In this document: piece after piece, positions 1-64,000 of the stretch | How positions within the stretch are numbered: position 1 is the first letter of the stretch | Layout of the letters: every line of letters starts with the position of its first letter | Assembly: GCF_003944795.1 (NCBI RefSeq) | Contig: NZ_RWBG01000003.1 | Span: 248,001-312,000, forward strand | DNA length: 64,000 nucleotides | Direction: 5' to 3' | Source of the DNA: Mangrovimonas spongiae | Lineage (GTDB): Bacteria > Bacteroidota > Bacteroidia > Flavobacteriales > Flavobacteriaceae | Program-made: the position numbers and the translations under genes | Notes under the pieces: model-generated | The model's database searches: none | Told to the model about the DNA's origin: nothing | What the model saw: only the letters and a program-made list of their open reading frames with translations

Positions 1-57
1 ATTCTATTCGATTTAAACTTCCCGAAAAAAGTATCTGTTTCACCAAGATTCTTCTAA
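1..57 (+). CDS. C-terminal tail of a PorP/SprF-like type IX secretion membrane protein (partial)
   Basis: The first frame reads ILFDLNFPKKVSVSPRFF and then stops at 55-57; the rest of the gene lies left of the window. Endings of the type LLFDFN...VSPRFF are characteristic of PorP/SprF family outer-membrane proteins of the type IX secretion and gliding apparatus. The gene ends 21 bases before an OmpA-PD40 protein, its usual neighbour in Flavobacteriia. The family call rests on 18 residues plus context and is an inference. Confidence 0.6.
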   Translation: MLFDLNFPKKVSVSPRFF

Positions 58-78
58 CTCTAAAACGTGTTTAAAAAA

Positions 79-1947
79 ATGAAAAAAATATATAGTTTTT
101 TAAGTGTAGCCTTAATTACGGCATTAGGTTTTGCACAAAATAATCAAATAGAAACTGCCGACAAGCTTTTTGAAACGTATCAATACGTCGATGCTATAGA
201 TGCTTATTTAAAGCTTGTAGATAACAATAATGCAGATGCCCACGTCTACAAACAATTAGCCGATAGTTACTATCATGTGTTTAATGTTGAGGAAGCTTCA
301 AAATGGTATGCTAAAGCGGTAGAAACATCGCAAGATGCAGAAACGTATTTTAGATACGCACAAACCTTAAAATCGCAAGGAAAATATGAAGAGGCGAACA
401 AGCAAATGGATGTTTTTGCTAAATTATTACCCAACGATCAGCGTGCAATTACGCATTTAGAAAACCCAAATTATATTCCTCAATTAGCCGATAAATCAAA
501 ATTATTTGAGGTAGAGGAGATTAACGATATTAGTTCAGACCAGAGTGATTTTGCACCTGTTTTATCAAATAATAATGTACTTTATTTTGTAAGTGCAAGA
601 GATGAAGGCGGAAAAAAAGATAGTTGGACTAAGTCACCATATTTAGATATTTATAAATCTGTTAGAAATACAGATGGTACATTAAGTGAACCAGAAGCAG
701 AAAATGGTTTAAACACACCGTATCACGATGGTCCAATTACGTTAAGTGCAGATGGAAAAACAATGATTTTTGCAAGAGATGGGCATAGTACTAAGATGTA
801 TAAAAAACTAAAAAGAAGTAAAGTAAAACTTGGGCAACAAGGACTTTTTAAAGCCACTTTAATAGATGGGAAATGGAGTAACATAGAGCCATTACCATTT
901 AATAGTACAGAATACTCTGTAACGCATCCAAGCTTAAGTAGTGACGGTAAAACGTTATATTTTGCATCTAATATGCCAGGAGGGCTAGGCGATACAGATA
1001 TTTGGAGAGTTTCTGTAAATGGTAATTCTTACGGTGAACCAGAAAACTTAGGTTCACGAGTTAATACCGCAGGAAAGGAAGGTTTTCCATTTATTAGCGA
1101 AAATCACATATTATACTTTGCGTCTAGTGGTAGACAAGGTTTTGGTGGGTTAGACATTTTTAAAGTGGACCTATCAAAAAATGACAACGCCATAAATTTG
1201 GGAAACGGAGTGAATACTAAAAGCGATGACTTTGCTTTTAGTTTAAACTCGGTTATGCAAATAGGCTACTTTTCTTCAAATCGTACAGGAGTAGATAATA
1301 TTTATGGCGCAACACCTATTTGCCAATTCGAAGCTATTGCTTTTGTGAAAGATGCGACGACCAATCAAATTATAACACAAGCAAGCGTCTCTATTTTAGA
1401 TAAGAGTAGTAATGTTATGGCTACACAAGAAACAGCTAAAAATGGTCAAACAAGTTTTCAGGTAAACTGTAAAAACAATTACACATTTAATGTTGTGAAA
1501 GATGGTTTTGAATCGGCAACTGTAACTGTAGATGAGTCTAAAGGAGAGCAAATAATTGTTGAGGTAGCGTTAATGCCAATTAACGAAATGATTACAGAAA
1601 CCGAAGTGAAGTTAGAAAACATTTATTTCGAATTTAACAAAAGTAACATAACCTCTCAAGGCGCTTTAGAATTGGATAAACTCGTTAAAATTATGAACGA
1701 TTACCCTGATATGAATATTCAGGTAAAATCTCACACCGATACCAAAGGAAGTGCTAGTTATAATTTAAAGTTATCCGAGAGACGTGCGCAGTCAACTATG
1801 CAATACCTTATATCAAAAGGCGTTGATAAAAACAGGCTTTCTGCTAAAGGCATGGGGAGCACAGAACCAAAAATAGATTGCAAATCTAATTGTACAAAGG
1901 AAGAAGATGCGTTAAACAGGCGATCTGAGTTCTTGATTATTAAATAA
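79..1947 (+). CDS. OmpA family protein with TPR, PD40 beta-propeller and carboxypeptidase-regulatory-like domains
   Basis: This is a peptidoglycan-binding envelope protein of the kind paired with PorP/SprF in Bacteroidota. ATG 79 begins a signal peptide (MKKIYSFLSVALITALGFAQ); an in-frame GTG at 67 would add four residues before it and is less likely. The domains in order are TPR-like helices at about 20-125, PD40/WD40-like propeller repeats at about 150-415 (recurring LSxDGKTxxF, YFxSxRxGGxG), a carboxypeptidase-regulatory-like domain at about 420-500, and an OmpA C-terminal domain at about 515-622 with FEFNKSNIT, SHTDTKGSASYNLKLSERRA and NRRSEF. The PorP-OmpA-large adhesin order suggests a role in surface protein display or gliding, which is inferred from context. 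Confidence 0.9.
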   Translation: MKKIYSFLSVALITALGFAQNNQIETADKLFETYQYVDAIDAYLKLVDNNNADAHVYKQLADSYYHVFNVEEASKWYAKAVETSQDAETYFRYAQTLKSQGKYEEANKQMDVFAKLLPNDQRAITHLENPNYIPQLADKSKLFEVEEINDISSDQSDFAPVLSNNNVLYFVSARDEGGKKDSWTKSPYLDIYKSVRNTDGTLSEPEAENGLNTPYHDGPITLSADGKTMIFARDGHSTKMYKKLKRSKVKLGQQGLFKATLIDGKWSNIEPLPFNSTEYSVTHPSLSSDGKTLYFASNMPGGLGDTDIWRVSVNGNSYGEPENLGSRVNTAGKEGFPFISENHILYFASSGRQGFGGLDIFKVDLSKNDNAINLGNGVNTKSDDFAFSLNSVMQIGYFSSNRTGVDNIYGATPICQFEAIAFVKDATTNQIITQASVSILDKSSNVMATQETAKNGQTSFQVNCKNNYTFNVVKDGFESATVTVDESKGEQIIVEVALMPINEMITETEVKLENIYFEFNKSNITSQGALELDKLVKIMNDYPDMNIQVKSHTDTKGSASYNLKLSERRAQSTMQYLISKGVDKNRLSAKGMGSTEPKIDCKSNCTKEEDALNRRSEFLIIK

Positions 1948-2037
1948 ATACAGTTTTTTTGATTATCTTTAATAGGTGGTCAATGCGTTAAAGAAAAGAA
2001 AAAATCATTCTTTTATAAGTGGATTTTTTGAGATACT

Positions 2038-5000
2038 ATGAAGAAAGGAAATACAATTAAGAAGTATATTATATTAAGTGCTTTTTTAAGCCTATTTACA
2101 CAACTATATGCACAAGAACCTAACGATTGTGTAGATGCTGTAACCGTTTGTGGTAATGGAACCTTTATGTCTAATGCTTCAGGATATGGAGATTTAGAGT
2201 TTTCAGATGCTTGTGGAAGTTACGAACATGAATCTATATGGTTGCGCGTAGAGATTGTACAAGATGGAACATTGGGATTCGATTTAATACCTGAAGATCC
2301 AAATATTGCAGTCGATTATGATTTTTGGGTGTTTGGCCCAAATAGAAACTGTGCAAATATAGGGTCTCCTATTCGATGTGCAACCACAAACCCAGAACAA
2401 GCAGGTTTATCAAATAACCATACAGGAATGAATGGTACAGCAACTGTTACACAAACTGGACCAGGTAATAATGGTAATGGTTATGTGCGTTGGTTAGATG
2501 TTCTTGCGGGCGAATATTATTATATTGTAATTGATAGACCTCATGACTTAGCTCCTGGAGCTGATACACCCTTCGAAATTCAATGGACGGGTTCTGCTAT
2601 GCAAGGAGATGGTGCATTTCCTGCTCCACCAGATGCTAACGAAATAGGCGATGTCAAACAGTGTAGTATCACACCAGATATAGGGGTATTCGATTTAAAT
2701 AGTTTAAGTAGTAGTATTTCTAACGATTTAGCTAATGAAACTGTTGAATACTTTTCAAGTTTAGCCGATGCAACAGATGGGACTAACCCATTACCAGGAT
2801 TTTATGTAAATACCTCTAATCCTGAGCATGTTTATGCTAAAGTGAGTTCTGGAATTACAGATTGTTATGCTATAGTCGAATTCGATTTAATTGTAACGCC
2901 TTTACCCACAGCATCTTTAGCTGTATCAGATACCACAATTTGCGAAGGCGATAATGTAACTTTTACTATAACAGGAACGCCATATGCAGCTGTACATTAC
3001 ACCATAGATGGTAGCGCAACTCAAGAAGTTGTATTGGACGATACAGGAGTGGCATCGTTTGTAGAATCGCCAACAACAGGTATGACTTGGCAATTAGAGG
3101 ATACAGAAGTGATTAATTACGATGGAACAGTCGTTTGTTCCGAACCGCTTTCTGAAACTGAAACGGTTACTGTAACGCCAACTATAATTCCAACGTTTAC
3201 TCCAGTAGATCCCATTTGTGAAGGTGATGCGTTAGCGGCTTTACCAACCACATCAGATAATGGTGTTACAGGAACATGGAGTCCCACTTTGGATAATACT
3301 ACCACAACGACTTACACGTTTACTCCAGATGCAGGTCAATGTGCCGTTACGGAAACTATGGAAATTATAGTTAATCCAATTGTAACGCCAACATTTACAC
3401 CAGTAGACCCCATTTGTGAAGGTGATACGTTAGCGGCTTTACCAACCACATCAGATAATGGTATTACAGGAACATGGAGTCCAGCTTTGGATAATATCAC
3501 CACGACAACCTATACGTTTACACCAGATGCAGGTCAATGTGCTGTTACGGAAACTATGGAAATTATAGTTAATCCAACTATAATTCCAACTTTTACGCAA
3601 GTAGACCCCATTTGTGAAGGTGATGCATTAGCGGCTTTACCAACGACATCTAATAATGGTGTTACAGGAACATGGAGTCCAGCTTTGGATAACACAACCA
3701 CCACAACTTATACATTTACTCCAGATGCAGGCCAATGTGCCGTTATGGAAACTATGGAGATTATAGTTAATCCTACTATAATACCAATATTTACACCAGT
3801 AGATCCCATTTGTGAGGGTGAAACCTTAGGAGCCTTACCAACCACATCAGATAATGGTGTCGCAGGAACATGGAGTCCAGCTTTGGATAATACAACCACA
3901 ACGACTTATACGTTTACACCAGATGCAGGTCAATGTGCCGTTTCTGAAACCATGGAGATAATTGTAAACCCTGGAGTTGTTCCAGAATTTACACCAGTAG
4001 ATCCCATTTGTGAAGGTGATGCGTTAGCGGCTTTACCAACCACATCAGATAATGGTGTTACAGGAACATGGAGTCCAGCTTTGGATAATACTACCACAAC
4101 GACTTATACGTTTACGCCAGATGCAGGTCAATGTGCCGTTACTGAAACTATGGAAATTATAGTTAATCCAATTGTAACGCCAACATTTACACCAGTAGAC
4201 CCCATTTGTGAAGGTGATACATTAGCAGCTTTACCAACCACATCAGATAATGGTATTACAGGAACATGGAGTCCCGCTTTGGATAATACCACCACGACAA
4301 CCTATACGTTCACTCCAGATGCAGGCCAATGTGCGGTTACGGAAACTATGGAAATTATAGTTAATCCAACTATAATTCCAACTTTTACGCAAGTAGCTCC
4401 TATTTGTGAAGGCGATACATTAGCGGCTTTGCCAACGACATCTAATAATGGTGTTACAGGAACATGGAGTCCAGCTTTGGATAACACAACCACCACAACT
4501 TATACATTTACTCCAGATGCAGGCCAATGTGCCGTTACTGAAATCATGGAAATTATAGTAAGTCCTGTCCCAACTATAGATGTGACTAGTTTAACCGAAT
4601 GTGGTACTAGTGGAAATGGAATTTATGCTTTTGATTTAGATGCTGAGGTTGCTAATATTTTAGGAAGCACGCAAAATGTTTCAGATTTTGATGTCGCATT
4701 TTACGAAGACAGTGCTGCTACGATAGAAATCACCCAAAACCCATACAACAATACTGTAGCTTATAATCAAACGATTTATGTTCAAATCACAAATAATTCA
4801 AGTTTGTGTTTTGAAATATTTCCTTTTGAATTATATGTAGAAGACGCTGCTATGGCCACGATGCCTAACCCTGTTGTTGTGTGTGATGACGATGGATTAA
4901 ATGATGGATTCCATGAGTTTGATTTAACAACATTGAATGCAGAAGTTTTAAATGGACAAAATGCTGCAGATTATCAAGTAACTTATCACGAAACCCCTCA

Positions 5001-5940
5001 GGGTGCTTTAGATGGAACAGATTTAATAACTAACCCCGAAGCCTTTGTAAATTCGGTAGTAAATAATCAAACGATTCATATACGCGTTGAAAATGTTAAT
5101 ATACCTGATGTTTGTATAGCAACTACAAGTGTAGATTATACCGTTAGCCCAGTATTAACGCCTGTCATTTCATCTTTAGATGGTACTAATACATTGTGTG
5201 TAGATTATTTAACTGATGCTGTGCAAAATCAAGTGACGTTAGTTAGTGATATACAGGGAGCTAACTACGCGTACACATGGTATTTAAACGGAACCGAGAT
5301 TGTAGGAGCAAACCAAGATACTTATGTAATTAATACTAACGCTCCAGGACTGTACACGGTATCTGTTACCGAAATTCAAAATACGGCAAATTGCGATTCA
5401 GATGTTAGCCAACCTTTCGAAGTATTTCAATCGGGACAAGCTGTTTTAGTTAATGTGGCGCAATCTGACGGATTAGAAGCAAACCCAAGTATTGTAATAA
5501 CAGTAGAAGGTTATGGTGAGTATTGGTTTCAGTTAGATGATGGTTCTATTGTTAATAATGGAGGTGTATTTACTAATGTAAGTAGTGGCGAACACACGGT
5601 TTATGTATACGATATGAAAACCGAAAACCCATCCTGTGGTGTTCTAACCATCGAAGATATCAATATTGTAGGTTATCCTAAGTTTTTTACGCCAAATGAT
5701 GATTCTTATAATGATACTTGGAATATCACAGCGTTTGAGCATCAAAATAGTGCTCAAATAACTATTTACGATAGATATGGGAAGATTATTACGAGAATAA
5801 GACCATCAGGTCCCGGATGGGATGGCACTTATAAAGGTGAAAAAGTACCCTCAACAGATTATTGGTTTGTGTTAACTTATCTAGACGATATGTCTGGGCA
5901 ACAAAAGCAATTTAAATCACATTTCGCATTAAAGCGATAG
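2038..5940 (+). CDS. Large repeat-containing secreted protein with type B T9SS (gliding-associated) C-terminal domain
   Basis: This 1300-residue protein is exported by Sec and then by the type IX system. It has a signal peptide (residues 1-26, ending LYAQ) and an N-terminal domain (about 27-190) rich in paired cysteines. Seven near-identical 66-residue repeats follow at about 381-842, each with one Cys in DPICEGD and one in AGQCAV, which could form a disulfide per repeat. Several Ig/PKD-like segments (about 845-1215) lead to a type B sorting domain, recognisable by FFTPNDDSYNDTWNI, ITIYDRYGKII and GWDGTYKGEKVPSTDYWF. It is probably a surface adhesin or matrix protein; the ligand is unknown. 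It follows the OmpA gene by 90 bp and ends at a terminator. Confidence 0.9.
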   Translation: MKKGNTIKKYIILSAFLSLFTQLYAQEPNDCVDAVTVCGNGTFMSNASGYGDLEFSDACGSYEHESIWLRVEIVQDGTLGFDLIPEDPNIAVDYDFWVFGPNRNCANIGSPIRCATTNPEQAGLSNNHTGMNGTATVTQTGPGNNGNGYVRWLDVLAGEYYYIVIDRPHDLAPGADTPFEIQWTGSAMQGDGAFPAPPDANEIGDVKQCSITPDIGVFDLNSLSSSISNDLANETVEYFSSLADATDGTNPLPGFYVNTSNPEHVYAKVSSGITDCYAIVEFDLIVTPLPTASLAVSDTTICEGDNVTFTITGTPYAAVHYTIDGSATQEVVLDDTGVASFVESPTTGMTWQLEDTEVINYDGTVVCSEPLSETETVTVTPTIIPTFTPVDPICEGDALAALPTTSDNGVTGTWSPTLDNTTTTTYTFTPDAGQCAVTETMEIIVNPIVTPTFTPVDPICEGDTLAALPTTSDNGITGTWSPALDNITTTTYTFTPDAGQCAVTETMEIIVNPTIIPTFTQVDPICEGDALAALPTTSNNGVTGTWSPALDNTTTTTYTFTPDAGQCAVMETMEIIVNPTIIPIFTPVDPICEGETLGALPTTSDNGVAGTWSPALDNTTTTTYTFTPDAGQCAVSETMEIIVNPGVVPEFTPVDPICEGDALAALPTTSDNGVTGTWSPALDNTTTTTYTFTPDAGQCAVTETMEIIVNPIVTPTFTPVDPICEGDTLAALPTTSDNGITGTWSPALDNTTTTTYTFTPDAGQCAVTETMEIIVNPTIIPTFTQVAPICEGDTLAALPTTSNNGVTGTWSPALDNTTTTTYTFTPDAGQCAVTEIMEIIVSPVPTIDVTSLTECGTSGNGIYAFDLDAEVANILGSTQNVSDFDVAFYEDSAATIEITQNPYNNTVAYNQTIYVQITNNSSLCFEIFPFELYVEDAAMATMPNPVVVCDDDGLNDGFHEFDLTTLNAEVLNGQNAADYQVTYHETPQGALDGTDLITNPEAFVNSVVNNQTIHIRVENVNIPDVCIATTSVDYTVSPVLTPVISSLDGTNTLCVDYLTDAVQNQVTLVSDIQGANYAYTWYLNGTEIVGANQDTYVINTNAPGLYTVSVTEIQNTANCDSDVSQPFEVFQSGQAVLVNVAQSDGLEANPSIVITVEGYGEYWFQLDDGSIVNNGGVFTNVSSGEHTVYVYDMKTENPSCGVLTIEDINIVGYPKFFTPNDDSYNDTWNITAFEHQNSAQITIYDRYGKIITRIRPSGPGWDGTYKGEKVPSTDYWFVLTYLDDMSGQQKQFKSHFALKR
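3178..4563 (+). repeat. Seven tandem 198-bp repeats inside the T9SS protein gene
   Basis: The units start at 3178, 3376, 3574, 3772, 3970, 4168 and 4366 and each encodes 66 residues in frame. Units 1-3 resemble units 5-7 in the same order (VTPTF with NGI in units 2 and 6; FTQV with SNNG in units 3 and 7), so there is a higher-order period of four units (792 bp). Unit 4 is the most distinct (GETLGALP, GVAG). High nucleotide identity, including most synonymous sites, suggests recent duplication or gene conversion. Confidence 0.95.
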
Positions 5941-5960
5941 TATTTAAAAATGATAATTTA

Positions 5961-5996
5961 AAAAGGCTTTTACTTACTGTAAAAGCCTTTTTGTTT
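5961..5996. terminator. Bidirectional intrinsic terminator
   Basis: An inverted repeat, AAAAGGCTTTTA and TAAAAGCCTTTT with a 7-base loop, is flanked by A and T runs. It lies between the convergent adhesin gene (+) and the small secreted protein gene (-) and can serve both. Confidence 0.85.
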
Positions 5997-6439
5997 TATT
6001 CTTTATCCAAGTTGAGATAATATAGTTTTGCGGCTTCTTGAATTTCAATATCTAAGTCATCATCTATAGCGTATGAGTATAATACCCATTTATTATTTGG
6101 CTTGTAAAATTTAAAAATAAACCTTAAAGGTTGCCTTTCATATTTTATTAGGTACGAATATAAAACTAAACTTTCTGAGAATTTTTTAGAAGTAATAACT
6201 TCGTATCCATAGTATTTTCCCATATAATTTTCAGTGAATCCATTTACGGTTCCAATAATTTTATCAATATCGTCTTTAATCCGTTCAGTCCATTTATTTG
6301 TAGCATATAAATCTTTTACAGCTTTACCTGCATCTTTTTCATAAGTTTCAAAAAAAGTGTTTATTAAACTCTCTGGATTAGATTGAGAAAATAAGTTTCC
6401 TGAGGTTATAAGTAATAAAATTACTAATAGTTGTTTCAT
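5996..6439 (-). CDS. Small secreted protein of unknown function
   Basis: I do not recognise the family. The start is taken at ATG 6439, which gives a clear signal peptide (MKQLLVILLLITSGNLFSQ); the longer open frame upstream is only read-through into the neighbouring transporter gene. The mature part, about 128 residues, is a mixed alpha/beta domain with aromatic segments (YYGYEVI, FIFKFYKP, WVLYSYAIDDD), resembling small periplasmic DUF4019/SnoaL-like folds, but this is only an impression. The gene begins 30 bp downstream of the symporter gene on the same strand and may be co-transcribed with it. Confidence 0.7.
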   Translation of the reverse strand: MKQLLVILLLITSGNLFSQSNPESLINTFFETYEKDAGKAVKDLYATNKWTERIKDDIDKIIGTVNGFTENYMGKYYGYEVITSKKFSESLVLYSYLIKYERQPLRFIFKFYKPNNKWVLYSYAIDDDLDIEIQEAAKLYYLNLDKE

Positions 6440-6468
6440 GTAGTTTATGTTTGGTTTGTGTAGCTTTA

Positions 6469-8121
6469 TTACGAAAAATAAATATAAACTGCAATAACAA
6501 TAAGTGTAATGCCAATTCCTACTGTTTTTGCATGTTTCCATGGAGTAATATCTACTTCATGAGTAAATGTATCTGTGTAAGCTTCTTTTCTAGGGAAAAA
6601 TTTACCAATAATAAGCATAACAATAATATTACATACAAAAAGAATAGCCATAACATGTAAATAATGTGGATAAGCTTGGGCTTTAATTAAGCTTAATGCA
6701 CCTGCATCTGTAATTGAGGCAGCTTTAGCATTGGCTAATGCCGTATCAACATAGTACGGTTGTAATACAAACTGACTTATAATATATAGTATAGCTCCAG
6801 ATAAGATAGCAATATTTGCTGCAATTGCTGGTACACGTTTGGTTAAATACCCCACAACAATAATAGTTAAAATAGGAATACTGTAACAACCGTTAACTTC
6901 TTGTAAATAGCCAAATAACCCGTCTGGAGCATTAGCTATAAATGGCGCTACAAACATAGACAGTAAGGCTAATAAAACGCCAAAACGTTTTCCCGCTTTT
7001 ACAATTTGAATTTCAGAAGCCTGTTTATTGATAAATTCTTTATAAATATCTACGCCAAATAGGGTTACCGAGCTGTTTAAAGCACTATTAAATGAACTAA
7101 GTATGGCACCAAATAATACTGCAGCAAAGAAGCCTACTAAAGATGCTGGTAATACACGAGTGACTAATTCCGGATATGCTTCATCTGGATTGGAAAGATT
7201 ACCTTGAAAAATATGAAAAGCAATAATACCTGGTAAAACTACAATTAAGGGACCTAAAATTTTTATAAAAGAAGCTAGTAAAAGTCCTTTTTGCCCTTCT
7301 TTTAGGTTTTTAGCACCTAAAGCACGTTGTATAATGGCTTGATTGGTACCCCAATAAAATAATTGTACCAGCATCATACCTGTAAAAATAGTGGTGAAGG
7401 GCACCGAAGCTGTTACATCGCCAATAGCATTAAACTTTTTTGGATTCGATTCAAGAAGTGTCGAAATTCCTTCAGAAATACTATTGTTGCCAATTTCCAT
7501 TAACCCAAAAACAGGAATAAGTAAGCCTCCTATTAATAGGCCTATGGCATTAATTGTATCGGAAACTGCTACTGCTTTAAGACCTCCAAAAATGGCATAA
7601 ATAGACCCTATAATACCAATAGAAAATACAGTAATCCATAAGCCAGTTGTTTTAGATACGCCTAACATTTCAGGCACATCAAACATACTATTTATAGCTA
7701 ATGCGCCAGAGTATAAAACTATAGGTAGCAATACAACAACATAGCCACTTAAGAATAACCCAGAAGTTATTGCTTTAGTTGTTTTGTTATATCGGCGTTC
7801 TAAAAATGTGGGAATCGTTGCAATACCACCTTTTAAGTATCTTGGTAAAAGAAAAATAGCAGTAATTACCATAGCAATAGCTGCTAAGGTTTCCCAGGCC
7901 ATTACAAGAACACCTTCTTTGTATGCCGTACCATTTAGTCCAACAATCTGCTCTGTTGAAAGGTTGGTAAGTAATAACGACCCGGCTATAACAACACCTG
8001 TTAAACTTCTACCGCCAAGAAAATAACCGTCTGAAGAGTTTTCATCGGTATTTCGTGTAGCCAAATAAGAAATAATAGCCACAAGCGCTGTAAATCCTAT
8101 AAAGGAAAGTAATCCAATCAT
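6469..8121 (-). CDS. Sodium:solute symporter (SSS family, SglT-like)
   Basis: This inner-membrane transporter couples uptake of a small solute to sodium. It has 550 residues and about 14 hydrophobic segments, the expected size for the SSS (SLC5) family. The N-terminal FLGGRSLTGVVIAGSLLLTNLSTEQIVG region and the NRLIxQR-like segment WGTNQAIIQRALGAKN are typical, and the closest resemblance is to bacterial sodium/sugar (SglT) members. The substrate cannot be read from sequence; sugar, inositol or sialic acid are possible. No catabolic genes adjoin it, although a LacI regulator lies about 5 kb away on the other strand. Confidence 0.9.
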   Translation of the reverse strand: MIGLLSFIGFTALVAIISYLATRNTDENSSDGYFLGGRSLTGVVIAGSLLLTNLSTEQIVGLNGTAYKEGVLVMAWETLAAIAMVITAIFLLPRYLKGGIATIPTFLERRYNKTTKAITSGLFLSGYVVVLLPIVLYSGALAINSMFDVPEMLGVSKTTGLWITVFSIGIIGSIYAIFGGLKAVAVSDTINAIGLLIGGLLIPVFGLMEIGNNSISEGISTLLESNPKKFNAIGDVTASVPFTTIFTGMMLVQLFYWGTNQAIIQRALGAKNLKEGQKGLLLASFIKILGPLIVVLPGIIAFHIFQGNLSNPDEAYPELVTRVLPASLVGFFAAVLFGAILSSFNSALNSSVTLFGVDIYKEFINKQASEIQIVKAGKRFGVLLALLSMFVAPFIANAPDGLFGYLQEVNGCYSIPILTIIVVGYLTKRVPAIAANIAILSGAILYIISQFVLQPYYVDTALANAKAASITDAGALSLIKAQAYPHYLHVMAILFVCNIIVMLIIGKFFPRKEAYTDTFTHEVDITPWKHAKTVGIGITLIVIAVYIYFS

Positions 8122-8323
8122 GATTTTTTAGTTAGTTAAGAAGCTAAATATACAATTCAAATACTGTAAGTAGTATAGATAATCTAAAGAATTAGTGCAA
8201 TTGTTGAATTAAAAAAAAATATTGAAAAATTGATAAAAAAAGAACCATTCTCATACGATTTTTTCAAACACAATGAATGCCCTGTTTTTTTACTTACTCC
8301 AAGTGGTTGTGGTGAATGTAAGA

Positions 8324-9610
8324 TTAATGTTTATTTTCAGTTTTTTTATAAATGTATTCTATAACAAAACAAAATATAATAATACCAATAGAAACTAAAA
8401 CTCCAGTGAGGTTTGAATTAAGTTGTTGATTTATTAAAATAACTAAAGCGATAAAACAAAGTACAAACCCTAAAAGAGGAATTATTTTACTCGTTTGCAT
8501 TTGACTTGATAATTTATAACCAATAAAATTAACAATGCCAAAAATGAGGATAAACCCAATACTTCCAGCCGTAGAAATGCTTTCAAGATGTAGGGTGTTT
8601 ACTAAAATTAATGTGGTTATAGCTGTTATTAATAAGCCTATCGGTTGGTTCCAGAACTTAGCCAAAAAGTGATGAGGTAACTCATCATCTTCAGCAATTT
8701 CATAATTTACTTTACTCCCACCATATAAAGAGGCATTTATAGCAGAAAATGTTGATATAAGTGCAGCTATAGTAATTATAGTAAAACCAATCTGTCCTAG
8801 CATGGGTTTGGCAGCTTCGGCTAAAACATAATCTTCAGCTTTTGCAATTTGTTTAAAAGGAAGGGAGCCAACCGTTACAAGAGCAATTACAATATATAGA
8901 AGTATAACAAAAATGACTGAGAAATAGTAAGCCTTTGATATGTTCTTCTTTGGGTTAATAATATCGGGAGCTGCATTGGCAATTAATTCAAAACCTTCGT
9001 AGGCAACAAAAATAACCATGCCCCCAGCAAAAAGTTTTATGGGGTTTTCCCAATGAGATATGGATAACTGGCTAACATTTGGGTTATCCATTAACCCATA
9101 AAACCCAATACCAATAAAGCCTATTAAAATAATTAATTTAATAATAACAGCGTAAGACTCTATTTTACCAACTACAGTAATACTGTAATAATTTATAGCT
9201 GTGGCCAATAGTATTATAGCACTAGCGTAAATATGAAAATCGATAGATTTATTTTGCGTGATTTCCCAAAGATTTGGCGCATAAGAACCAAAAGCAGAGG
9301 CGTATAGCGATAACATAACAATATAACTTACCCAGAGTAGGTTGTTTATCGCGCCACTAAATATGGTTTCCCCAAAACCTTGATTAATAAATTTAACAGT
9401 TCCACCTCTGTCTGGGTATTTTTTAGATAGGTTTACATAACTGTAAGCCGTTATTAAAGCTAATATTCCCGCAAATAAAAAAGCTATTGGCGTACCGCCT
9501 TTAGCTAATGAAACGGCTAATCCTAGTACAGCAAAAATACCACCACCAACCATGCCACCTATACCTATCGATATAGCGTTTTTAAGACTTATTTTTTTAG
9601 AATCTGTCAT
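8324..9610 (-). CDS. APC superfamily amino acid permease
   Basis: This is an inner-membrane amino acid or amine transporter of 428 residues with about 12 hydrophobic segments. The N-terminus has the family signature (AISIGIGGMVGGGIFAVLG, transmembrane helix 1 with the unwound Gly motif), followed by FVAYEGFELIANAAPDI, the conserved helix 6 motif. The protein ends with a short charged tail (KKTENKH). The substrate is unknown. It lies about 200 bp downstream of the symporter gene on the same strand, with its own 5' region of 88 bp after the DoxD-like gene, so it is probably a separate unit. Confidence 0.88.
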   Translation of the reverse strand: MTDSKKISLKNAISIGIGGMVGGGIFAVLGLAVSLAKGGTPIAFLFAGILALITAYSYVNLSKKYPDRGGTVKFINQGFGETIFSGAINNLLWVSYIVMLSLYASAFGSYAPNLWEITQNKSIDFHIYASAIILLATAINYYSITVVGKIESYAVIIKLIILIGFIGIGFYGLMDNPNVSQLSISHWENPIKLFAGGMVIFVAYEGFELIANAAPDIINPKKNISKAYYFSVIFVILLYIVIALVTVGSLPFKQIAKAEDYVLAEAAKPMLGQIGFTIITIAALISTFSAINASLYGGSKVNYEIAEDDELPHHFLAKFWNQPIGLLITAITTLILVNTLHLESISTAGSIGFILIFGIVNFIGYKLSSQMQTSKIIPLLGFVLCFIALVILINQQLNSNLTGVLVSIGIIIFCFVIEYIYKKTENKH

Positions 9611-9698
9611 TTTGTATAGCTTTTACCGTAGGGTTAGGCGGTATGTTTAGTTGAAAGGTAGTAAAATTTGAGTAAAATCTACATAGACTATTTTTAAC

Positions 9699-10718
9699 TT
9701 AATTATTTATATTGATATGATGCAGCCAATAAGCGCCGCTAATATCTGTTATTTTTAGCGTATAAATTCCTTTTGTTAACTGTGTTAAATCAGGGTGTTT
9801 TAAAGTTAAATTTGCTTTAGCACCTAGAGGAATAATTAAGCTATGCTGTCCTGGTTTTACCTTGGCAATATAGTAGTTTGAAATACTATTGTTGTTTAAA
9901 GAAGCCAAATCTGTAGGGGTGTATTTTAGTATGGTCTTATTTTGTGGGTCAAGTAATTCAATACCTATAATCCAAGCTCCGTAAACATCAACGCCTTCAG
10001 TTCTAAAAACATCAAATGATAAAGTGTTGTTTTCAATATTTCCTTCGGTGATTTCCAATTTTGGTTTTACCGATTTATTATGAAGTGTGCCCCACAAACC
10101 ACCATGGAAAACTTGATTGGTCATTAGGGTAATTCCTAAAATAGCTACCGATCCTGCTAAAATAATCTTAGGGAAAATAGTCTCTTTAATAGGTAATATG
10201 CCCGATCCAAGCCAAGCAAACCACCTCTTTTTGGTTATAGTAAACTTGTTTTTTGTAAGGTAATTATCTATGGAGTATTTTCCACTACCTGTAAAAAATA
10301 ATACAAACCCTGTAGCAATACCGAGAATTCCTATTTGCCATTCGTCTAAACAAGTGGTGCCAATCCAGCCAGAGCCTAGAAGAATGCCCATAGCTAAGCC
10401 AAATACGCCTATACTCATGAGTCTGGTAAATACCCCAAACATAATTAATAACCCAACAATACCTTCAATTATAGTAAAAGCAACCATGTTTATCCATAAA
10501 ATATCGGGATGTTCTACTAAATATTGGATTATGGGTTTGATGCCTAAAGCGTGAGGTAAAAAGTGGTTAAATTTTTCTCCTATATAACCCGCTAATTCGG
10601 GGTCGAGTTTATCGGCTAATACTGTTCTTCTCCAAAAGGCCGAAAAATAGGTCCAGCCAATTACTAATCTTAATGCTAGGGCTAAAAGTCCAGCATCATT
10701 TTTTTTGTTATATGTCAT
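9699..10718 (-). CDS. DoxX/DoxD-type membrane protein with C-terminal DoxA-like domain
   Basis: The N-terminal half (about 1-150) is a four-helix DoxD/DoxX membrane domain (ALRLVIGWTYFSAFWRR, GSGWIGTTCLDEWQIG). After a fifth hydrophobic segment (about 185-205) comes a beta-rich extracytoplasmic domain (about 215-339) of the DoxA type (YGAWIIGIELLDPQ...YTLKITDISGAYWLHHI). In Acidianus, DoxD and DoxA are separate subunits of thiosulfate:quinone oxidoreductase; fused forms occur in Bacteroidota, where activity is not established. It may donate electrons from thiosulfate to quinone, but that is an extrapolation. A 126-residue unknown protein is encoded just upstream. Confidence 0.8.
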   Translation of the reverse strand: MTYNKKNDAGLLALALRLVIGWTYFSAFWRRTVLADKLDPELAGYIGEKFNHFLPHALGIKPIIQYLVEHPDILWINMVAFTIIEGIVGLLIMFGVFTRLMSIGVFGLAMGILLGSGWIGTTCLDEWQIGILGIATGFVLFFTGSGKYSIDNYLTKNKFTITKKRWFAWLGSGILPIKETIFPKIILAGSVAILGITLMTNQVFHGGLWGTLHNKSVKPKLEITEGNIENNTLSFDVFRTEGVDVYGAWIIGIELLDPQNKTILKYTPTDLASLNNNSISNYYIAKVKPGQHSLIIPLGAKANLTLKHPDLTQLTKGIYTLKITDISGAYWLHHININN

Positions 10719-10791
10719 TTTTAAAATATCTGTTAATTAATAAAATACCAGTAACATTAACTGGCAATACGAGGTGAATAAGCGTAATTAA

Positions 10792-11172
10792 TTACAGATA
10801 ATTTTTAAAGTTTTGATATAAAATATAGAGAGGAATTGTAGCACTTGTATGTTTTCTTGCTACATAAGAAGGTGTGTGATTATAACTAAAATCAGTTGCT
10901 ATAAACGAAGTGCTAATACCTGTTTTAGTAGCAATTAACTGTTGTGAAAAGCTGTTTTTTTCTAATGTGAAATTATCCGTAGTTATTTCAGTGTCAACAC
11001 AATTAGAAAGGCTTATTGTGGTTTTATTCTTATTGGAAACTTCGGTTTGTTGGATACCAAGTTCCTGTTGAATAAAGTTTCTAACCTTGCAAGGGGAAAG
11101 AATTAACAATACAGCTAACCCTACCAAGGAAAGCAAAGAAGCGATTGTTTTTATAGATGTTTTTTCTTTCAC
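10792..11172 (-). CDS. Small exported or membrane-anchored protein of unknown function
   Basis: It has 126 residues with one N-terminal hydrophobic segment (about 9-27, IASLLSLVGLAVLLIL) followed by SPCKVRNFIQ, then a polar region with two further cysteines or charged clusters, ending PLYILYQNFKNYL. Similar short proteins with the SPCKVRNxI motif and a PLYILY tail occur in Flavobacteriia, often near membrane or metal-related genes, but no function is known to me. The Cys at the end of the hydrophobic segment is preceded by Pro, so it is not a good lipobox. The gene lies 73 bp upstream of the DoxD-like gene, same strand. Confidence 0.6.
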   Translation of the reverse strand: MKEKTSIKTIASLLSLVGLAVLLILSPCKVRNFIQQELGIQQTEVSNKNKTTISLSNCVDTEITTDNFTLEKNSFSQQLIATKTGISTSFIATDFSYNHTPSYVARKHTSATIPLYILYQNFKNYL

Positions 11173-11224
11173 ACTGTAAATCTATAAAACAGCTATTGTA
11201 AACGGTGTTATTGTTTTCTTAAAG

Positions 11225-11590
11225 TTAAGATTTTGGCGTTCGTAGAATTTTATCCATTTTTCTGCCTTTGGCTAATTCATCAACTAATTTATCTAAATAT
11301 CTCACTTGCTGTGTTAAGGGTGTTTTAATGTCCTCGATACGATAGCCGCAAATAACGCCTTTAATTAACGGCGCATTAGGGTGTAGCGTAGCTTTTTTAA
11401 AGAAGGTTTCAAAAGTAACTTTATCTTCAATAAGCTTTTGTATGGATTTATCGTCAAAACCAGTAAGCCAATTTATAACTTGGTGGAGCTCGGCTTTGGT
11501 TCTACCCTTTTTTTCAACTTTGGTAATATAATGAGGATAAACCGAGGCAAAGGTCATGCTTGCTATACGTTCGTCGTGAGTTTTAGCCAT
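11225..11590 (-). CDS. DUF2200 family protein
   Basis: This 121-residue soluble protein starts MAKTHDERIASMTFASVYPH and contains VINWLTGFD, FFKKATLHPNAPLIKGVICG and YRIEDIKTPLTQQVRYLDK, which match the DUF2200 family throughout its normal length. The family is widespread in bacteria and has no established biochemical role. Its start codon overlaps the stop codon of the preceding small secreted protein by one base, suggesting translational coupling. Confidence 0.9.
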   Translation of the reverse strand: MAKTHDERIASMTFASVYPHYITKVEKKGRTKAELHQVINWLTGFDDKSIQKLIEDKVTFETFFKKATLHPNAPLIKGVICGYRIEDIKTPLTQQVRYLDKLVDELAKGRKMDKILRTPKS

Positions 11591-11805
11591 TATTGCTTTA
11601 ATTTTTTAGTGATGTTGTAGTTTAAAAGTATGTCTGCATAATTACTACTTAAATTGTAGTTAGGCTGGGTATCATTTTTAACAAAACTATATCTAATACC
11701 ACCAGAAGCCTTGAGAGTAAAATGAGAGGTGTTTTGTTCTTGGGCTTTTAAAGAGGTAAAGGTTAGTAATAAGCAAAATGTAATTAGGGAAATAGGGTTT
11801 TTCAT
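11590..11805 (-). CDS. Very short secreted protein, possibly a remnant of an outer-membrane barrel protein
   Basis: This 71-residue frame begins with a clear signal peptide (MKNPISLITFCLLLTFTSLKAQ) and continues with alternating hydrophobic strands (FTLKASGGIRYSF, YADILLNYNITKKL). It resembles the first strands of an outer-membrane beta-barrel or DUF481-type protein and then stops. The stop overlaps the ATG of the DUF2200 gene by one base. It could be a genuine small protein or the 5' remnant of a truncated barrel gene; the sequence after the stop is DUF2200, so any lost part has been deleted. Confidence 0.5.
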   Translation of the reverse strand: MKNPISLITFCLLLTFTSLKAQEQNTSHFTLKASGGIRYSFVKNDTQPNYNLSSNYADILLNYNITKKLKQ

Positions 11806-11873
11806 AGGTTTTTTTGAGAATTTAGACTAAGGTAACAAAAAATTAAGCTATAAATTTAATAGATAGAGGCATA

Positions 11874-12590
11874 TTAGTGGAAACTGTGTGATATTTTTAT
11901 TTGGGGGATTTTAGGAGGCCAACATTCTTTAGGGATAAGAATCTTTTTATCAATTTTATAAATGTTTTTTAGTTTATTAATTGAACCTATTTTATTTAAA
12001 TGATTGACATATATTCTTTGAGTTATAATACCATTTGGAATATTTTTTTCTTCAAGCCATTCCTCATAAGCTGTACTAAACGTAAGTATTGGTAAGTGAT
12101 AATTAGTAGATTTATCAACTATATAAATGTTCTTTCCTATTTTTTTTCGTCTTTTTTTTCGTGGTTTATAATTACTTTGCAATGTATATACAGCATGTGG
12201 TAAATTATTAATTATAGTATCTTTTAAATTAGTAAAATAATAGTTTTTGGTTAGATGTTTGTGGGAGTTTTTTAGTTTGGTAATGGCAGAGCAAGGAATA
12301 GAAATAGTTTCTGCTTTAATAAGTTCTTGTTGTGTAGTTTTTACATTAGCATAAATAACATCGCGTTTAAAAAATATAATTTGAATGTCGTTATCATGTA
12401 AGTAAGTAATTTTTGCAAGGTAGCTATTGTCTTTAGAGTTAGTTAAATAACTTACAGGATAGGATTTAGTAGAGTCTTCTCCAGAAAAGTATCGTTCGTA
12501 AGTAATTAAATAGTCAAATTTATATAATTTTTGAGCCTTTGCGGATATACAGGTTACGGTTAAAATAAATATAAAAAAAAGATATTTCAC
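11874..12590 (-). CDS. Secreted protein of unknown function
   Basis: I do not recognise this 238-residue protein. It has a signal peptide (MKYLFFIFILTVTCISAKAQ) and a beta-rich body starting LYKFDYLITYERYFSG, a layout similar to periplasmic GLPGLI-type proteins, which start with a strand describing a Y/K-rich sheet; however, the GLPGLI motif itself is missing. A basic patch (KPRKKRRKKIGK) lies at about 141-152. It sits in a run of four small minus-strand genes encoding exported proteins, 39 bp from the next one. Confidence 0.6.
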   Translation of the reverse strand: MKYLFFIFILTVTCISAKAQKLYKFDYLITYERYFSGEDSTKSYPVSYLTNSKDNSYLAKITYLHDNDIQIIFFKRDVIYANVKTTQQELIKAETISIPCSAITKLKNSHKHLTKNYYFTNLKDTIINNLPHAVYTLQSNYKPRKKRRKKIGKNIYIVDKSTNYHLPILTFSTAYEEWLEEKNIPNGIITQRIYVNHLNKIGSINKLKNIYKIDKKILIPKECWPPKIPQIKISHSFH

Positions 12591-12629
12591 GAATAAGTGA
12601 TTGAAAATTTAAGCAAGTTTTTGTTTTAA

Positions 12630-13052
12630 CTACTTCACCATACCTTTATGAGTAAATAACTGTTTGCTATTTTTTGGTAAGCTAAAAGAAAGTTCTGTCC
12701 AAGTAGTTCCTTCAAGCCCTTTTAATAAAACACCATCGGCGGTTTTGGTTATGGTAAACAGAAAATCGGTTAAGTTTGGTGGAGCTACTTTAGAAGTTGT
12801 TCCAGAACTTAATAAACCATATTCGTCGATAACTTGTGGTGTATCACTTTTTAAAGTAAAAGACAAATTTTTCCATATTGTACCTTTAAGGCTTGTTAAG
12901 GTAAAATCATGGTTAGTGTTGTGTTTTATAACCAATTTAAAAGGAGCGAGTCTAGTTTGTTTTTGAGCTTTAACGTTGCTTGTAGAACAAATAATACAAG
13001 CTAAAATTAAAAAACATTTAAGTGTATGTTGTTTTAACACAGTTAACTTCAT
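12630..13052 (-). CDS. Small secreted protein with an internal duplication
   Basis: This protein of 140 residues has a longer signal region ending in NVKAQ (about residue 30). The mature part holds two related half-domains: LTSLKGTIWKNLSFTLKSD (about 53-71) and LKGLEGTTWTELSFSLPKN (about 112-130), each followed by a similar tail (QVIDEYGL; QLFTHKGM). The function is unknown. It is the first gene of the small minus-strand cluster 9699-13052 and lies back-to-back with the LacI regulator, sharing a 148-bp AT-rich spacer. Confidence 0.6.
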   Translation of the reverse strand: MKLTVLKQHTLKCFLILACIICSTSNVKAQKQTRLAPFKLVIKHNTNHDFTLTSLKGTIWKNLSFTLKSDTPQVIDEYGLLSSGTTSKVAPPNLTDFLFTITKTADGVLLKGLEGTTWTELSFSLPKNSKQLFTHKGMVK

Positions 13053-13200
13053 AGAAATTATGGTTTATCTAGGTTTGCTTAAACTAAGATAACAAAATAA
13101 GGTATAACTTTAAAAGAAAAGATAGCTTCACAAGGTATATTAATGATTACATTGCAAAAAATAAGTTATATTTTTATAATTATTTATTATTACAGTAATT

Positions 13201-14211
13201 ATGCCATCTAAAACAACATTAAAAGACTTAGCAAATCTTGCGGGAGTATCTGTATCAACAGTTTCCAAGGCTTTAAACGATAGTCCTGAAATTGGAGCAA
13301 GAACAAGACAGCGTATAAAAGATATTGCAGAATCTTGTAATTATGTACCCAATAATATTGCTAGAAGTTTAAAATCTAGGTCAACAAAAACCATAGGAGT
13401 TATTATTCCAGCCATTTTAATAGAGTTTTTTAATAAAGTTCTCTACGGTATTGAACAAGAAGCTACAGAAAGAGGCTATAAAATAGTTATATGCCTTTCT
13501 AATGAATCTAGTCGAAAAGAAGCTGAAAGTATTAATACCTTTATAAATGGTAGTGTTGACGGTGTAATTTTATCGGTCGCTGAAGAAACCCAAAAAAGCA
13601 AAGTTTACGATCATTTTGAAAAAAGCGCAAAACATAATATGCCAATGGTTATGTTTGATCGTGTTTTAGATGATATAACTTGCGATAAAGTAACGGTAGA
13701 TGATTTTGAAGGCGCTTTCAATGCCGTAAAATTTTTGTCGGATTTAGGAAGTAAGAATATCCTGTTTTTAAATCCTATTTCAAATACGAGTGTTGGGCAA
13801 CATAGAGAAGATGGCTATGTGAAAGCTGTTTCTGGTTTAAACCAGGAGCCTAATATTGTTAACGTATCCCATTATACCGAAATAGAAAAAGCATTATCAA
13901 CAGTATTTAATAATCAAAAAATTGATGCCATTTTAGCTGCAGATGAATACTCTGCTGCTTTAGCTCAAAATGCTGCCAGATTAAATAATCTTAAAATACC
14001 TCAAGACCTTTCTGTTATTGGGTTTACAAATGGTATGGTAGCAGAATACGCCAACCCCTCTTTAACTGTAGTCAGCCAACATGCCGAAAATATAGGCAAG
14101 ATTGCTGCAGGTATTCTTTTAGATAGGATAGAGGGAAAGTTAAGAGCCGAACCAGTAAATAAGGTTGTTAAAACAAAAATAGTAGAAAGGAACTCTACAA
14201 AAAATATATAA
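13201..14211 (+). CDS. LacI family transcriptional regulator
   Basis: This DNA-binding repressor or activator has 336 residues, the usual LacI length. The N-terminal helix-turn-helix and hinge are complete (TLKDLANLAGVSVSTVSKAL, then NYVPNNIARSLKSRSTKTIGVI), and the rest is a periplasmic-binding-protein-like effector domain (VDGVILSVAEE, DAILAADEYSAALAQ, SVIGFTNG). The effector is probably a sugar or sugar derivative, from family knowledge. No sugar operon adjoins it, so its target is likely elsewhere or autoregulatory. Confidence 0.93.
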   Translation: MPSKTTLKDLANLAGVSVSTVSKALNDSPEIGARTRQRIKDIAESCNYVPNNIARSLKSRSTKTIGVIIPAILIEFFNKVLYGIEQEATERGYKIVICLSNESSRKEAESINTFINGSVDGVILSVAEETQKSKVYDHFEKSAKHNMPMVMFDRVLDDITCDKVTVDDFEGAFNAVKFLSDLGSKNILFLNPISNTSVGQHREDGYVKAVSGLNQEPNIVNVSHYTEIEKALSTVFNNQKIDAILAADEYSAALAQNAARLNNLKIPQDLSVIGFTNGMVAEYANPSLTVVSQHAENIGKIAAGILLDRIEGKLRAEPVNKVVKTKIVERNSTKNI

Positions 14212-14241
14212 AAAAAAGGCTCAGATTTTGAGCCTTTTTTA
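14211..14241. terminator. Bidirectional intrinsic terminator
   Basis: GGCTCA (14218-14223) pairs with TGAGCC (14229-14234), extended by A and T runs on each side. It sits between the convergent LacI gene (+) and the lipoprotein gene (-). Confidence 0.85.
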
Positions 14242-14261
14242 TTGAAAGAATAACAATCTTA

Positions 14262-14615
14262 TTATTCGTCTCCTGTAAGTTTGTCGCCAGCTTCGTTTAC
14301 GGCATCTTCTACAGCATCACCTGCTTCTTTAGCACCTTCAACAGCTTTGTCTACAGCTTCGTCAGCTTCATCCATAGCGTCGTTAGCGGCATCTTTAGCG
14401 TCATCCATAGCACCTTCTACTGCATCCTCAGCATCTTGAGCAGCTTCTTCTACAGCGTCTCCAGCATCTTGTGCAGTTTCTTCAATAGCGTCTTGTGTTT
14501 CTTCAGCAGCGTTTTCAATAGCATCAGCAGCTTCTTCTTTTTTAGTGTCTCTACAAGAAGTAACAGTTAATCCTAAAGCCATTAATAAGGCAACGCTTAA
14601 TAATAATTTTTTCAT
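14262..14615 (-). CDS. Ala/Glu/Asp-rich lipoprotein with 11-residue repeats (LEA-like)
   Basis: This 117-residue protein has a lipoprotein signal (LMALGLTVTSC, Cys at about 21), so it is probably lipid-anchored in the envelope. The mature part is almost entirely A, D and E with few other residues and falls into 11-residue units such as DAGDAVEEAAQ, DAEDAVEGAMD, DAKDAANDAMD, EADEAVDKAVE and GAKEAGDAVED. This periodicity recalls group 3 LEA and apolipoprotein-like amphipathic helices. A stress or envelope-stabilising role is conjecture. The gene is monocistronic between a terminator and the waaA 3' end. Confidence 0.8.
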   Translation of the reverse strand: MKKLLLSVALLMALGLTVTSCRDTKKEEAADAIENAAEETQDAIEETAQDAGDAVEEAAQDAEDAVEGAMDDAKDAANDAMDEADEAVDKAVEGAKEAGDAVEDAVNEAGDKLTGDE

Positions 14616-14736
14616 CAGTTTAAAGTTTTAGTGTTAAAAATTTAATAAAAACGAATTTAACAACTAATCATGTAACTATGCAAATATTATTTAACATATT
14701 TTAACAATTTTGGCGATTAGTTATGTTTTTCATGGT

Positions 14737-15969
14737 TTATTTACGTAAAAAGTCCATGATTTGGATGACAGCTCCAGTATTTTTTTCGATATAATTAAAA
14801 TTATCATCACCTGTTTTTATGCGAAGTGGTGTGTTTTTAACGAGTTCTAGTAATATCTTTTCAAGATCTTGTTGTGTTTTTATAGAAAACATACTCCCTT
14901 GTTTTATCATATCAAATGCCTCAGGGAATTTTTCGTAGTGATTACCAATAATAATTGGTACTTTAAAAACAGCTGCTTCCAATGTGTTGTGTAATCCAGT
15001 ATTACCAATAGCACCACCAACATAAGCTATATCGGCATAATTATAAACTTTTGATAGTAACCCTATGGTGTTTAATATAAAGACTTGAGCATCTTCAAGG
15101 TTGTTTGTGTCTTTTTCAGAAAATAAAACCACTTTTTTATTAATACTACTTTTTAGTTTTTCAATTTGAAGTGGTTTAATATTATGTGGTGCAATAATAT
15201 ACTTGATATTATTATTATGATTATTAATAAAATCGACGAGCAATTTTTCATCCTCTGGCCATGTACTACCCGCAACTAAACAAAGCTTATCTTGCTTAAA
15301 ATTTTTGATGAAATCTAAGTCGTTGTCCATGTTTAGTTGACTAAAAACTCTATCGAAGCGTGTGTCGCCACTCACGGAGACGTTATGGTAACCAATGCTT
15401 TTTAAGATATTTTTTGAAATATCATCTTGGGTGAAAATATAATCGAAAGCAAAAAGTGCCTTTCGCATAAACTTAAACTGTGGTTTAAAGTAAAGCTGTC
15501 TTTCTCTAAAAAGCGCCGATATTAATATGGCTTTACTATTACGTACTTTTAATTCGGCTAAAAAATTAGGCCAAATATCATATTTTACAAATACAGTTAG
15601 TTCTGGTTTTACTAAGTTGATAAACTTTTTAGCATTAGCTGTTGTGTCCCAAGGTAAATAACAAACAACATCGGCAATGTTGGTGTTTTTTTTAATTTCA
15701 TATCCAGAAGGTGAGAAAAAAGTAAGGACTATTTTATGTGTTTTGTAAGTGTCTCTAATCTCCTTAAAAACAGGATAGCCTTGTTCATACTCGCCTAAAG
15801 AAGCACAATGAAACCAAATAGTTTGCGGATTATTACTTAAATGTTTTTCAAGTAATTTAAATGTTTTGGTTCTTCCAATTACACCTAATTTTATTTTTTT
15901 GTTGAATACTCCAACAAGTTTTAAAACTGGATGAACCAAAAAAATGAGAATGTTGTAAAGAAAATGCAA
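14737..15969 (-). CDS. waaA: 3-deoxy-D-manno-octulosonic acid (Kdo) transferase
   Basis: This enzyme transfers Kdo from CMP-Kdo to lipid A precursor at the inner membrane during lipopolysaccharide core synthesis. The 410 residues match the GT30 family length. N-terminal membrane anchor (about 1-20), the catalytic-Glu region WFHCASLGEYEQG, then ISALFRERQLYF, AGSTWPEDE and the C-terminal nucleotide-binding region YVGGAIGNTGLHNTLEAAVF with GNHYEKFPEAFDM are all present. It is divergent from the sugar aminotransferase gene, whose ATG lies about 80 bp away. Confidence 0.95.
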   Translation of the reverse strand: MHFLYNILIFLVHPVLKLVGVFNKKIKLGVIGRTKTFKLLEKHLSNNPQTIWFHCASLGEYEQGYPVFKEIRDTYKTHKIVLTFFSPSGYEIKKNTNIADVVCYLPWDTTANAKKFINLVKPELTVFVKYDIWPNFLAELKVRNSKAILISALFRERQLYFKPQFKFMRKALFAFDYIFTQDDISKNILKSIGYHNVSVSGDTRFDRVFSQLNMDNDLDFIKNFKQDKLCLVAGSTWPEDEKLLVDFINNHNNNIKYIIAPHNIKPLQIEKLKSSINKKVVLFSEKDTNNLEDAQVFILNTIGLLSKVYNYADIAYVGGAIGNTGLHNTLEAAVFKVPIIIGNHYEKFPEAFDMIKQGSMFSIKTQQDLEKILLELVKNTPLRIKTGDDNFNYIEKNTGAVIQIMDFLRK

Positions 15970-16051
15970 GGTTTTTACTTTGTTGCTAAAATACGTTTCT
16001 TTAATAAAAAATCATTGGTTAACGTTGGTGAATTTTGTAATTTCGTGGGGT

Positions 16052-17185
16052 ATGAAAAAAATTCAAATGGTTGACCTAAAGGGTCAATATTCCGGTATAA
16101 AAGATGTTGTTAATCCTGCTATTCAGGAAGTTATTGATACGGCAACATTTATTAATGGACCAAAGGTTCATGAGTTTCAAAAAAATCTAGAGAACTATTT
16201 AGGTGTTAAGCATGTTATACCATGTGCAAATGGTACCGATGCTTTACAAATAGCTATGATGGGACTTGGTTTAAAGCCAGGTGATGAGGTGATAACCGCC
16301 GATTTTACCTTCGCAGCAACGGTAGAAGTTATTGCTTTACTAGGATTAACCCCAGTTTTAGTTGATGTTGAGCCAGATACGTTTAATATTGATGTTGATG
16401 CTATTAAAAAGGCTATTACACCAAACACAAAAGCAATCGTGCCTGTTCATTTATTTGGACAATGTGCCAATATGGAGGCTATCATGGAGGTAGCAAAAGC
16501 GCATAACCTTTATGTGATTGAAGATAATGCACAAGCTATTGGTGCGACGTATACTTATGCTAATGGCGACAAGGCTAAAGCAGGAACAATAGGCGATGTG
16601 TCATCAACGTCATTTTTTCCATCAAAAAATTTAGGGTGTTATGGCGATGGTGGTGCGATTTTCACCAATAACGATGATTTAGCACACACCATACGCGGTA
16701 TTGTAAATCATGGTATGTATAAAAGGTACCATCATGATGTTGTAGGCGTAAATTCTAGATTAGACTCTATTCAAGCAGCTGTATTAGATGCTAAATTAGT
16801 GCATTTAGATACTTACAACACTTCAAGAAGGCGAGCAGCTCATAAGTATAATGAACACTTTAAAGATGTTAGCGAGATTACAACACCTTACGAATGTGGT
16901 GCCGAAGATAATCATGTATATCATCAATACACATTAAAATTGTCAGGAGTAGATAGAGATGCTTTGGTACAATATTTAAACGATAATAATATTCCTTGTG
17001 GTGTTTATTATCCTATTCCGTTGCACAACCAAAAAGCGTATCAAGATTCTAGATATAACGAAGCCGATTTTACAGTAACCAATCAGTTAGTGAAAGAAGT
17101 CATTTCGTTACCTATGCATACCGAACTCGACGATGAACAAATCGCGTTTATAGCAAATCATATAAAGACCTTTATTAATGGCTAA
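16052..17185 (+). CDS. DegT/DnrJ/EryC1/StrS family sugar aminotransferase
   Basis: This PLP enzyme aminates a keto sugar nucleotide, typically for surface polysaccharide or lipopolysaccharide synthesis. I take ATG 16052 (MKKIQMVDLKGQY), which gives 377 residues and the usual N-terminus; the frame is open 24 codons further upstream. Seen motifs are IPCANGTDALQIAMMGLG (PLP phosphate binding), VIEDNAQAIGATY, SFFPSKNLGCYGDGG with the Schiff-base lysine, and GVNSRLDSIQAAVL. It overlaps galE by 8 bp, so the two are one operon. Confidence 0.93.
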   Translation: MKKIQMVDLKGQYSGIKDVVNPAIQEVIDTATFINGPKVHEFQKNLENYLGVKHVIPCANGTDALQIAMMGLGLKPGDEVITADFTFAATVEVIALLGLTPVLVDVEPDTFNIDVDAIKKAITPNTKAIVPVHLFGQCANMEAIMEVAKAHNLYVIEDNAQAIGATYTYANGDKAKAGTIGDVSSTSFFPSKNLGCYGDGGAIFTNNDDLAHTIRGIVNHGMYKRYHHDVVGVNSRLDSIQAAVLDAKLVHLDTYNTSRRRAAHKYNEHFKDVSEITTPYECGAEDNHVYHQYTLKLSGVDRDALVQYLNDNNIPCGVYYPIPLHNQKAYQDSRYNEADFTVTNQLVKEVISLPMHTELDDEQIAFIANHIKTFING

Positions 17186-18203
17186 AAAAATATTAGTAAC
17201 AGGTGGATTAGGGTTTATTGGTTCGCATACTGTTGTTGAATTACAACATAAAGGATTTGATGTTGTTATTATAGATAACCTATCGAATTCCTCATTGTCT
17301 GTTTTAGATGGTATTGAAAACATTACTGGAAAATTACCTGAGTTTGAAAAGTTAGATTTAAGAGACAAACCTAAAGTTCAAGCATTTTTTAAAAAGCATA
17401 ATAATATTGAAGGTATTATTCACTTTGCCGCAAGTAAAGCCGTAGGAGAAAGTGTCGATAAGCCATTGTTGTATTATGAAAACAACTTAACCACACTAGT
17501 TTATTTACTTCAAGAGTTTGGTATTATGGATTCGCCAAACTTTATTTTTAGTTCCTCTTGTACTGTTTATGGGCAAGCCAATGAGTTGCCAATAAAAGAA
17601 AGTGCACCAATAAAACCAGCAGAATCACCTTATGGTAATACAAAGCAAATAGGCGAGGAGATTATAAAGGATACGTGTAAAGCAAATTCTAATTTAAAAG
17701 CTATAGCACTACGTTATTTTAATCCTATTGGAGCACACAGTTCTGTTCATATAGGAGAATTACCTATTGGCGTTCCTCAAAATTTAGTGCCGTTTATAAC
17801 GCAAACTGCAGCTGGAATTAGAGAACAGTTATCCGTTTTTGGGAATGATTATCCTACCGAAGATGGTACCTGTATTCGTGATTATATTCATGTGGTCGAT
17901 TTAGCAAAAGCTCATGTAGTAGCCTTAGAGCGCTTGTTAAATAATGAAAATAAAGCGCACTATGAAGTCTTTAACTTAGGAACAGGAAAAGGAAGTTCTG
18001 TCTTGGAAGTGATTAATTCTTTTGAAAAAGTTTCAGGAGAAACTTTAAACTATAAAATAGCAGACAGACGAGAAGGTGATGTTATAGCCGCTTATGCCAA
18101 TACAGAAAAAGCCAATAACGAACTTGGTTGGACAGCTAAATTATCATTAGATGAAGCTTTGCTTTCAGCATGGAATTGGCAGAAAAAAATTACAAAAGAT
18201 TAG
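17178..18203 (+). CDS. galE: UDP-glucose 4-epimerase
   Basis: This enzyme interconverts UDP-glucose and UDP-galactose (or the N-acetyl forms). The 341-residue extended SDR protein has the NAD motif GGLGFIGSH near residue 9, FSSSCTVYG, the catalytic YGNTK (YxxxK), and the C-terminal TGKGSSVLEVI and REGDV segments of GalE. The start ATG lies inside the end of the aminotransferase gene. Together they would supply sugar nucleotides for glycan synthesis. Confidence 0.94.
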   Translation: MAKKILVTGGLGFIGSHTVVELQHKGFDVVIIDNLSNSSLSVLDGIENITGKLPEFEKLDLRDKPKVQAFFKKHNNIEGIIHFAASKAVGESVDKPLLYYENNLTTLVYLLQEFGIMDSPNFIFSSSCTVYGQANELPIKESAPIKPAESPYGNTKQIGEEIIKDTCKANSNLKAIALRYFNPIGAHSSVHIGELPIGVPQNLVPFITQTAAGIREQLSVFGNDYPTEDGTCIRDYIHVVDLAKAHVVALERLLNNENKAHYEVFNLGTGKGSSVLEVINSFEKVSGETLNYKIADRREGDVIAAYANTEKANNELGWTAKLSLDEALLSAWNWQKKITKD

Positions 18204-18253
18204 TTTTTTCTCAATTTTTAAGAAATTATAAATATCACATACAAGTTTATCAT

Positions 18254-18282
18254 AAGGTTGTCGATTTGACAACCTTTTTTGT
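18254..18282 (+). terminator. Intrinsic terminator after galE
   Basis: AAGGTTGTC (18254-18262) pairs with GACAACCTT (18268-18276) around a 5-base loop and is followed by a T run. Confidence 0.85.
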
Positions 18283-18391
18283 TTATTATTGTTAATATGA
18301 AAATAATATTCTGATTAACAATGATTTAACCTTCATTTTTTGTGTTTTACATAAAACCTTCGTTATTTTGTACTTAATGTTAACTGATATT

Positions 18392-18583
18392 ATGAGATTG
18401 ATTACTGTAAAAAGACAAACAAAAGAAGAAAAAAGACATACGCCAAGAATGGGTGAATTACTTACTAAAGTAACTTACATTAGAAAGTACTTTATAAGTA
18501 TTCCATACAAAACAGTGCATAAATATAGAGAGACCTATTACGGTGAAATAAAAGATTGTGAAGATTGCGTTTTAGCAAGATAA
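18392..18583 (+). CDS. Small basic protein with C-terminal CxxC, unknown function
   Basis: The 63-residue frame (MRLITVKRQTKEEKRHTP...) is rich in K, R, T and Y and ends KDCEDCVLAR, with a single CxxC pair. I favour ATG 18392, but ATG 18377 is also in frame. It stands alone between two terminators, with a promoter-like TATTTTG at 18364-18370 just upstream. Similar short proteins appear to be conserved in Flavobacteriia; I know no function. The composition, the lack of a signal peptide and the dedicated terminator suggest a real cytoplasmic gene. Confidence 0.6.
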   Translation: MRLITVKRQTKEEKRHTPRMGELLTKVTYIRKYFISIPYKTVHKYRETYYGEIKDCEDCVLAR

Positions 18584-18602
18584 TAACATCATATAAAACT
18601 AT

Positions 18603-18634
18603 AAAAAAAGCCTCTTTTTTAGAGGCTTTTTTTA
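18603..18634. terminator. Bidirectional intrinsic terminator, overlapping the lspA stop codon
   Basis: AAAAAAGCCTCT pairs with AGAGGCTTTTTTT around a short T loop. The lspA stop codon (18619-18621) falls in the hairpin, so the last lspA codons lie within the terminator. It also serves the small plus-strand gene. Confidence 0.88.
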
Positions 18635-19107
18635 TGTCTAAAATTGGCGTAAAGTAATAAGCCAAGGCCAAGCATGACAGACATGTCTGCGACATTAAAA
18701 ATTCCTGTTTTAAAAACGCCACCTAAATCTATATGAAGAAAATCGGTAACAGAGCCATAAGCAAACCTATCAAAAACATTGGCTATTCCACCACCAATTA
18801 TACAGCAAAATCCAATTAAAGAATGTTTGTCTAGCGATTTGTTTTTTAAAATGTAATAGGTTACATAGCCTAAAACAACAGTTGGTAAAATTAATAAGAA
18901 AATAAGACGCAAGGTTGGGTTCATGTCGCTTCCCATACCTAGAAAAGCACCTCTATTTTCAACATTAGTTAAAATAAAATATTTACCAATAATATCGCTT
19001 TCTTGGTAAGGCGTTACATTAGCTCTTACAACAACTTTACTTATTTGATCAATGGCTATGTTAAAAACAATTAAAATAGCAATAAATACAGAACGAGATA
19101 TTTTCAT
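18619..19107 (-). CDS. lspA: Lipoprotein signal peptidase (signal peptidase II)
   Basis: This inner-membrane aspartic protease removes signal peptides from prolipoproteins. It has 162 residues and four hydrophobic segments. The conserved elements are all visible: DQISKVVV in the first helix region, NVENRGAFLG, the catalytic pair in GGGIANVFDRFAYGSVTDF and FNVADMSVMLG. It follows fabD by 11 bp and shares its promoter. Confidence 0.95.
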   Translation of the reverse strand: MKISRSVFIAILIVFNIAIDQISKVVVRANVTPYQESDIIGKYFILTNVENRGAFLGMGSDMNPTLRLIFLLILPTVVLGYVTYYILKNKSLDKHSLIGFCCIIGGGIANVFDRFAYGSVTDFLHIDLGGVFKTGIFNVADMSVMLGLGLLLYANFRHKKSL

Positions 19108-19118
19108 TAAGTATTAAT

Positions 19119-20000
19119 TTATAAAGTTGCAGAAGCTGTTTCAGCAGAACGATTTATTTTCTTTACAAGACCTTGTAGTACTTTCCCTGGGCCAACTTCG
19201 GTAAATAATGTGGCACCATCGGTAATCATTTGCTGTACAGACTGTGTCCATTTTACAGGCGCAGTAAGTTGCGAAATCAAATTTGTTTTAATAGCTGCTT
19301 CATCAATTACCGCATTGGCTGTTACATTTTGATAAATGGGGCAATTAGGTTTACTAAATGTAGTATTTTCAATAGCTGCGGCTAGTTCTTCTCGGGCTGG
19401 TTCCATTAATGGTGAATGGAACGCACCACCAACAGGTAAAACTAAAGCACGACGAGCACCTTCTTCTTTTAAGGCTTCGCAAGCTTTGTTAATAGCGTCA
19501 ACCTCTCCAGAAATAACTAATTGTCCAGGGCAGTTGTAGTTTGCGGCAACAACAATACCTTCTGTGGTAGCGCATACTTTTTCAACAATATCATCATCTA
19601 GCCCTAAAACAGCCGCCATAGTACTTGGTTTTAGTTCGCATGCTTTTTGCATAGCTTGAGCACGTTGTGAAACAAGTTTTAAACCGTCTTCAAAAGTTAA
19701 GGCACCATTAGCAACCAATGCTGAAAATTCTCCAAGTGAATGACCAGCAACCATATCTGGTTTAAAGTTATCGCCTAATGTTTTGGCTAATACTACCGAA
19801 TGTAAAAAGATAGCTGGTTGTGTTACTTTGGTTTGTTTTAAGTCCTCGGCAGACCCTTCAAACATAATGTCGGTTATGGAGAAACCTAAAATATTATTAG
19901 CTTGTTCGAAAAGTTCTTGCGCTAATTGTGAGTTTTCGTAAAGGTCTAAGCCCATTCCAGAAAATTGGGCACCTTGACCAGGAAATATATATGCTTTCAT
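19119..20000 (-). CDS. fabD: Malonyl-CoA:ACP transacylase
   Basis: The enzyme loads malonate on acyl carrier protein for fatty acid synthesis. It is 293 residues long, in line with FabD. The N-terminal FPGQGAQFSGMG, the nucleophile elbow GHSLGEFSAL with active Ser, the Arg in SQRAQAMQ and the catalytic His in GGAFHSPLM are present. The only other gene in the transcript is lspA. Confidence 0.96.
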   Translation of the reverse strand: MKAYIFPGQGAQFSGMGLDLYENSQLAQELFEQANNILGFSITDIMFEGSAEDLKQTKVTQPAIFLHSVVLAKTLGDNFKPDMVAGHSLGEFSALVANGALTFEDGLKLVSQRAQAMQKACELKPSTMAAVLGLDDDIVEKVCATTEGIVVAANYNCPGQLVISGEVDAINKACEALKEEGARRALVLPVGGAFHSPLMEPAREELAAAIENTTFSKPNCPIYQNVTANAVIDEAAIKTNLISQLTAPVKWTQSVQQMITDGATLFTEVGPGKVLQGLVKKINRSAETASATL

Positions 20001-20023
20001 TGTTTTTCAAAAATTTATTGTTG

Positions 20024-20057
20024 CAAAAATAGGAATAATAAGTTTTATCCACCAAAA
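20024..20057 (-). promoter_or_regulatory. Bacteroidota-type promoter of fabD-lspA
   Basis: On the minus strand TTTG is followed after 21 bases by TATTTTTG, which fits the -33 TTG / -7 TAnnTTTG consensus of Bacteroidota sigma factor. The -7 element (20024-20031) lies about 23 bp upstream of the fabD ATG. Confidence 0.6.
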
Positions 20058-20060
20058 GTG

Positions 20061-21110
20061 CTAATCTTGATGTTGCTGGTTAAGAATGACGTTTTTACGC
20101 ATGCGTTGTTTTAAAATGTTTACATAGCGTAAAGCAATCTTGTCATTATAATCGGTGTAAGCTTTAGAAGCCCATTGTAAAGCACGCTCTAAATTACCAT
20201 TAATTTCGTTAATAATAGCCATGTTGTAGCAAGCTCTACCAGCTATTTTAGGTTTAGGGTTATTTAGCTCTTTTTCCCATAATTGGGCAGCGCCGTCCCA
20301 ATCTCCTGTTTGAGCTCTGCGTTTACCAATTTCGAAATTATTGGTGCCTTTTACATAGTAGTCTCTAGAAACACGAATTTTATATGGTAATGTTCTTAAG
20401 GCATAATCTTGCCCTAATAATGTGCTACTTTGTAACACTGCTTCTCTACGTCCTTTAAGTGCTTCAATAGCTTTAGTAGGATTAACTCCTTTTCCTGTTG
20501 ATGTACTTGTTTGATTGACTATAATCTCATCTAAAATTTGTTTTGACTGATTGTCGTAAACTCTAAAACCAATTTTAATTAAGGTATTTATAGTTGCTTG
20601 GTGTTCTATAACAGGAACTTTAATGCCAAAGGCATTTACTTTTTGAACTGTATTTGTGGTGTAATTTATAGTGGCATCGGTGTCGTAAAAAGAAAGTGAA
20701 ATAATAGCGTCGATATTGTTTTCTAAACAGATTTCTTCTATCACATTCCAAGGAATAGCACTTGGGAAAATACCAAGCCCAGGGTTTTCAACTTTATTGC
20801 TTTCTATAATGTTAATCGATTTAAATCTGTTGTTTCTAGAAAGTTGGTTTTTAATAGCTTCTATGGTATAATTCGCACCATCTTCGTCTAAATTTTTATC
20901 TTCTATGGAAAGAATTTTATCAATTTTATCGAGAATTTGATTCTCATCAGTAGCCAAACTTCTGTTGAGTATACCTATCTGGGAGATGTCTTTATCTATA
21001 TATACAGGTGCAGGCTCTGTAACACTAAGTGTAAGGCGATTTGTTGTGGCACAACTAAACGTCATGACTGCTAAACCTAGACAAAAAACAGTTTTAGAAA
21101 TGAATTTCAT
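20061..21110 (-). CDS. DUF6340 family lipoprotein with TPR-like C-terminus
   Basis: The 349-residue protein has a lipoprotein signal (LAVMTFSCATTNRL, lipid Cys at about 20). The body includes a long alpha/beta domain with PVYIDKDISQIGILNRS and IDAIISLSFYDTDA, typical of DUF6340, followed by TPR-like helices (GDWDGAAQLWEKELNNPKPKIAGRA, about 265-340). The domain is common in Bacteroidota and has no known biochemical role. It lies directly downstream of the DHFR fusion gene, with only a 2-bp gap. Confidence 0.85.
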   Translation of the reverse strand: MKFISKTVFCLGLAVMTFSCATTNRLTLSVTEPAPVYIDKDISQIGILNRSLATDENQILDKIDKILSIEDKNLDEDGANYTIEAIKNQLSRNNRFKSINIIESNKVENPGLGIFPSAIPWNVIEEICLENNIDAIISLSFYDTDATINYTTNTVQKVNAFGIKVPVIEHQATINTLIKIGFRVYDNQSKQILDEIIVNQTSTSTGKGVNPTKAIEALKGRREAVLQSSTLLGQDYALRTLPYKIRVSRDYYVKGTNNFEIGKRRAQTGDWDGAAQLWEKELNNPKPKIAGRACYNMAIINEINGNLERALQWASKAYTDYNDKIALRYVNILKQRMRKNVILNQQHQD

Positions 21111-21112
21111 AG

Positions 21113-22036
21113 TTAGTGTTTTAAGTAGGTGATAAATGAAAAGTCGTGCTTATGTTTGTCGTCTTTGTTATGCTTAGTGCGACTTATTTCTTTCCAATGA
21201 TTACCATTTATTTCGGGAAAGAATGTGTCGGCGTCTTCAAAAGTATCATGTACGCGTGTTAATTCTATTTTATCGGCTAAAGGCATAGCTTGTTTATAGA
21301 TTTGGCCGCCACCAATAATAAACGGTTGTTCATCATTTTTGGCAGCATCTAAGGCGTCTTCTAAGTTGTTAACAACAATAATGCCTTCGGGGACATTGTA
21401 ATCTTGTTGTCTGGTAATAACAATGTGCGTACGGTTTGGTAGTGGTTTTGGAAAGCTTTCAAATGTTTTTCTTCCCATGATGATATGATGACCAGATGTT
21501 AATTTTTTAAACCGTTTTAGGTCGTCACTTAAATGCCAAATTAAATCGTTATTCTTGCCAATAGCATTATCTTCACCAACTGCAACAATTATAGTAAGTT
21601 CTTTGGTTTTAGAACTTTTTTTTTGCTGTTCAATCTCTTTTTTGGCTTCAGCTTTAGCTTGGATGGTTTCCTCTTCTATAAAGTTTTGCTTTAGTTTTTC
21701 TATACGGTCTTGTTGTTTGGCTACCAGTTTGTCCAACTGTTGTTTTTCCCAATCCTTGCCCATGAATTTATTGGTAACAAAAACATTGAAAATGTGATAG
21801 ATAAACAAGAACAACCAAAACAAAATGGCATACACAAACCAGTCAATGCCAAAAAATTGCACGTCTTTTCCTATGCCCAAAACCGTATTGGTCACAATTA
21901 AAAAAATAGCACCAATCAAGAAAATGACAAAGTGAGCATATAAGCGTTTTTTTTGTTTAACACGACGTTGCGCATTTTCAATGAGTTCTAATTGCTCTTT
22001 GTCAATTTGGGGTGTTTTCTTTTTTTTTCCGAACAT
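21113..22036 (-). CDS. folA: Dihydrofolate reductase fused to an N-terminal 2TM membrane domain
   Basis: The C-terminal part (about 146-307) is a complete dihydrofolate reductase: IIVAVGEDNAIGKNNDLIWHL, the Asp of SDDLKRFKKLT, MGRKTFESFPKPLPNR and FIIGGGQIY. It reduces dihydrofolate with NADPH. The N-terminal part has a 2TM domain (about 25-105; two hydrophobic helices ending FVTNKFMGKDWE) and a charged coiled-coil linker (about 105-145). I take ATG 22036 (MFGKKKK), as the open frame upstream runs into thyA. The gene begins 10 bp after thyA, which produces dihydrofolate; the two act in one cycle. The fusion would place DHFR at the membrane. Confidence 0.9.
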   Translation of the reverse strand: MFGKKKKTPQIDKEQLELIENAQRRVKQKKRLYAHFVIFLIGAIFLIVTNTVLGIGKDVQFFGIDWFVYAILFWLFLFIYHIFNVFVTNKFMGKDWEKQQLDKLVAKQQDRIEKLKQNFIEEETIQAKAEAKKEIEQQKKSSKTKELTIIVAVGEDNAIGKNNDLIWHLSDDLKRFKKLTSGHHIIMGRKTFESFPKPLPNRTHIVITRQQDYNVPEGIIVVNNLEDALDAAKNDEQPFIIGGGQIYKQAMPLADKIELTRVHDTFEDADTFFPEINGNHWKEISRTKHNKDDKHKHDFSFITYLKH

Positions 22037-22046
22037 AATCTTCTTA

Positions 22047-22871
22047 TTAAACAGCCACAGCACCTTTAATGCGTGGATGCGGATTATAATCAACTAAGGT
22101 GAAATCTTCAAAAGTAAAGTCAAAAATATCCTTTACTTCTGGGTTTAATATCATTTTAGGCAGTGGTCTTGGCTCGCGACTTAATTGTAGTTGTACTTGC
22201 TCAAAATGGTTGCTATAAATATGAGCATCACCAAAGGTATGAATAAAATCACCAGCTTCATAACCACAAACTTGAGCCATCATCATGGTTAATAACGCAT
22301 ATGAGGCAATATTGAAAGGGACACCAAGAAATATATCGGCACTACGCTGATATAGCTGGCATGATAACTTACCGTTAGCTACATAAAATTGAAAAAATGC
22401 GTGACAAGGTGGAAGCGCAGCTTTGCCGTTAGCTACATTTTCTGCAAAGCTTTTAGAAGTGTCTGGTAGAACCGAAGGATTCCAGGCAGAAACCAGCATT
22501 CTTCTACTATTAGGATTATTTTTTAAGGTTTCAATGACATCTTTGATTTGATCAATCTCATCGCTATTCCAGTTACGCCACTGATGGCCGTAAACTGGTC
22601 CTAGGTTACCATTGTCATCGGCCCATTCGTTCCAGATTTTCACACCGTTTTTAGTTAAATAGTCAATATTAGTGTCTCCTTTTAAAAACCAAAGTAATTC
22701 ATAAATAATAGACTTTAAATGCAATTTTTTTGTGGTAACCATAGGGAAACCATCATTTAAGTCAAATCGCATTTGATATCCAAAAACACTCTTTGTGCCA
22801 GTTCCTGTACGATCTCCCTTTTCATTGCCGTTTTCCAAAACGTGTTTAACCAAGTCTAAATATTGCTTCAT
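22047..22871 (-). CDS. thyA: Thymidylate synthase
   Basis: The enzyme makes dTMP from dUMP with methylene-tetrahydrofolate, releasing dihydrofolate. The 274 residues are of ThyA type. N-terminal [39 protein letters not shown], the active Cys in [36 protein letters not shown] and GDAHIYSNH are present. It is followed by the DHFR fusion that recycles its product, and is preceded by a terminator of the upstream NupC unit, so it has its own promoter. Confidence 0.97.
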
Positions 22872-22899
22872 GTCACTATCATTTTATGAAAAATAAAAA

Positions 22900-22933
22900 T
22901 ATAAAAAAGGGTTAAATCAAAGTGATTTAACCC
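22900..22933 (-). terminator. Intrinsic terminator after the NupC gene
   Basis: GGGTTAAATCA (22909-22919) pairs with TGATTTAACCC (22923-22933) around 3 bases; on the minus strand it is followed by a T run. Confidence 0.8.
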
Positions 22934-22963
22934 TGTAATTCTATGAAAAGTTATTAACGAGTT

Positions 22964-24679
22964 TTACCCAATAATCATTCCTGCAATAGTAGCCGATACT
23001 AATGATGCTATGGTTCCACCTATTAAGGCTTTCATGCCGAACTTTGATAAGGTTTTACGTTGCCCAGGAGCCAAAGAACCTATACCACCAATTTGTATGC
23101 CAATGGACGCAAAGTTTGCAAAACCACAAAGCATATACGTGGCCATAATTACAGATTTTTCGTAAGTTAAATGCGTAGCTTTGGTGACATCTTTTAAATC
23201 ACGAAGTTGAATGTATCCTATAAACTCGCTAGCAGCTAGTTTAATGCCTAACAGTTGTCCCATCATCATCATATCTTCCTTGGCAACACCAATAAGCCAC
23301 ATAAGCGGTGCGAAAATGTAGCCTAAAATAAGCTCAAGAGATAGACTACTGTAATTAGTGTTGTTTGATACCCAAGTATTAATCGTTGAGACGTCTCCTA
23401 TCCAGCCTAAAATACCATTAAACATGGCTATAAAAGCGACAAAAACTAATAACATAGCACCAACATTAACGGCAAGTCTTAAGCCTTCGGTAGTACCGTT
23501 GGCAATGGCATCTAAAAAGTTTGCGCCTATTTTTTCTTGCGAAACGGAAACATCGGTGTTAACATCTTCGGTTTGTGGATATAATATTTTAGAGATAACT
23601 ATAGCACCAGGTGCTGCCATAACCGATGCTGCTAAAAGGTGTTTGGCGTAAAATAAACGTAACACTTCGTCATCACCTCCTAAAAATCCTATGTATGCTG
23701 CAAGTACAGCACCAGCGACGGTTGCCATACCACCAATCATGACTAAAAGGATTTCAGATTTATTCATTTTTTCTAAATAAGCCTTTATTAAAAGTGGTGC
23801 TTCGGTTTGTCCTAAAAATATATTTCCGGCTACGCTTAAACTTTCAGCCCCAGAAATTTTTAGAGCTTTAGAAAGTAACCAGGCCATGCCTTTTACTACT
23901 TTTTGAATAATACCTAAATAAAATAATACTGAAGTTAAAGCCGAAAAGAATATAATGGTTGGCAATACTTGAAAGGCAAAAATAAACCCGAAAGTATCCA
24001 TGTCTACCACAAGTCCTTCAAATAAAAACTTGCTTCCTGCTTTAGTAAACTCTAAAACTTGTACGAATAAGCCTCCAACAAATTCGAACATCGCTTTTAT
24101 AAAATCTACTTTTAAAACGCCTATGGCAATTAAAAGTTGAAAAGCTAAACCAATACCAACAATTTTCCAGTTAATGGCTTTTCGATTGCTACTAAAAAGA
24201 AAGGCGATAAAAATAAGTGATAGCATTCCTAGTGCACCTCGTAAAAAACTATTTAGTGTAAAACCTTGGCTAGGGATAATGCTGTTCTCTTTGGTGTTTA
24301 TTTTTGAAACGACATTGGGTTGTGTGCTTGTTGTAAAAGCGTACTTAATATTATTTTCAGCAAAGACTAATGTAGAATCGGTGAGTTCGTTTATTTTGTA
24401 ACGTCTAATGGTGTCGTTTGGTTGGCTGTAATAAAACACCAATAAATTATTTTGATGTATAAAATCGCCAGAAGCATTTAGTGTGTCTTTAGCTAATAAC
24501 GAATAAGAAAACGTGTTTTCGTTAAGGTTTAAAACATCGGTTGTGTCTATGCTAAAAAGGTTTTTACCTGAGCTATCTGTAATGGATTCGAATTGCCATT
24601 TTTTTTCTAATTCTTGTGCCTGAAGAGTAGTACTTAGTCCAAAAAAAATAGCGAATAGCGCTAGTAAAAACTGTTTCAT
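22964..24679 (-). CDS. NupC-type concentrative nucleoside transporter with N-terminal lipocalin-like domain
   Basis: This inner-membrane symporter takes up nucleosides. The frame is open further upstream, but ATG 24679 gives a signal peptide (MKQFLLALFAIFFGLSTTLQAQ) and 571 residues. Residues about 23-125 form a lipocalin-like strand domain beginning KKWQFESITDSSGKNLF and ending in NIKYAFTTS; after a linker come about 10 hydrophobic helices with the NupC/CNT regions SALTSVLFYLG, FLGQTEAPLLIKAYL and GAMLLVFVAFIAMFNG. The extra domain would lie in the periplasm. It starts 7 bp after the nuclease gene, so they are co-transcribed. Confidence 0.88.
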   Translation of the reverse strand: MKQFLLALFAIFFGLSTTLQAQELEKKWQFESITDSSGKNLFSIDTTDVLNLNENTFSYSLLAKDTLNASGDFIHQNNLLVFYYSQPNDTIRRYKINELTDSTLVFAENNIKYAFTTSTQPNVVSKINTKENSIIPSQGFTLNSFLRGALGMLSLIFIAFLFSSNRKAINWKIVGIGLAFQLLIAIGVLKVDFIKAMFEFVGGLFVQVLEFTKAGSKFLFEGLVVDMDTFGFIFAFQVLPTIIFFSALTSVLFYLGIIQKVVKGMAWLLSKALKISGAESLSVAGNIFLGQTEAPLLIKAYLEKMNKSEILLVMIGGMATVAGAVLAAYIGFLGGDDEVLRLFYAKHLLAASVMAAPGAIVISKILYPQTEDVNTDVSVSQEKIGANFLDAIANGTTEGLRLAVNVGAMLLVFVAFIAMFNGILGWIGDVSTINTWVSNNTNYSSLSLELILGYIFAPLMWLIGVAKEDMMMMGQLLGIKLAASEFIGYIQLRDLKDVTKATHLTYEKSVIMATYMLCGFANFASIGIQIGGIGSLAPGQRKTLSKFGMKALIGGTIASLVSATIAGMIIG

Positions 24680-24686
24680 TGGTTTG

Positions 24687-25307
24687 TTATCGTTTAGAGA
24701 TTTCATCACGGATTTTAGCTGCTTTTTCGTAGTCTTCTTTCGCAACGGCATCATCCAATAGGTTATGAAGTTCTTGTAAGGTTTTGTCTTTGTAGTTGTC
24801 GCCTGACGATTGTGCTTCAGACTCAAGTTCTTCGGCAACCAAATCATCCATTAAAATACTGTCTTCGGTTTCTTCGTCTTCTTTTTTAGGGCTTACTTTT
24901 AGGTATATTCCTGCTTTGTCTAAGATGTTTTTATACGTAAAAATAGGTGCTTCAAAACGTAGAGCTAATGCAATAGCATCGCTAGTTCTAGCGTCTATGA
25001 TTTCTTCAATTTTATCGCGTTCGCAAATTAAACTAGAATAGAAAACGCCATCAACCAACTTATGAATAATGACTTGTTTTACAACAATATCAAACCTATC
25101 GGCAAAACTTTTAAATAAGTCGTGGGTAAGTGGTCTTGGCGGTCTAATTTCTTTTTCCAAAGCTATGGCAATAGATTGTGCTTCGAAAGCGCCAATGACT
25201 ATAGGGAGTTTCCGGTCGCCATCTACTTCGTTTAAAATAAGAGCATAAGCGCCATTTTGGGTTTGGCTATAGGAAATTCCTTTTATGTTAAGACGAACTA
25301 AACTCAT
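24687..25307 (-). CDS. Bifunctional nuclease family protein (DUF151) with C-terminal UVR motif
   Basis: The first 130 residues or so are a DUF151 domain (LPIVIGAFEAQSIAIALE, RPLTHDLFKSF, SDAIALALRFEAPIF), a family with reported DNase/RNase activity in a few cases. The C-terminus (about 170-206) holds a UVR (UvrB/C-like) motif: LLDDAVAKEDYEKAAKIRDEI. I use ATG 25307 (MSLVRLNIKG), as the five residues before it look non-native. It leads the two-gene unit with the nucleoside transporter; the shared theme may be nucleotide scavenging, but that is guesswork. Confidence 0.88.
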   Translation of the reverse strand: MSLVRLNIKGISYSQTQNGAYALILNEVDGDRKLPIVIGAFEAQSIAIALEKEIRPPRPLTHDLFKSFADRFDIVVKQVIIHKLVDGVFYSSLICERDKIEEIIDARTSDAIALALRFEAPIFTYKNILDKAGIYLKVSPKKEDEETEDSILMDDLVAEELESEAQSSGDNYKDKTLQELHNLLDDAVAKEDYEKAAKIRDEISKR

Positions 25308-25449
25308 AGAAATATAAAACACAAAGAACTGTTTAAATTAAGACTTTACCAACTGCTAGACACAAATTTTCTATAAAACGATATAGGCAGTAATCTGTAA
25401 AGTGCAATTCAAACAGTCCTTTAATAAATACAATTTATGAAAAAAATAT

Positions 25450-26409
25450 TTATTGCTGAGCTTTGAATGTCTTTAATTCTTCGATAAGCTTTGGAACCAC
25501 TTCAAAAGCATCGCCAACAATACCGTAATCAGCAGCTTTAAAGAAAGGTGCTTCTGGATCTGTATTGATAACCACTTTTACCTTGGAAGCGTTAATTCCA
25601 GCTAAATGCTGAATAGCTCCGGAAATTCCTACGGCAATGTATAAGTTTGATGCAACTGGTTTTCCTGTTTGCCCAACGTGCTCGCTGTGTGGTCTCCATC
25701 CTAAATCACTTACTGGTTTTGAACATGCTGTGGCAGCACCTAGTACATCTGCTAAGTCTTCAATCATTCCCCAGTTTTCAGGGCCTTTAAGTCCACGTCC
25801 ACCCGACACTACAATTTCTGCATCGGCAATGGTTACTTTACCAGTTACTTTGTCAACAGATTCTACATTTACCGTAGATTCTGGTAAAGAAGGTGAAAAT
25901 GCTTCTTCAGTGGCGCTTGCTGAATTTTCAACAACACCAAAAGCATTTTTAGATAAACCAACCAATTTCACATCGGTATCGATAGTTGTATTGGCGAAGG
26001 CTTTGTTTGTGAATACATTACGTTTCACCGTAAATGGCGATGTGTTTGAAGGCGCTTCAACAACATTGGAAGCATATCCTGCATTAAGATTCACGGCCAA
26101 AACAGGTGCCATATATTTACTATCGGCACTAGAGCTAACCACAACAACTTTAGCGCCTTCTTTTTCGGCAGCTTGTTGCATAACGCTAGCATAAGACTTA
26201 GCGTTAAAGGCGTCTAGATTGGAATCGTTTACTTTTAATACTTTGTCTACACCGTAGTTGCCTAAAACCGAGGTGTCGTCGGCATTAACTGTAACTGCGG
26301 TAACTGTTGTTCCCATTTTATCGGCAATAGCTTTTGCATACGACGCTGCTTCTAATGCTATTTTTTTGAATGTTCCTTTATCTGATTCTGTATATACTAA
26401 AACTGACAT
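25450..26409 (-). CDS. etfA: Electron transfer flavoprotein subunit alpha
   Basis: EtfA carries FAD and passes electrons from acyl-CoA dehydrogenases to ETF:quinone oxidoreductase. It is 319 residues long. The N-terminal domain (MSVLVYTESDKGTFKKIALEA) is followed by the C-terminal FAD domain, with SGGRGLKGPENW, SKPVSDLGWRPHSEHVGQTG, IAVGISGAIQHLAG and INTDPEAPFFKAADYGIVGD. It lies 21 bp after etfB. Confidence 0.96.
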   Translation of the reverse strand: MSVLVYTESDKGTFKKIALEAASYAKAIADKMGTTVTAVTVNADDTSVLGNYGVDKVLKVNDSNLDAFNAKSYASVMQQAAEKEGAKVVVVSSSADSKYMAPVLAVNLNAGYASNVVEAPSNTSPFTVKRNVFTNKAFANTTIDTDVKLVGLSKNAFGVVENSASATEEAFSPSLPESTVNVESVDKVTGKVTIADAEIVVSGGRGLKGPENWGMIEDLADVLGAATACSKPVSDLGWRPHSEHVGQTGKPVASNLYIAVGISGAIQHLAGINASKVKVVINTDPEAPFFKAADYGIVGDAFEVVPKLIEELKTFKAQQ

Positions 26410-26430
26410 AATTTCTTTTTGGATTTGAAT

Positions 26431-27177
26431 TTATATTACTTTAGCCTCGTTATGAAGTAAATTCACTAACTCACCTACATTGTCTGCATCTACTAATTTT
26501 ACATCACCTTTTGGTGCAGGTTTTTCGAATGATGCCGAAGTTGTTTCAGCCGAAGCGTTTGTTGGCTCAACGACATTCAATGGTTTTTTTCTAGCCATCA
26601 TAATACCACGCATATTAGGAATACGAAGGTCACTTTCTTCAACTAAACCTTTTTGCCCTCCAATCACTAGAGGTAATGACGTAGAAACAGACTCTTTTCC
26701 ACCATCAATTTCACGAACGGCCTTTGCAGAAGTTCCATCAACTTCAAGACTAATACAGTTATTTACAAAATTGGCATCTAATAAAGTAGCTAACATTCCT
26801 GGAACCATCCCACCGTTATAATCGATAGACTCACGACCAGCAATCACTAAATCGTAACCGCCATCTTGTACCACTTTTGCTAATTCTTTGGCAACTTGCA
26901 TACCATCTTTAGCTTCAGTATTTACACGTGTTGCAGTATCTGCACCAATAGCTAAGGCTTTTCTTAGGGTTGGCTCGGTTTCTGCACCACCAACATTAAC
27001 AACATCTACACTAGCACCTTGTTTTTCCTTAAACCACATGGCACGCGTAAGACCAAATTCGTCGTTAGGATTAATTACAAATTGCACACCGTTAGTGTCA
27101 AATTTTGTATCACCATCGGTAAAGTTAATTTTTGAAGTCGTATCAGGCACGTGGCTAATACATACTAATATTTTCAT
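26431..27177 (-). CDS. etfB: Electron transfer flavoprotein subunit beta
   Basis: EtfB pairs with EtfA and binds AMP. ATG 27177 (MKILVCISHVPDTTSKINF) gives 248 residues, the normal length; the longer frame starts 14 codons upstream in non-conserved sequence. The EtfB signature is seen: VIAGRESIDYNGGMVPGMLA followed by LPLVIGGQKGLVEESDLRIPN and ARKKPL. etfB and etfA form a unit divergent from pdhB. Confidence 0.96.
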   Translation of the reverse strand: MKILVCISHVPDTTSKINFTDGDTKFDTNGVQFVINPNDEFGLTRAMWFKEKQGASVDVVNVGGAETEPTLRKALAIGADTATRVNTEAKDGMQVAKELAKVVQDGGYDLVIAGRESIDYNGGMVPGMLATLLDANFVNNCISLEVDGTSAKAVREIDGGKESVSTSLPLVIGGQKGLVEESDLRIPNMRGIMMARKKPLNVVEPTNASAETTSASFEKPAPKGDVKLVDADNVGELVNLLHNEAKVI

Positions 27178-27248
27178 ATCGATTTTATGATTTTTGAGTG
27201 TTACTTTTTTTGAGACCACGAAGTTAGGTATTTTAATTGGATTATTTG

Positions 27249-27262
27249 TTATGCATGCATAA
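27249..27262. promoter_or_regulatory. Perfect 14-bp palindrome upstream of etfBA
   Basis: TTATGCATGCATAA is a perfect palindrome 72 bp upstream of the etfB start and about 208 bp upstream of pdhB. It is a plausible operator for a dimeric regulator, but nothing in the window identifies the protein. Confidence 0.35.
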
Positions 27263-27435
27263 TAAATTTAGGTTTTTAAATAAAAAAAATAGATATTACA
27301 ATCAATTAGTGAAAATAGAACAGGCTTTTTTAAGAATATTATAATTGTAAATACCTTTTTAAAAGTATTGCTAAGCCTAATGTTAGGAGAAAAAAACAAA
27401 ACCTTTTTTAGGCGGTGTTTTTTATGAATAATTCC

Positions 27436-27443
27436 TATTTTTG
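27436..27443 (+). promoter_or_regulatory. Likely -7 element of the pdhB promoter
   Basis: TATTTTTG matches the Bacteroidota TAnnTTTG element 28 bp upstream of the ATG. The -33 TTG is less clear. Confidence 0.45.
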
Positions 27444-27470
27444 CTTTCCTGTTTAAAAGAATAAATATAA

Positions 27471-28448
27471 ATGAAGACAATTCAATTTAGAGAAGCTATA
27501 GCTGAAGCCATGAGCGAGGAAATGCGTCGTGATGAAAGCATTTACCTAATGGGTGAGGAAGTAGCAGAATATAATGGAGCATACAAAGCCTCTAAAGGTA
27601 TGTTGGATGAGTTTGGTGCAAAACGTGTTATTGATACACCAATTGCCGAGCTAGGTTTTGCAGGAATAGGAGTTGGTTCTGCTATGAATGGCAATAGACC
27701 TATTATAGAGTTTATGACGTTTAATTTCTCTTTAGTAGGAATTGATCAAATTATAAATAACGCAGCAAAAATACGCCAAATGTCGGGCGGGCAATTTAAC
27801 TGTCCAATCGTATTTCGTGGCCCAACAGCATCTGCTGGACAACTTGCAGCAACACACTCTCAAGCTTTTGAAAGCTGGTATGCCAATTGCCCAGGATTAA
27901 AAGTTGTTGTGCCATCAAACCCACATGATGCAAAAGGATTATTAAAATCGGCTATTCGTGATGATGACCCTGTTATTTTTATGGAAAGTGAGCAAATGTA
28001 TGGCGATAAAGGAGAGGTGCCAGAAGGCGAATATTTAATTCCATTAGGCGTTGCAGATATTAAACGTAAAGGGGATGATGTTACGATTGTATCTTTTGGG
28101 AAAATCATAAAAGAAGCCTACAAAGCGGCAGACGAATTGGAGAAAGAAGGCATTTCTTGTGAGATTATTGATTTACGAACCGTAAGACCAATGGATCATG
28201 AAGCGATTTTAAACTCAGTAAAGAAAACAAATCGATTAGTGATTTTAGAAGAAGCTTGGCCTTTTGGAAACATTGCAACAGAGATTACTTATCAAGTACA
28301 ATCTAAAGCATTTGATTATTTAGATGCGCCAATTGAAAAAATAAATACAGCCGATACCCCAGCACCATATTCGCCCGTTTTATTAGAAGAGTGGTTGCCT
28401 AACAGTAACGATGTAATTAAGGCTGTGAAGAAGGTATTATATAAATAA
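27471..28448 (+). CDS. pdhB: Pyruvate dehydrogenase E1 component, beta subunit
   Basis: The beta subunit of the E1 part of the pyruvate dehydrogenase complex works with alpha to decarboxylate pyruvate with thiamine diphosphate. The 325 residues start MKTIQFREAIAEAMSEEM and include YLMGEEVAEYNGAYKASKG, the FRGPTASAGQLAATHSQAFE region, KGLLKSAIRDDDPVIFMESE and LEEAWPFGNIATEI. A related 2-oxoacid dehydrogenase E1 beta cannot be excluded by sequence alone, but length and motifs favour pyruvate. The alpha gene is not in the window. Confidence 0.92.
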   Translation: MKTIQFREAIAEAMSEEMRRDESIYLMGEEVAEYNGAYKASKGMLDEFGAKRVIDTPIAELGFAGIGVGSAMNGNRPIIEFMTFNFSLVGIDQIINNAAKIRQMSGGQFNCPIVFRGPTASAGQLAATHSQAFESWYANCPGLKVVVPSNPHDAKGLLKSAIRDDDPVIFMESEQMYGDKGEVPEGEYLIPLGVADIKRKGDDVTIVSFGKIIKEAYKAADELEKEGISCEIIDLRTVRPMDHEAILNSVKKTNRLVILEEAWPFGNIATEITYQVQSKAFDYLDAPIEKINTADTPAPYSPVLLEEWLPNSNDVIKAVKKVLYK

Positions 28449-28471
28449 TTTTTACAATTTTTACATATAAA

Positions 28472-28508
28472 AAACTTCATCGGCATAACTGTTGATGAAG
28501 TTTTTTTG
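28472..28508 (+). terminator. Intrinsic terminator after pdhB
   Basis: AAACTTCATC (28472-28481) pairs with GATGAAGTTT (28494-28503), then a T run. It ends only a few bases before the next start codon (28515), so partial read-through into the DUF5686 gene is possible. Confidence 0.75.
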
Positions 28509-28514
28509 TTAAGA

Positions 28515-31037
28515 ATGAAATTTAATCTACTTATAACATATTTGATGTTGTGTTCTTGTGCAATTTTTGCGCAAACCAAAGTTGGTGGCTATGTCTATGA
28601 CGATTTAGGCGAGCCAGCTGCTTATGCTAATGTGTTTTTTAAAAATTCTTCAGAAGGAACGATTACCGATGAAAACGGAAGATTTTACCTAGAGTCCGAT
28701 AACACATGGAAAATACTTATGGTAACTTACGTAGGTTTTGAAAACATAGAATATCCTTTGGAAAAACGTGTTAATTACGATTTAAAATTCACCTTAAAAG
28801 AAGAAGCCGATGCGTTACAGGAAGTGGTTATTGTTACAGGGAAACAATCTAAAGACGAAGATGAAAATCCAGCAATTGCTATTCTGAAAAAAATATGGCA
28901 GCGAAAACGAAAAAATGGTTTAAATAAGTTTAAACAGTATAAGTACGATAAGTACGAGAAAGTTGAATTCGATTTAAACAATGTAGATAGCGCCTTAATG
29001 GAAAGCCGCATTTTTAAAGGTATGGAGTTTATTTTTAACGAGGTAGATACATCTCGCGTTACAGGAAAAACATATCTCCCTATTTTTATTAACGAGTCGG
29101 TAAGCGAAGTTTATGGCGATAACAACTTAAATAAAGAAAAAGAAAAACTTAAAGGCAATAAAAACTCAGGCTTTGAAAACAACCAATTTGTAGTTGATTT
29201 TATAGAAGACCTTTATTCCGATTATAGTGTTTACGATAACTACTTGAAATTCTTCGATAAAAGCTTTGTTAGCCCTATTTCTAGAACAGGAATTAATACC
29301 TACAACTATGTGTTATCTGATAGTACATTTATTGATAATAAATGGTGCTACAACATTATATATTACCCTAGACGAAAAAACGAATTAACCTTTAAAGGTG
29401 ATTTTTGGGTGGCCGACACGACGTACGCCATTAAAGAGATTAATATGCACGCCTCTAAAAGTGCAAACATCAACTGGGTAAAAGATATTTATATTGAACA
29501 GGAGTTTGAAGTGTTAAATGATAGTGTTTTCCTAATAAAACGCGATTATTTTATGTCCGATTTTTCATTTCAGAAAAAAGAATCTTCTCGTGGTGTGTAT
29601 GGAAAGCGTACAACCTTATACGATAATTACGAGTTCGATAAAGAAAAGGCAGAAAGCTTTTATAATAAAGACGTGTTTAACCCTAACGATGAAGCCTACT
29701 CTCGCGATGAAACATTCTGGAATGAAAATCGAATGGAGGAATTAAATACAGATGAAAAAGGTGTTTATAAAATGTTAGATACCTTAAAAACCGTAAAAAA
29801 ATTCAAAAGGCTATATAACTTAGGAACCGTTTTAGTGTCTGGGTATGTCGAGTTTGATGAGCTTAATTTCGATTATGGCCCTATTTTTTCAACTGTAGGC
29901 TATAATGATGTTGAAGGTTTACGACTTAGAACAGGAGGAAGAACCTACTTTGGAACTAACGATATGTGGCGAGTTGAAGGTTTTACAGCCTATGGATTTA
30001 AAGACGAAAAATTCAAGTATGGTATAACAGGGAAATGGTTAATCAACAAGAAGAATAGGTTAATTGTATCTGCAGGCTATCGGCAAGATGTCGAACAAAT
30101 AGGCGCTAGTCTTACCACATCAACCGATATTTTAGGAAGAAGCCTTATTTCATCCTCTATTATAGGAACAGGTATAAATGATAAGCTAACAACTATATCA
30201 GTAACAGGAGGCGCATTAGAATTAGAACCAGCAAAAAATCTTATTTTTAGAGTCACAGGAAGTTATAGAACGCTCGAATCGGCTTCGCCGACATTCAGTT
30301 TAGATTATTTTGATGAAACAGGAGCAATCAGATCGCATATAAAACAATTTGAAACCAGCTTATCACTATCCTACTTTCCAAACAGAAGAATGTCTGGTTA
30401 TGGTGTAGAACGATTAATTTCAAACGACTATTATACTAGCTTATTTGCGCAAGTGACTCGAGGCGATAAAGGTGTATTTGGAAGTGATTTCGATTACACC
30501 AAAGTGCAATTTTCATTTATACAACCTTGGCGAATAGGAGGGTTTGGTGTATTAAACTCTACAGTAGAGGCAGGAAAAATATTTGGCGATGTGCCTTTAG
30601 GGCTTTTAAGCGTGGTGCCAGGAAACCAGTCATACTTCTCAATTTATAATACATTCTCACAAATGGATTATTATGAATTTGTGACAGATACTTATACAAC
30701 ATTACATTTACAGCATAACTTTAACGGACGTCTTTTTTCGCGAATTCCCTTATTAAGAAAGTTAAACTTACGTGAGATAGTTAGTGTAAGAGGTGTTTGG
30801 GGCGATATTTCAAACAATAATATTGCTTTAAGTCAACCAGCGTTATCTACGCTAAACTACAACACATTAACAGCAGGCGATATTGCACCAAAAGACAAAA
30901 TATACTGGGAATATAGTTTTGGTGTAGGCAATATCTTTAAGGTGTTTAGATTAGACTTTAATTTTAGAGGAAATTATCTTGAACGTCCCAATGCGAGAAA
31001 GTTTGGTATTACAGGAAGCTTTGGGTTTAATTTTTAA
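28515..31037 (+). CDS. DUF5686 and carboxypeptidase-like regulatory domain protein, outer-membrane type
   Basis: This protein of 840 residues has a signal peptide (MKFNLLITYLMLCSCAIFAQ), then a carboxypeptidase-regulatory-like beta-sandwich (about 20-100, VGGYVYDDLGEPAAYANVFF, GTITDENGRFYLESD), followed by a long DUF5686 region. Its C-terminal half is composed of alternating barrel-like strands and ends in FGITGSFGFNF with a terminal Phe, as in outer-membrane beta-barrels. DUF5686 proteins commonly follow pdhB in Flavobacteriia; function is unknown to me. Confidence 0.88.
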   Translation: MKFNLLITYLMLCSCAIFAQTKVGGYVYDDLGEPAAYANVFFKNSSEGTITDENGRFYLESDNTWKILMVTYVGFENIEYPLEKRVNYDLKFTLKEEADALQEVVIVTGKQSKDEDENPAIAILKKIWQRKRKNGLNKFKQYKYDKYEKVEFDLNNVDSALMESRIFKGMEFIFNEVDTSRVTGKTYLPIFINESVSEVYGDNNLNKEKEKLKGNKNSGFENNQFVVDFIEDLYSDYSVYDNYLKFFDKSFVSPISRTGINTYNYVLSDSTFIDNKWCYNIIYYPRRKNELTFKGDFWVADTTYAIKEINMHASKSANINWVKDIYIEQEFEVLNDSVFLIKRDYFMSDFSFQKKESSRGVYGKRTTLYDNYEFDKEKAESFYNKDVFNPNDEAYSRDETFWNENRMEELNTDEKGVYKMLDTLKTVKKFKRLYNLGTVLVSGYVEFDELNFDYGPIFSTVGYNDVEGLRLRTGGRTYFGTNDMWRVEGFTAYGFKDEKFKYGITGKWLINKKNRLIVSAGYRQDVEQIGASLTTSTDILGRSLISSSIIGTGINDKLTTISVTGGALELEPAKNLIFRVTGSYRTLESASPTFSLDYFDETGAIRSHIKQFETSLSLSYFPNRRMSGYGVERLISNDYYTSLFAQVTRGDKGVFGSDFDYTKVQFSFIQPWRIGGFGVLNSTVEAGKIFGDVPLGLLSVVPGNQSYFSIYNTFSQMDYYEFVTDTYTTLHLQHNFNGRLFSRIPLLRKLNLREIVSVRGVWGDISNNNIALSQPALSTLNYNTLTAGDIAPKDKIYWEYSFGVGNIFKVFRLDFNFRGNYLERPNARKFGITGSFGFNF

Positions 31038-31056
31038 TAAAAACACAACCCGTATT

Positions 31057-31089
31057 TATTGCCTAAATAGAGAGTAAGCCGTATATTTG
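31057..31089 (+). promoter_or_regulatory. Bacteroidota-type promoter of ppa
   Basis: TTG (31059-31061) is separated by 20 bases from TATATTTG (31082-31089), which lies 20 bp upstream of the ppa ATG. This fits the -33 / -7 consensus well. Confidence 0.6.
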
Positions 31090-31108
31090 CAGCCTTTAAA
31101 ATTTAATT

Positions 31109-31636
31109 ATGAGTAACGTAGAGAAAAAAACGTTTGATGTTTTAATAGAAATCCCAAAAGGAAGTAGAAATAAATATGAGTACGATTTTGAATTGAAAAA
31201 AATCCGTTTCGATCGTATGTTATTCTCTTCTATGATGTACCCTGGAGATTATGGATTTATTCCAGAAACATTAGCATTAGATGGCGATCCATTAGATGTT
31301 TTAATTATGGGGCATCAGCCAACATTTCCAGTATGTGTAATGGAAGTAAAACCTATAGGAGTGTTTCATATGGCCGATGAAAAAGGACCAGATGAAAAAT
31401 TAATTTGCGTGCCTGTATCTGACCCTATTTGGAATAGGTATAAAGACTTAAGCGAATTAAACCCACATAGAATTAAAGAAATTGAACACTTTTTTAAAGT
31501 TTATAAAGACTTAGAAAAGAAAAAAGTTGACGTTGGTGGTTGGGGAAATGCAGAAGAAGCTATGGAGATTTACAATAAATGTGTAGAGCGCTATAATAAT
31601 AGCGAGCATAAAGAAAAAGGAAGTTTTACAATATAG
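31109..31636 (+). CDS. ppa: Soluble inorganic pyrophosphatase (family I)
   Basis: This cytoplasmic enzyme hydrolyses pyrophosphate to phosphate and pulls biosynthetic reactions forward. It has 175 residues with IEIPKGSRNKYEYD, YPGDYGFIPETLALDGDPLDVLIM (the metal-binding DGDPLD motif) and WGNAEEAMEIYNKCVERY. It is followed after a terminator by the membrane pyrophosphatase gene. Confidence 0.96.
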   Translation: MSNVEKKTFDVLIEIPKGSRNKYEYDFELKKIRFDRMLFSSMMYPGDYGFIPETLALDGDPLDVLIMGHQPTFPVCVMEVKPIGVFHMADEKGPDEKLICVPVSDPIWNRYKDLSELNPHRIKEIEHFFKVYKDLEKKKVDVGGWGNAEEAMEIYNKCVERYNNSEHKEKGSFTI

Positions 31637-31660
31637 TCCTTAAAATATTACGATTTTTAT

Positions 31661-31694
31661 AAAAACCTCTTAATTTTATTAAGAGGTTTTTTGT
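31661..31694 (+). terminator. Intrinsic terminator after ppa
   Basis: AACCTCTTAA (31664-31673) pairs with TTAAGAGGTT (31679-31688), flanked by A and T runs. Confidence 0.85.
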
Positions 31695-31757
31695 TTTCAT
31701 TGTTTTTCCTACATTTACCTTCACTTAACTAATAAACCAATTTTTTAAATATTTAAT

Positions 31758-34181
31758 ATGGAATCAAATATGATTTTTGTGCCTATGGCGTTAGCCATAG
31801 TTGGCCTATTGTTTATGTTCGTGAAAATGTCTTGGGTGAAAAAACAAGCGCCAGGAGATGAAAGAATGCAAAGTATATCTAAATCAATTAAAGATGGCGC
31901 ATTAGCCTTTCTCGGAGCAGAATATAGATTACTCTTAGTATTTGTTGTAATTGCAGCTATAGCTTTAGGTGTTATTTCAATGTTAGTAGATACCACACAT
32001 TGGATTATAATAGTAGCCTTTGTAATTGGGGCGTTTTTCTCAGCTCTAGCAGGTAATGTCGGTATGAGAATCGCTACCGAAGCCAATGCAAGAACTGCCG
32101 AAGCTGCCAAAACAAGCCTGCCAAATGCTCTAAAAGTGTCTTTTGGAGGCGGAACTGTTATGGGGCTTGGCGTGGCAGGATTAGCCGTTTTAGGATTAAG
32201 CTTATTGTTTTTCATTTTTGTCAAAATGTTTGTTACAGGTGAAGCATCCTTCTATTCTGAAATGACAATTGCTTTAGAAGCTTTAGCAGGGTTTTCACTT
32301 GGTGCAGAATCTATTGCATTATTCGCTAGAGTAGGAGGTGGAATTTATACTAAAGCTGCCGATGTAGGCGCCGATTTAGTTGGAAAAGTAGAAGCGGGAA
32401 TTCCTGAAGACGATCCACGTAACCCTGCAACTATTGCCGATAATGTTGGAGATAATGTAGGTGATGTTGCTGGTATGGGAGCCGATTTGTTTGGATCTTA
32501 TGTGGCTACTGTATTAGCAGCCATGGTTCTGGGTAATTACGTTATTAAAGATATGTCTGTAAACGGACCGTTTACAGATAGTTTCAATAATATGGGACCT
32601 ATTTTGTTACCATTAGTTATTGCAGGAGTTGGTGTTCTAGCCTCTATTATAGGAACATTTTTAGTGAAAATTTCTAACAACGATGCCAAAGAGTCTCAAG
32701 TACAAAAAGCTTTAGATACAGGAAACTGGGTAGCTATTGTTTTAACTCTTGGAGCTAGTTTTGGACTGATTAAATATATGCTTCCAGAAACCATGAGTAT
32801 GAAGTTTTTTGGAGAAGGCTATGTTGAGGTATCTTCAATGAATGTATTCTGGTCGGCATGTATAGGATTGGCCGTTGGAGCTTTAATATCAGTCGTTACT
32901 GCACACTATACGAGTTTAGGTAAAAAGCCAGTTTTAGATATTGTAAAAAATAGTTCAACGGGTGCTGCAACCAATATTATTGCCGGTTTAGCTGTAGGAA
33001 TGAAATCAACATTTTTATCGGTTATTCTTTTTGCAGCAGCAATTTATGGGTCTTATACATTAGCTGGTTTTTATGGTGTGGCTTTAGCAGCATCGGCTAT
33101 GATGGCCACAACGGCTATGCAATTAGCGATTGATGCTTTTGGACCCATAGCAGATAATGCTGGTGGTGTTGCCGAAATGAGTGAATTAGAATCGCATGTT
33201 CGCGAACGTACAGATATTTTAGATTCCGTTGGAAATACGACAGCAGCAGTTGGTAAAGGATTTGCTATTGCCTCTGCAGCATTAACAGCCTTAGCGCTGT
33301 TTGCAGCTTATGTAACATTTACAGGTATTGATGGGATTAATATTTTTAAAGCCGATGTTTTAGCCATGCTATTTGTTGGTGGTATGATTCCTGTAATTTT
33401 TTCAGCTTTAGCCATGCAATCAGTAGGTAAAGCTGCCATGGAAATGGTAAAAGAGGTGCGAAGACAGTTTAAAGAAATTCCAGGAATTATGGAAGGAACA
33501 GGAACGCCAGAATATGCTAAATGTGTCGATATTTCTACAAAGGCTGCTTTAAGAGAGATGATTGTTCCTGGTTTAATTACTATTATTACCCCAATCTTAA
33601 TCGGATTAATATTTGGTGCCGAACCATTGGGAGGTTATATGGCTGGTGTTTGTGTATCGGGTGTTATGTGGGCTATTTTCCAAAATAATGCTGGAGGTGC
33701 TTGGGACAACGCTAAAAAATCTTTTGAAGCAGGTGTAGAGATTGATGGAAAAATGGAATACAAAGGATCGGATGCGCACAAAGCAGCAGTTACAGGCGAT
33801 ACAGTAGGAGACCCGTTTAAAGATACTTCAGGGCCGTCCATGAACATTCTTATAAAATTAACCTGTTTAGTTGGTTTGGTTATCGCGCCTATATTGGGAG
33901 GCCATTCAACAGAAGAAGGTGTGGCTGAATTAACAACCGAAGAGGTTGTTGAGTTGAAAAACGATGAAATTAAAAAGGTTTTTGTTGATCTAAAAGTGAT
34001 TAATGATAATGTGGCAAAAGCTGTTGTTGAGACAACAACTGTTTCTAATGATGGTACCCCTATTATTACTGAACTTGTAATTAGTGGGACTAAAGCCGAA
34101 GTGTTAAAGAAAATAGATTCTTTAAAAAATGAAGCGACCAGTTTTAAGCAAGTAGGTGATGTTGAGCCAAAAGATAACTAA
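31758..34181 (+). CDS. hppA: Membrane ion-pumping pyrophosphatase (K+-dependent type) with C-terminal extension
   Basis: This integral-membrane enzyme uses pyrophosphate to pump H+ or Na+. It has 807 residues and about 16 hydrophobic segments. The active-site region [20 protein letters not shown] is intact, and [10 protein letters not shown] has Ala where K+-independent forms have Lys, so it should need K+. Whether it pumps Na+ or H+ cannot be settled by eye. The last 85 residues or so after the final helix (from [16 protein letters not shown] to PKDN) are hydrophilic and not part of the standard core. Confidence 0.95.
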
Positions 34182-34193
34182 TTAGAATTAACT

Positions 34194-34223
34194 AAAAAAG
34201 CCTCGCAAGTGCGAGGCTTTTTT
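34194..34223. terminator. Bidirectional intrinsic terminator between hppA and the kinase gene
   Basis: AAAAAAGCCTCGC pairs with GCGAGGCTTTTTT around AAGT. The minus-strand kinase gene ends 22 bp away, so it serves both. Confidence 0.9.
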
Positions 34224-34244
34224 AGTTTATAGTAATAGATGAGG

Positions 34245-34859
34245 TTAAAATAAACCGTTTATTTCGGCATCTATTTTATTTATAATATTTCCTAAATCTT
34301 CAGGTTTGGAAACAAAGTCTAAATCATCAACATCAACAATAAGTAATTTGCCTTTTTCATAACCATGAATCCAAGCTTCGTAGCGTTCATTTAATCTGCT
34401 TAAATAATCAATACTTATAGAATTTTCGTAATCTCTACCTCGTTTATGAATTTGTTTAACCAGGTTAGGAATGGAACTTCTTAAATAAATTAATAAATCG
34501 GGCCCTTGTACAAGTTCTTCCATTAAATCAAACAAAGAACGGTAATTTTCAAAGTCTCTATTCGTCATTAAGCCCATAGCGTGCAAATTGGGAGCAAAAA
34601 TGTGGGCGTCTTCGTAAATGGTTCTATCCTGAATAATATCTTTACCACTTTCTCTAATTTGAAGTACTTGTCTAAACCGAGAATTTAAAAAGTACACTTG
34701 CAAATTAAAACTCCAACGTTCCATTTGGTTGTAAAAATCGTCTAAATAGGGGTTATCTACAACGTCTTCTAGTTGAGGTTCCCAAGCATAGTGTTTAGCT
34801 AAAAGTTTGGTTAGCGTTGTTTTACCTGCGCCAATATTTCCTGCTACAGCAAAGTGCAT
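34245..34859 (-). CDS. Deoxynucleoside kinase
   Basis: The enzyme phosphorylates deoxynucleosides for salvage. In 204 residues it shows the P-loop GNIGAGKTT, the base-binding ERWSFNLQVYFLNSRF stretch, DRTIYEDAHIF (the DRS-like motif), and RGRDYENSISIDYL, as in the dCK/dGK family. The preferred nucleoside is not readable. It works naturally with the NupC-type transporter and thymidylate synthase in the window, but is not linked to them by operon. Confidence 0.93.
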   Translation of the reverse strand: MHFAVAGNIGAGKTTLTKLLAKHYAWEPQLEDVVDNPYLDDFYNQMERWSFNLQVYFLNSRFRQVLQIRESGKDIIQDRTIYEDAHIFAPNLHAMGLMTNRDFENYRSLFDLMEELVQGPDLLIYLRSSIPNLVKQIHKRGRDYENSISIDYLSRLNERYEAWIHGYEKGKLLIVDVDDLDFVSKPEDLGNIINKIDAEINGLF

Positions 34860-34862
34860 ATG

Positions 34863-35642
34863 TTAAAGTTTTAGGTGGAGTTTATTTAAGGTTTTTCCTG
34901 TGTAAATATACAAGGTTTCGTGGTTTACGAAAAACTGTTTTATTAACAAATTAGGGGTGTCTATTTTTCTGTAATTAGAATGATCTTCATCATAGAGGTA
35001 AACTTTATTTTGTTTAGCCAAATACAGTTTTTCGTTAAATTGAGAAATAGTTTCAAAACCGTTATTTTCGATTTTATAAATTAAACTACCAAAATAATTG
35101 TATTTGTAAATGTGCTTAGTGGTTAGTAGCCAACAAAAATTAAAATCACTTGTTATCGAGATTGGTTGTTCCTCTATAGGAAGGCTTTTAGCTTTTATAG
35201 TGTTCTTTTTATAATCATAAAGCTCAAGTGTTTGTGTATTTATGTTAAATAACCAAACAGAATTATCGTTGCCAGTACTAACACATGAAACATTTTTGTA
35301 AGGTTGAATAGTGTTAAAGTCAACTTTAAAAATTTCTGCTAATCTATTGTCAAGAACAATAAGGGTATTAAAATCTTCGTAAAAGAGATTGATTTTTAAA
35401 GGGTTAAAAATGTTTACAGTTGATGGTTTTCCTAGTTGATAATTGCTATAATTAAAATGATTATGTTCAGTAAGTTTGTAGAATATATTTTCTTTTATAT
35501 AGTAAGTTGTGCCAAAATCATCTAGGTTTACCCAGCTTGTATTTGTTTGAATATCAATAGTGTCTACTGGTTTTGTAGTGATGTTTTCTTGAGAAAACAT
35601 ATAAGTTGACAAAAAGAGACTTAAGATAATAAACTTCTGCAT
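34863..35642 (-). CDS. Secreted beta-propeller-like protein of unknown function
   Basis: ATG 35642 gives a signal peptide (MQKFIILSLFLSTYMFSQ) and 259 residues. The mature part is a series of short strands with recurring patterns such as NVSCVSTGNDNSVWLFNINTQ, FNFCWLLTTKHIYKYN and NEKLYLAKQNKVYLYDED, which looks like a small beta-propeller without a recognisable family signature. The gene ends 3 bp before the deoxynucleoside kinase start, so the two are probably co-transcribed; a functional tie is not evident. Confidence 0.65.
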   Translation of the reverse strand: MQKFIILSLFLSTYMFSQENITTKPVDTIDIQTNTSWVNLDDFGTTYYIKENIFYKLTEHNHFNYSNYQLGKPSTVNIFNPLKINLFYEDFNTLIVLDNRLAEIFKVDFNTIQPYKNVSCVSTGNDNSVWLFNINTQTLELYDYKKNTIKAKSLPIEEQPISITSDFNFCWLLTTKHIYKYNYFGSLIYKIENNGFETISQFNEKLYLAKQNKVYLYDEDHSNYRKIDTPNLLIKQFFVNHETLYIYTGKTLNKLHLKL

Positions 35643-35769
35643 GTTTAATTTTCTTTTGTTCAAAGATAGAATAAACTAGATAATTCATATTTTAGTTCCT
35701 TAAATACAAAAAAATAAATAGACTAGTCCTAACTTTAGTCTAAAAACTATTAGAAAAACCCTACTTATA

Positions 35770-36504
35770 ATGAAAAAAGCAAGCCCTACTATTGTTTTAT
35801 TTACTGTCCTTTTGGCGCTATTCTCAAATGCTATTTCTGCTCAAAATATTCACGGACAAGCTATTTATCAATATAAAACTACTATTGATTTAGGTAATTT
35901 AGGAAAACGAGAATTAAGTGAGCAACAAAAAAAGATAATTGCTAGTCGCATGAAACATAAGTTAGAAAAAACTTATGTATTAAATTTTAATGAATCAGAA
36001 TCTGTTTATAGCGAAGAAGAGTCCAGACAAGGAGGAGGGTTTCAACTAATGACTAGTGGTTCTTCTTACAAAACAATGTATAAAAGCACTAAAGAGAAAA
36101 AAGTCCTTATTAAACAAGATTTTTTTGGAGAGGCTTTTTTAATAGATGGTTCCTTAGCAGAATTAGAATGGAAGAAAGCTGAAGAAACCAAGCAAATAGG
36201 CGAATATACTTGTAATAAAGCAACAGCTTTGACTAATGTTACACAAGCAGATGGAACCTCTATATCTATGCAAGTTACAGCATGGTACGCAAAAGAAATA
36301 GCGGTAAATCAAGGACCCGCAGAGTACTGGGGATTACCAGGTTTAATTTTAGAGATTAATACAGATAAAATATCTATTCAGTGTTCTAAAATAATTCTCA
36401 ATCCTTCAGAAGAAACCGAAATTATAAAGCCATCAAAAGGAAAAAAAGTTACTGCAAGTGAGTATAGCGACATTGTAAAAAAGAAGTTGATGGAAATGCA
36501 GTAA
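35770..36504 (+). CDS. GLPGLI family protein
   Basis: This 244-residue exported protein has a signal peptide ending NAISAQ and the family-naming motif in AEYWGLPGLILEI. GLPGLI proteins are abundant in Bacteroidota, are thought to be periplasmic, and have no established biochemical role. Other family-like segments are GQAIYQYKTT at the N-terminus and WYAKEIAVNQGP before the motif. It stands alone and ends at a terminator shared with metK. Confidence 0.9.
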   Translation: MKKASPTIVLFTVLLALFSNAISAQNIHGQAIYQYKTTIDLGNLGKRELSEQQKKIIASRMKHKLEKTYVLNFNESESVYSEEESRQGGGFQLMTSGSSYKTMYKSTKEKKVLIKQDFFGEAFLIDGSLAELEWKKAEETKQIGEYTCNKATALTNVTQADGTSISMQVTAWYAKEIAVNQGPAEYWGLPGLILEINTDKISIQCSKIILNPSEETEIIKPSKGKKVTASEYSDIVKKKLMEMQ

Positions 36505-36522
36505 ACTTATAGTATAGTGCTA

Positions 36523-36552
36523 AAAAAGCCTCCAAATTGGAGGCTTTTTTTA
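36523..36552. terminator. Bidirectional intrinsic terminator between the GLPGLI gene and metK
   Basis: AAAAAAGCCTCC pairs with GGAGGCTTTTTT around AAATT. The metK stop codon (36550) overlaps its T run. Confidence 0.88.
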
Positions 36553-37803
36553 TAGGTTAAATGCTTGTTTTATGGTGTCGACATAATCAAGTTTTTCCCA
36601 GGTAAAAAGTTCAACATCTAAGTTGATGCTTTCTCCGTTGGGTTGTGTGAAGGTTTTTTTAACCGTTTCATTTTTTCTTCCCATATGGCCATAAGCTGCT
36701 GTTTCGCTGTACATAGGTTGTCTTAAGTTTAACCTTTCCTCAATAGCTGCCGGACGCATATCAAAAATTTCAGAAACTTTTTGAGCTATCTCGCCGTCTG
36801 TTAAGTTTACTTTATTAGTTCCGTAAGTATCAACAAAAATACCCATAGGCTCCACAACACCAATGGCATAACTAACTTGTACTAAAATTTCATCGCAAAG
36901 GCCGGCTGCAACAAGGTTTTTAGCAATATGTCTTGTGGCATAGGCTGCGCTTCTATCTACTTTACTAGGATCTTTTCCAGAAAAAGCACCGCCGCCATGA
37001 GCGCCTTTTCCACCATAAGTGTCTACAATAATCTTGCGTCCTGTTAAGCCTGTGTCTCCATGAGGCCCACCAATAACAAACTTTCCAGTTGGGTTAATAT
37101 GATATTTAATATCGTCGTTAAATAACGCTTGTATGTGTTTTGGAAGTTTAGCTATAACCCGTGGGATTAAAATGGTTTTAATGTCTTCACGAATTTTACT
37201 TAGCATAGCATCGTCGTTGTTAAAATCATCATGCTGAGTAGAAACAACAATGGCATCTATACGTTGTGGTATGTTGTCATTGCTGTATTCAATTGTGACC
37301 TGTGCTTTCGAGTCAGGGCGTAAGTAAGTAATCTCTTTATTCTCTCTTCGTAAAGCGGCTAATTCTTTTAAAATAGTATGCGATAAATCTAATGCTAATG
37401 GCATGTAGTTATCAGTTTCTTTGGTAGCATAACCAAACATCATACCTTGATCTCCTGCACCTTGCTCTTCTTTGTTGTTACGATCAACACCACGGTTTAT
37501 ATCGTCTGATTGTTCATGAATAGCCGAGAGTACACCGCAAGAGTTCCCGTCAAACATATATTCGCCTTTAGTATAACCTATTTTATTTATAACGTCTCTA
37601 GCTATTTGCTGAACGTCTAAATAAGTGTTCGATTTTACTTCACCAGCTAAAATAACTTGACCAGTGGTAACTAGAGTTTCGCAGGCTACTTTAGAATCTT
37701 TATCAAAAGCAAGAAAGTTGTCGATTAGGGCGTCGCTTATTTGATCTGCTATTTTATCTGGGTGTCCTTCAGAAACACTTTCAGATGTGAATAAATATGG
37801 CAT
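36550..37803 (-). CDS. metK: S-adenosylmethionine synthetase
   Basis: MetK makes SAM from methionine and ATP. The 417 residues show [32 protein letters not shown], the [20 protein letters not shown] and [18 protein letters not shown] motifs with the catalytic residues. It is transcribed alone. The leader of about 117 nt contains a SAM-II-like aptamer and a competing hairpin (see the riboswitch entry), so it is likely repressed when SAM is high. Confidence 0.97.
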
Positions 37804-37825
37804 CTTAAAGTTTTTTTATGTTTTT

Positions 37826-37914
37826 AACTGAATTGCAAAAGGAAACTAAAGGAGTAAAGGTTACTGCTTTAGCATTTTTTTTATGAGGTTGCAATCAGTT
37901 CAAATCTTTCCTCA
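37826..37914 (-). ncRNA. SAM-II-like riboswitch with anti-aptamer hairpin in the metK leader
   Basis: Read on the minus strand, TGAGG (37914-37910) pairs with CCTCA (37888-37884). The loop holds AAAGATTTGAACTGATTGCAA, followed after an A-rich linker by GCTAAAG and CAGT. This is the order of the SAM-II class: stem, GAUUUA-type stretch, pseudoknot strand, AUUGCAA, stem, A-rich linker, GCUAAA, second pseudoknot strand. ACTG pairs with CAGT here where the best-known metX example pairs ACC with GGU. Downstream, TTGCAAtTCAGTT (37838-37826) is complementary to AACTGATTGCAA, and CTTTAG to CTAAAG, so aptamer and hairpin are mutually exclusive. No poly-U terminator follows. Confidence 0.8.
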
Positions 37915-37928
37915 AAAAATTATCGAAG

Positions 37929-37936
37929 CAAAAGTA
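37929..37936 (-). promoter_or_regulatory. -7 element of the metK promoter
   Basis: TACTTTTG on the minus strand matches TAnnTTTG exactly. Transcription would start just before the TGAGG that opens the riboswitch. Confidence 0.6.
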
Positions 37937-37980
37937 CAAATAATTATGTTTCTGAAAAATGAACACGTTGTATTTTAATA

Positions 37981-38011
37981 AAAAAAGAAAACCCTGAAGG
38001 TTACTTCAGGG
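37981..38011 (-). terminator. Intrinsic terminator after amt
   Basis: CCCTGAAG pairs with CTTCAGGG around 4 bases (37992-38011). On the minus strand it is followed by a T-rich run at 37981-37990. It isolates amt from metK. Confidence 0.85.
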
Positions 38012-38048
38012 CTTTCAATCAACATAAAAAAACTAATCAAGGGCATGA

Positions 38049-39326
38049 TTAATCATGAATTTCTCTTTGTCGTTTTCCAGGATACGCTATCGTGCCGTGT
38101 TCTGAAAGGTCTAATCCTTGTATTTCTTCTTCTTTAGATACTCGAAGTCCCATCGTTTTTTTAAGAATATAAAAGAAAATAAATGCAATAATTGACGCCC
38201 ATAAGGCATATGATAACACTCCTATAGCCTGGGAACTAAGTTGGGCGATGCTTCCGCTGTTAAATAACCCAATAGCTTTATCGCCATCTACTCCCCAAAG
38301 TCCTATAACGAGTGTTCCCCATGCACCAGCAACGCCATGAACTGAGACAGCCCCAACAGCATCATCAATTTTAAGTTTACTTTCTATAAATTCCATAGAA
38401 AACACCACAAGAATACCGCCAATTAGGCCAGCTAATACAGCGCCGCCTTCAGTCATATTGCCACATCCTGCTGTAATACTTACTAGCCCAGCTAAAGCAC
38501 CATTAAGGGTCATGTCTAGATTGGGTTTTCCATCTTTAAGCCATGTTGTAAAAAGAGCTCCTAATGCTCCAGCACTAGCCGATAAGTTGGTAACCAAAAT
38601 AACCATTGATGCGCTAACAGCATCATTACCACCCCAAGCAAGTTGTGAGCCGCCATTAAAGCCAAACCACCCTAGCCAAAGTATAAAAACACCTAATGTA
38701 GCTAAAAGCTTGTTGTGTCCAGGAATTATAACAGGCTTGCCGTTAATGTATTTTCCCATTCGCGGACCAACAATACAGGCGCCTACCAAAGCAGCCCATC
38801 CACCAACAGAGTGAACAATAGAAGATCCTGCAAAATCAATAAAAGGTGTGTCAAGATTGGCTAACCAGCCATTGCTGTTCCACTGCCAACCGCCAGCTAT
38901 GGGGTAAATAAGAGCTGTCATAACTAAGGAAAATACAATATAAGTGGAGTATTTAGTTCTGCCAGCAATAGCACCAGAAACTATAGTCGCTGCTGTAGCA
39001 CAAAAAACTGTTTGAAAAAATAAATCAGCAGGGCCTTGATTAAACATAAAACCGTCCCAACCTATCCAACCATTAGAAGAGCCATACATTAGTGAATATC
39101 CTATTAACCAATAAACAAGAGAGCCTACGGCAATATCTAATATGTTTTTCATAGCAATGTTAACAACATTTTTTGATCGCGTCATGCCAGATTCTACTAA
39201 AGTGAAACCAGACTGCATGAAAAATACAAGAATACCAGAAATAAGAATCCAGAGCATTCCCATGTCGCCTTTTGTTGCTAAAATATCTTGATTTATTAAT
39301 AATGATGAAAAGATAGTAGGGTACAT
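38049..39326 (-). CDS. amt: Ammonium transporter
   Basis: This is an Amt/Mep/Rh channel of 425 residues with 11-12 hydrophobic segments. The twin pore histidines appear in SSIVHSVGGWAALVGA and AVSVHGVAGAWGTL, and WLGWFGFNGGS is the family signature. The N-terminus (MYPTIFSSLLIN...) is not a clear signal peptide. No glnB/glnK gene lies next to it in the window; the upstream region is a 467-bp AT-rich spacer. Confidence 0.95.
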   Translation of the reverse strand: MYPTIFSSLLINQDILATKGDMGMLWILISGILVFFMQSGFTLVESGMTRSKNVVNIAMKNILDIAVGSLVYWLIGYSLMYGSSNGWIGWDGFMFNQGPADLFFQTVFCATAATIVSGAIAGRTKYSTYIVFSLVMTALIYPIAGGWQWNSNGWLANLDTPFIDFAGSSIVHSVGGWAALVGACIVGPRMGKYINGKPVIIPGHNKLLATLGVFILWLGWFGFNGGSQLAWGGNDAVSASMVILVTNLSASAGALGALFTTWLKDGKPNLDMTLNGALAGLVSITAGCGNMTEGGAVLAGLIGGILVVFSMEFIESKLKIDDAVGAVSVHGVAGAWGTLVIGLWGVDGDKAIGLFNSGSIAQLSSQAIGVLSYALWASIIAFIFFYILKKTMGLRVSKEEEIQGLDLSEHGTIAYPGKRQREIHD

Positions 39327-39793
39327 TTTATTAATTAAAATTGCTGATTAGTATGCTTTTTTAGTTGCTTAATTTTTAAAACTAGAAATTGATTGTTTTT
39401 AGTAAATCTATATAAAAACATTTTTGAGTGTATATTTAATAGGGGTGTTTTTTTAATTTTTATTGTTTTTTAATTTTTAACCCCTAAAAAATGAGGGTTG
39501 TTTAATATAATTGATTTTTTTTATTGATGTTTAAAGTCTCTTTCTTACACAAGATGTTTTAATAGATAGCTAAGAAGTGACTTTCCTCTTTTTTTATAAA
39601 ACAGAATCTAAAGTGAAGAGTGTCAAAAAATAATCTCACTGAACATCATATATGATTTTGCTTAATATGCTGTTATTTAGGTGTTTAAAAGAATGCAAGT
39701 AAGGTTGGCTTTAAATGGATGTGCTGTTAGTTGTCATCTATAATATTGCAAAAAATTAATTTAGAATTTCTTAATGAAGTTACATGAAATAGA
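39327..39793. other. 467-bp AT-rich spacer between divergent amt and ilvD
   Basis: I see no gene or RNA here. It contains the inverted repeat TAGGGGT (39440-39446) and ACCCCTA (39480-39486) about 115 bp upstream of amt, with a T-rich loop of 33 bases, and an overlapping alternative repeat AACCC/GGGTT. No leader peptide rich in Ile, Val or Leu and no terminator is apparent before ilvD. TAATATTG at 39741-39748 is a weak promoter candidate for ilvD. Confidence 0.4.
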
Positions 39794-41473
39794 ATGAATA
39801 AATTAAATAAATACAGTAAAACAGTAACACAAGATCCAACGCAACCAGCAGCTCAAGCAATGTTGCATGCGATAGGATTAACCAAAGAAGATTTTTTTAA
39901 ACCTATCATCGGAATTGCAAGTACAGGTTACGAAGGTAATCCGTGTAATATGCACTTAAATGACTTAGCAAAACTAGCTAAGAAAGGCACAAAAAATGAA
40001 GATGTTGTAGGCTTAATTTTTAATACCATTGGTGTAAGTGATGGTATTTCTATGGGTACGCCAGGTATGCGTTATTCTTTGCCGTCACGAGATATTATTG
40101 CAGATTCTATGGAAACCGTTGTGCAAGCCATGAGCTACGACGGCTTAATTACCGTTGTAGGTTGTGATAAAAATATGCCAGGCGCATTAATGGCGATGAT
40201 TCGTTTAGACAGACCAAGTATTTTGGTGTATGGTGGAACCATTGATTCCGGTTGCCATAACGGGAAAAAACTAGATGTCGTTTCTGCTTTTGAAGCTTGG
40301 GGAAGCAAAGTCGCTGGTACAATGAATGAAAGCGAATATCAAAATATAGTTGAAAAAGCATGTCCTGGCGCTGGTGCTTGTGGCGGAATGTACACCGCAA
40401 ATACAATGGCGTCTGCAATTGAAGCTTTAGGGATGACCCTGCCTTTCAACTCATCAAATCCAGCAACTGGCGAAGAGAAAAAACAAGAAGCCATAAAAGC
40501 TGGTGAAGCGATGAGATTGTTAATTGAAAAAGACATTAAACCAAGTGATATCATTACACGAAAATCTTTAGAAAATGCTATTCGTTTGGTAACTATTTTA
40601 GGCGGATCGACCAATGCTGTGCTTCACTTTTTAGCAATTGCTCGAGCAGCAAATATCGATTTCAATTTAAAAGATTTTCAGAATATTAGTGACAACACAC
40701 CATTTTTAGCCGATTTAAAACCTAGTGGAAAATACCTTATGGAAGATGTGCATCGTGTTGGCGGTATTCCTGCAGTTTTAAAGTATTTATTGAAAAAAGG
40801 CTTAATTCATGGGGGGTGTTTAACCGTTACCGGAAAAACACTAGCCGAAAATTTATTAGATGTTGATGATTTAACCGAAGGTCAAGATGTTATAAAGCCA
40901 ATTGAAGAACCAATAAAAATTTCAGGTCATTTACGTATGCTTTATGGCAATTTAGCCGAAGGCGGAAGTGTCGCAAAAATTACAGGAAAAGAAGGATTGC
41001 GCTTTCGCGGAAAAGCAAAAGTGTTTGAAGGTGAATATGCAGCAAACGATGGTATCAGAGATGGTAAAGTAGAAAAAGGTGACGTGGTTGTAATTCGTTA
41101 CGAAGGACCAAAAGGCGGACCAGGAATGCCAGAAATGTTAAAGCCAACAGCTGCTATTATGGGAGCAGGTTTGGGTAAAGATGTGGCATTAATTACCGAC
41201 GGACGTTTCTCTGGTGGAACACACGGTTTTGTGGTTGGTCACATCACACCAGAAGCTCAAGATGGTGGTGCAATCGCGTTAGTTAAAGACGGTGATTTTA
41301 TCACTATAGATGCTGAAACAAATACGATTCAACTTGAAGTTTCAGAAGAAGAATTATCACAAAGAAAACAATCATGGAAAGCACCAGAATTAAAATTTAA
41401 TCGTGGTGTCCTTTATAAATATGCTAAAACAGTGTCGTCTGCATCCAAAGGTTGCGTTACCGACGAGTTTTAG
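39794..41473 (+). CDS. ilvD: Dihydroxy-acid dehydratase
   Basis: IlvD dehydrates dihydroxy acids to the keto acids of valine and isoleucine synthesis and carries an iron-sulfur cluster. It has 559 residues. The cluster-associated cysteines are seen in [13 protein letters not shown] and [38 protein letters not shown] lies near the C-terminus. It is the first gene of ilvDBNCA. Confidence 0.97.
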
Positions 41474-41503
41474 AATAGAAACTAATTAACGCCATACTAA
41501 TTT

Positions 41504-43237
41504 ATGGAAACAAAAACGATAAGAAACAACGAGCAATCTACTTCAAAAGGTATCCGCATTTCGGGTAGCGAAGCGGTTGTTCGAAGCTTAATAGCAGAAG
41601 GTGTAGATGTGCTTTACGGTTATCCTGGCGGTGCCATTATGCCAGTTTATGATGAGTTGTTTAAATTTCAAAACGAAATTCATCATGTCTTAACACGTCA
41701 TGAGCAAGGCGCAACTCATGCAGCTCAAGGTTACGCGCGCATTTCGGGCAAGGTTGGTGTTGCTATGGCAACTTCTGGTCCTGGCGCAACTAACTTGATT
41801 ACAGGTATTGCAGATGCGCAAATAGATAGCACGCCAATGGTGTGTATTACTGGTCAAGTTGGTTCGCATTTATTAGGTAGTGATGCATTTCAAGAAACCG
41901 ATATTGTTGGTATTTCAACACCTGTGACTAAATGGAACCATCAAGTCACAAAAGCTTCAGAAATTCCTGAAGTCATTGCTAAAGCATTTTATATCGCAAA
42001 AAGTGGTCGTCCTGGTCCTGTTTTAATAGATATTACTAAGGATGCGCAGTTTGAAGAATTCGATTTTAAATACGAAAAATGTACAGGAATTAGAAGCTAT
42101 AAACCAATTCCTGAAACCAATCCAACCGATTTGCAAGCTGCTGCAGATTTAATAAATAATGCGAAGAAACCTCTAGTCGTTTGGGGACAAGGTGTGATTT
42201 TAGGTGAAGCAGAAGCTGAATTTAAAGCGGTTATCGAAAAAGCAGGTTTACCATCGGCTTGGACTATTTTAGGGGCTTCGGCAATTCCTTCAACACATCC
42301 ATTAAATGTTGGTATGGTTGGTATGCACGGTAATTATGCGCCAAATGTGTTAACTAACGAATGTGATGTTTTAATCGCAATCGGAATGCGTTTTGATGAT
42401 CGCGTCACAGGAAATTTAGCAACCTACGCTAAACAGGCTAAAGTGATTCATTTTGAAATTGATCCAGCTGAGGTTGATAAAAATGTAAAAACAGATGTTG
42501 CTGTTTTAGGGAATTCAAAAGATACATTGGCGGCAATTCTTCCGCTTTTAAAAGAAAATTTGCATACAGATTGGCATCAAAAATTTAAAGATCTATATCA
42601 AGTTGAATTTGATAAAGTCATAAAAAACGATTTACATCCAACAAAAGAAGGCTTATCAATGGGTGAAGTGCTTAAAGAGATTAACATGCAATCCAAAGGC
42701 AAAGCAGCAATTGTTAGTGATGTTGGGCAGCACCAAATGATTGCGTGTCGTTATGCCGATTTTAATGTGTCTAAAAGTAATATTACGTCTGGCGGATTAG
42801 GAACTATGGGATTTGCGTTACCAGCTGCAATTGGTGCAAAAATGGGAGCACCAGAACGCGATGTGGTGATGATTGCTGGTGATGGCGGTTACCAAATGAC
42901 TATCCAGGAATTAGGCACCATTTTTCAAACTAAAGTTCCTGTGAAAATTGTCGTACTTAATAATAATTTTTTAGGTATGGTAAGGCAGTGGCAACAACTA
43001 TTTTTTGACAAACGCTATGCGTCTACAGAAATGGAAAATCCAGATTTTGTAGCGATTGCTAGAGGGTATCATATTAATGCGAAAAGCGTGTCTAAAAGAG
43101 AAGATTTAGCCAGTGCAGTAAAAGAAATGATGGAAACTGAAGGGCCGTATTTCTTAGAAGTTATGGTTGAAAAAGAAGATAATGTATTCCCGATGATACC
43201 AACAGGAGCAAGTGTTTCAGATGTAAGATTAGAGTAA
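41504..43237 (+). CDS. ilvB: Acetolactate synthase large subunit
   Basis: This thiamine-diphosphate enzyme condenses pyruvate or 2-oxobutyrate with pyruvate. The 577-residue protein has VLYGYPGGAIMPVYDELF, the catalytic Glu in RHEQGATHAAQGYAR, QETDIVGISTPVTKW, and the cofactor motif GDGGYQM...VVLNNNFLGMVRQWQ. A gap of 2 bp separates it from ilvN. Confidence 0.97.
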   Translation: METKTIRNNEQSTSKGIRISGSEAVVRSLIAEGVDVLYGYPGGAIMPVYDELFKFQNEIHHVLTRHEQGATHAAQGYARISGKVGVAMATSGPGATNLITGIADAQIDSTPMVCITGQVGSHLLGSDAFQETDIVGISTPVTKWNHQVTKASEIPEVIAKAFYIAKSGRPGPVLIDITKDAQFEEFDFKYEKCTGIRSYKPIPETNPTDLQAAADLINNAKKPLVVWGQGVILGEAEAEFKAVIEKAGLPSAWTILGASAIPSTHPLNVGMVGMHGNYAPNVLTNECDVLIAIGMRFDDRVTGNLATYAKQAKVIHFEIDPAEVDKNVKTDVAVLGNSKDTLAAILPLLKENLHTDWHQKFKDLYQVEFDKVIKNDLHPTKEGLSMGEVLKEINMQSKGKAAIVSDVGQHQMIACRYADFNVSKSNITSGGLGTMGFALPAAIGAKMGAPERDVVMIAGDGGYQMTIQELGTIFQTKVPVKIVVLNNNFLGMVRQWQQLFFDKRYASTEMENPDFVAIARGYHINAKSVSKREDLASAVKEMMETEGPYFLEVMVEKEDNVFPMIPTGASVSDVRLE

Positions 43238-43239
43238 TT

Positions 43240-43767
43240 ATGAGTGAAAATAAATTATATACCGTTTCTATTTATACCGAAAATAATATAGGCTTATTAA
43301 ACCGTATTTCGGCAATATTTCAACGTAGGCACATCAATATTGAAAGTATAAATTCTTCAGTTTCAGAAATTGAAAATGTGTCTAAATGGACCATTGTGGT
43401 GAAGTTAACCGAGGATCAAATGAAAAAAATTATTGGTCAAATAGAAAAACAGGTTGAGGTGATTAAAGCCTATTATCACACTGAAGAAGAAACTATTTAT
43501 CAAGAATCTTGTCTATTCAAAATCAAATCAGATTTATTGTTTGAAGAGCGACAAATTCAAAATATTATTAAAGAAAGCAACGCTAGAATTGTCACTGTAA
43601 ACAAAGCGTTTTTTGTACTTGAAAAATCAGGAAGACGTAGCGAAATAGAATTGTTACACAGGGAATTAAGTGCGTTTGGAATTTTGCAATTCACCCGTTC
43701 TGGACGAATAGCAGTTACCAAAACACCAATGGAAATAAGTAAAATGTTGGAAACTTTTCAACACTAA
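43240..43767 (+). CDS. ilvN: Acetolactate synthase small (regulatory) subunit
   Basis: The 175-residue protein has an N-terminal ACT domain (TVSIYTENNIGLLNRISAIFQRRHINIESI) and a C-terminal ALS small-subunit domain. It would bind valine or another branched amino acid and regulate IlvB. The start ATG is two bases after the ilvB stop, consistent with translational coupling. Confidence 0.94.
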   Translation: MSENKLYTVSIYTENNIGLLNRISAIFQRRHINIESINSSVSEIENVSKWTIVVKLTEDQMKKIIGQIEKQVEVIKAYYHTEEETIYQESCLFKIKSDLLFEERQIQNIIKESNARIVTVNKAFFVLEKSGRRSEIELLHRELSAFGILQFTRSGRIAVTKTPMEISKMLETFQH

Positions 43768-43779
43768 AAACAAACTAAA

Positions 43780-45279
43780 ATGGCAAATTATTTTAACACA
43801 TTACCATTAAGAAAACAATTAGAACAATTAGGAAAATGCAGATTTATGGACGCTTCAGAATTTGAAGATGGCGTAACGGCATTAAAAGATAAAAAAATAG
43901 TCATTGTAGGTTGTGGCGCACAAGGGTTAAACCAGGGTTTAAATATGAGAGATTCTGGTTTAGATATTTCTTATGCTTTACGTCAGCAAGCAATTGATGA
44001 AAAACGTGCGTCGTACAAAAACGCAACCGATAACGGATTTAATGTTGGGACCTACGAAGATTTAATTCCAACAGCAGATTTAGTATTAAACTTAACACCA
44101 GACAAGCAACATACAGATGTCGTTAACCAAGTGATGCCTTTAATGAAAAAAGGGGCGACGTTAAGCTACTCGCATGGATTTAATATTGTGGAAGAAGGTA
44201 CGCAAATCCGTAAAGATATTACGGTAATTATGGTCGCGCCAAAATGTCCAGGAACTGAAGTGCGTGAGGAATACAAACGCGGTTTTGGTGTCCCAACATT
44301 AATTGCTGTGCATCCAGAAAACGACCCAGAAAATAAAGGTTGGGCGCAGGCAAAAGCTTACGCAGTTGCTACTGGTGGTGATAGAGCAGGTGTTTTAGAA
44401 TCGTCTTTTGTGGCAGAGGTAAAATCTGATTTAATGGGCGAGCAAACTATTTTATGTGGTTTGTTACAAACTGGCGCAATCTTGTCTTTTGATAAAATGG
44501 TTGCAGAAGGAATTGATGCTGGTTATGCTGCAAAATTAATTCAGTTTGGTTGGGAAACTATTACCGAAGCTTTAAAGCATGGTGGAATCACGAACATGAT
44601 GGATAGATTGTCAAATCCTTCAAAAGTTAAAGCGTTTGAATTATCTGAAGAATTAAAAACCATTATGCGTCCGTTATTCGAAAAACATATGGATGATATC
44701 ATTTCTGGTCATTTCTCTAAAACTATGATGAAAGATTGGGCAAATGATGATGTAAATCTATTAAAATGGCGAGCAGCAACTGGTAAAACCGCATTTGAAA
44801 AAACAGAGTTAACTTCAGATCACATCACAGAACAAGAGTATTTTGATCATGGTGTGTTGTTAGTAGCATTTGTGAAATCTGGTGTAGAACTCGCTTTTGA
44901 AACTATGGTAAGCGCAGGAATAATTGAAGATTCTGCTTACTACGAATCCTTACACGAGTTACCATTAATAGCCAATACCATTGCGCGTAAAAAGTTGTTT
45001 GAAATGAACCGCGTCATTTCGGATACTGCAGAGTATGGTTGTTATTTATTCGATCATGCTTGCAAACCGTTATTAGCAGATTTTATGAAAACGGTAGACA
45101 CTTCAGTAATAGGTAAGTCGTTTTCAAATAAAACAGGCGTTGATAATATCGAATTAATCAAAGTGAATGACGCTATAAGAAATCATCCAATCGAAACCGT
45201 TGGTAAACGTCTTCGTGCCGCAATGACAGCAATGAAAGTGATAAAAACCGAAGCTAAAGAAGAAAGTGTTTTAGCTTAA
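43780..45279 (+). CDS. ilvC: Ketol-acid reductoisomerase, class II (long form)
   Basis: IlvC rearranges and reduces acetolactate with NADPH. At 499 residues it is the long, E. coli-like class. It has the nucleotide motif [35 protein letters not shown] and two copies of the C-terminal knotted domain. The gene lies 12 bp after ilvN. Confidence 0.97.
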
Positions 45280-45289
45280 AAACAAACCA

Positions 45290-46552
45290 ATGCAAACGCA
45301 AACAATTTATTTTCCTAAATTAAAAGCAGTAGAAGCTGCAGCCAAAAAGTTAAGCGATGTTGCAGCGGTGACGCCATTAACATCAAGTTTTAGATACTCT
45401 GAAGAGTTTGACTGTAATATCATGTTTAAACGAGAAGATTTACAGCAAGTACGTTCTTATAAAATTAGAGGCGCATATAATAAAATGTCTTCGTTGTCAG
45501 CCTCTGAAGTAGAAAATGGTGTTGTTTGTGCTAGTGCTGGTAATCACGCACAAGGTGTCGCCTTGTCCTGTAAATTATTAAAAATTAAAGGAACTATTTA
45601 TATGCCTGCTCCAACGCCAAAACAAAAGATAGAGCAGGTAAAAATGTTTGGTGAAGATTACATTGAAATTATTCTTGAAGGCGATACGTTTGACGATTCT
45701 TATCATTTGGCAATGAAAGAATGTGAGCTGCTTTCCAAAGCTTTTATTCATCCGTTTAATGACGAAAAGGTAATTGAAGGACAGGCTACAGTTGGATTAG
45801 AAATTATTGATCAAGCAGAACATCCTATTCATTATGTGTTTGTCCCTGTTGGCGGAGGCGGATTATCAGCTGGATTATCAACAGTATTTAAAGAATTATC
45901 CCCACAAACTAAAATTATTGGGGTAGAACCTTTAGGAGCACCTTCCATGAAAACGTCCATTGAAAATCAAAAAAACACACAACTTAATCACATTGAAAAG
46001 TTTGTAGATGGTGCTGCAGTTCAACGTGTAGGCGATTTAAATTTTCAAATTTGTAAATCAAATTTAGATCAAATGGTAACAGTTGCCGAAGGTAAAGTGT
46101 GTCAAGCCATTTTGGATTTATACAATAAAGATGCTATTGTAGTTGAGCCTGCTGGCGCATTAAGCATTTCGGTTTTAGATGATTTTAAGGAAGAAATTAA
46201 AGGTAAAAATATAGTTTGTGTAGTAAGCGGAAGTAATAATGATATTACACGCACTGCCGAAATAAAAGAACGTGCGTTATTGTACTCAAATTTAAAGCAT
46301 TATTTTATTGTGAAGTTTCCGCAACGTGCTGGCGCATTAAAAGAATTTGTAGTAGATATTTTAGGGCCAAACGATGATATTGCGCATTTTGAGTACACAA
46401 AAAAATCTAACCGAGATACAGGCTCAGCTGTTGTTGGTATTGAGTTAAAATTTAAAGAAGATTTAGAGCCTTTAATAACTAAAATGAAAGACAGAAATTT
46501 TTATGGTGATTATCTAAATAACAAACCCGATTTGTTTCAGTTTTTAGTGTAA
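45290..46552 (+). CDS. ilvA: Threonine dehydratase (biosynthetic, ACT-containing)
   Basis: IlvA makes 2-oxobutyrate from threonine with PLP, the first step to isoleucine. The PLP lysine lies in RSYKIRGAYNKM, and SAGNHAQGVALSC, PVGGGGLSAGLS and CVVSGSNNDITR are the other catalytic regions. Residues about 335-420 form one regulatory ACT-like domain, so the protein is shorter (420) than the two-domain E. coli form. It closes the ilv operon. Confidence 0.95.
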   Translation: MQTQTIYFPKLKAVEAAAKKLSDVAAVTPLTSSFRYSEEFDCNIMFKREDLQQVRSYKIRGAYNKMSSLSASEVENGVVCASAGNHAQGVALSCKLLKIKGTIYMPAPTPKQKIEQVKMFGEDYIEIILEGDTFDDSYHLAMKECELLSKAFIHPFNDEKVIEGQATVGLEIIDQAEHPIHYVFVPVGGGGLSAGLSTVFKELSPQTKIIGVEPLGAPSMKTSIENQKNTQLNHIEKFVDGAAVQRVGDLNFQICKSNLDQMVTVAEGKVCQAILDLYNKDAIVVEPAGALSISVLDDFKEEIKGKNIVCVVSGSNNDITRTAEIKERALLYSNLKHYFIVKFPQRAGALKEFVVDILGPNDDIAHFEYTKKSNRDTGSAVVGIELKFKEDLEPLITKMKDRNFYGDYLNNKPDLFQFLV

Positions 46553-46572
46553 TTTGTTAGTATGTATAGCAT

Positions 46573-46603
46573 AAAAAAAGCACCTAAATAAGGTGCTTTT
46601 TTT
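46573..46603. terminator. Shared bidirectional terminator of the ilv and leu operons
   Basis: AAAAAAAGCACCT pairs with AGGTGCTTTTTTT around a short loop. The ilv operon (+) and leu operon (-) converge here. Confidence 0.88.
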
Positions 46604-46635
46604 CCGATTACAATTAAAAATAACTAATCAACAAA

Positions 46636-47754
46636 CTAAATAATCGTGGACTGGCCTAAATGAATATTTGCAAAATTTAGATTAGTGTCTTTTGGGTGAC
46701 TAATAAAGTCTTCTATAAAGTTACCAACCTTATCGGTTGTAATATTTTCGTGTTTTGTATTTAAATCTGGTGTTGTAATTTGTAGTTGTAACGATTTTTC
46801 AACACCAAGTCTAATCATATTAGCTTCATTATGTAGCTTAAAATGGTCTAGTAACATAGCGGCCGATAAAATAGAAGCTACAGGATTGGCAATACCTTTA
46901 CCTTTAGCTTGTGGGTAAGAGCCATGTATGGGTTCAAACATAGCATGTTTGTTACCTACCGATGCCGATGCTAATAAACCAATACTACCGCCAATAACAC
47001 TAGCTTCATCACTTATAATATCACCAAACATGTTTTCGGTTAAAATAACATCAAACTGTTTTGGGTTTAATATCATTTGCATGGCAGCATTATCTACAAA
47101 TAAAAAATCTAATTCCACATCAGAATACTGTGCTGCAACTTGTTTGACTACTTTTCGCCATAAACGAGACGTTTCTAAAACATTAGCCTTGTCGACTAAA
47201 GTTACTTTTTTACGTCTAGTTTGAGCTGCTTTAAAAGCTAAGTGTGTAATACGTTCTATTTCTTCTTGCGAGTATTCGCATAAATCCGAAGCAACAGTTT
47301 CTGTGTCGTTAAGTTTTTTCTCGCCAAAATAAATGCCGCCCGTTAATTCACGGTAAATACTAATATCGGTATTTTTAATATTCTCTTTTTTTAAGGGCGA
47401 TTTATCCAATAACATATCGTAAGCCTTTACAGGACGAATGTTGGCGAACAAACCCAGTTCTTTTCTAAGCTTTAATAAACCTTGTTCTGGACGCACTTTT
47501 GCATTAGGGTTGTTATCGTATTTAGGATCGCCAATTGCTCCAAAAAGCACGGCATCACTTTGTTTACAAAGGGCTAATGTAGCATCGGGAAGTGGGCTGC
47601 CAGTTTCGTCGATAGCGATAGCACCAACAGATGCTTGCTTAAAGATAAACGTATGGTCAAACTCCAAAGCAATGGCTTGTAGGACTTTTATAGCTTGATC
47701 GGTAACTTCGGGGCCTATACCGTCTCCAGGTAATACAGCAATGTTTAGTTTCAT
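46636..47754 (-). CDS. leuB: 3-isopropylmalate dehydrogenase
   Basis: LeuB oxidises and decarboxylates 3-isopropylmalate with NAD. ATG 47754 (MKLNIAVLPGDGIGPEV) gives 372 residues and the normal N-terminus; the open frame before it is read-through of the spacer. RELTGGIYFGEKK, VDKANVLETSRLWRKVV, VDNAAMQMILNPKQFDVILTENMFGDI and EPIHGSYPQAKGKGIANP are present. It is the last gene of leuACDB, separated from leuD by a 110-bp spacer. Confidence 0.96.
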   Translation of the reverse strand: MKLNIAVLPGDGIGPEVTDQAIKVLQAIALEFDHTFIFKQASVGAIAIDETGSPLPDATLALCKQSDAVLFGAIGDPKYDNNPNAKVRPEQGLLKLRKELGLFANIRPVKAYDMLLDKSPLKKENIKNTDISIYRELTGGIYFGEKKLNDTETVASDLCEYSQEEIERITHLAFKAAQTRRKKVTLVDKANVLETSRLWRKVVKQVAAQYSDVELDFLFVDNAAMQMILNPKQFDVILTENMFGDIISDEASVIGGSIGLLASASVGNKHAMFEPIHGSYPQAKGKGIANPVASILSAAMLLDHFKLHNEANMIRLGVEKSLQLQITTPDLNTKHENITTDKVGNFIEDFISHPKDTNLNFANIHLGQSTII

Positions 47755-47864
47755 AAAATTGTAATTTGTTAGTTCTTTTATCTGTTTTGGCGTTTCCCTT
47801 TCGGGTCGTGCTTTCGCTCTCGCTTTTTTGTGTTTCAAAAAGAGCTCAAACAATCGCTCAATCA
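47755..47864. repeat. GC-richer spacer between leuD and leuB, possible dispersed repeat
   Basis: All other junctions in this operon are 0-2 bp, but this one is 110 bp. Its core (about 47788-47830) includes GGCGTTTCCCTTTCGGGTCG and CTTTCGCTCTCGC, unlike the AT-rich spacers elsewhere. Similar GGGTCGxGCTTTCG stretches recur between genes in Flavobacteriaceae, as I recall, but there is only one copy here, so repeat status is not shown by the window. Confidence 0.35.
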
Positions 47865-48449
47865 CTAACGCGACATTTCAAAAGCTTCAATTTGTTCTTT
47901 TTTACTTACGAGGTAATCTATATCGTCATAACCGTTAATCATGCATGTTTTTTTGTAAGGGTCAATATCGAAATTAGTTTGTAAATTGATCCCTTCAACA
48001 GTTAAGGTTTGCGCTTTTAAATCGACAACAAGTTTAGTGTTTGGTTGGGTTTTAATAACGGTGAATAATTCTTTTAAAAATGCTTCTGACACTTGTAATG
48101 GTAATAATCCATTGTTTAGGGCATTACCTTTAAAAATATCGGCAAAAAAGCTAGAGATAACAACTTTAAACCCATACCCCGTTAATGCCCAAGCGGCGTG
48201 TTCGCGACTAGAGCCACAACCAAAATTATTACCAGCAACCAATATGCTGCCGCTATATTTTGGGTTGTTTAAAGTAAATTTTTTGTTGATGTTTCCAGTT
48301 TTATCAAAACGCCAATCGCGAAATGCATTATCACCAAAACCTTGTTTATCGGTAGCTTTTAAAAAACGCGCTGGGATAATTTGATCGGTATCAATGTTTT
48401 CAATTTCCAACGGAATTGCAGTGCTTTGTAATGTTGTAAATTTCTCCAT
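47865..48449 (-). CDS. leuD: 3-isopropylmalate dehydratase small subunit
   Basis: LeuD is the swivel subunit of isopropylmalate isomerase. The 194 residues include [20 protein letters not shown] and [21 protein letters not shown], the family signatures. It starts 2 bp after leuC, with which it forms the enzyme. Confidence 0.96.
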
Positions 48450-48451
48450 GT

Positions 48452-49852
48452 TTAAATTAATTCTTTTTCTAAGCTAAACGTTTTAGTAACATCAACAATC
48501 TTACCTTCAATTGCTGTAGCAGCAGCAACTAATGGACTTGCTAAAATGGTTCTTGCGCCTTGTCCTTGGCGACCTTCAAAATTTCTGTTAGATGTGGAAA
48601 CACAATATTCGCCTTCTGGAATTTTGTCGTCGTTCATGGCTAGACAGGCACTACAACCAGGTTGTCTTAATTCAAAACCAGCCGCTTCAAATACTGTTTT
48701 TAAACCTTCTTCTTCAATTTGAGCTTCTACTTTTTTACTTCCAGGAACTAACCAAGCGGTTACATTTGGTGCTTTTTGTTTGCCTTTAATATATTGTGCT
48801 GCAACACGAAAATCTTCAATGCGCGAATTGGTACAGCTTCCTATAAACACATAATTTATAGGCTTATCTAACATGTAATCTCCTTTCTTAAAATCCATGT
48901 ATTCCAAAGATTTTTCAAAAGAGGTGTCGTTTAAATCGGGGATTTTAGCATTTATTTTTATACCCATTCCTGGGTTGGTGCCGTAAGTTACCATTGGTTC
49001 TATATCGGCAGCATCGAATTCGTATTCTTTGTCAAAAACGGCATCTGTATCGGTAGGAAGCGTTTTCCAGTAAGCAACTTTGTTTTCAAAGTCTTTGCCC
49101 TTTGGTGCAAATTCTCTGTCTTTTATATATTTAAAAGTAGTTTCATCTGGAGCAATCATACCGCCACGAGCACCCATCTCAATACTCATATTACAAACAG
49201 TCATTCTGCCTTCCATACTCATGTTTTTAAAAACATTACCGGCATATTCACAGAAGTACCCTGTGCCTGCGTTTGTGCCAATTTTTGAAATAATGTATAG
49301 AATTACATCTTTTGGTAAAACACCTGGTTTAAGAGTGCCGTTAACAGTAACACGTAAACTTTTAGGTTTGGTTAGTAATAAACACTGACTAGCAAAAACT
49401 TGCGCCACTTGACTGGTACCTATACCAAAAGCAATAGTTCCAAAAGCCCCATGTGTCGAGGTGTGACTATCGCCACAAACCATTGTCATGCCTGGTTGTG
49501 TAATGCCTAATTCTGGAGCCATAACATGAACAATGCCATTGTATTTATGTCCTAAACCATAAAGTGTAACATTGTTCTTCTTGCAATTGTTAGCAAGTTG
49601 TTTTAATTGGTTTCTAGACAAAGCATCTTTTACAGGTAAATGCTGATTTTGAGTAGGTGTATTGTGATCTGCTGTAGCGACTATTTGGTCGGGCCTAAAA
49701 ATAGGAATGTTACGTTCTTCAAGTTCATTGAAAGCCTGTGGACTGGTAACTTCGTGAATTAAATGTTTGTCTATATATAAAACTTGAGGGCCGTTTTCAA
49801 TAGAATCAACCACATGTGCATCCCAAACTTTATCAAATAAGGTTTTTCCCAT
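48452..49852 (-). CDS. leuC: 3-isopropylmalate dehydratase large subunit
   Basis: LeuC carries the 4Fe-4S cluster. In 466 residues it shows [32 protein letters not shown] and [20 protein letters not shown] with the cluster cysteines, and [22 protein letters not shown]. Its ATG overlaps the leuA stop by one base. Confidence 0.97.
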
Positions 49853-51027
49853 TATGCTGAAATGATTTGTTGATACACATTACTTGTTTCAATAATTTGA
49901 TGGATGTCGGTATCGTTAATTTCTTTTTTTCTATCTGCAAACACTAAAAAGTTTTGGTAAACATCATCTAACTGCAATTTGGTTAAATCGTAGCCTATAT
50001 TTTTAGCGCGATAAGCTAAAGCAGCACGGCCACTTCTAGCGGTTAATACAATAGCCGATTCAGTAACGCCTACATCTTTAGGGTCTATGATTTCGTATGT
50101 TTCACGATTTTTAATAACCCCATCTTGATGTATGCCAGAGCTGTGTGCAAAAGCATTGCTGCCAATAATGGCTTTGTTTGGTTGGGCAAAAACGCCCATT
50201 TGTTCTTGAACTAATTGACTAATGCCATATAGTTCCTTGGTATTAATACCTGTATCTAAATTTAGGTAAGGGTGTTGTTTTAATATCATAACAACTTCTT
50301 CTAAAGCTGTGTTTCCGGCACGTTCTCCAACACCATTAATGGTGCATTCTATTTGTCTGGCACCATGAATAACTCCTTCAATTGAATTGGCGGTAGCTAA
50401 ACCCAAATCGTTATGGCAATGGCAAGATAGAATAGCTTTTTCAATACCTTTTACGTGTTCTTTTAGGTATTTTATTTTTTGGCCATATTCACTTGGTAAA
50501 CAGTAGCCTGTTGTATCTGGAATGTTTAAAACAGTTGCGCCAGCAGCGATAGCTTGTTCGCAAACTTTTGCTAAAAATTCATTACTGGTTCTTCCTGCAT
50601 CTTCAGCATAGAATTCAACATCCTCCACAAAAGATTTCGCATATTTAACAGCTTTAAAAGCACGTTCTAAAACCTCTTCGCGAGTGGTGTTAAACTTATA
50701 TTTTATGTGAGAGTCGGAGGTTCCTATACCTGTATGTATTCTAGGTCTTTTGGCTGTTTTTAAAGCTTCGGAAGCAACTTTTATATCATTTTCAACAGCA
50801 CGTGTTAAACCACAAACCGTAGCGTTTTTTACAATCCTTCCTATGGCTGCAACAGCTTCAAAGTCACCTGGACTAGATACAGGGAAGCCTGCTTCAATAA
50901 CATCGACTCCTAAGGTGTCTAAGCGTTCGGCAATAACTAGTTTTTGTCCTTTGTTTAATTTGCATCCAGGAACTTGTTCGCCATCACGTAATGTGGTATC
51001 GAAAATTTGGACTTTATCTTTAGACAT
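49852..51027 (-). CDS. leuA: 2-isopropylmalate synthase, short form
   Basis: LeuA condenses acetyl-CoA with 2-oxoisovalerate. The 391 residues are essentially the catalytic TIM barrel ([53 protein letters not shown]) plus a short tail with [13 protein letters not shown]. The usual C-terminal leucine-binding regulatory domain, about 120 residues in the longer forms, is absent. It is the first gene of leuACDB. Confidence 0.94.
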
Positions 51028-51085
51028 TAAAAAATAAATTTTTGTATTGTCTTACGAATTTATACTTTGGATTTATGATAGCGCT

Positions 51086-51129
51086 TAAACCTGTGTTTAG
51101 GTTTACGATGTTCAAATCAGTGATTTGAA
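51086..51129. promoter_or_regulatory. Two adjacent palindromes upstream of leuA
   Basis: TAAACCT/AGGTTTA (51086-51092, 51099-51105) and TTCAAATCA/TGATTTGAA (51111-51119, 51121-51129, one-base centre) lie in the 146-bp spacer between divergent leuA and the next plus-strand gene. The second is operator-like. Which gene they control is not evident. Confidence 0.4.
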
Positions 51130-51173
51130 GTTAAATAGTTATTTATCAGTAAGTTAATATTGTTTTTTATTCG

Positions 51174-52718
51174 ATGACTAAAGGCCAAAAAGATAATTTG
51201 TTTTCGTTGGTGAAATCTATGACCAAATCTGAAAAGCGACAATTTAAATTGTATGTTGGAAGGTTAGGCGTAAATGAGGATTCTAAATTTCTCAATCTGT
51301 TTAATGTTTTAGACAAAATGCTTAATTATGATGAGAAAACAATTCTTAAAAGCTCAAACATAAAAAAGCAACAACTAGCCAATGTAAAAGCCCATTTGTA
51401 CAAACAAATTTTAGTTAGTTTGCGGTTAAGCCCTTCGCACCAAAACGCTCGTTCGCAAATTAGAGAGCAATTAGATTTTGCGTCTATCTTGTACCATAAA
51501 GGGCTTTATAAACAGGCGTTAAAAATTCTAGATAAAGCCAAAGATGTGGCAATACTTCATGAAGAAAAAAACTTAGCTTATGAAATTGTGGAGTTGGAAA
51601 AAGTTATCGAATCGCAATATATAACAAGAAGTATTAGCGGACGTGCTGATGAATTAACCATACAAGCCAAAGAGTTAAGTCAGGCTAACGTAATTGCTAG
51701 TAAGCTATCCAATTTATCATTACAGCTGTATGGATTGTTTTTAAAGTTTGGTTATGCTAAGAATAAAAAAGATGCTAAAGAAATTCAAGCATATTTTAAG
51801 GCAAGATTACCAAAGTATAATATTAATGACTTAGGTGTTCGTGAAAAACTGTGGTTATATAAAGCTTACCTATGGTATAGTTTTTTAATGCAAGACTTTT
51901 TAAACTGCTATAAATATGCTTTAAAATGGGTTATGCTTTTTAGGCAAAATCCAGATATGATTAACTTAAACCCTGTGTTTTTTGTTAAAGGTAATAATTA
52001 CCTGTTGGAGTCCCTTTTTTACATAAAAAATAAAGACAAGTTTCAAGAGTATTTAAGCCATTTTAAAGAAATGATAGACAAGCCTACGTTTACAAAAGAT
52101 GAAAATGTCGAGGCACTATGTTTTTTATACCATAATGTAAATATGGTAAACTATTATTTTATAGATGGTAGTTTTAAAGAAGGGTTGAAACTAATTCCAG
52201 AAATTGAAAAGCAGCTACCAAAATATGAGGATAGGATAGACGAACATCACACCATGATTTTCTATTACAAATTTGCAAGTATGCATTTTGGGGCAGGTAA
52301 CAACCGTGAGTGTATTCATTATTTAAATAAGATTATTTCTAATAAATCGTTATCTATGAGAGAAGATTTACAATGCTTTTCAAGAGTACTAAATGTAGTA
52401 GCGCATTACGAAGAAGGGTTGGATTATCATCTAGAAAGTTTACTCCGAGATACGTATAAATATCTATTGAAAATTAACGATTTAAACGAAGTACAAAAGG
52501 AAATGATTAAGTTTATTCGCGGCTTACCAGATATTTTCCCACACGACATTAAAAAAGCCTTTACGTTATTTCATACGCAATTAAAACAATATGAAAATCA
52601 CCCATACGAGCGTCGAGCATTTTTATATTTAGATATTATTTCTTGGTTAGAAAGTAAGATTGAAAATAAGCCTGTAGCACAGATTATTAAAGCGAAATAT
52701 ATAGAACAATACACCTAA
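51174..52718 (+). CDS. Conserved helical (TPR-like) protein of unknown function
   Basis: This 514-residue protein has no signal peptide and is made of repeated alpha helices of TPR type (LYHKGLYKQALKILDKAKDVAI; KLWLYKAYLWYSFLMQDFLNCYKYA; EVQKEMIKFIRGLP). I recognise no family with known function; similar proteins are found in Flavobacteriia. It lies between leuA and the SAM-I riboswitch unit, and its ATG follows the leuA palindromes, so it could be controlled there. A scaffolding or regulatory role is conjecture. Confidence 0.75.
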   Translation: MTKGQKDNLFSLVKSMTKSEKRQFKLYVGRLGVNEDSKFLNLFNVLDKMLNYDEKTILKSSNIKKQQLANVKAHLYKQILVSLRLSPSHQNARSQIREQLDFASILYHKGLYKQALKILDKAKDVAILHEEKNLAYEIVELEKVIESQYITRSISGRADELTIQAKELSQANVIASKLSNLSLQLYGLFLKFGYAKNKKDAKEIQAYFKARLPKYNINDLGVREKLWLYKAYLWYSFLMQDFLNCYKYALKWVMLFRQNPDMINLNPVFFVKGNNYLLESLFYIKNKDKFQEYLSHFKEMIDKPTFTKDENVEALCFLYHNVNMVNYYFIDGSFKEGLKLIPEIEKQLPKYEDRIDEHHTMIFYYKFASMHFGAGNNRECIHYLNKIISNKSLSMREDLQCFSRVLNVVAHYEEGLDYHLESLLRDTYKYLLKINDLNEVQKEMIKFIRGLPDIFPHDIKKAFTLFHTQLKQYENHPYERRAFLYLDIISWLESKIENKPVAQIIKAKYIEQYT

Positions 52719-52818
52719 TTTTTTTAAGAGATTTTATAAAAAAAATCAAAATTATTTGGAATTGTAAACTTTCTGTTTGAATATTTGCACTCACAAAAGT
52801 TCAAAAATTTATTGTATT

Positions 52819-52932
52819 GTTATCAAGAAAGGTGGAGGGAATAGACCCTGCGAAACCTTAGCAACCCTTTGTTTACAAAGAAGGTGCTACATTCTACAAT
52901 TTGAATTTTAAAAAATCAAATAGATAGATAAC
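52819..52932 (+). ncRNA. SAM-I (S-box) riboswitch
   Basis: The basal stem is GTTATC (52819-52824) with GATAAC (52927-52932). Between them are AAGAAAGGTGGAGGGAATAG, CCCTGCGAAACC, TTAGCAACC and AAGGTGCTA followed by ATTC, which match the S-box consensus (AGGTGGAGGGA, GAAACC, GCAACC, AAGGTGCTAA). It would bind SAM and reduce expression of the downstream methionine gene. Confidence 0.92.
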
Positions 52933-52971
52933 CCAAGTAAGACTTCCCAGAAAAACACATTTCTTTTTAAC

Positions 52972-53018
52972 ATATCAATTTTTAGCAAATTAAATTTTGC
53001 ATGAACTTGAATTGATAT
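52972..53018 (+). promoter_or_regulatory. Hairpin between the SAM-I riboswitch and the start codon
   Basis: ATATCAATT (52972-52980) pairs with AATTGATAT (53010-53018), with an inner GCAAA/TTTGC stem. The hairpin ends 7 bp before ATG 53026 and has no T run after it, so it may act on translation rather than as a terminator. Confidence 0.55.
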
Positions 53019-53025
53019 TTAAGAA

Positions 53026-56000
53026 ATGAAACATTTAAAATATTTATCTCCAAGCGATATAACCTTAGAGAATGGTGTAAATCAAACCATAACATTATCT
53101 TACCAAATCTTTGGTAAGCCTTTAGAAACGGCTCCTATTGTTATGGTAAATCATGCGCTTACTGGCAATAGTAATGTTACAGGAGAAACAGGTTGGTGGG
53201 CAGATTTAATTGGTGATAACAAAGTAATAAATACAAAAAAGTATACGGTTTTAGCCTTTAACATTCCAGGTAACGGTTATGATGGAATTGAGATTGATAA
53301 CTATAAAGACTTTATTGCTAGAGATATTGCAAGAATCTTTTTGCTGGGGTTAAAAAAGCTTAACATTGATAAACTATATGCTTTAATTGGGGGGTCTTTA
53401 GGAGGAGGAATTGCTTGGGAAATGGCATTTTTGTCGCCAAATCTTACCGAATATTTAATTCCCGTAGCTACCGATTGGAAATCTACCGATTGGTTAATTG
53501 CCAATTGTCAAATTCAAGAACAATTTTTAGTTAATTCCAACAATCCAGTACACGATGCACGCATGCATGCGATGTTGTGTTACAGAACACCACAATCGTT
53601 TAAAGAGCGTTTTCAGCGTAGTAAAAATGATGATTTAGAAATCTTTAATGTTGAAAGTTGGTTGTTGCATCATGGAAAAAAATTACAAGAGCGTTTTCAA
53701 CTATCGGCTTACAAACTCATGAATCAATTGCTAAAAAGTATCGATGTTACTCATGATAGAGGCGATAATGTAAATGTGTTGGATAGTATAAAATCTAACA
53801 TCGCCATTGTTGGTGTAGATTCTGATTTGTTTTTTACAGCCGAGGAAAACCGAGAAACTCAACGTCAATTGGCATTAACGCATCCTAATGTGACCTATAG
53901 TGAAATTCACTCCAGCCACGGGCACGATGCCTTTTTAATAGAATTTAAACAATTAGAACAAATTATAGAAGGCATTTTTAGGCCTGAAACCAAAAACAAA
54001 AGAATGAAAGTATTAAAATTTGGAGGAAAATCGCTTGCCAATGGCGACGGATTAAACCGTGTGTTGTCAATTATAGAGGATAAAGTAAGTGAAGGCGAGC
54101 GTATAGCGGTTGTGGTTTCGGCTAGAGGAAAAGCAACCGACACCTTGGAGACTATTTTGGAGAAAGCTGCTAAAAAACAAGACTATAAAACTGCTTTTGA
54201 AGCGTTTAAAAACTATCAAATAGAACCTCTGCCAAGTATTGATTTTACTGAAGAGTTTTCAGAATTAAACAACATTTTTGAAGGCGTTAAGTTGCTAGGT
54301 GATTATAGCGATAAAATTAAGGCCCAAGTATTGTCGTATGGCGAATTATTATCTGTGAAATTGATTTCAGAAATACTAAAATCAAAAGGCATTAATGCTA
54401 ATTCAACAGATGCGAGAGCCTTAATAAAAACCGATGCCAATTATATAAATGCGCAACCTCTTGATAAGCAATCTAAAGACAACGTTTTGTCACATTTTAA
54501 AAGCTACAATGGTACAACTGTAAACGTTGTAACAGGGTTTATTGGTTCTAATCAAAATGGAGAAACTACCTTGTTGGGCAGAAATGGAAGTAATTATTCT
54601 GCCTCATTATTGGCCAGCTATTTAGATGCCGAAGAATTGCAAAACTATACGCATGTAAATGGTATTTACACAGCAAACCCAGATTTGGTAGAAGATGCAC
54701 AAAAAATTAGGGAATTATCCTTTAACGAAGCTAACGAATTGGCGAACTTTGGAACAAGCGTTTTACATGCTAAAACCATTATTCCCCTTGTTGAAAAAAA
54801 CATCAGCCTTCGTATTTTAAATACGTTTAACCCTGAGGATGAAGGGACGTTAATCACAGCAAAAACAAGCAATAAAGAGGTGACGTCCTTATCGGTTCTA
54901 GAAGACGTTGCACTTATAAATTTAGAAGGTCGTGGTTTGTTAGGCAAAGTGGGTGTTGATGCGAGAATTTTTAAAGCGTTGAGCAATTACGGTATTAGTG
55001 TGAGTATTGTGTCTCAAGGATCTTCCGAAAGAGGTATTGGTTTGGTTATAAATTCCGAACAAGCTACACAAGCTGTTATTGCTTTGGAGCGTGAGTTTGA
55101 AACCGATTTCTACGCAAAGAATGTCAATAAAATTGGAGTGGTAGATGATGTCGCAGTCCTTTCCATTATTGGTATCGAGTTGAGCTCGTTCCATAAACCA
55201 TTTAACGCATTAATTAAAAATCAAATCACGCCACTGTTGTTCAATAATACGGTTACAGGACGTAATGTGAGTTTGGTGGTTAAAAAAACACAATTACACA
55301 AAGCGGTTAATGTAATTCATGGTGAAATTTTCGGTATTTCAAAAAAGATAAACATCGCCATTTTTGGTCATGGACTGGTTGGTGGTGCTTTGATTAATCA
55401 AGTTTTAAAATCTAAAACAGAGATTGAAAAACGCAAAGGCATTAACTTAAATGTTTTCGCCATTGCCAACTCTAAAAAACTGCTGTTAGCAAAACATGGT
55501 GTTTCAAAAAACTGGAAAACCGAAATTACATCAGCTCAAGAAGATTATAGCATTCAAGACGTTATTGAGTTTGCCAAGGCGCATCATTTTGAAAATCTTA
55601 TTGCTGTTGATAATACAGCAAGCAAAATATTTCATAAGAATTATAAGCCTTTGGTAGAAGCAGGTTTCGATTTGGTGTCGTCCAATAAAATTGCCAACAC
55701 CATTTCACACAATTTCTATGCAGATTTACGCCAACATTTAAAAGACAATAACAAACAATACTTGTACGAAACTACAGTTGGTGCAGGCTTGCCGCTAATA
55801 GACACTATTAAGCTATTGCATGAATCTGGAGAGAATATTACACGCATTCGTGGTGTGTTTTCAGGAACGTTAAGTTACTTGTTCAATAATTTTTCGATTC
55901 AGGATAAACCATTTAGTACCATTGTTCAAGAAACGATTGATAAAGGCTTTACCGAACCAGATCCACGAGAAGATTTTTCAGGAAATGATGTAGCAAGGAA

Positions 56001-56421
56001 ACTACTTATTCTAGCTCGCGAATTGGATTTAATAAACGAGTTTGATGATGTTGCTGTTCAAAATTTAATACCTGAAGCATATCGTGATATTTCGGTTGCA
56101 GAGTTTTTACAGCAACTGGATGTTCTTGATTCAGCATTTCAGAATATAAAAGATACACAACAACCAAACCATGTATTGCGATATGTTGGTGATTTATCTG
56201 GAGATTTACAACAAGATAAAGGGAATTTAGAAGTAAAATTGGTGTCAATTCCTAAAAATAGCGCTTTAGGACAAGTAAAAGGAGCTGACGCCATTTTTGA
56301 AATTTTCACCGAATCGTATGGCGAGCACCCAATCGTAATTCAAGGGGCTGGAGCAGGTGCAGAAGTAACTGCAAGAGGCGTTTTTGGAGATATTTTACGC
56401 CTTTCAAAACATATTAATTAA
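53026..56421 (+). CDS. metX-thrA: Trifunctional fusion: homoserine O-acetyltransferase, aspartokinase, homoserine dehydrogenase
   Basis: One uninterrupted frame of 1131 residues carries three enzymes of the aspartate pathway. Residues 1-326 are an alpha/beta-hydrolase acyltransferase of MetX type, with the Ser nucleophile in IGGSLGGG, Asp in VGVDSDLFF and His in SSHGHDAFL. Residues 327-750 or so are aspartokinase (MKVLKFGGKSLANGDG, LGRNGSNYSAS, with ACT repeats at about 620-750). Residues from about 770 are homoserine dehydrogenase (NIAIFGHGLVGGAL, TVGAGLPLIDTIKLL). An internal ATG at 54004 begins exactly at the kinase. It follows a SAM-I riboswitch. Confidence 0.9.
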   Translation: MKHLKYLSPSDITLENGVNQTITLSYQIFGKPLETAPIVMVNHALTGNSNVTGETGWWADLIGDNKVINTKKYTVLAFNIPGNGYDGIEIDNYKDFIARDIARIFLLGLKKLNIDKLYALIGGSLGGGIAWEMAFLSPNLTEYLIPVATDWKSTDWLIANCQIQEQFLVNSNNPVHDARMHAMLCYRTPQSFKERFQRSKNDDLEIFNVESWLLHHGKKLQERFQLSAYKLMNQLLKSIDVTHDRGDNVNVLDSIKSNIAIVGVDSDLFFTAEENRETQRQLALTHPNVTYSEIHSSHGHDAFLIEFKQLEQIIEGIFRPETKNKRMKVLKFGGKSLANGDGLNRVLSIIEDKVSEGERIAVVVSARGKATDTLETILEKAAKKQDYKTAFEAFKNYQIEPLPSIDFTEEFSELNNIFEGVKLLGDYSDKIKAQVLSYGELLSVKLISEILKSKGINANSTDARALIKTDANYINAQPLDKQSKDNVLSHFKSYNGTTVNVVTGFIGSNQNGETTLLGRNGSNYSASLLASYLDAEELQNYTHVNGIYTANPDLVEDAQKIRELSFNEANELANFGTSVLHAKTIIPLVEKNISLRILNTFNPEDEGTLITAKTSNKEVTSLSVLEDVALINLEGRGLLGKVGVDARIFKALSNYGISVSIVSQGSSERGIGLVINSEQATQAVIALEREFETDFYAKNVNKIGVVDDVAVLSIIGIELSSFHKPFNALIKNQITPLLFNNTVTGRNVSLVVKKTQLHKAVNVIHGEIFGISKKINIAIFGHGLVGGALINQVLKSKTEIEKRKGINLNVFAIANSKKLLLAKHGVSKNWKTEITSAQEDYSIQDVIEFAKAHHFENLIAVDNTASKIFHKNYKPLVEAGFDLVSSNKIANTISHNFYADLRQHLKDNNKQYLYETTVGAGLPLIDTIKLLHESGENITRIRGVFSGTLSYLFNNFSIQDKPFSTIVQETIDKGFTEPDPREDFSGNDVARKLLILARELDLINEFDDVAVQNLIPEAYRDISVAEFLQQLDVLDSAFQNIKDTQQPNHVLRYVGDLSGDLQQDKGNLEVKLVSIPKNSALGQVKGADAIFEIFTESYGEHPIVIQGAGAGAEVTARGVFGDILRLSKHIN

Positions 56422-56440
56422 AAGAAAAAAATTAAAGATA

Positions 56441-57610
56441 ATGAGCAAGGAAAACCATTTTGAAACCCAAGCTATACGCACACAAATGGAGCGTTCACAA
56501 TATTTAGAGCATTCAACGCCATTGCACTTAACCAGTAGTTTTGTGTTTGAAGATGCCGAAGATATGCGTGCCTCATTTTCAGAAGAAAAGGAACGCAATA
56601 TTTATAGCCGTTTTACAAATCCAAACACATCAGAGTTTGTAGATAAGATTTGCAAGTTAGAGGGCGCCGAAGCCGGCTATGCCTATGCAACAGGCATGTC
56701 TGCCGTGTTTTCAACATTTGCTGCTTTGTTAAATGCTGGAGATCATGTAGTGTCTTGCCGAAGCGTTTTTGGATCAACACATAGTTTGTTTACCAAATTT
56801 TTACCAAAATGGAATATAGAAACCAGTTATTTTAAAGTGAATGAAGTTGATAATATTGAAAGCCTTATTCAATCAAACACTAAAATTCTTTATGCCGAAA
56901 CACCAACCAACCCTGCTGTTGATATTTTAGACTTGGAATTATTAGGAAACATTGCCAAAAAGCACAATCTACTATTAATAATTGACAATTGTTTTGCAAC
57001 ACCCTATTTGCAAAACCCAATTAAATTTGGAGCAGACTTAGTCATTCACTCAGCAACTAAATTAATAGATGGTCAAGGTCGTGTTTTAGGTGGTGTTACT
57101 GTTGGTAAAGCCAATTTGATTAGAGAGGTTTATTTGTTTTCAAGAAATACCGGCCCTGCTTTGTCGCCATTTAATGCGTGGGTATTATCAAAAAGTTTGG
57201 AGACGCTTTCAGTTCGTGTAGATAGGCATTGCGAAAATGCGTTAAAAGTAGCAGAGTTTTTAGAGTCGCATAAAAATGTGCAATTGGTAAAGTATCCATT
57301 TTTAAAATCGCATCCACAATACGACATAGCCAAAAAGCAAATGAAAAAAGGCGGTAATATTGTAGCTTTTGAAATAAAAGGAGGTATTGAAGCCGGAAGG
57401 CAATTTTTAAACAAATTGCAATTATTGTTATTGTCGGCAAACTTAGGCGACACTAGAAGTATTGCCACACATCCGGCATCAACTACGCATAGTAAATTAA
57501 GTGAAGTTGATAGATTAGAAGTCGGAATTACAGATGGTTTAGTGAGAGTTTCAGTTGGATTAGAGCATACCGACGATATTATAAGTGATTTAAAACAAGC
57601 ATTAGGTTGA
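56441..57610 (+). CDS. metZ: O-acyl-homoserine sulfhydrylase (PLP, Cys/Met metabolism family)
   Basis: This cytosolic PLP enzyme joins sulfide and activated homoserine to give homocysteine. ATG 56441 (MSKENHFETQAIRTQ) gives 389 residues. PLP-binding features are IDNCFATPYLQNP and the Schiff-base lysine in HSATKLIDGQGRVLGG. Because the partner upstream is MetX-like, O-acetylhomoserine is the likely substrate, but O-succinylhomoserine sulfhydrylase and cystathionine gamma-synthase are close relatives. It is 19 bp after the triple fusion. Confidence 0.88.
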   Translation: MSKENHFETQAIRTQMERSQYLEHSTPLHLTSSFVFEDAEDMRASFSEEKERNIYSRFTNPNTSEFVDKICKLEGAEAGYAYATGMSAVFSTFAALLNAGDHVVSCRSVFGSTHSLFTKFLPKWNIETSYFKVNEVDNIESLIQSNTKILYAETPTNPAVDILDLELLGNIAKKHNLLLIIDNCFATPYLQNPIKFGADLVIHSATKLIDGQGRVLGGVTVGKANLIREVYLFSRNTGPALSPFNAWVLSKSLETLSVRVDRHCENALKVAEFLESHKNVQLVKYPFLKSHPQYDIAKKQMKKGGNIVAFEIKGGIEAGRQFLNKLQLLLLSANLGDTRSIATHPASTTHSKLSEVDRLEVGITDGLVRVSVGLEHTDDIISDLKQALG

Positions 57611-57637
57611 TTTGAGAATTTGGTTATCTTTGAAAAT

Positions 57638-58048
57638 ATGCTTTCAAAGAAAACAAAATATGGTCTTAAAGCACTAACCTATTTAGCCAAACAGGAAGGA
57701 AATCAACCTGTTCAAATTAGTGCCATTTCTAAAGATGAAAATATTTCTAGAAAATTTTTGGAAAGTATTTTATTGACTTTAAGAAAAAATGGCTTTTTAG
57801 GTTCTAAAAAAGGGAAGCTTGGTGGCTACTACTTGCTTAAAGACCCTAAAGACATTAAGATGTCTTCAGTCATGAGAATTCTTGAAGGCCCAATAGCTAT
57901 GGTGCCATGCGTGAGTTTAAATTTTTATGAAAAATGCGATGATTGCCCAGACGAAACAGCATGTACAGTTCATAATTTAATGACAGAAGTAAGAGATAGC
58001 ACACTCCATATTTTTAACAATACATCATTAGCCGATTTAATTAAGTAA
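57638..58048 (+). CDS. Rrf2 family transcriptional regulator
   Basis: The 136-residue protein has the Rrf2 winged-helix start (MLSKKTKYGLKALTYLAKQEG, VQISAISKDENISRKFLESI) and a cysteine group near the C-terminus, C-x8-C-x2-C-x5-C-x2-H (PCVSLNFYEKCDDCPDETAC), suited to an iron-sulfur cluster or metal. It lies between the sulfhydrylase and cysH genes, and a palindrome overlaps the cysH promoter, so it may control cysteine or sulfide supply, like CymR or IscR. The direct target is inferred. Confidence 0.9.
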   Translation: MLSKKTKYGLKALTYLAKQEGNQPVQISAISKDENISRKFLESILLTLRKNGFLGSKKGKLGGYYLLKDPKDIKMSSVMRILEGPIAMVPCVSLNFYEKCDDCPDETACTVHNLMTEVRDSTLHIFNNTSLADLIK

Positions 58049-58065
58049 TTAAGTGAATTTTAACC

Positions 58066-58122
58066 TTGTCAGATTAAATATTTTATATAGTTTTGTTCTT
58101 AATTCCTATTATTCCGATAGGA
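58066..58122 (+). promoter_or_regulatory. Promoter of the cysH operon with overlapping palindromic operator
   Basis: TTG (58066-58068) and TAGTTTTG (58088-58095), 19 bases apart, match the Bacteroidota promoter consensus. The palindrome TCCTAT (58104-58109) and ATAGGA (58117-58122), with 7 bases between, lies at the expected transcription start, a repressor position. The Rrf2 protein encoded just upstream is the obvious candidate to bind it. Confidence 0.6.
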
Positions 58123-58144
58123 TTTAAGTAAAATAAAATAAAAA

Positions 58145-58771
58145 ATGATTAAACATAGCATTGACATTGAGTTTTGGAATAAAGAATTAAAAGATAAAAC
58201 CCCCAATGAAATTATAAGTTGGGCTTTAAAACTCACAGATAATAGATTAGTAACAACAAGTTTTGGTGTATATTCTTCCGTTTTGTTGAGTACCATCACA
58301 AGGCACGTGAATGATATTAAGGTTATCTGGTGTGATACCTTGTATAATACAAAAGAAACCTACGAGCATGCATCTAGTTTAATTAAACAGTACAATCTAA
58401 ATATTTATCGTTATCAGGCATTAATTACTAAAGAAGAAGTGGAAGCAACTATTGGATTTCCTAGTGTTGAAGATGAAAATTTTGAAGCGTTTTCAGAAAC
58501 AGTAAAACTAGAACCCTTTAGAAGAGCTTTAAAAGAGCATCAACCCGAAGTATGGTTTACAAATATTAGAGTGCGCCAAACTGAGCTACGAAATAAAAAA
58601 GACATCCTAAGTTTTAGTAAAGAAGGAATTTTAAAAGTGAGTCCTTTTTACTATTGGACAGATGCCGACTTAGATAATTATGTAGCAGAACATGGGTTGC
58701 AAAAAAATCATGATTATTTCGATCCGGTAAAAGCCTTACAAAATAGAGAGTGTGGGATTCACCTACAATAA
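58145..58771 (+). CDS. cysH: Phosphoadenylyl-sulfate (PAPS/APS) reductase
   Basis: CysH reduces activated sulfate to sulfite. The 208-residue protein has a TTSFGVYSSV nucleotide-binding loop, VRQTELRNKKDIL, and the C-terminal ECGIH motif with the catalytic Cys. The two cysteine pairs that hold the 4Fe-4S cluster in APS reductases are not seen, which favours PAPS as substrate. It is the first gene of a sulfur assimilation operon, but no cysD or cysN lies next to it. Confidence 0.9.
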   Translation: MIKHSIDIEFWNKELKDKTPNEIISWALKLTDNRLVTTSFGVYSSVLLSTITRHVNDIKVIWCDTLYNTKETYEHASSLIKQYNLNIYRYQALITKEEVEATIGFPSVEDENFEAFSETVKLEPFRRALKEHQPEVWFTNIRVRQTELRNKKDILSFSKEGILKVSPFYYWTDADLDNYVAEHGLQKNHDYFDPVKALQNRECGIHLQ

Positions 58772-58786
58772 CATTAAAAGCATGTT

Positions 58787-60880
58787 ATGCAGAGTTTTAG
58801 AACAGAAATAGAAAACCCCGTTGTGGAGAAAGACATTATAGAGTTAGCTAATAAAATTGAGCTATTTCATAATGGAAAGATTGATGAGGAAAAATTCCGA
58901 AGTTTACGTTTGGCACGTGGCGTTTACGGACAAAGGCAACAAGGTGTGCAAATGATTCGTATTAAACTACCTTACGGAAAGGTTTTAAGTAAGCAGTTAC
59001 GAAGAATAGCAGACGTTTCTGATGAGTATTCTCGTGGACGATTGCATATTACCACGCGTCAAGACATACAAATTCATTATGTCGATTTAGATCGAACCCC
59101 AGAATTGTGGGCGGAGTTAGAACGCGATGAGGTAACCCTTCGTGAAGCTTGTGGTAATACTGTAAGAAATGTAACAGCAAGTGAAACTGCTGGAATTGAC
59201 GTAAACGAACCTTTTGATGTATCGCCTTATGCAGATGCGTTGTTTAAATTCTTTTTACGACACCCTATTTGTCAAGAAATGGGACGAAAGTTTAAAGTGT
59301 CTTTTTCGGCTTCAGATGAAGATACAGGATTGTCTTATATGCATGATTTAGGTTTTATTGCTAAAATAAACAATGGTGTTCGTGGCTTTAAAGTTATGCT
59401 TGGTGGCGGATTAGGTTCGCAACCACGTCATGCCGATGTGCTTTATGAGTTTTTGCCCTCAGATAAGATTATACCCGTTATGGAAGGGGTGTTAAGAGTT
59501 TTTGATCGACATGGCGAACGTAAAAGTCGTGCAAAAGCACGTATGAAATTCTTAATAAAAGCTATTGGTTTAGAAGAATTCAAGCGTCTTGTAAAAGAAG
59601 AACAAAAAGCAATAGAATTCGCTTCTGTTCCAATAGATACAGAACATTATCCGGTTTCAAAACCAGTAAATGTTTTAGTACCAAAAGTTGTTATAAAAGA
59701 TGAAAAAGCATTTCAAACATGGAAAAGTACTAACGTTATTCAGCAAAAACAAGAAGGATATGTAGCGATTGGAATTAAAGTGTTGTTAGGTGATTTTTAC
59801 ACAGACAAAGCACGATTGTTAGCTAATTTAGTTGAAGATTATGCAGCAGGAGAAATACGATTAAGCTTACGCCAAAACATATTAATTCCGTTTGTAAAAG
59901 AAGATTTATTACCATATTTCTATCAAGAATTATCCAAATTAGGGTTTGCAGAAGTTGGTTATAACAAAGCGGTAGATATTACAGCTTGCCCAGGAACTGA
60001 CACGTGTAATTTAGGAATAGCAAGCAGTACTGGGATAGCCGAAGAGTTAGAGCGTGTAATTAAAACTGAATATCCACAATATTTAAAAAATAACGATTTA
60101 ATTATAAAAATAAGTGGTTGTATGAATGCCTGTGGACAACACAATATGGCAAATATTGGGTTTCAAGGGATGTCAATTCGTACACCTGATAAATTAGTAG
60201 CTCCAGCTTTACAAGTGCTTTTAGGCGGTGGAAACAGAGGAAATGGGCAAGGCATTTTTGCGGATAAAGTAGTGAAGGTTCCTAGTCGTCGTGGTCCTGA
60301 AGCTTTAAGGAGAATCTTAAATGATTATGAGGAGAATGCAAAAAATGAGTCTTTTTTGGATTATTATTTAGCCAAAGGGCAAATGTATTTTTATGAGATG
60401 CTTACAGATTTGTCCGATGTAAGCAATTTAACCCAAGAAGATTTTATTGATTGGGGAACAAATCATAAATATGTTAAAGCGATTGGTGTTGGTGAATGTG
60501 CAGGTGTGGTTATTGATTTAATTTCAACCTTATTTTTAGAAAGCCAAGAGAAAATTGAGCTTGCTGAAGAAGCATTTCAGAATAAGGTGTATTCTCATGC
60601 TATTTATCATGCCTATAATTCTATGGTAAATTCAGCAAAGGCCATTTTGTTAACCGAAAATAAAACAACCAATACTCAAGCAGGAATTATCAGTCAGTTT
60701 GATAAAGATTTTGTAGAAACAAAACGAGTGGATTTAGATATTTCTTTTTCAGATTTGATTTATCAAATAAAAGTACACGCACCATCAGTTGCTTTTGCAA
60801 AACAATATTTAGAAAATGCTCAATCATTTTTAAGTATAGTAAAGGCTTATAGAAAAAAGGAACAGAAAGTGGCTAGTTAA
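58787..60880 (+). CDS. Assimilatory sulfite (nitrite/sulfite) reductase with C-terminal HEPN domain
   Basis: The catalytic part (about 1-570) is a siroheme and 4Fe-4S reductase with GRLHITTRQDIQIHYV, GNTVRNVTASETAG, DITACPGTDTCNLGIASS and ISGCMNACGQHNM; the four cluster cysteines are present. It reduces sulfite to sulfide. Residues about 590-690 form a helical HEPN domain (NKVYSHAIYHAYNSMVNSAKA; FAKQYLENAQSFLSIVKAY). The protein is 697 residues. It is followed by the siroheme genes for its cofactor. Confidence 0.92.
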   Translation: MQSFRTEIENPVVEKDIIELANKIELFHNGKIDEEKFRSLRLARGVYGQRQQGVQMIRIKLPYGKVLSKQLRRIADVSDEYSRGRLHITTRQDIQIHYVDLDRTPELWAELERDEVTLREACGNTVRNVTASETAGIDVNEPFDVSPYADALFKFFLRHPICQEMGRKFKVSFSASDEDTGLSYMHDLGFIAKINNGVRGFKVMLGGGLGSQPRHADVLYEFLPSDKIIPVMEGVLRVFDRHGERKSRAKARMKFLIKAIGLEEFKRLVKEEQKAIEFASVPIDTEHYPVSKPVNVLVPKVVIKDEKAFQTWKSTNVIQQKQEGYVAIGIKVLLGDFYTDKARLLANLVEDYAAGEIRLSLRQNILIPFVKEDLLPYFYQELSKLGFAEVGYNKAVDITACPGTDTCNLGIASSTGIAEELERVIKTEYPQYLKNNDLIIKISGCMNACGQHNMANIGFQGMSIRTPDKLVAPALQVLLGGGNRGNGQGIFADKVVKVPSRRGPEALRRILNDYEENAKNESFLDYYLAKGQMYFYEMLTDLSDVSNLTQEDFIDWGTNHKYVKAIGVGECAGVVIDLISTLFLESQEKIELAEEAFQNKVYSHAIYHAYNSMVNSAKAILLTENKTTNTQAGIISQFDKDFVETKRVDLDISFSDLIYQIKVHAPSVAFAKQYLENAQSFLSIVKAYRKKEQKVAS

Positions 60881-60891
60881 AACATGGAAGT

Positions 60892-61671
60892 ATGAAGAAG
60901 GTTAAAACAAAAAAACCCACATTAACGGTGGTTGGTGCTGGTCCAGGAGATCCGGAATTAATTACTTTAAAAGCGATTAAAGCAATAAAATCAGCAGATG
61001 TAATTCTATATGATGCATTAATTAATGAAGATTTGTTGAGTTATGCTTCAGATCATGCTGAAATGATCTATGTTGGTAAGCGTAAAGGATGCTACTCATT
61101 TCAACAAGAGCAAATTAACGAGTTAATCGTTCAGCGAGCGCTAACAAAAGGGCATGTTGTAAGACTAAAAGGAGGTGATTCTTTTGTGTTTGGTCGTGGT
61201 GCAGAAGAGATTGACTATGTGAAACCTTTTGGTTTAGAAACTTTTGTGGTGCCTGGTATTTCTTCAGCATTAGCAGTGCCTGCATTTCAAGGAATTCCGT
61301 TAACAAAACGTGGTGCTTCAGAAAGTTTTTGGGTTATCACTGGTACAACCAAATCGCATAATATGTCTAATGATATTGTGCTTGCAGCAAAGTCTACAGC
61401 AACAGTTGTTATCCTAATGGGAATGGGAAAATTACGACAAATCATGGATGTCTTTACAGCCCAAGGTAAAGCAAAAACTGCTGTTGGAATTATTCAAAAC
61501 GGAACAACAAAAGATGAAAAATTTGGTGTTGGAACTGTAGATACGATTTGTGATGTTGTAAAACAACAACAACTGTCAAACCCTGCAATTATTGTAGTTG
61601 GTGATGTTGTAAAACAGCGTGTTGCACTAAGTTCAATCGCTAAACAAGTAGAAACTTTAAAAGTAGCTTAA
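60892..61671 (+). CDS. cobA: Uroporphyrinogen-III C-methyltransferase
   Basis: This enzyme methylates uroporphyrinogen III twice with SAM to give precorrin-2, the first step to siroheme. The 259 residues show VVGAGPGDPELITLKAIKAI, VYVGKRKG, RLKGGDSFVFGRGAEE, GISSALAVPAFQGIPLTKRG and LMGMGKL. It uses SAM made by MetK and supports the sulfite reductase encoded upstream, 12 bp away. Confidence 0.95.
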   Translation: MKKVKTKKPTLTVVGAGPGDPELITLKAIKAIKSADVILYDALINEDLLSYASDHAEMIYVGKRKGCYSFQQEQINELIVQRALTKGHVVRLKGGDSFVFGRGAEEIDYVKPFGLETFVVPGISSALAVPAFQGIPLTKRGASESFWVITGTTKSHNMSNDIVLAAKSTATVVILMGMGKLRQIMDVFTAQGKAKTAVGIIQNGTTKDEKFGVGTVDTICDVVKQQQLSNPAIIVVGDVVKQRVALSSIAKQVETLKVA

Positions 61672-61673
61672 CC

Positions 61674-62261
61674 ATGAATGAGAGAAACAATTTATACCCA
61701 ATTTTTATAAAAATGCATAGCATTAATACACTAATTGTTGGTGGTGGGTATGTGGCTTTAGAAAAATTAACGTTTTTACTTAAATCTAGTCCCAATGCCA
61801 AAGTAACTATGATTGCTAATTTTTTTAGACCAAATGTTATAACATTAGCAAAACAGTTTGATGTTAAGTTAATCAAAATGTCTTATCACGAGTCGTTTTT
61901 ATTAGATCAAGATTTAATCATTGCAGCGACAGACAAACCAGAAGTCAATAAGCAAATTTACAACGATGCAAAAGCAAATCACATATTAGTAAATGTAGCA
62001 GATACACCAGAGTTATGCGATTTTTATTTAGGCGGAATAGTTACCAAAGGAAATGTGAAAGTAGCTATTTCTACCAATGGGAAATCGCCAACAACAGCCA
62101 AACGTTTACGACAATTTTTTGAAGATGTGATTCCAGAAAATATAGACGATTTAGTACAAAATTTAAACCGATTTAGAAAAACAATAAAAGGCGATTTTGA
62201 GCACAAAGTTCAAACGTTAAACAATGTGACTAAAACATTAATTTCAAACAAACATATTTAA
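61674..62261 (+). CDS. Precorrin-2 dehydrogenase / sirohydrochlorin ferrochelatase (Met8/CysG N-domain type)
   Basis: The 195-residue protein finishes siroheme synthesis by oxidising precorrin-2 with NAD and, in many homologues, inserting iron. The nucleotide motif VGGGYVALEKL and VNVADTPELCDFYLGGIV followed by NVKVAISTNGKSPTTAKRL are seen. It starts 2 bp after cobA. A separate ferrochelatase may exist elsewhere, as the chelatase activity is not certain from sequence. Confidence 0.92.
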   Translation: MNERNNLYPIFIKMHSINTLIVGGGYVALEKLTFLLKSSPNAKVTMIANFFRPNVITLAKQFDVKLIKMSYHESFLLDQDLIIAATDKPEVNKQIYNDAKANHILVNVADTPELCDFYLGGIVTKGNVKVAISTNGKSPTTAKRLRQFFEDVIPENIDDLVQNLNRFRKTIKGDFEHKVQTLNNVTKTLISNKHI

Positions 62262-62263
62262 GC

Positions 62264-63313
62264 ATGATTAAAACCGATATATTAATAATAGGCGCAGGAC
62301 CAACCGGATTATTTACCGTGTTTGAAGCAGGATTATTAAAATTAAAATGCCATTTAATAGATGCATTAGCACAGCCAGGTGGACAATGTTCAGAGATTTA
62401 TCCAAAGAAACCAATTTATGATATTCCAGGTTTTCCAGAAGTCTTGGCAGGTGATTTAACTAAAAACCTTCTAGAACAAGGCAAGCAGTTCGAGCCGGGA
62501 TTTACATTAGGAGAACGCGCAGATACTATTGAAAAGTTAGAAGACGGGACATTTATTGTTACAACAAATAAAGGAACCAAACATCATGCGCCTGTAGTAG
62601 CTATTGCTGGAGGATTAGGAAGCTTTGAACCTAGAAAACCTAAAATTGACAATCTGGAATTTTACGAAGACAAAGGCGTAGAGTATTTTATTAAAGACCC
62701 AGAGGTATATCGCAATAAAAAAGTGGTTATTTCTGGTGGAGGAGATTCTGCTTTAGATTGGAGTATTTTTCTAGCTGATATAGCTTCAGAGGTAACTTTG
62801 GTTCACCGTAGAAATGAATTTAGAGGTGCTTTAGATTCTGTCGAAAAAGTGAGAGAATTAAAGCTATTAGGAAAAATAAATTTAGTGACGCCCGCTGAGG
62901 TAACAACCATTCATGGTAATCAAAATGTTGAAGGTGTAACAATCGAAAAAGAAGGCGAGAACATACTTTTAGAAGCGGATCATTTTATTCCGCTGTTTGG
63001 TCTATCACCAAAACTAGGGCCTATTTCAAATTGGGGGTTAGAAATTGAAAAAAATGCCATAAAAGTCGATACGTTAGATTATCAAACCAACATTCCTGGA
63101 ATTTTTGCTATAGGCGATGTTAATACGTACGAAGGTAAATTAAAGTTGATTTTATGTGGTTTCCATGAAGCAACACTAATGTGCCAATCAGCTTATAAAA
63201 TTATAAACCCTGGAAAAAAATATGTGTTAAAATATACAACTGTAAGTGGGGTAGATGGTTTTGATGGAAGTAGAAAAGAAGCACCAAAAGCCGTGGTGCA
63301 AGCTATAAATTAA
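62264..63313 (+). CDS. Ferredoxin-NADP reductase-like FAD/NAD(P) oxidoreductase
   Basis: The 349-residue protein is of the thioredoxin-reductase-like, YumC type. It has FAD motif IIGAGPTGLFTVFEAGLL, QPGGQCSEIYPKKPIYDIPG, the NAD(P) motif VISGGGDSALDWSI, and FAIGDVNTYEGKLKLILCGF. The redox CxxC of thioredoxin reductase is lacking, as in this FNR class. It probably feeds electrons to the sulfite reductase through ferredoxin. It overlaps the operon tightly (2 bp after the previous gene). Confidence 0.9.
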   Translation: MIKTDILIIGAGPTGLFTVFEAGLLKLKCHLIDALAQPGGQCSEIYPKKPIYDIPGFPEVLAGDLTKNLLEQGKQFEPGFTLGERADTIEKLEDGTFIVTTNKGTKHHAPVVAIAGGLGSFEPRKPKIDNLEFYEDKGVEYFIKDPEVYRNKKVVISGGGDSALDWSIFLADIASEVTLVHRRNEFRGALDSVEKVRELKLLGKINLVTPAEVTTIHGNQNVEGVTIEKEGENILLEADHFIPLFGLSPKLGPISNWGLEIEKNAIKVDTLDYQTNIPGIFAIGDVNTYEGKLKLILCGFHEATLMCQSAYKIINPGKKYVLKYTTVSGVDGFDGSRKEAPKAVVQAIN

Positions 63314-63343
63314 AAATTAGTTGCTGTATATTTAGTTGTAATT

Positions 63344-63381
63344 CCTCGTGGTAATTTATGTTGCTGCGGGGTTTTATTTTA
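63344..63381 (+). terminator. Probable terminator of the cysH operon
   Basis: CCTCGTGGTAA can pair, with several G-T pairs, with TTGCTGCGGGG, and a T-rich run follows. It is weaker than the other terminators in the window. Confidence 0.5.
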
Positions 63382-63448
63382 ATTAAATCTTAAAGCTTGT
63401 GTATATCCAAAAATGGAATAGTAATTTTACAGTTTATAAGAGCGAAAT

Positions 63449-64000
63449 ATGCAAATCAATTTAAGAATTAAAGAAACGGTACCCGACTTTACCAAACGAT
63501 TGTTTTATATGCTTTTTGATAATGAACAAAAGCAACAGCAGGAACTTAAAGCGCTTGAAACAGTTTTTAAAACGGTAGTCTCTGAAATAACAGATAAAGA
63601 GCCCAAAAAAATATGGGAAGACTTTAAAAATAAATTACCAGAAATTAAACATAAAATTCAACTGGATGCATTAGCGACAGAAAAAAACGATCCAGCTTGC
63701 AAGAGTTTGGAGGAAATTTACTTAGCTTATCCTGGATTTCACGCTATTGCTACCCATAGAATGAGCCATGAACTCTTTAAATTAGGCGTGCCAATTGTAG
63801 CAAGAATGATGAGCGAATGTATTCATGGCAAAACAGGAATTGACATTCATCCTGGAGCCACTATTGGAGAATCCTTTTTTATCGACCATGGTACAGGAAT
63901 TGTAATAGGAGAAACCAGTATTATTAAAAATAATGTCAAGATTTTTCAAGGAGTTACCTTAGGAGGGCTATCTGTAAAGAAAAGTTTAGCGCAAACAAAA
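63449..64000 (+). CDS. cysE: Serine O-acetyltransferase (partial, continues past the window)
   Basis: The frame from ATG 63449 is open to the last base and gives 184 residues starting MQINLRIKETVPDFTKRLFY. It has FHAIATHRMSHELF and the left-handed beta-helix HGKTGIDIHPGATIGESFFI, GTGIVIGETSII and VKIFQGVTLGG with the catalytic His, as in serine acetyltransferases of the EpsC type. It makes O-acetylserine for cysteine synthesis. The C-terminus lies beyond the window. Confidence 0.94.
   Translation, partial: MQINLRIKETVPDFTKRLFYMLFDNEQKQQQELKALETVFKTVVSEITDKEPKKIWEDFKNKLPEIKHKIQLDALATEKNDPACKSLEEIYLAYPGFHAIATHRMSHELFKLGVPIVARMMSECIHGKTGIDIHPGATIGESFFIDHGTGIVIGETSIIKNNVKIFQGVTLGGLSVKKSLAQTK

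Follow-up and report, generated by a model that had tools for sequence, protein, structure and literature searches.

The metK gene of Mangrovimonas spongiae raises the question of how a riboswitch might control an mRNA that carries neither a terminator nor a Shine-Dalgarno sequence ahead of its start codon. The gene lies in a 64,000-nt stretch of genomic DNA, here called the window. A preliminary description of its leader had proposed a SAM-II-type riboswitch whose aptamer competes with a downstream anti-aptamer that captures both pseudoknot strands. The strands named in that description are all found on the minus strand of the leader, and the features discussed below are collected in Table 1. 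Directly before the metK ATG stand the letters AAAAAAACTTTAAG, in which nothing resembles a Shine-Dalgarno sequence, as had been claimed.

Table 1. Features of the metK locus in the window.
Feature	Position	Strand	Basis
metK, SAM synthetase, 417 aa	36550..37803	minus	Open reading frame; Pfam PF00438, PF02772, PF02773
metK ATG	37801..37803	minus	Sequence
Presumed promoter -7 element, TACTTTTG	37929..37936	minus	TAnn(n)TTTG type
SAM-II long-loop aptamer (RF01726)	37859..37919	minus	72.5 bits versus cut-off 44
P1 5' strand, TGAGG	37910..37914	minus	Sequence; RF01726 alignment
P1 3' strand, CCTCA	37884..37888	minus	Sequence; RF01726 alignment
Aptamer strand AACTGATTGCAA, holding the 5' pseudoknot strand and the target of arm D	37889..37900	minus	Sequence
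Strand A, GCTAAAGCAGT, holding the 3' pseudoknot strand CAGT and the target of arm B	37863..37873	minus	Sequence
Anti-aptamer hairpin of 12 pairs, formed by strand A and arm B	37845..37873	minus	Minimum free energy (MFE) fold; pairing excess in 127 leaders
Arm B, CTCCTTTAG	37846..37854	minus	In the modelled SAM-bound state can pair with CTGAAGG (37766..37772, codons 11-13)
CTTTAG	37846..37851	minus	Sequence
Arm D, TTGCAATTCAGTT, long-range anti-aptamer strand	37826..37838	minus	MFE fold; conservation and covariation in relatives
A-rich translation initiation region without Shine-Dalgarno sequence	37804..37825	minus	Sequence
Start-codon hairpin, ACTTTaAGATG / CATCTgAAAGT	37777..37811	minus	Both modelled states (SAM-free and SAM-bound)

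The sensor was identified by covariance-model search. The leader matches the SAM-II long-loop family, RF01726, over the full length of the model (1 to 60). The expectation of a SAM-II-type riboswitch before a Bacteroidota metK gene was thus borne out, but with a different model from the one that had been named: RF00521, the SAM-II family of Alphaproteobacteria, reached 18.5 bits, below its cut-off of 36. SAM-V (RF01826) likewise stayed below its cut-off of 41, at 19.5 bits. The complementary strands ACTG and CAGT had been read as a compensatory change in this gene. They agree with the RF01726 consensus, which contains GACU.G and CAGU, so this pairing is a property of the subclass and not peculiar to the window gene. 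Among the family loci that were read, metK lies downstream of the RF01726 aptamer in 129/133. The aptamer of the metK leader is a plain member of RF01726, and it is predicted to bind SAM.

A scan of the window with all Rfam models returned two matches above cut-off, RF01726 and RF00162, both SAM riboswitches. The RF00162 match is a SAM-I riboswitch (73.5 bits; 52817 to 52934, plus strand) preceding the gene for a 1,131-aa fusion protein, in which an alpha/beta hydrolase domain, probably MetX-like, is joined to aspartokinase and homoserine dehydrogenase. A second SAM-I riboswitch lies just outside the window (G000:C3:313124-313227). At E ≤ 0.001, 199 genomes of the family comprised 157 with SAM-I, 187 with SAM-II long loop and 151 with both; six had SAM-I without SAM-II. 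In the passages of Barrick and Breaker 2007 on this subject, both classes had been found together in no single species (PMC2258182). At three loci the two riboswitches adjoin back to back, one on each strand and separated by fewer than 150 bases (G103:C1:2736104-2736395, G198:C1:1569158-1569467 and G008:C15:69083-69391). Some RF01726 aptamers of the family, including those of L037, L087 and L119, carry extra hairpin-like inserts of variable sequence between CCTC and AATGCTAAA, where the aptamer has its A-rich linker. The aptamer pattern had no match in viral contigs.

Where transcription starts bears on how the leader could work. Upstream of the aptamer stands TACTTTTG, which we take to be the -7 element of a promoter of the Bacteroidota type. 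Among the 127 metK leaders of the family set, 124 have a TAnn(n)TTTG element no more than 45 nt before P1, against 18.2 expected from shuffles, at a median distance of 13 nt. This position suggests that the aptamer lies at the 5' end of the RNA and that the metK transcript probably begins just upstream of it. We looked in the window metK leader for a terminator-like site, meaning a stem with a T run after it, and detected none, in agreement with the preliminary description; the longest T run in the linker between aptamer and start codon has four bases. Intrinsic termination was rejected as the output of the switch, since the leader has no stem with a T run and the only terminator-like site nearby lies 5' of the promoter element. 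That site, a hairpin with a T run (37987 to 38016, minus strand), is found 3' of an ammonium transporter gene (38049 to 39326).

Folding of the leader alone reproduced the second of the two proposed structures. In the MFE fold (-19.1 kcal/mol), AACTGATTGCAA pairs with TTGCAATTCAGTT through 12 pairs and one bulged U, and this helix encloses the 12-pair hairpin on GCTAAAGCAGT. The nested fold with P1 forced and the pseudoknot strands unpaired reached -5.5 kcal/mol, a value in which neither the pseudoknot nor SAM is counted. Because the MFE fold occupies both pseudoknot strands, aptamer and anti-aptamer exclude each other. Both the capture of the two strands and their mutual exclusion were therefore recovered as first described. 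In the window leader by itself, however, neither arm is clearly beyond chance: the long-range arm D gave p = 0.114 and the hairpin arm B p = 0.050, and in whole-leader folding (z = -1.78) 12 of 200 shuffles were at least equally stable. The case for the anti-aptamer consequently depends on relatives.

We sampled genomes at four taxonomic levels and found RF01726 at E ≤ 0.001 in 4/4 of the genus, 187/199 of the family, 138/196 of the order and 26/198 of the phylum. The family set consists of 133 loci, mostly the better-scoring RF01726 matches of the 187 genomes. From these, 127 metK leaders were kept, after four loci that do not precede metK (L019, L112, L113 and L132) and two that failed the pattern for strand A or P1 (L095 and L109) had been left out. 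Their linkers, measured from aptamer to start codon, are 41 to 111 nt long. A second set of 60 leaders comprises 58 that belong to the order but not to the Flavobacteriaceae, and two that represent another family of the same class. It is free of L142, which belongs to the window's family, of further loci from that family and of L189, which was unparsed; the position of strand A was set by hand in L139 and L160, and the class-level leaders L208 and L212, also unparsed, are absent from its counts. Leaders of one clade are not independent, so all counts given here exceed the number of evolutionary events.

Arm D recurs throughout these sets. Compared with dinucleotide shuffles, its pairing was significant at p ≤ 0.05 in 82/127 leaders of the Flavobacteriaceae (p ≤ 0.01 in 44/127) and in 37/60 of the second set (p ≤ 0.01 in 16/60). 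Fourteen named records picked by pattern yielded 13 readable leaders, at least three of which repeat earlier loci, and arm D reached p ≤ 0.05 in 7/13. Two class-level leaders, L214 and L215, gave p = 0.075 and p = 0.50. When each linker was set against its own aptamer and against those of other leaders, the own pairing beat the mean of the others in 101/127 leaders of the family and 51/60 of the second set. Within Mangrovimonas, 3/4 leaders share a strand of the TTGCA or CTGCA type that ends in CAGTT, and the fourth (L004) has it in another register; the second stem is thus kept in close relatives. Arm B left a weaker trace. Over the 127 leaders, strand A reached a pairing value of 0.608 with the 32 nt that follow it, where shuffles gave 0.414; p ≤ 0.05 was attained in 32/127 leaders, and in just 22/127 by a duplex test.

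Four loci of the family have the aptamer in front of other genes. At L019, which precedes a gene of Cys/Met metabolism (Pfam PF01053), 0/500 shuffles gave an arm D as good. The other three are second copies of the aptamer, all above the RF01726 cut-off, in genomes G083, G054 and G007 (L112, L132 at 151-211 and L113 at 151-209); they precede queF (L112, PF14489; L132 by likeness) or a DUF6580 gene (L113). Arm D reached p = 0.04 in L132, whose downstream gene resembles the queF gene of L112 by eye, and was not clear in L112 (p = 0.34) or L113 (p = 0.72). Its presence before the non-metK genes of L019 and L132 suggests a closer tie of arm D to the switch than to metK. For the second copies, a changed ligand or a link to queuosine is possible.

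We also looked at whether the linker changes together with its own aptamer. The alignment was anchored on the letters CAAAT alone, with flanks disregarded, which retained 86 of 184 leaders. At offsets -1 and -2 from this anchor, covariation was significant (p = 0.0005 each). Contrasts between close relatives favoured own over swapped pairs, by 14 to 6 at -1 (n = 11) and by 43 to 24 at -2 (n = 30). Offset -3 was significant in the first set and lost significance in the joined set (p = 0.13; 18 own against 15 swapped pairs), and the position 3' of ATTTG did not covary (p = 0.54). P1 appears to be a third partner. Letters of the CCAC type occur in the linkers of 12/39 leaders with GTGG, where 4.2 were expected, and of 9/136 leaders with GAGG, where 10.9 were expected (GTGG versus GAGG, Fisher 2e-4); this motif was picked after the leaders had been inspected, and 175/184 leaders could be classed. 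Rare letters of individual aptamers are also mirrored in the linker (L064, L123 and L131; L175 and L187). Arm D is therefore conserved and covaries with its own aptamer.

These comparisons bear on the possibility that the aptamer is a SAM switch whose downstream complementarity in the window is a matter of chance or a decayed relic, with the true output elsewhere. The single-leader statistics given above fit such a relic, and no output is predicted in the genus. Both arms, however, recur with altered sequence in the congeneric leaders L002 and L003, and arm D is present in most tested leaders of the family and order, which makes a relic improbable. As judged from these relatives, the assignment of a sensor and an anti-aptamer to the window gene is well supported.

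We then modelled the output of the switch as the cost of opening the region from -18 to +12 around the AUG, comparing the free leader with a SAM-bound model in which the aptamer was simply omitted, and used shuffled linkers as the control. In 57 leaders from sister families, the cost in the bound minus the free state was +2.95 kcal/mol, against 0.24 in shuffles (positive in 48/57; p = 8e-9). Both halves of the effect were significant, the start being more open when free and more closed when bound. The rise was seen in 17/17 leaders of family f7, 13/13 of f5, 8/10 of f11, 4/4 of f8, 2/2 of f14 and 1/2 of f2, as well as in single leaders of f3, f10 and f13; it was absent from f15 (0/4) and f9 (0/2). 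In the bound model of the sister families, the linker covers the AUG at 0.487, against 0.263 in shuffles, and in L140, L149, L158, L161 and L186 the AUG is spanned by a helix of the freed strand.

In the window's own family the same comparison was weak. The cost differed by +0.74 kcal/mol, against 0.02 in shuffles (positive in 89/127 leaders; p = 2e-4), an effect that stems from the free state (p = 0.005) rather than the bound one (p = 0.42); it fell by more than 1 kcal/mol on binding in 22/127. Cover of the AUG in the bound model was not beyond that expected from shuffles (0.269 versus 0.265), and pairs between linker and start rose slightly (6.7 versus 5.7, p = 0.02). Another accessibility setting gave a free minus bound difference above shuffles in 102/127 leaders, again mostly through the free state, and an earlier test of the bound model (-15 to +6) ranked at or below 0.1 in 17/127 and at or above 0.9 in 6. 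Masking was not predicted in the genus. With 45 coding bases included, the cost for L001 to L004 was 0.2 to 2.3 kcal/mol lower in the SAM-bound model than in the free leader, and linker pairing with the AUG was at most 0.08 in both states.

More specific forms of pairing with the start or the coding sequence were also considered. The linker forms a clear stem with the bases immediately 5' of the ATG in a small-genome clade (about 13 leaders), in L102 and L119, and in L172, L174 and L176. Such a stem, taken over the final 16 nt ahead of the ATG, was rejected as a general rule, with p ≤ 0.05 in just 17/127 and 7/57 leaders; a cognate test in which the own partner was better in 12/13 is biased, because its rows had been chosen for the linker-ATG stem. 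Pairing between linker and coding sequence in 30-nt windows was rejected as well, being weak and no more marked at the start than at +90 to 120 and +150 to 180. Within the genus, the pairing of the window's arm B with CTGAAGG stayed within chance (p = 0.17), as did the best linker-coding pairing in L002 to L004 (p = 0.21, 0.19 and 0.97). Both strands of the start-codon hairpin recur in L003 and are absent from L002. Linker nucleotides shared between pairing with the aptamer and pairing with the start overlapped no more than in rolled controls.

The lower modelled opening cost of the genus when SAM is bound could be taken to mean that SAM switches the window metK gene on and that the SAM-free fold is the closed one. 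The differences in L001 to L003 are small and change sign with the length of coding sequence and the region included; L004 is negative throughout. Activation of SAM synthetase by its own product would also run contrary to the usual logic of feedback, and we regard this direction as highly improbable.

The lack of strong predicted masking of the AUG, which is more pronounced in the window's genus than in the family as a whole, is also what one would expect if sensor and anti-aptamer work as proposed but SAM frees a C-rich, G-poor strand (arms B and D) for termination by Rho or attack by an RNase. Excluding its last 15 nt, the linker has 24% C and 11% G, and C exceeds G in 124/127 leaders. This composition is not independent evidence for Rho, because pairing with the G-rich aptamer strand in any case demands C-rich arms. 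Riboswitches linked to Rho are described for other bacteria in the passages of PMC9373788 on this point. The clear start masking predicted in the sister families runs contrary to such an output, which we consider unlikely. For the window's genus, masking of translation, action of Rho or a nuclease on the freed C-rich strand, or some other output is possible.

Control by a short upstream open reading frame was a further candidate, in which the AUG within AAAAAAUGCUAAAGCAGUAA of the aptamer (M-L-K-Q-stop in the window) would be translated only without SAM. An ATG in an A-rich context stands at that site in 115/127 and 52/57 leaders. The frames that follow vary from 3 to 40 codons, however, and 31/167 have no observed stop before metK; the AUG may be kept for structure, because it is part of the RF01726 consensus. 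Such an upstream frame is very unlikely to be what controls metK.

The reading that we prefer is that the RF01726 riboswitch and its conserved two-arm anti-aptamer form a translational OFF switch of metK, to which we give a probability of roughly 0.6. Transcription would begin a short way upstream of the aptamer. At low SAM, arm B would pair with GCTAAAGCAGT while arm D took up the 5' side of the aptamer; this would dismantle the aptamer, leave the A-rich start region open and allow metK to be translated. Were SAM to bind early, the aptamer would stay closed and arms B and D would be released; in many Flavobacteriales the released strand could then pair with the start region or the AUG and repress translation. 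The parts of this scheme differ in their footing. Computation supplied the identity of the aptamer, the two arms, the finding that arm D is conserved and covaries, and the prediction that sister families mask the start. We infer the binding of SAM, the OFF direction, the co-transcriptional choice between the folds and a like output in the window leader, for which masking of the AUG is not predicted.

Much of this logic is familiar. Translational riboswitches with an anti-aptamer and a sequestered ribosome-binding site generally alternate between two mutually exclusive folds, one hiding the start site and one exposing it. What differs here is the predicted masked element of the sister families, an A-rich region together with the AUG. 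The preliminary description had suggested an unusual mechanism in this gene; the sister families point instead to an ordinary one, with the start masked when SAM is bound, that acts on an uncommon target.

The sensor itself is already known. Weinberg et al. 2010 list RF01726 for Bacteroidetes and marine sequences (PMC2864571, main-text passages), and their aptamer is the same as that of the window leader. Their main-text passages on RF01726 are without an expression platform, and the two-arm anti-aptamer with its predicted exchange at the start site is what the present analysis adds. In Sinorhizobium meliloti, according to the passages of PMC9373788 on its SAM-II switches, the metA Shine-Dalgarno sequence is sequestered on SAM binding and a terminator is predicted for metZ. 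These RF00521 switches resemble the window leader in their SAM-II fold and in that SAM binding is proposed to lower expression. The window leader differs from both in having neither a Shine-Dalgarno sequence nor a terminator, and in the 127 leaders the start codon stands a whole linker (41 to 111 nt) beyond the aptamer. Bacteroidota are described as lacking Shine-Dalgarno sequences, and initiation in Flavobacterium johnsoniae as tuned by mRNA structure and by adenines at -3, -6, -12 and -13, in the sections of PMC6847099 that treat initiation. Our search of the literature on SAM-II and Bacteroidota riboswitches, with subscription papers and supplements outside its scope, found no account of this platform.

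More tentatively, and at somewhat less than even odds, the platform may extend across the order Flavobacteriales as a single evolving linker with a double antisense role, complementary to the SAM-II aptamer as well as to the AUG with its A-rich start region, and handed over by SAM from the first to the second. Flavobacteriaceae such as Mangrovimonas would then keep the anti-aptamer half, with the start-masking half replaced by another output. Riboswitch control in Bacteroidota, whose mRNAs are without Shine-Dalgarno sequences, is little described in the literature that we searched. The conserved and covarying anti-aptamer present in most tested leaders provides, on a gene of central metabolism, a defined platform open to mutation, and one that can be recognized as a natural riboswitch platform by matching each linker to its own aptamer. 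If the proposed switch is correct, it would represent translational riboswitch control without any Shine-Dalgarno sequence.
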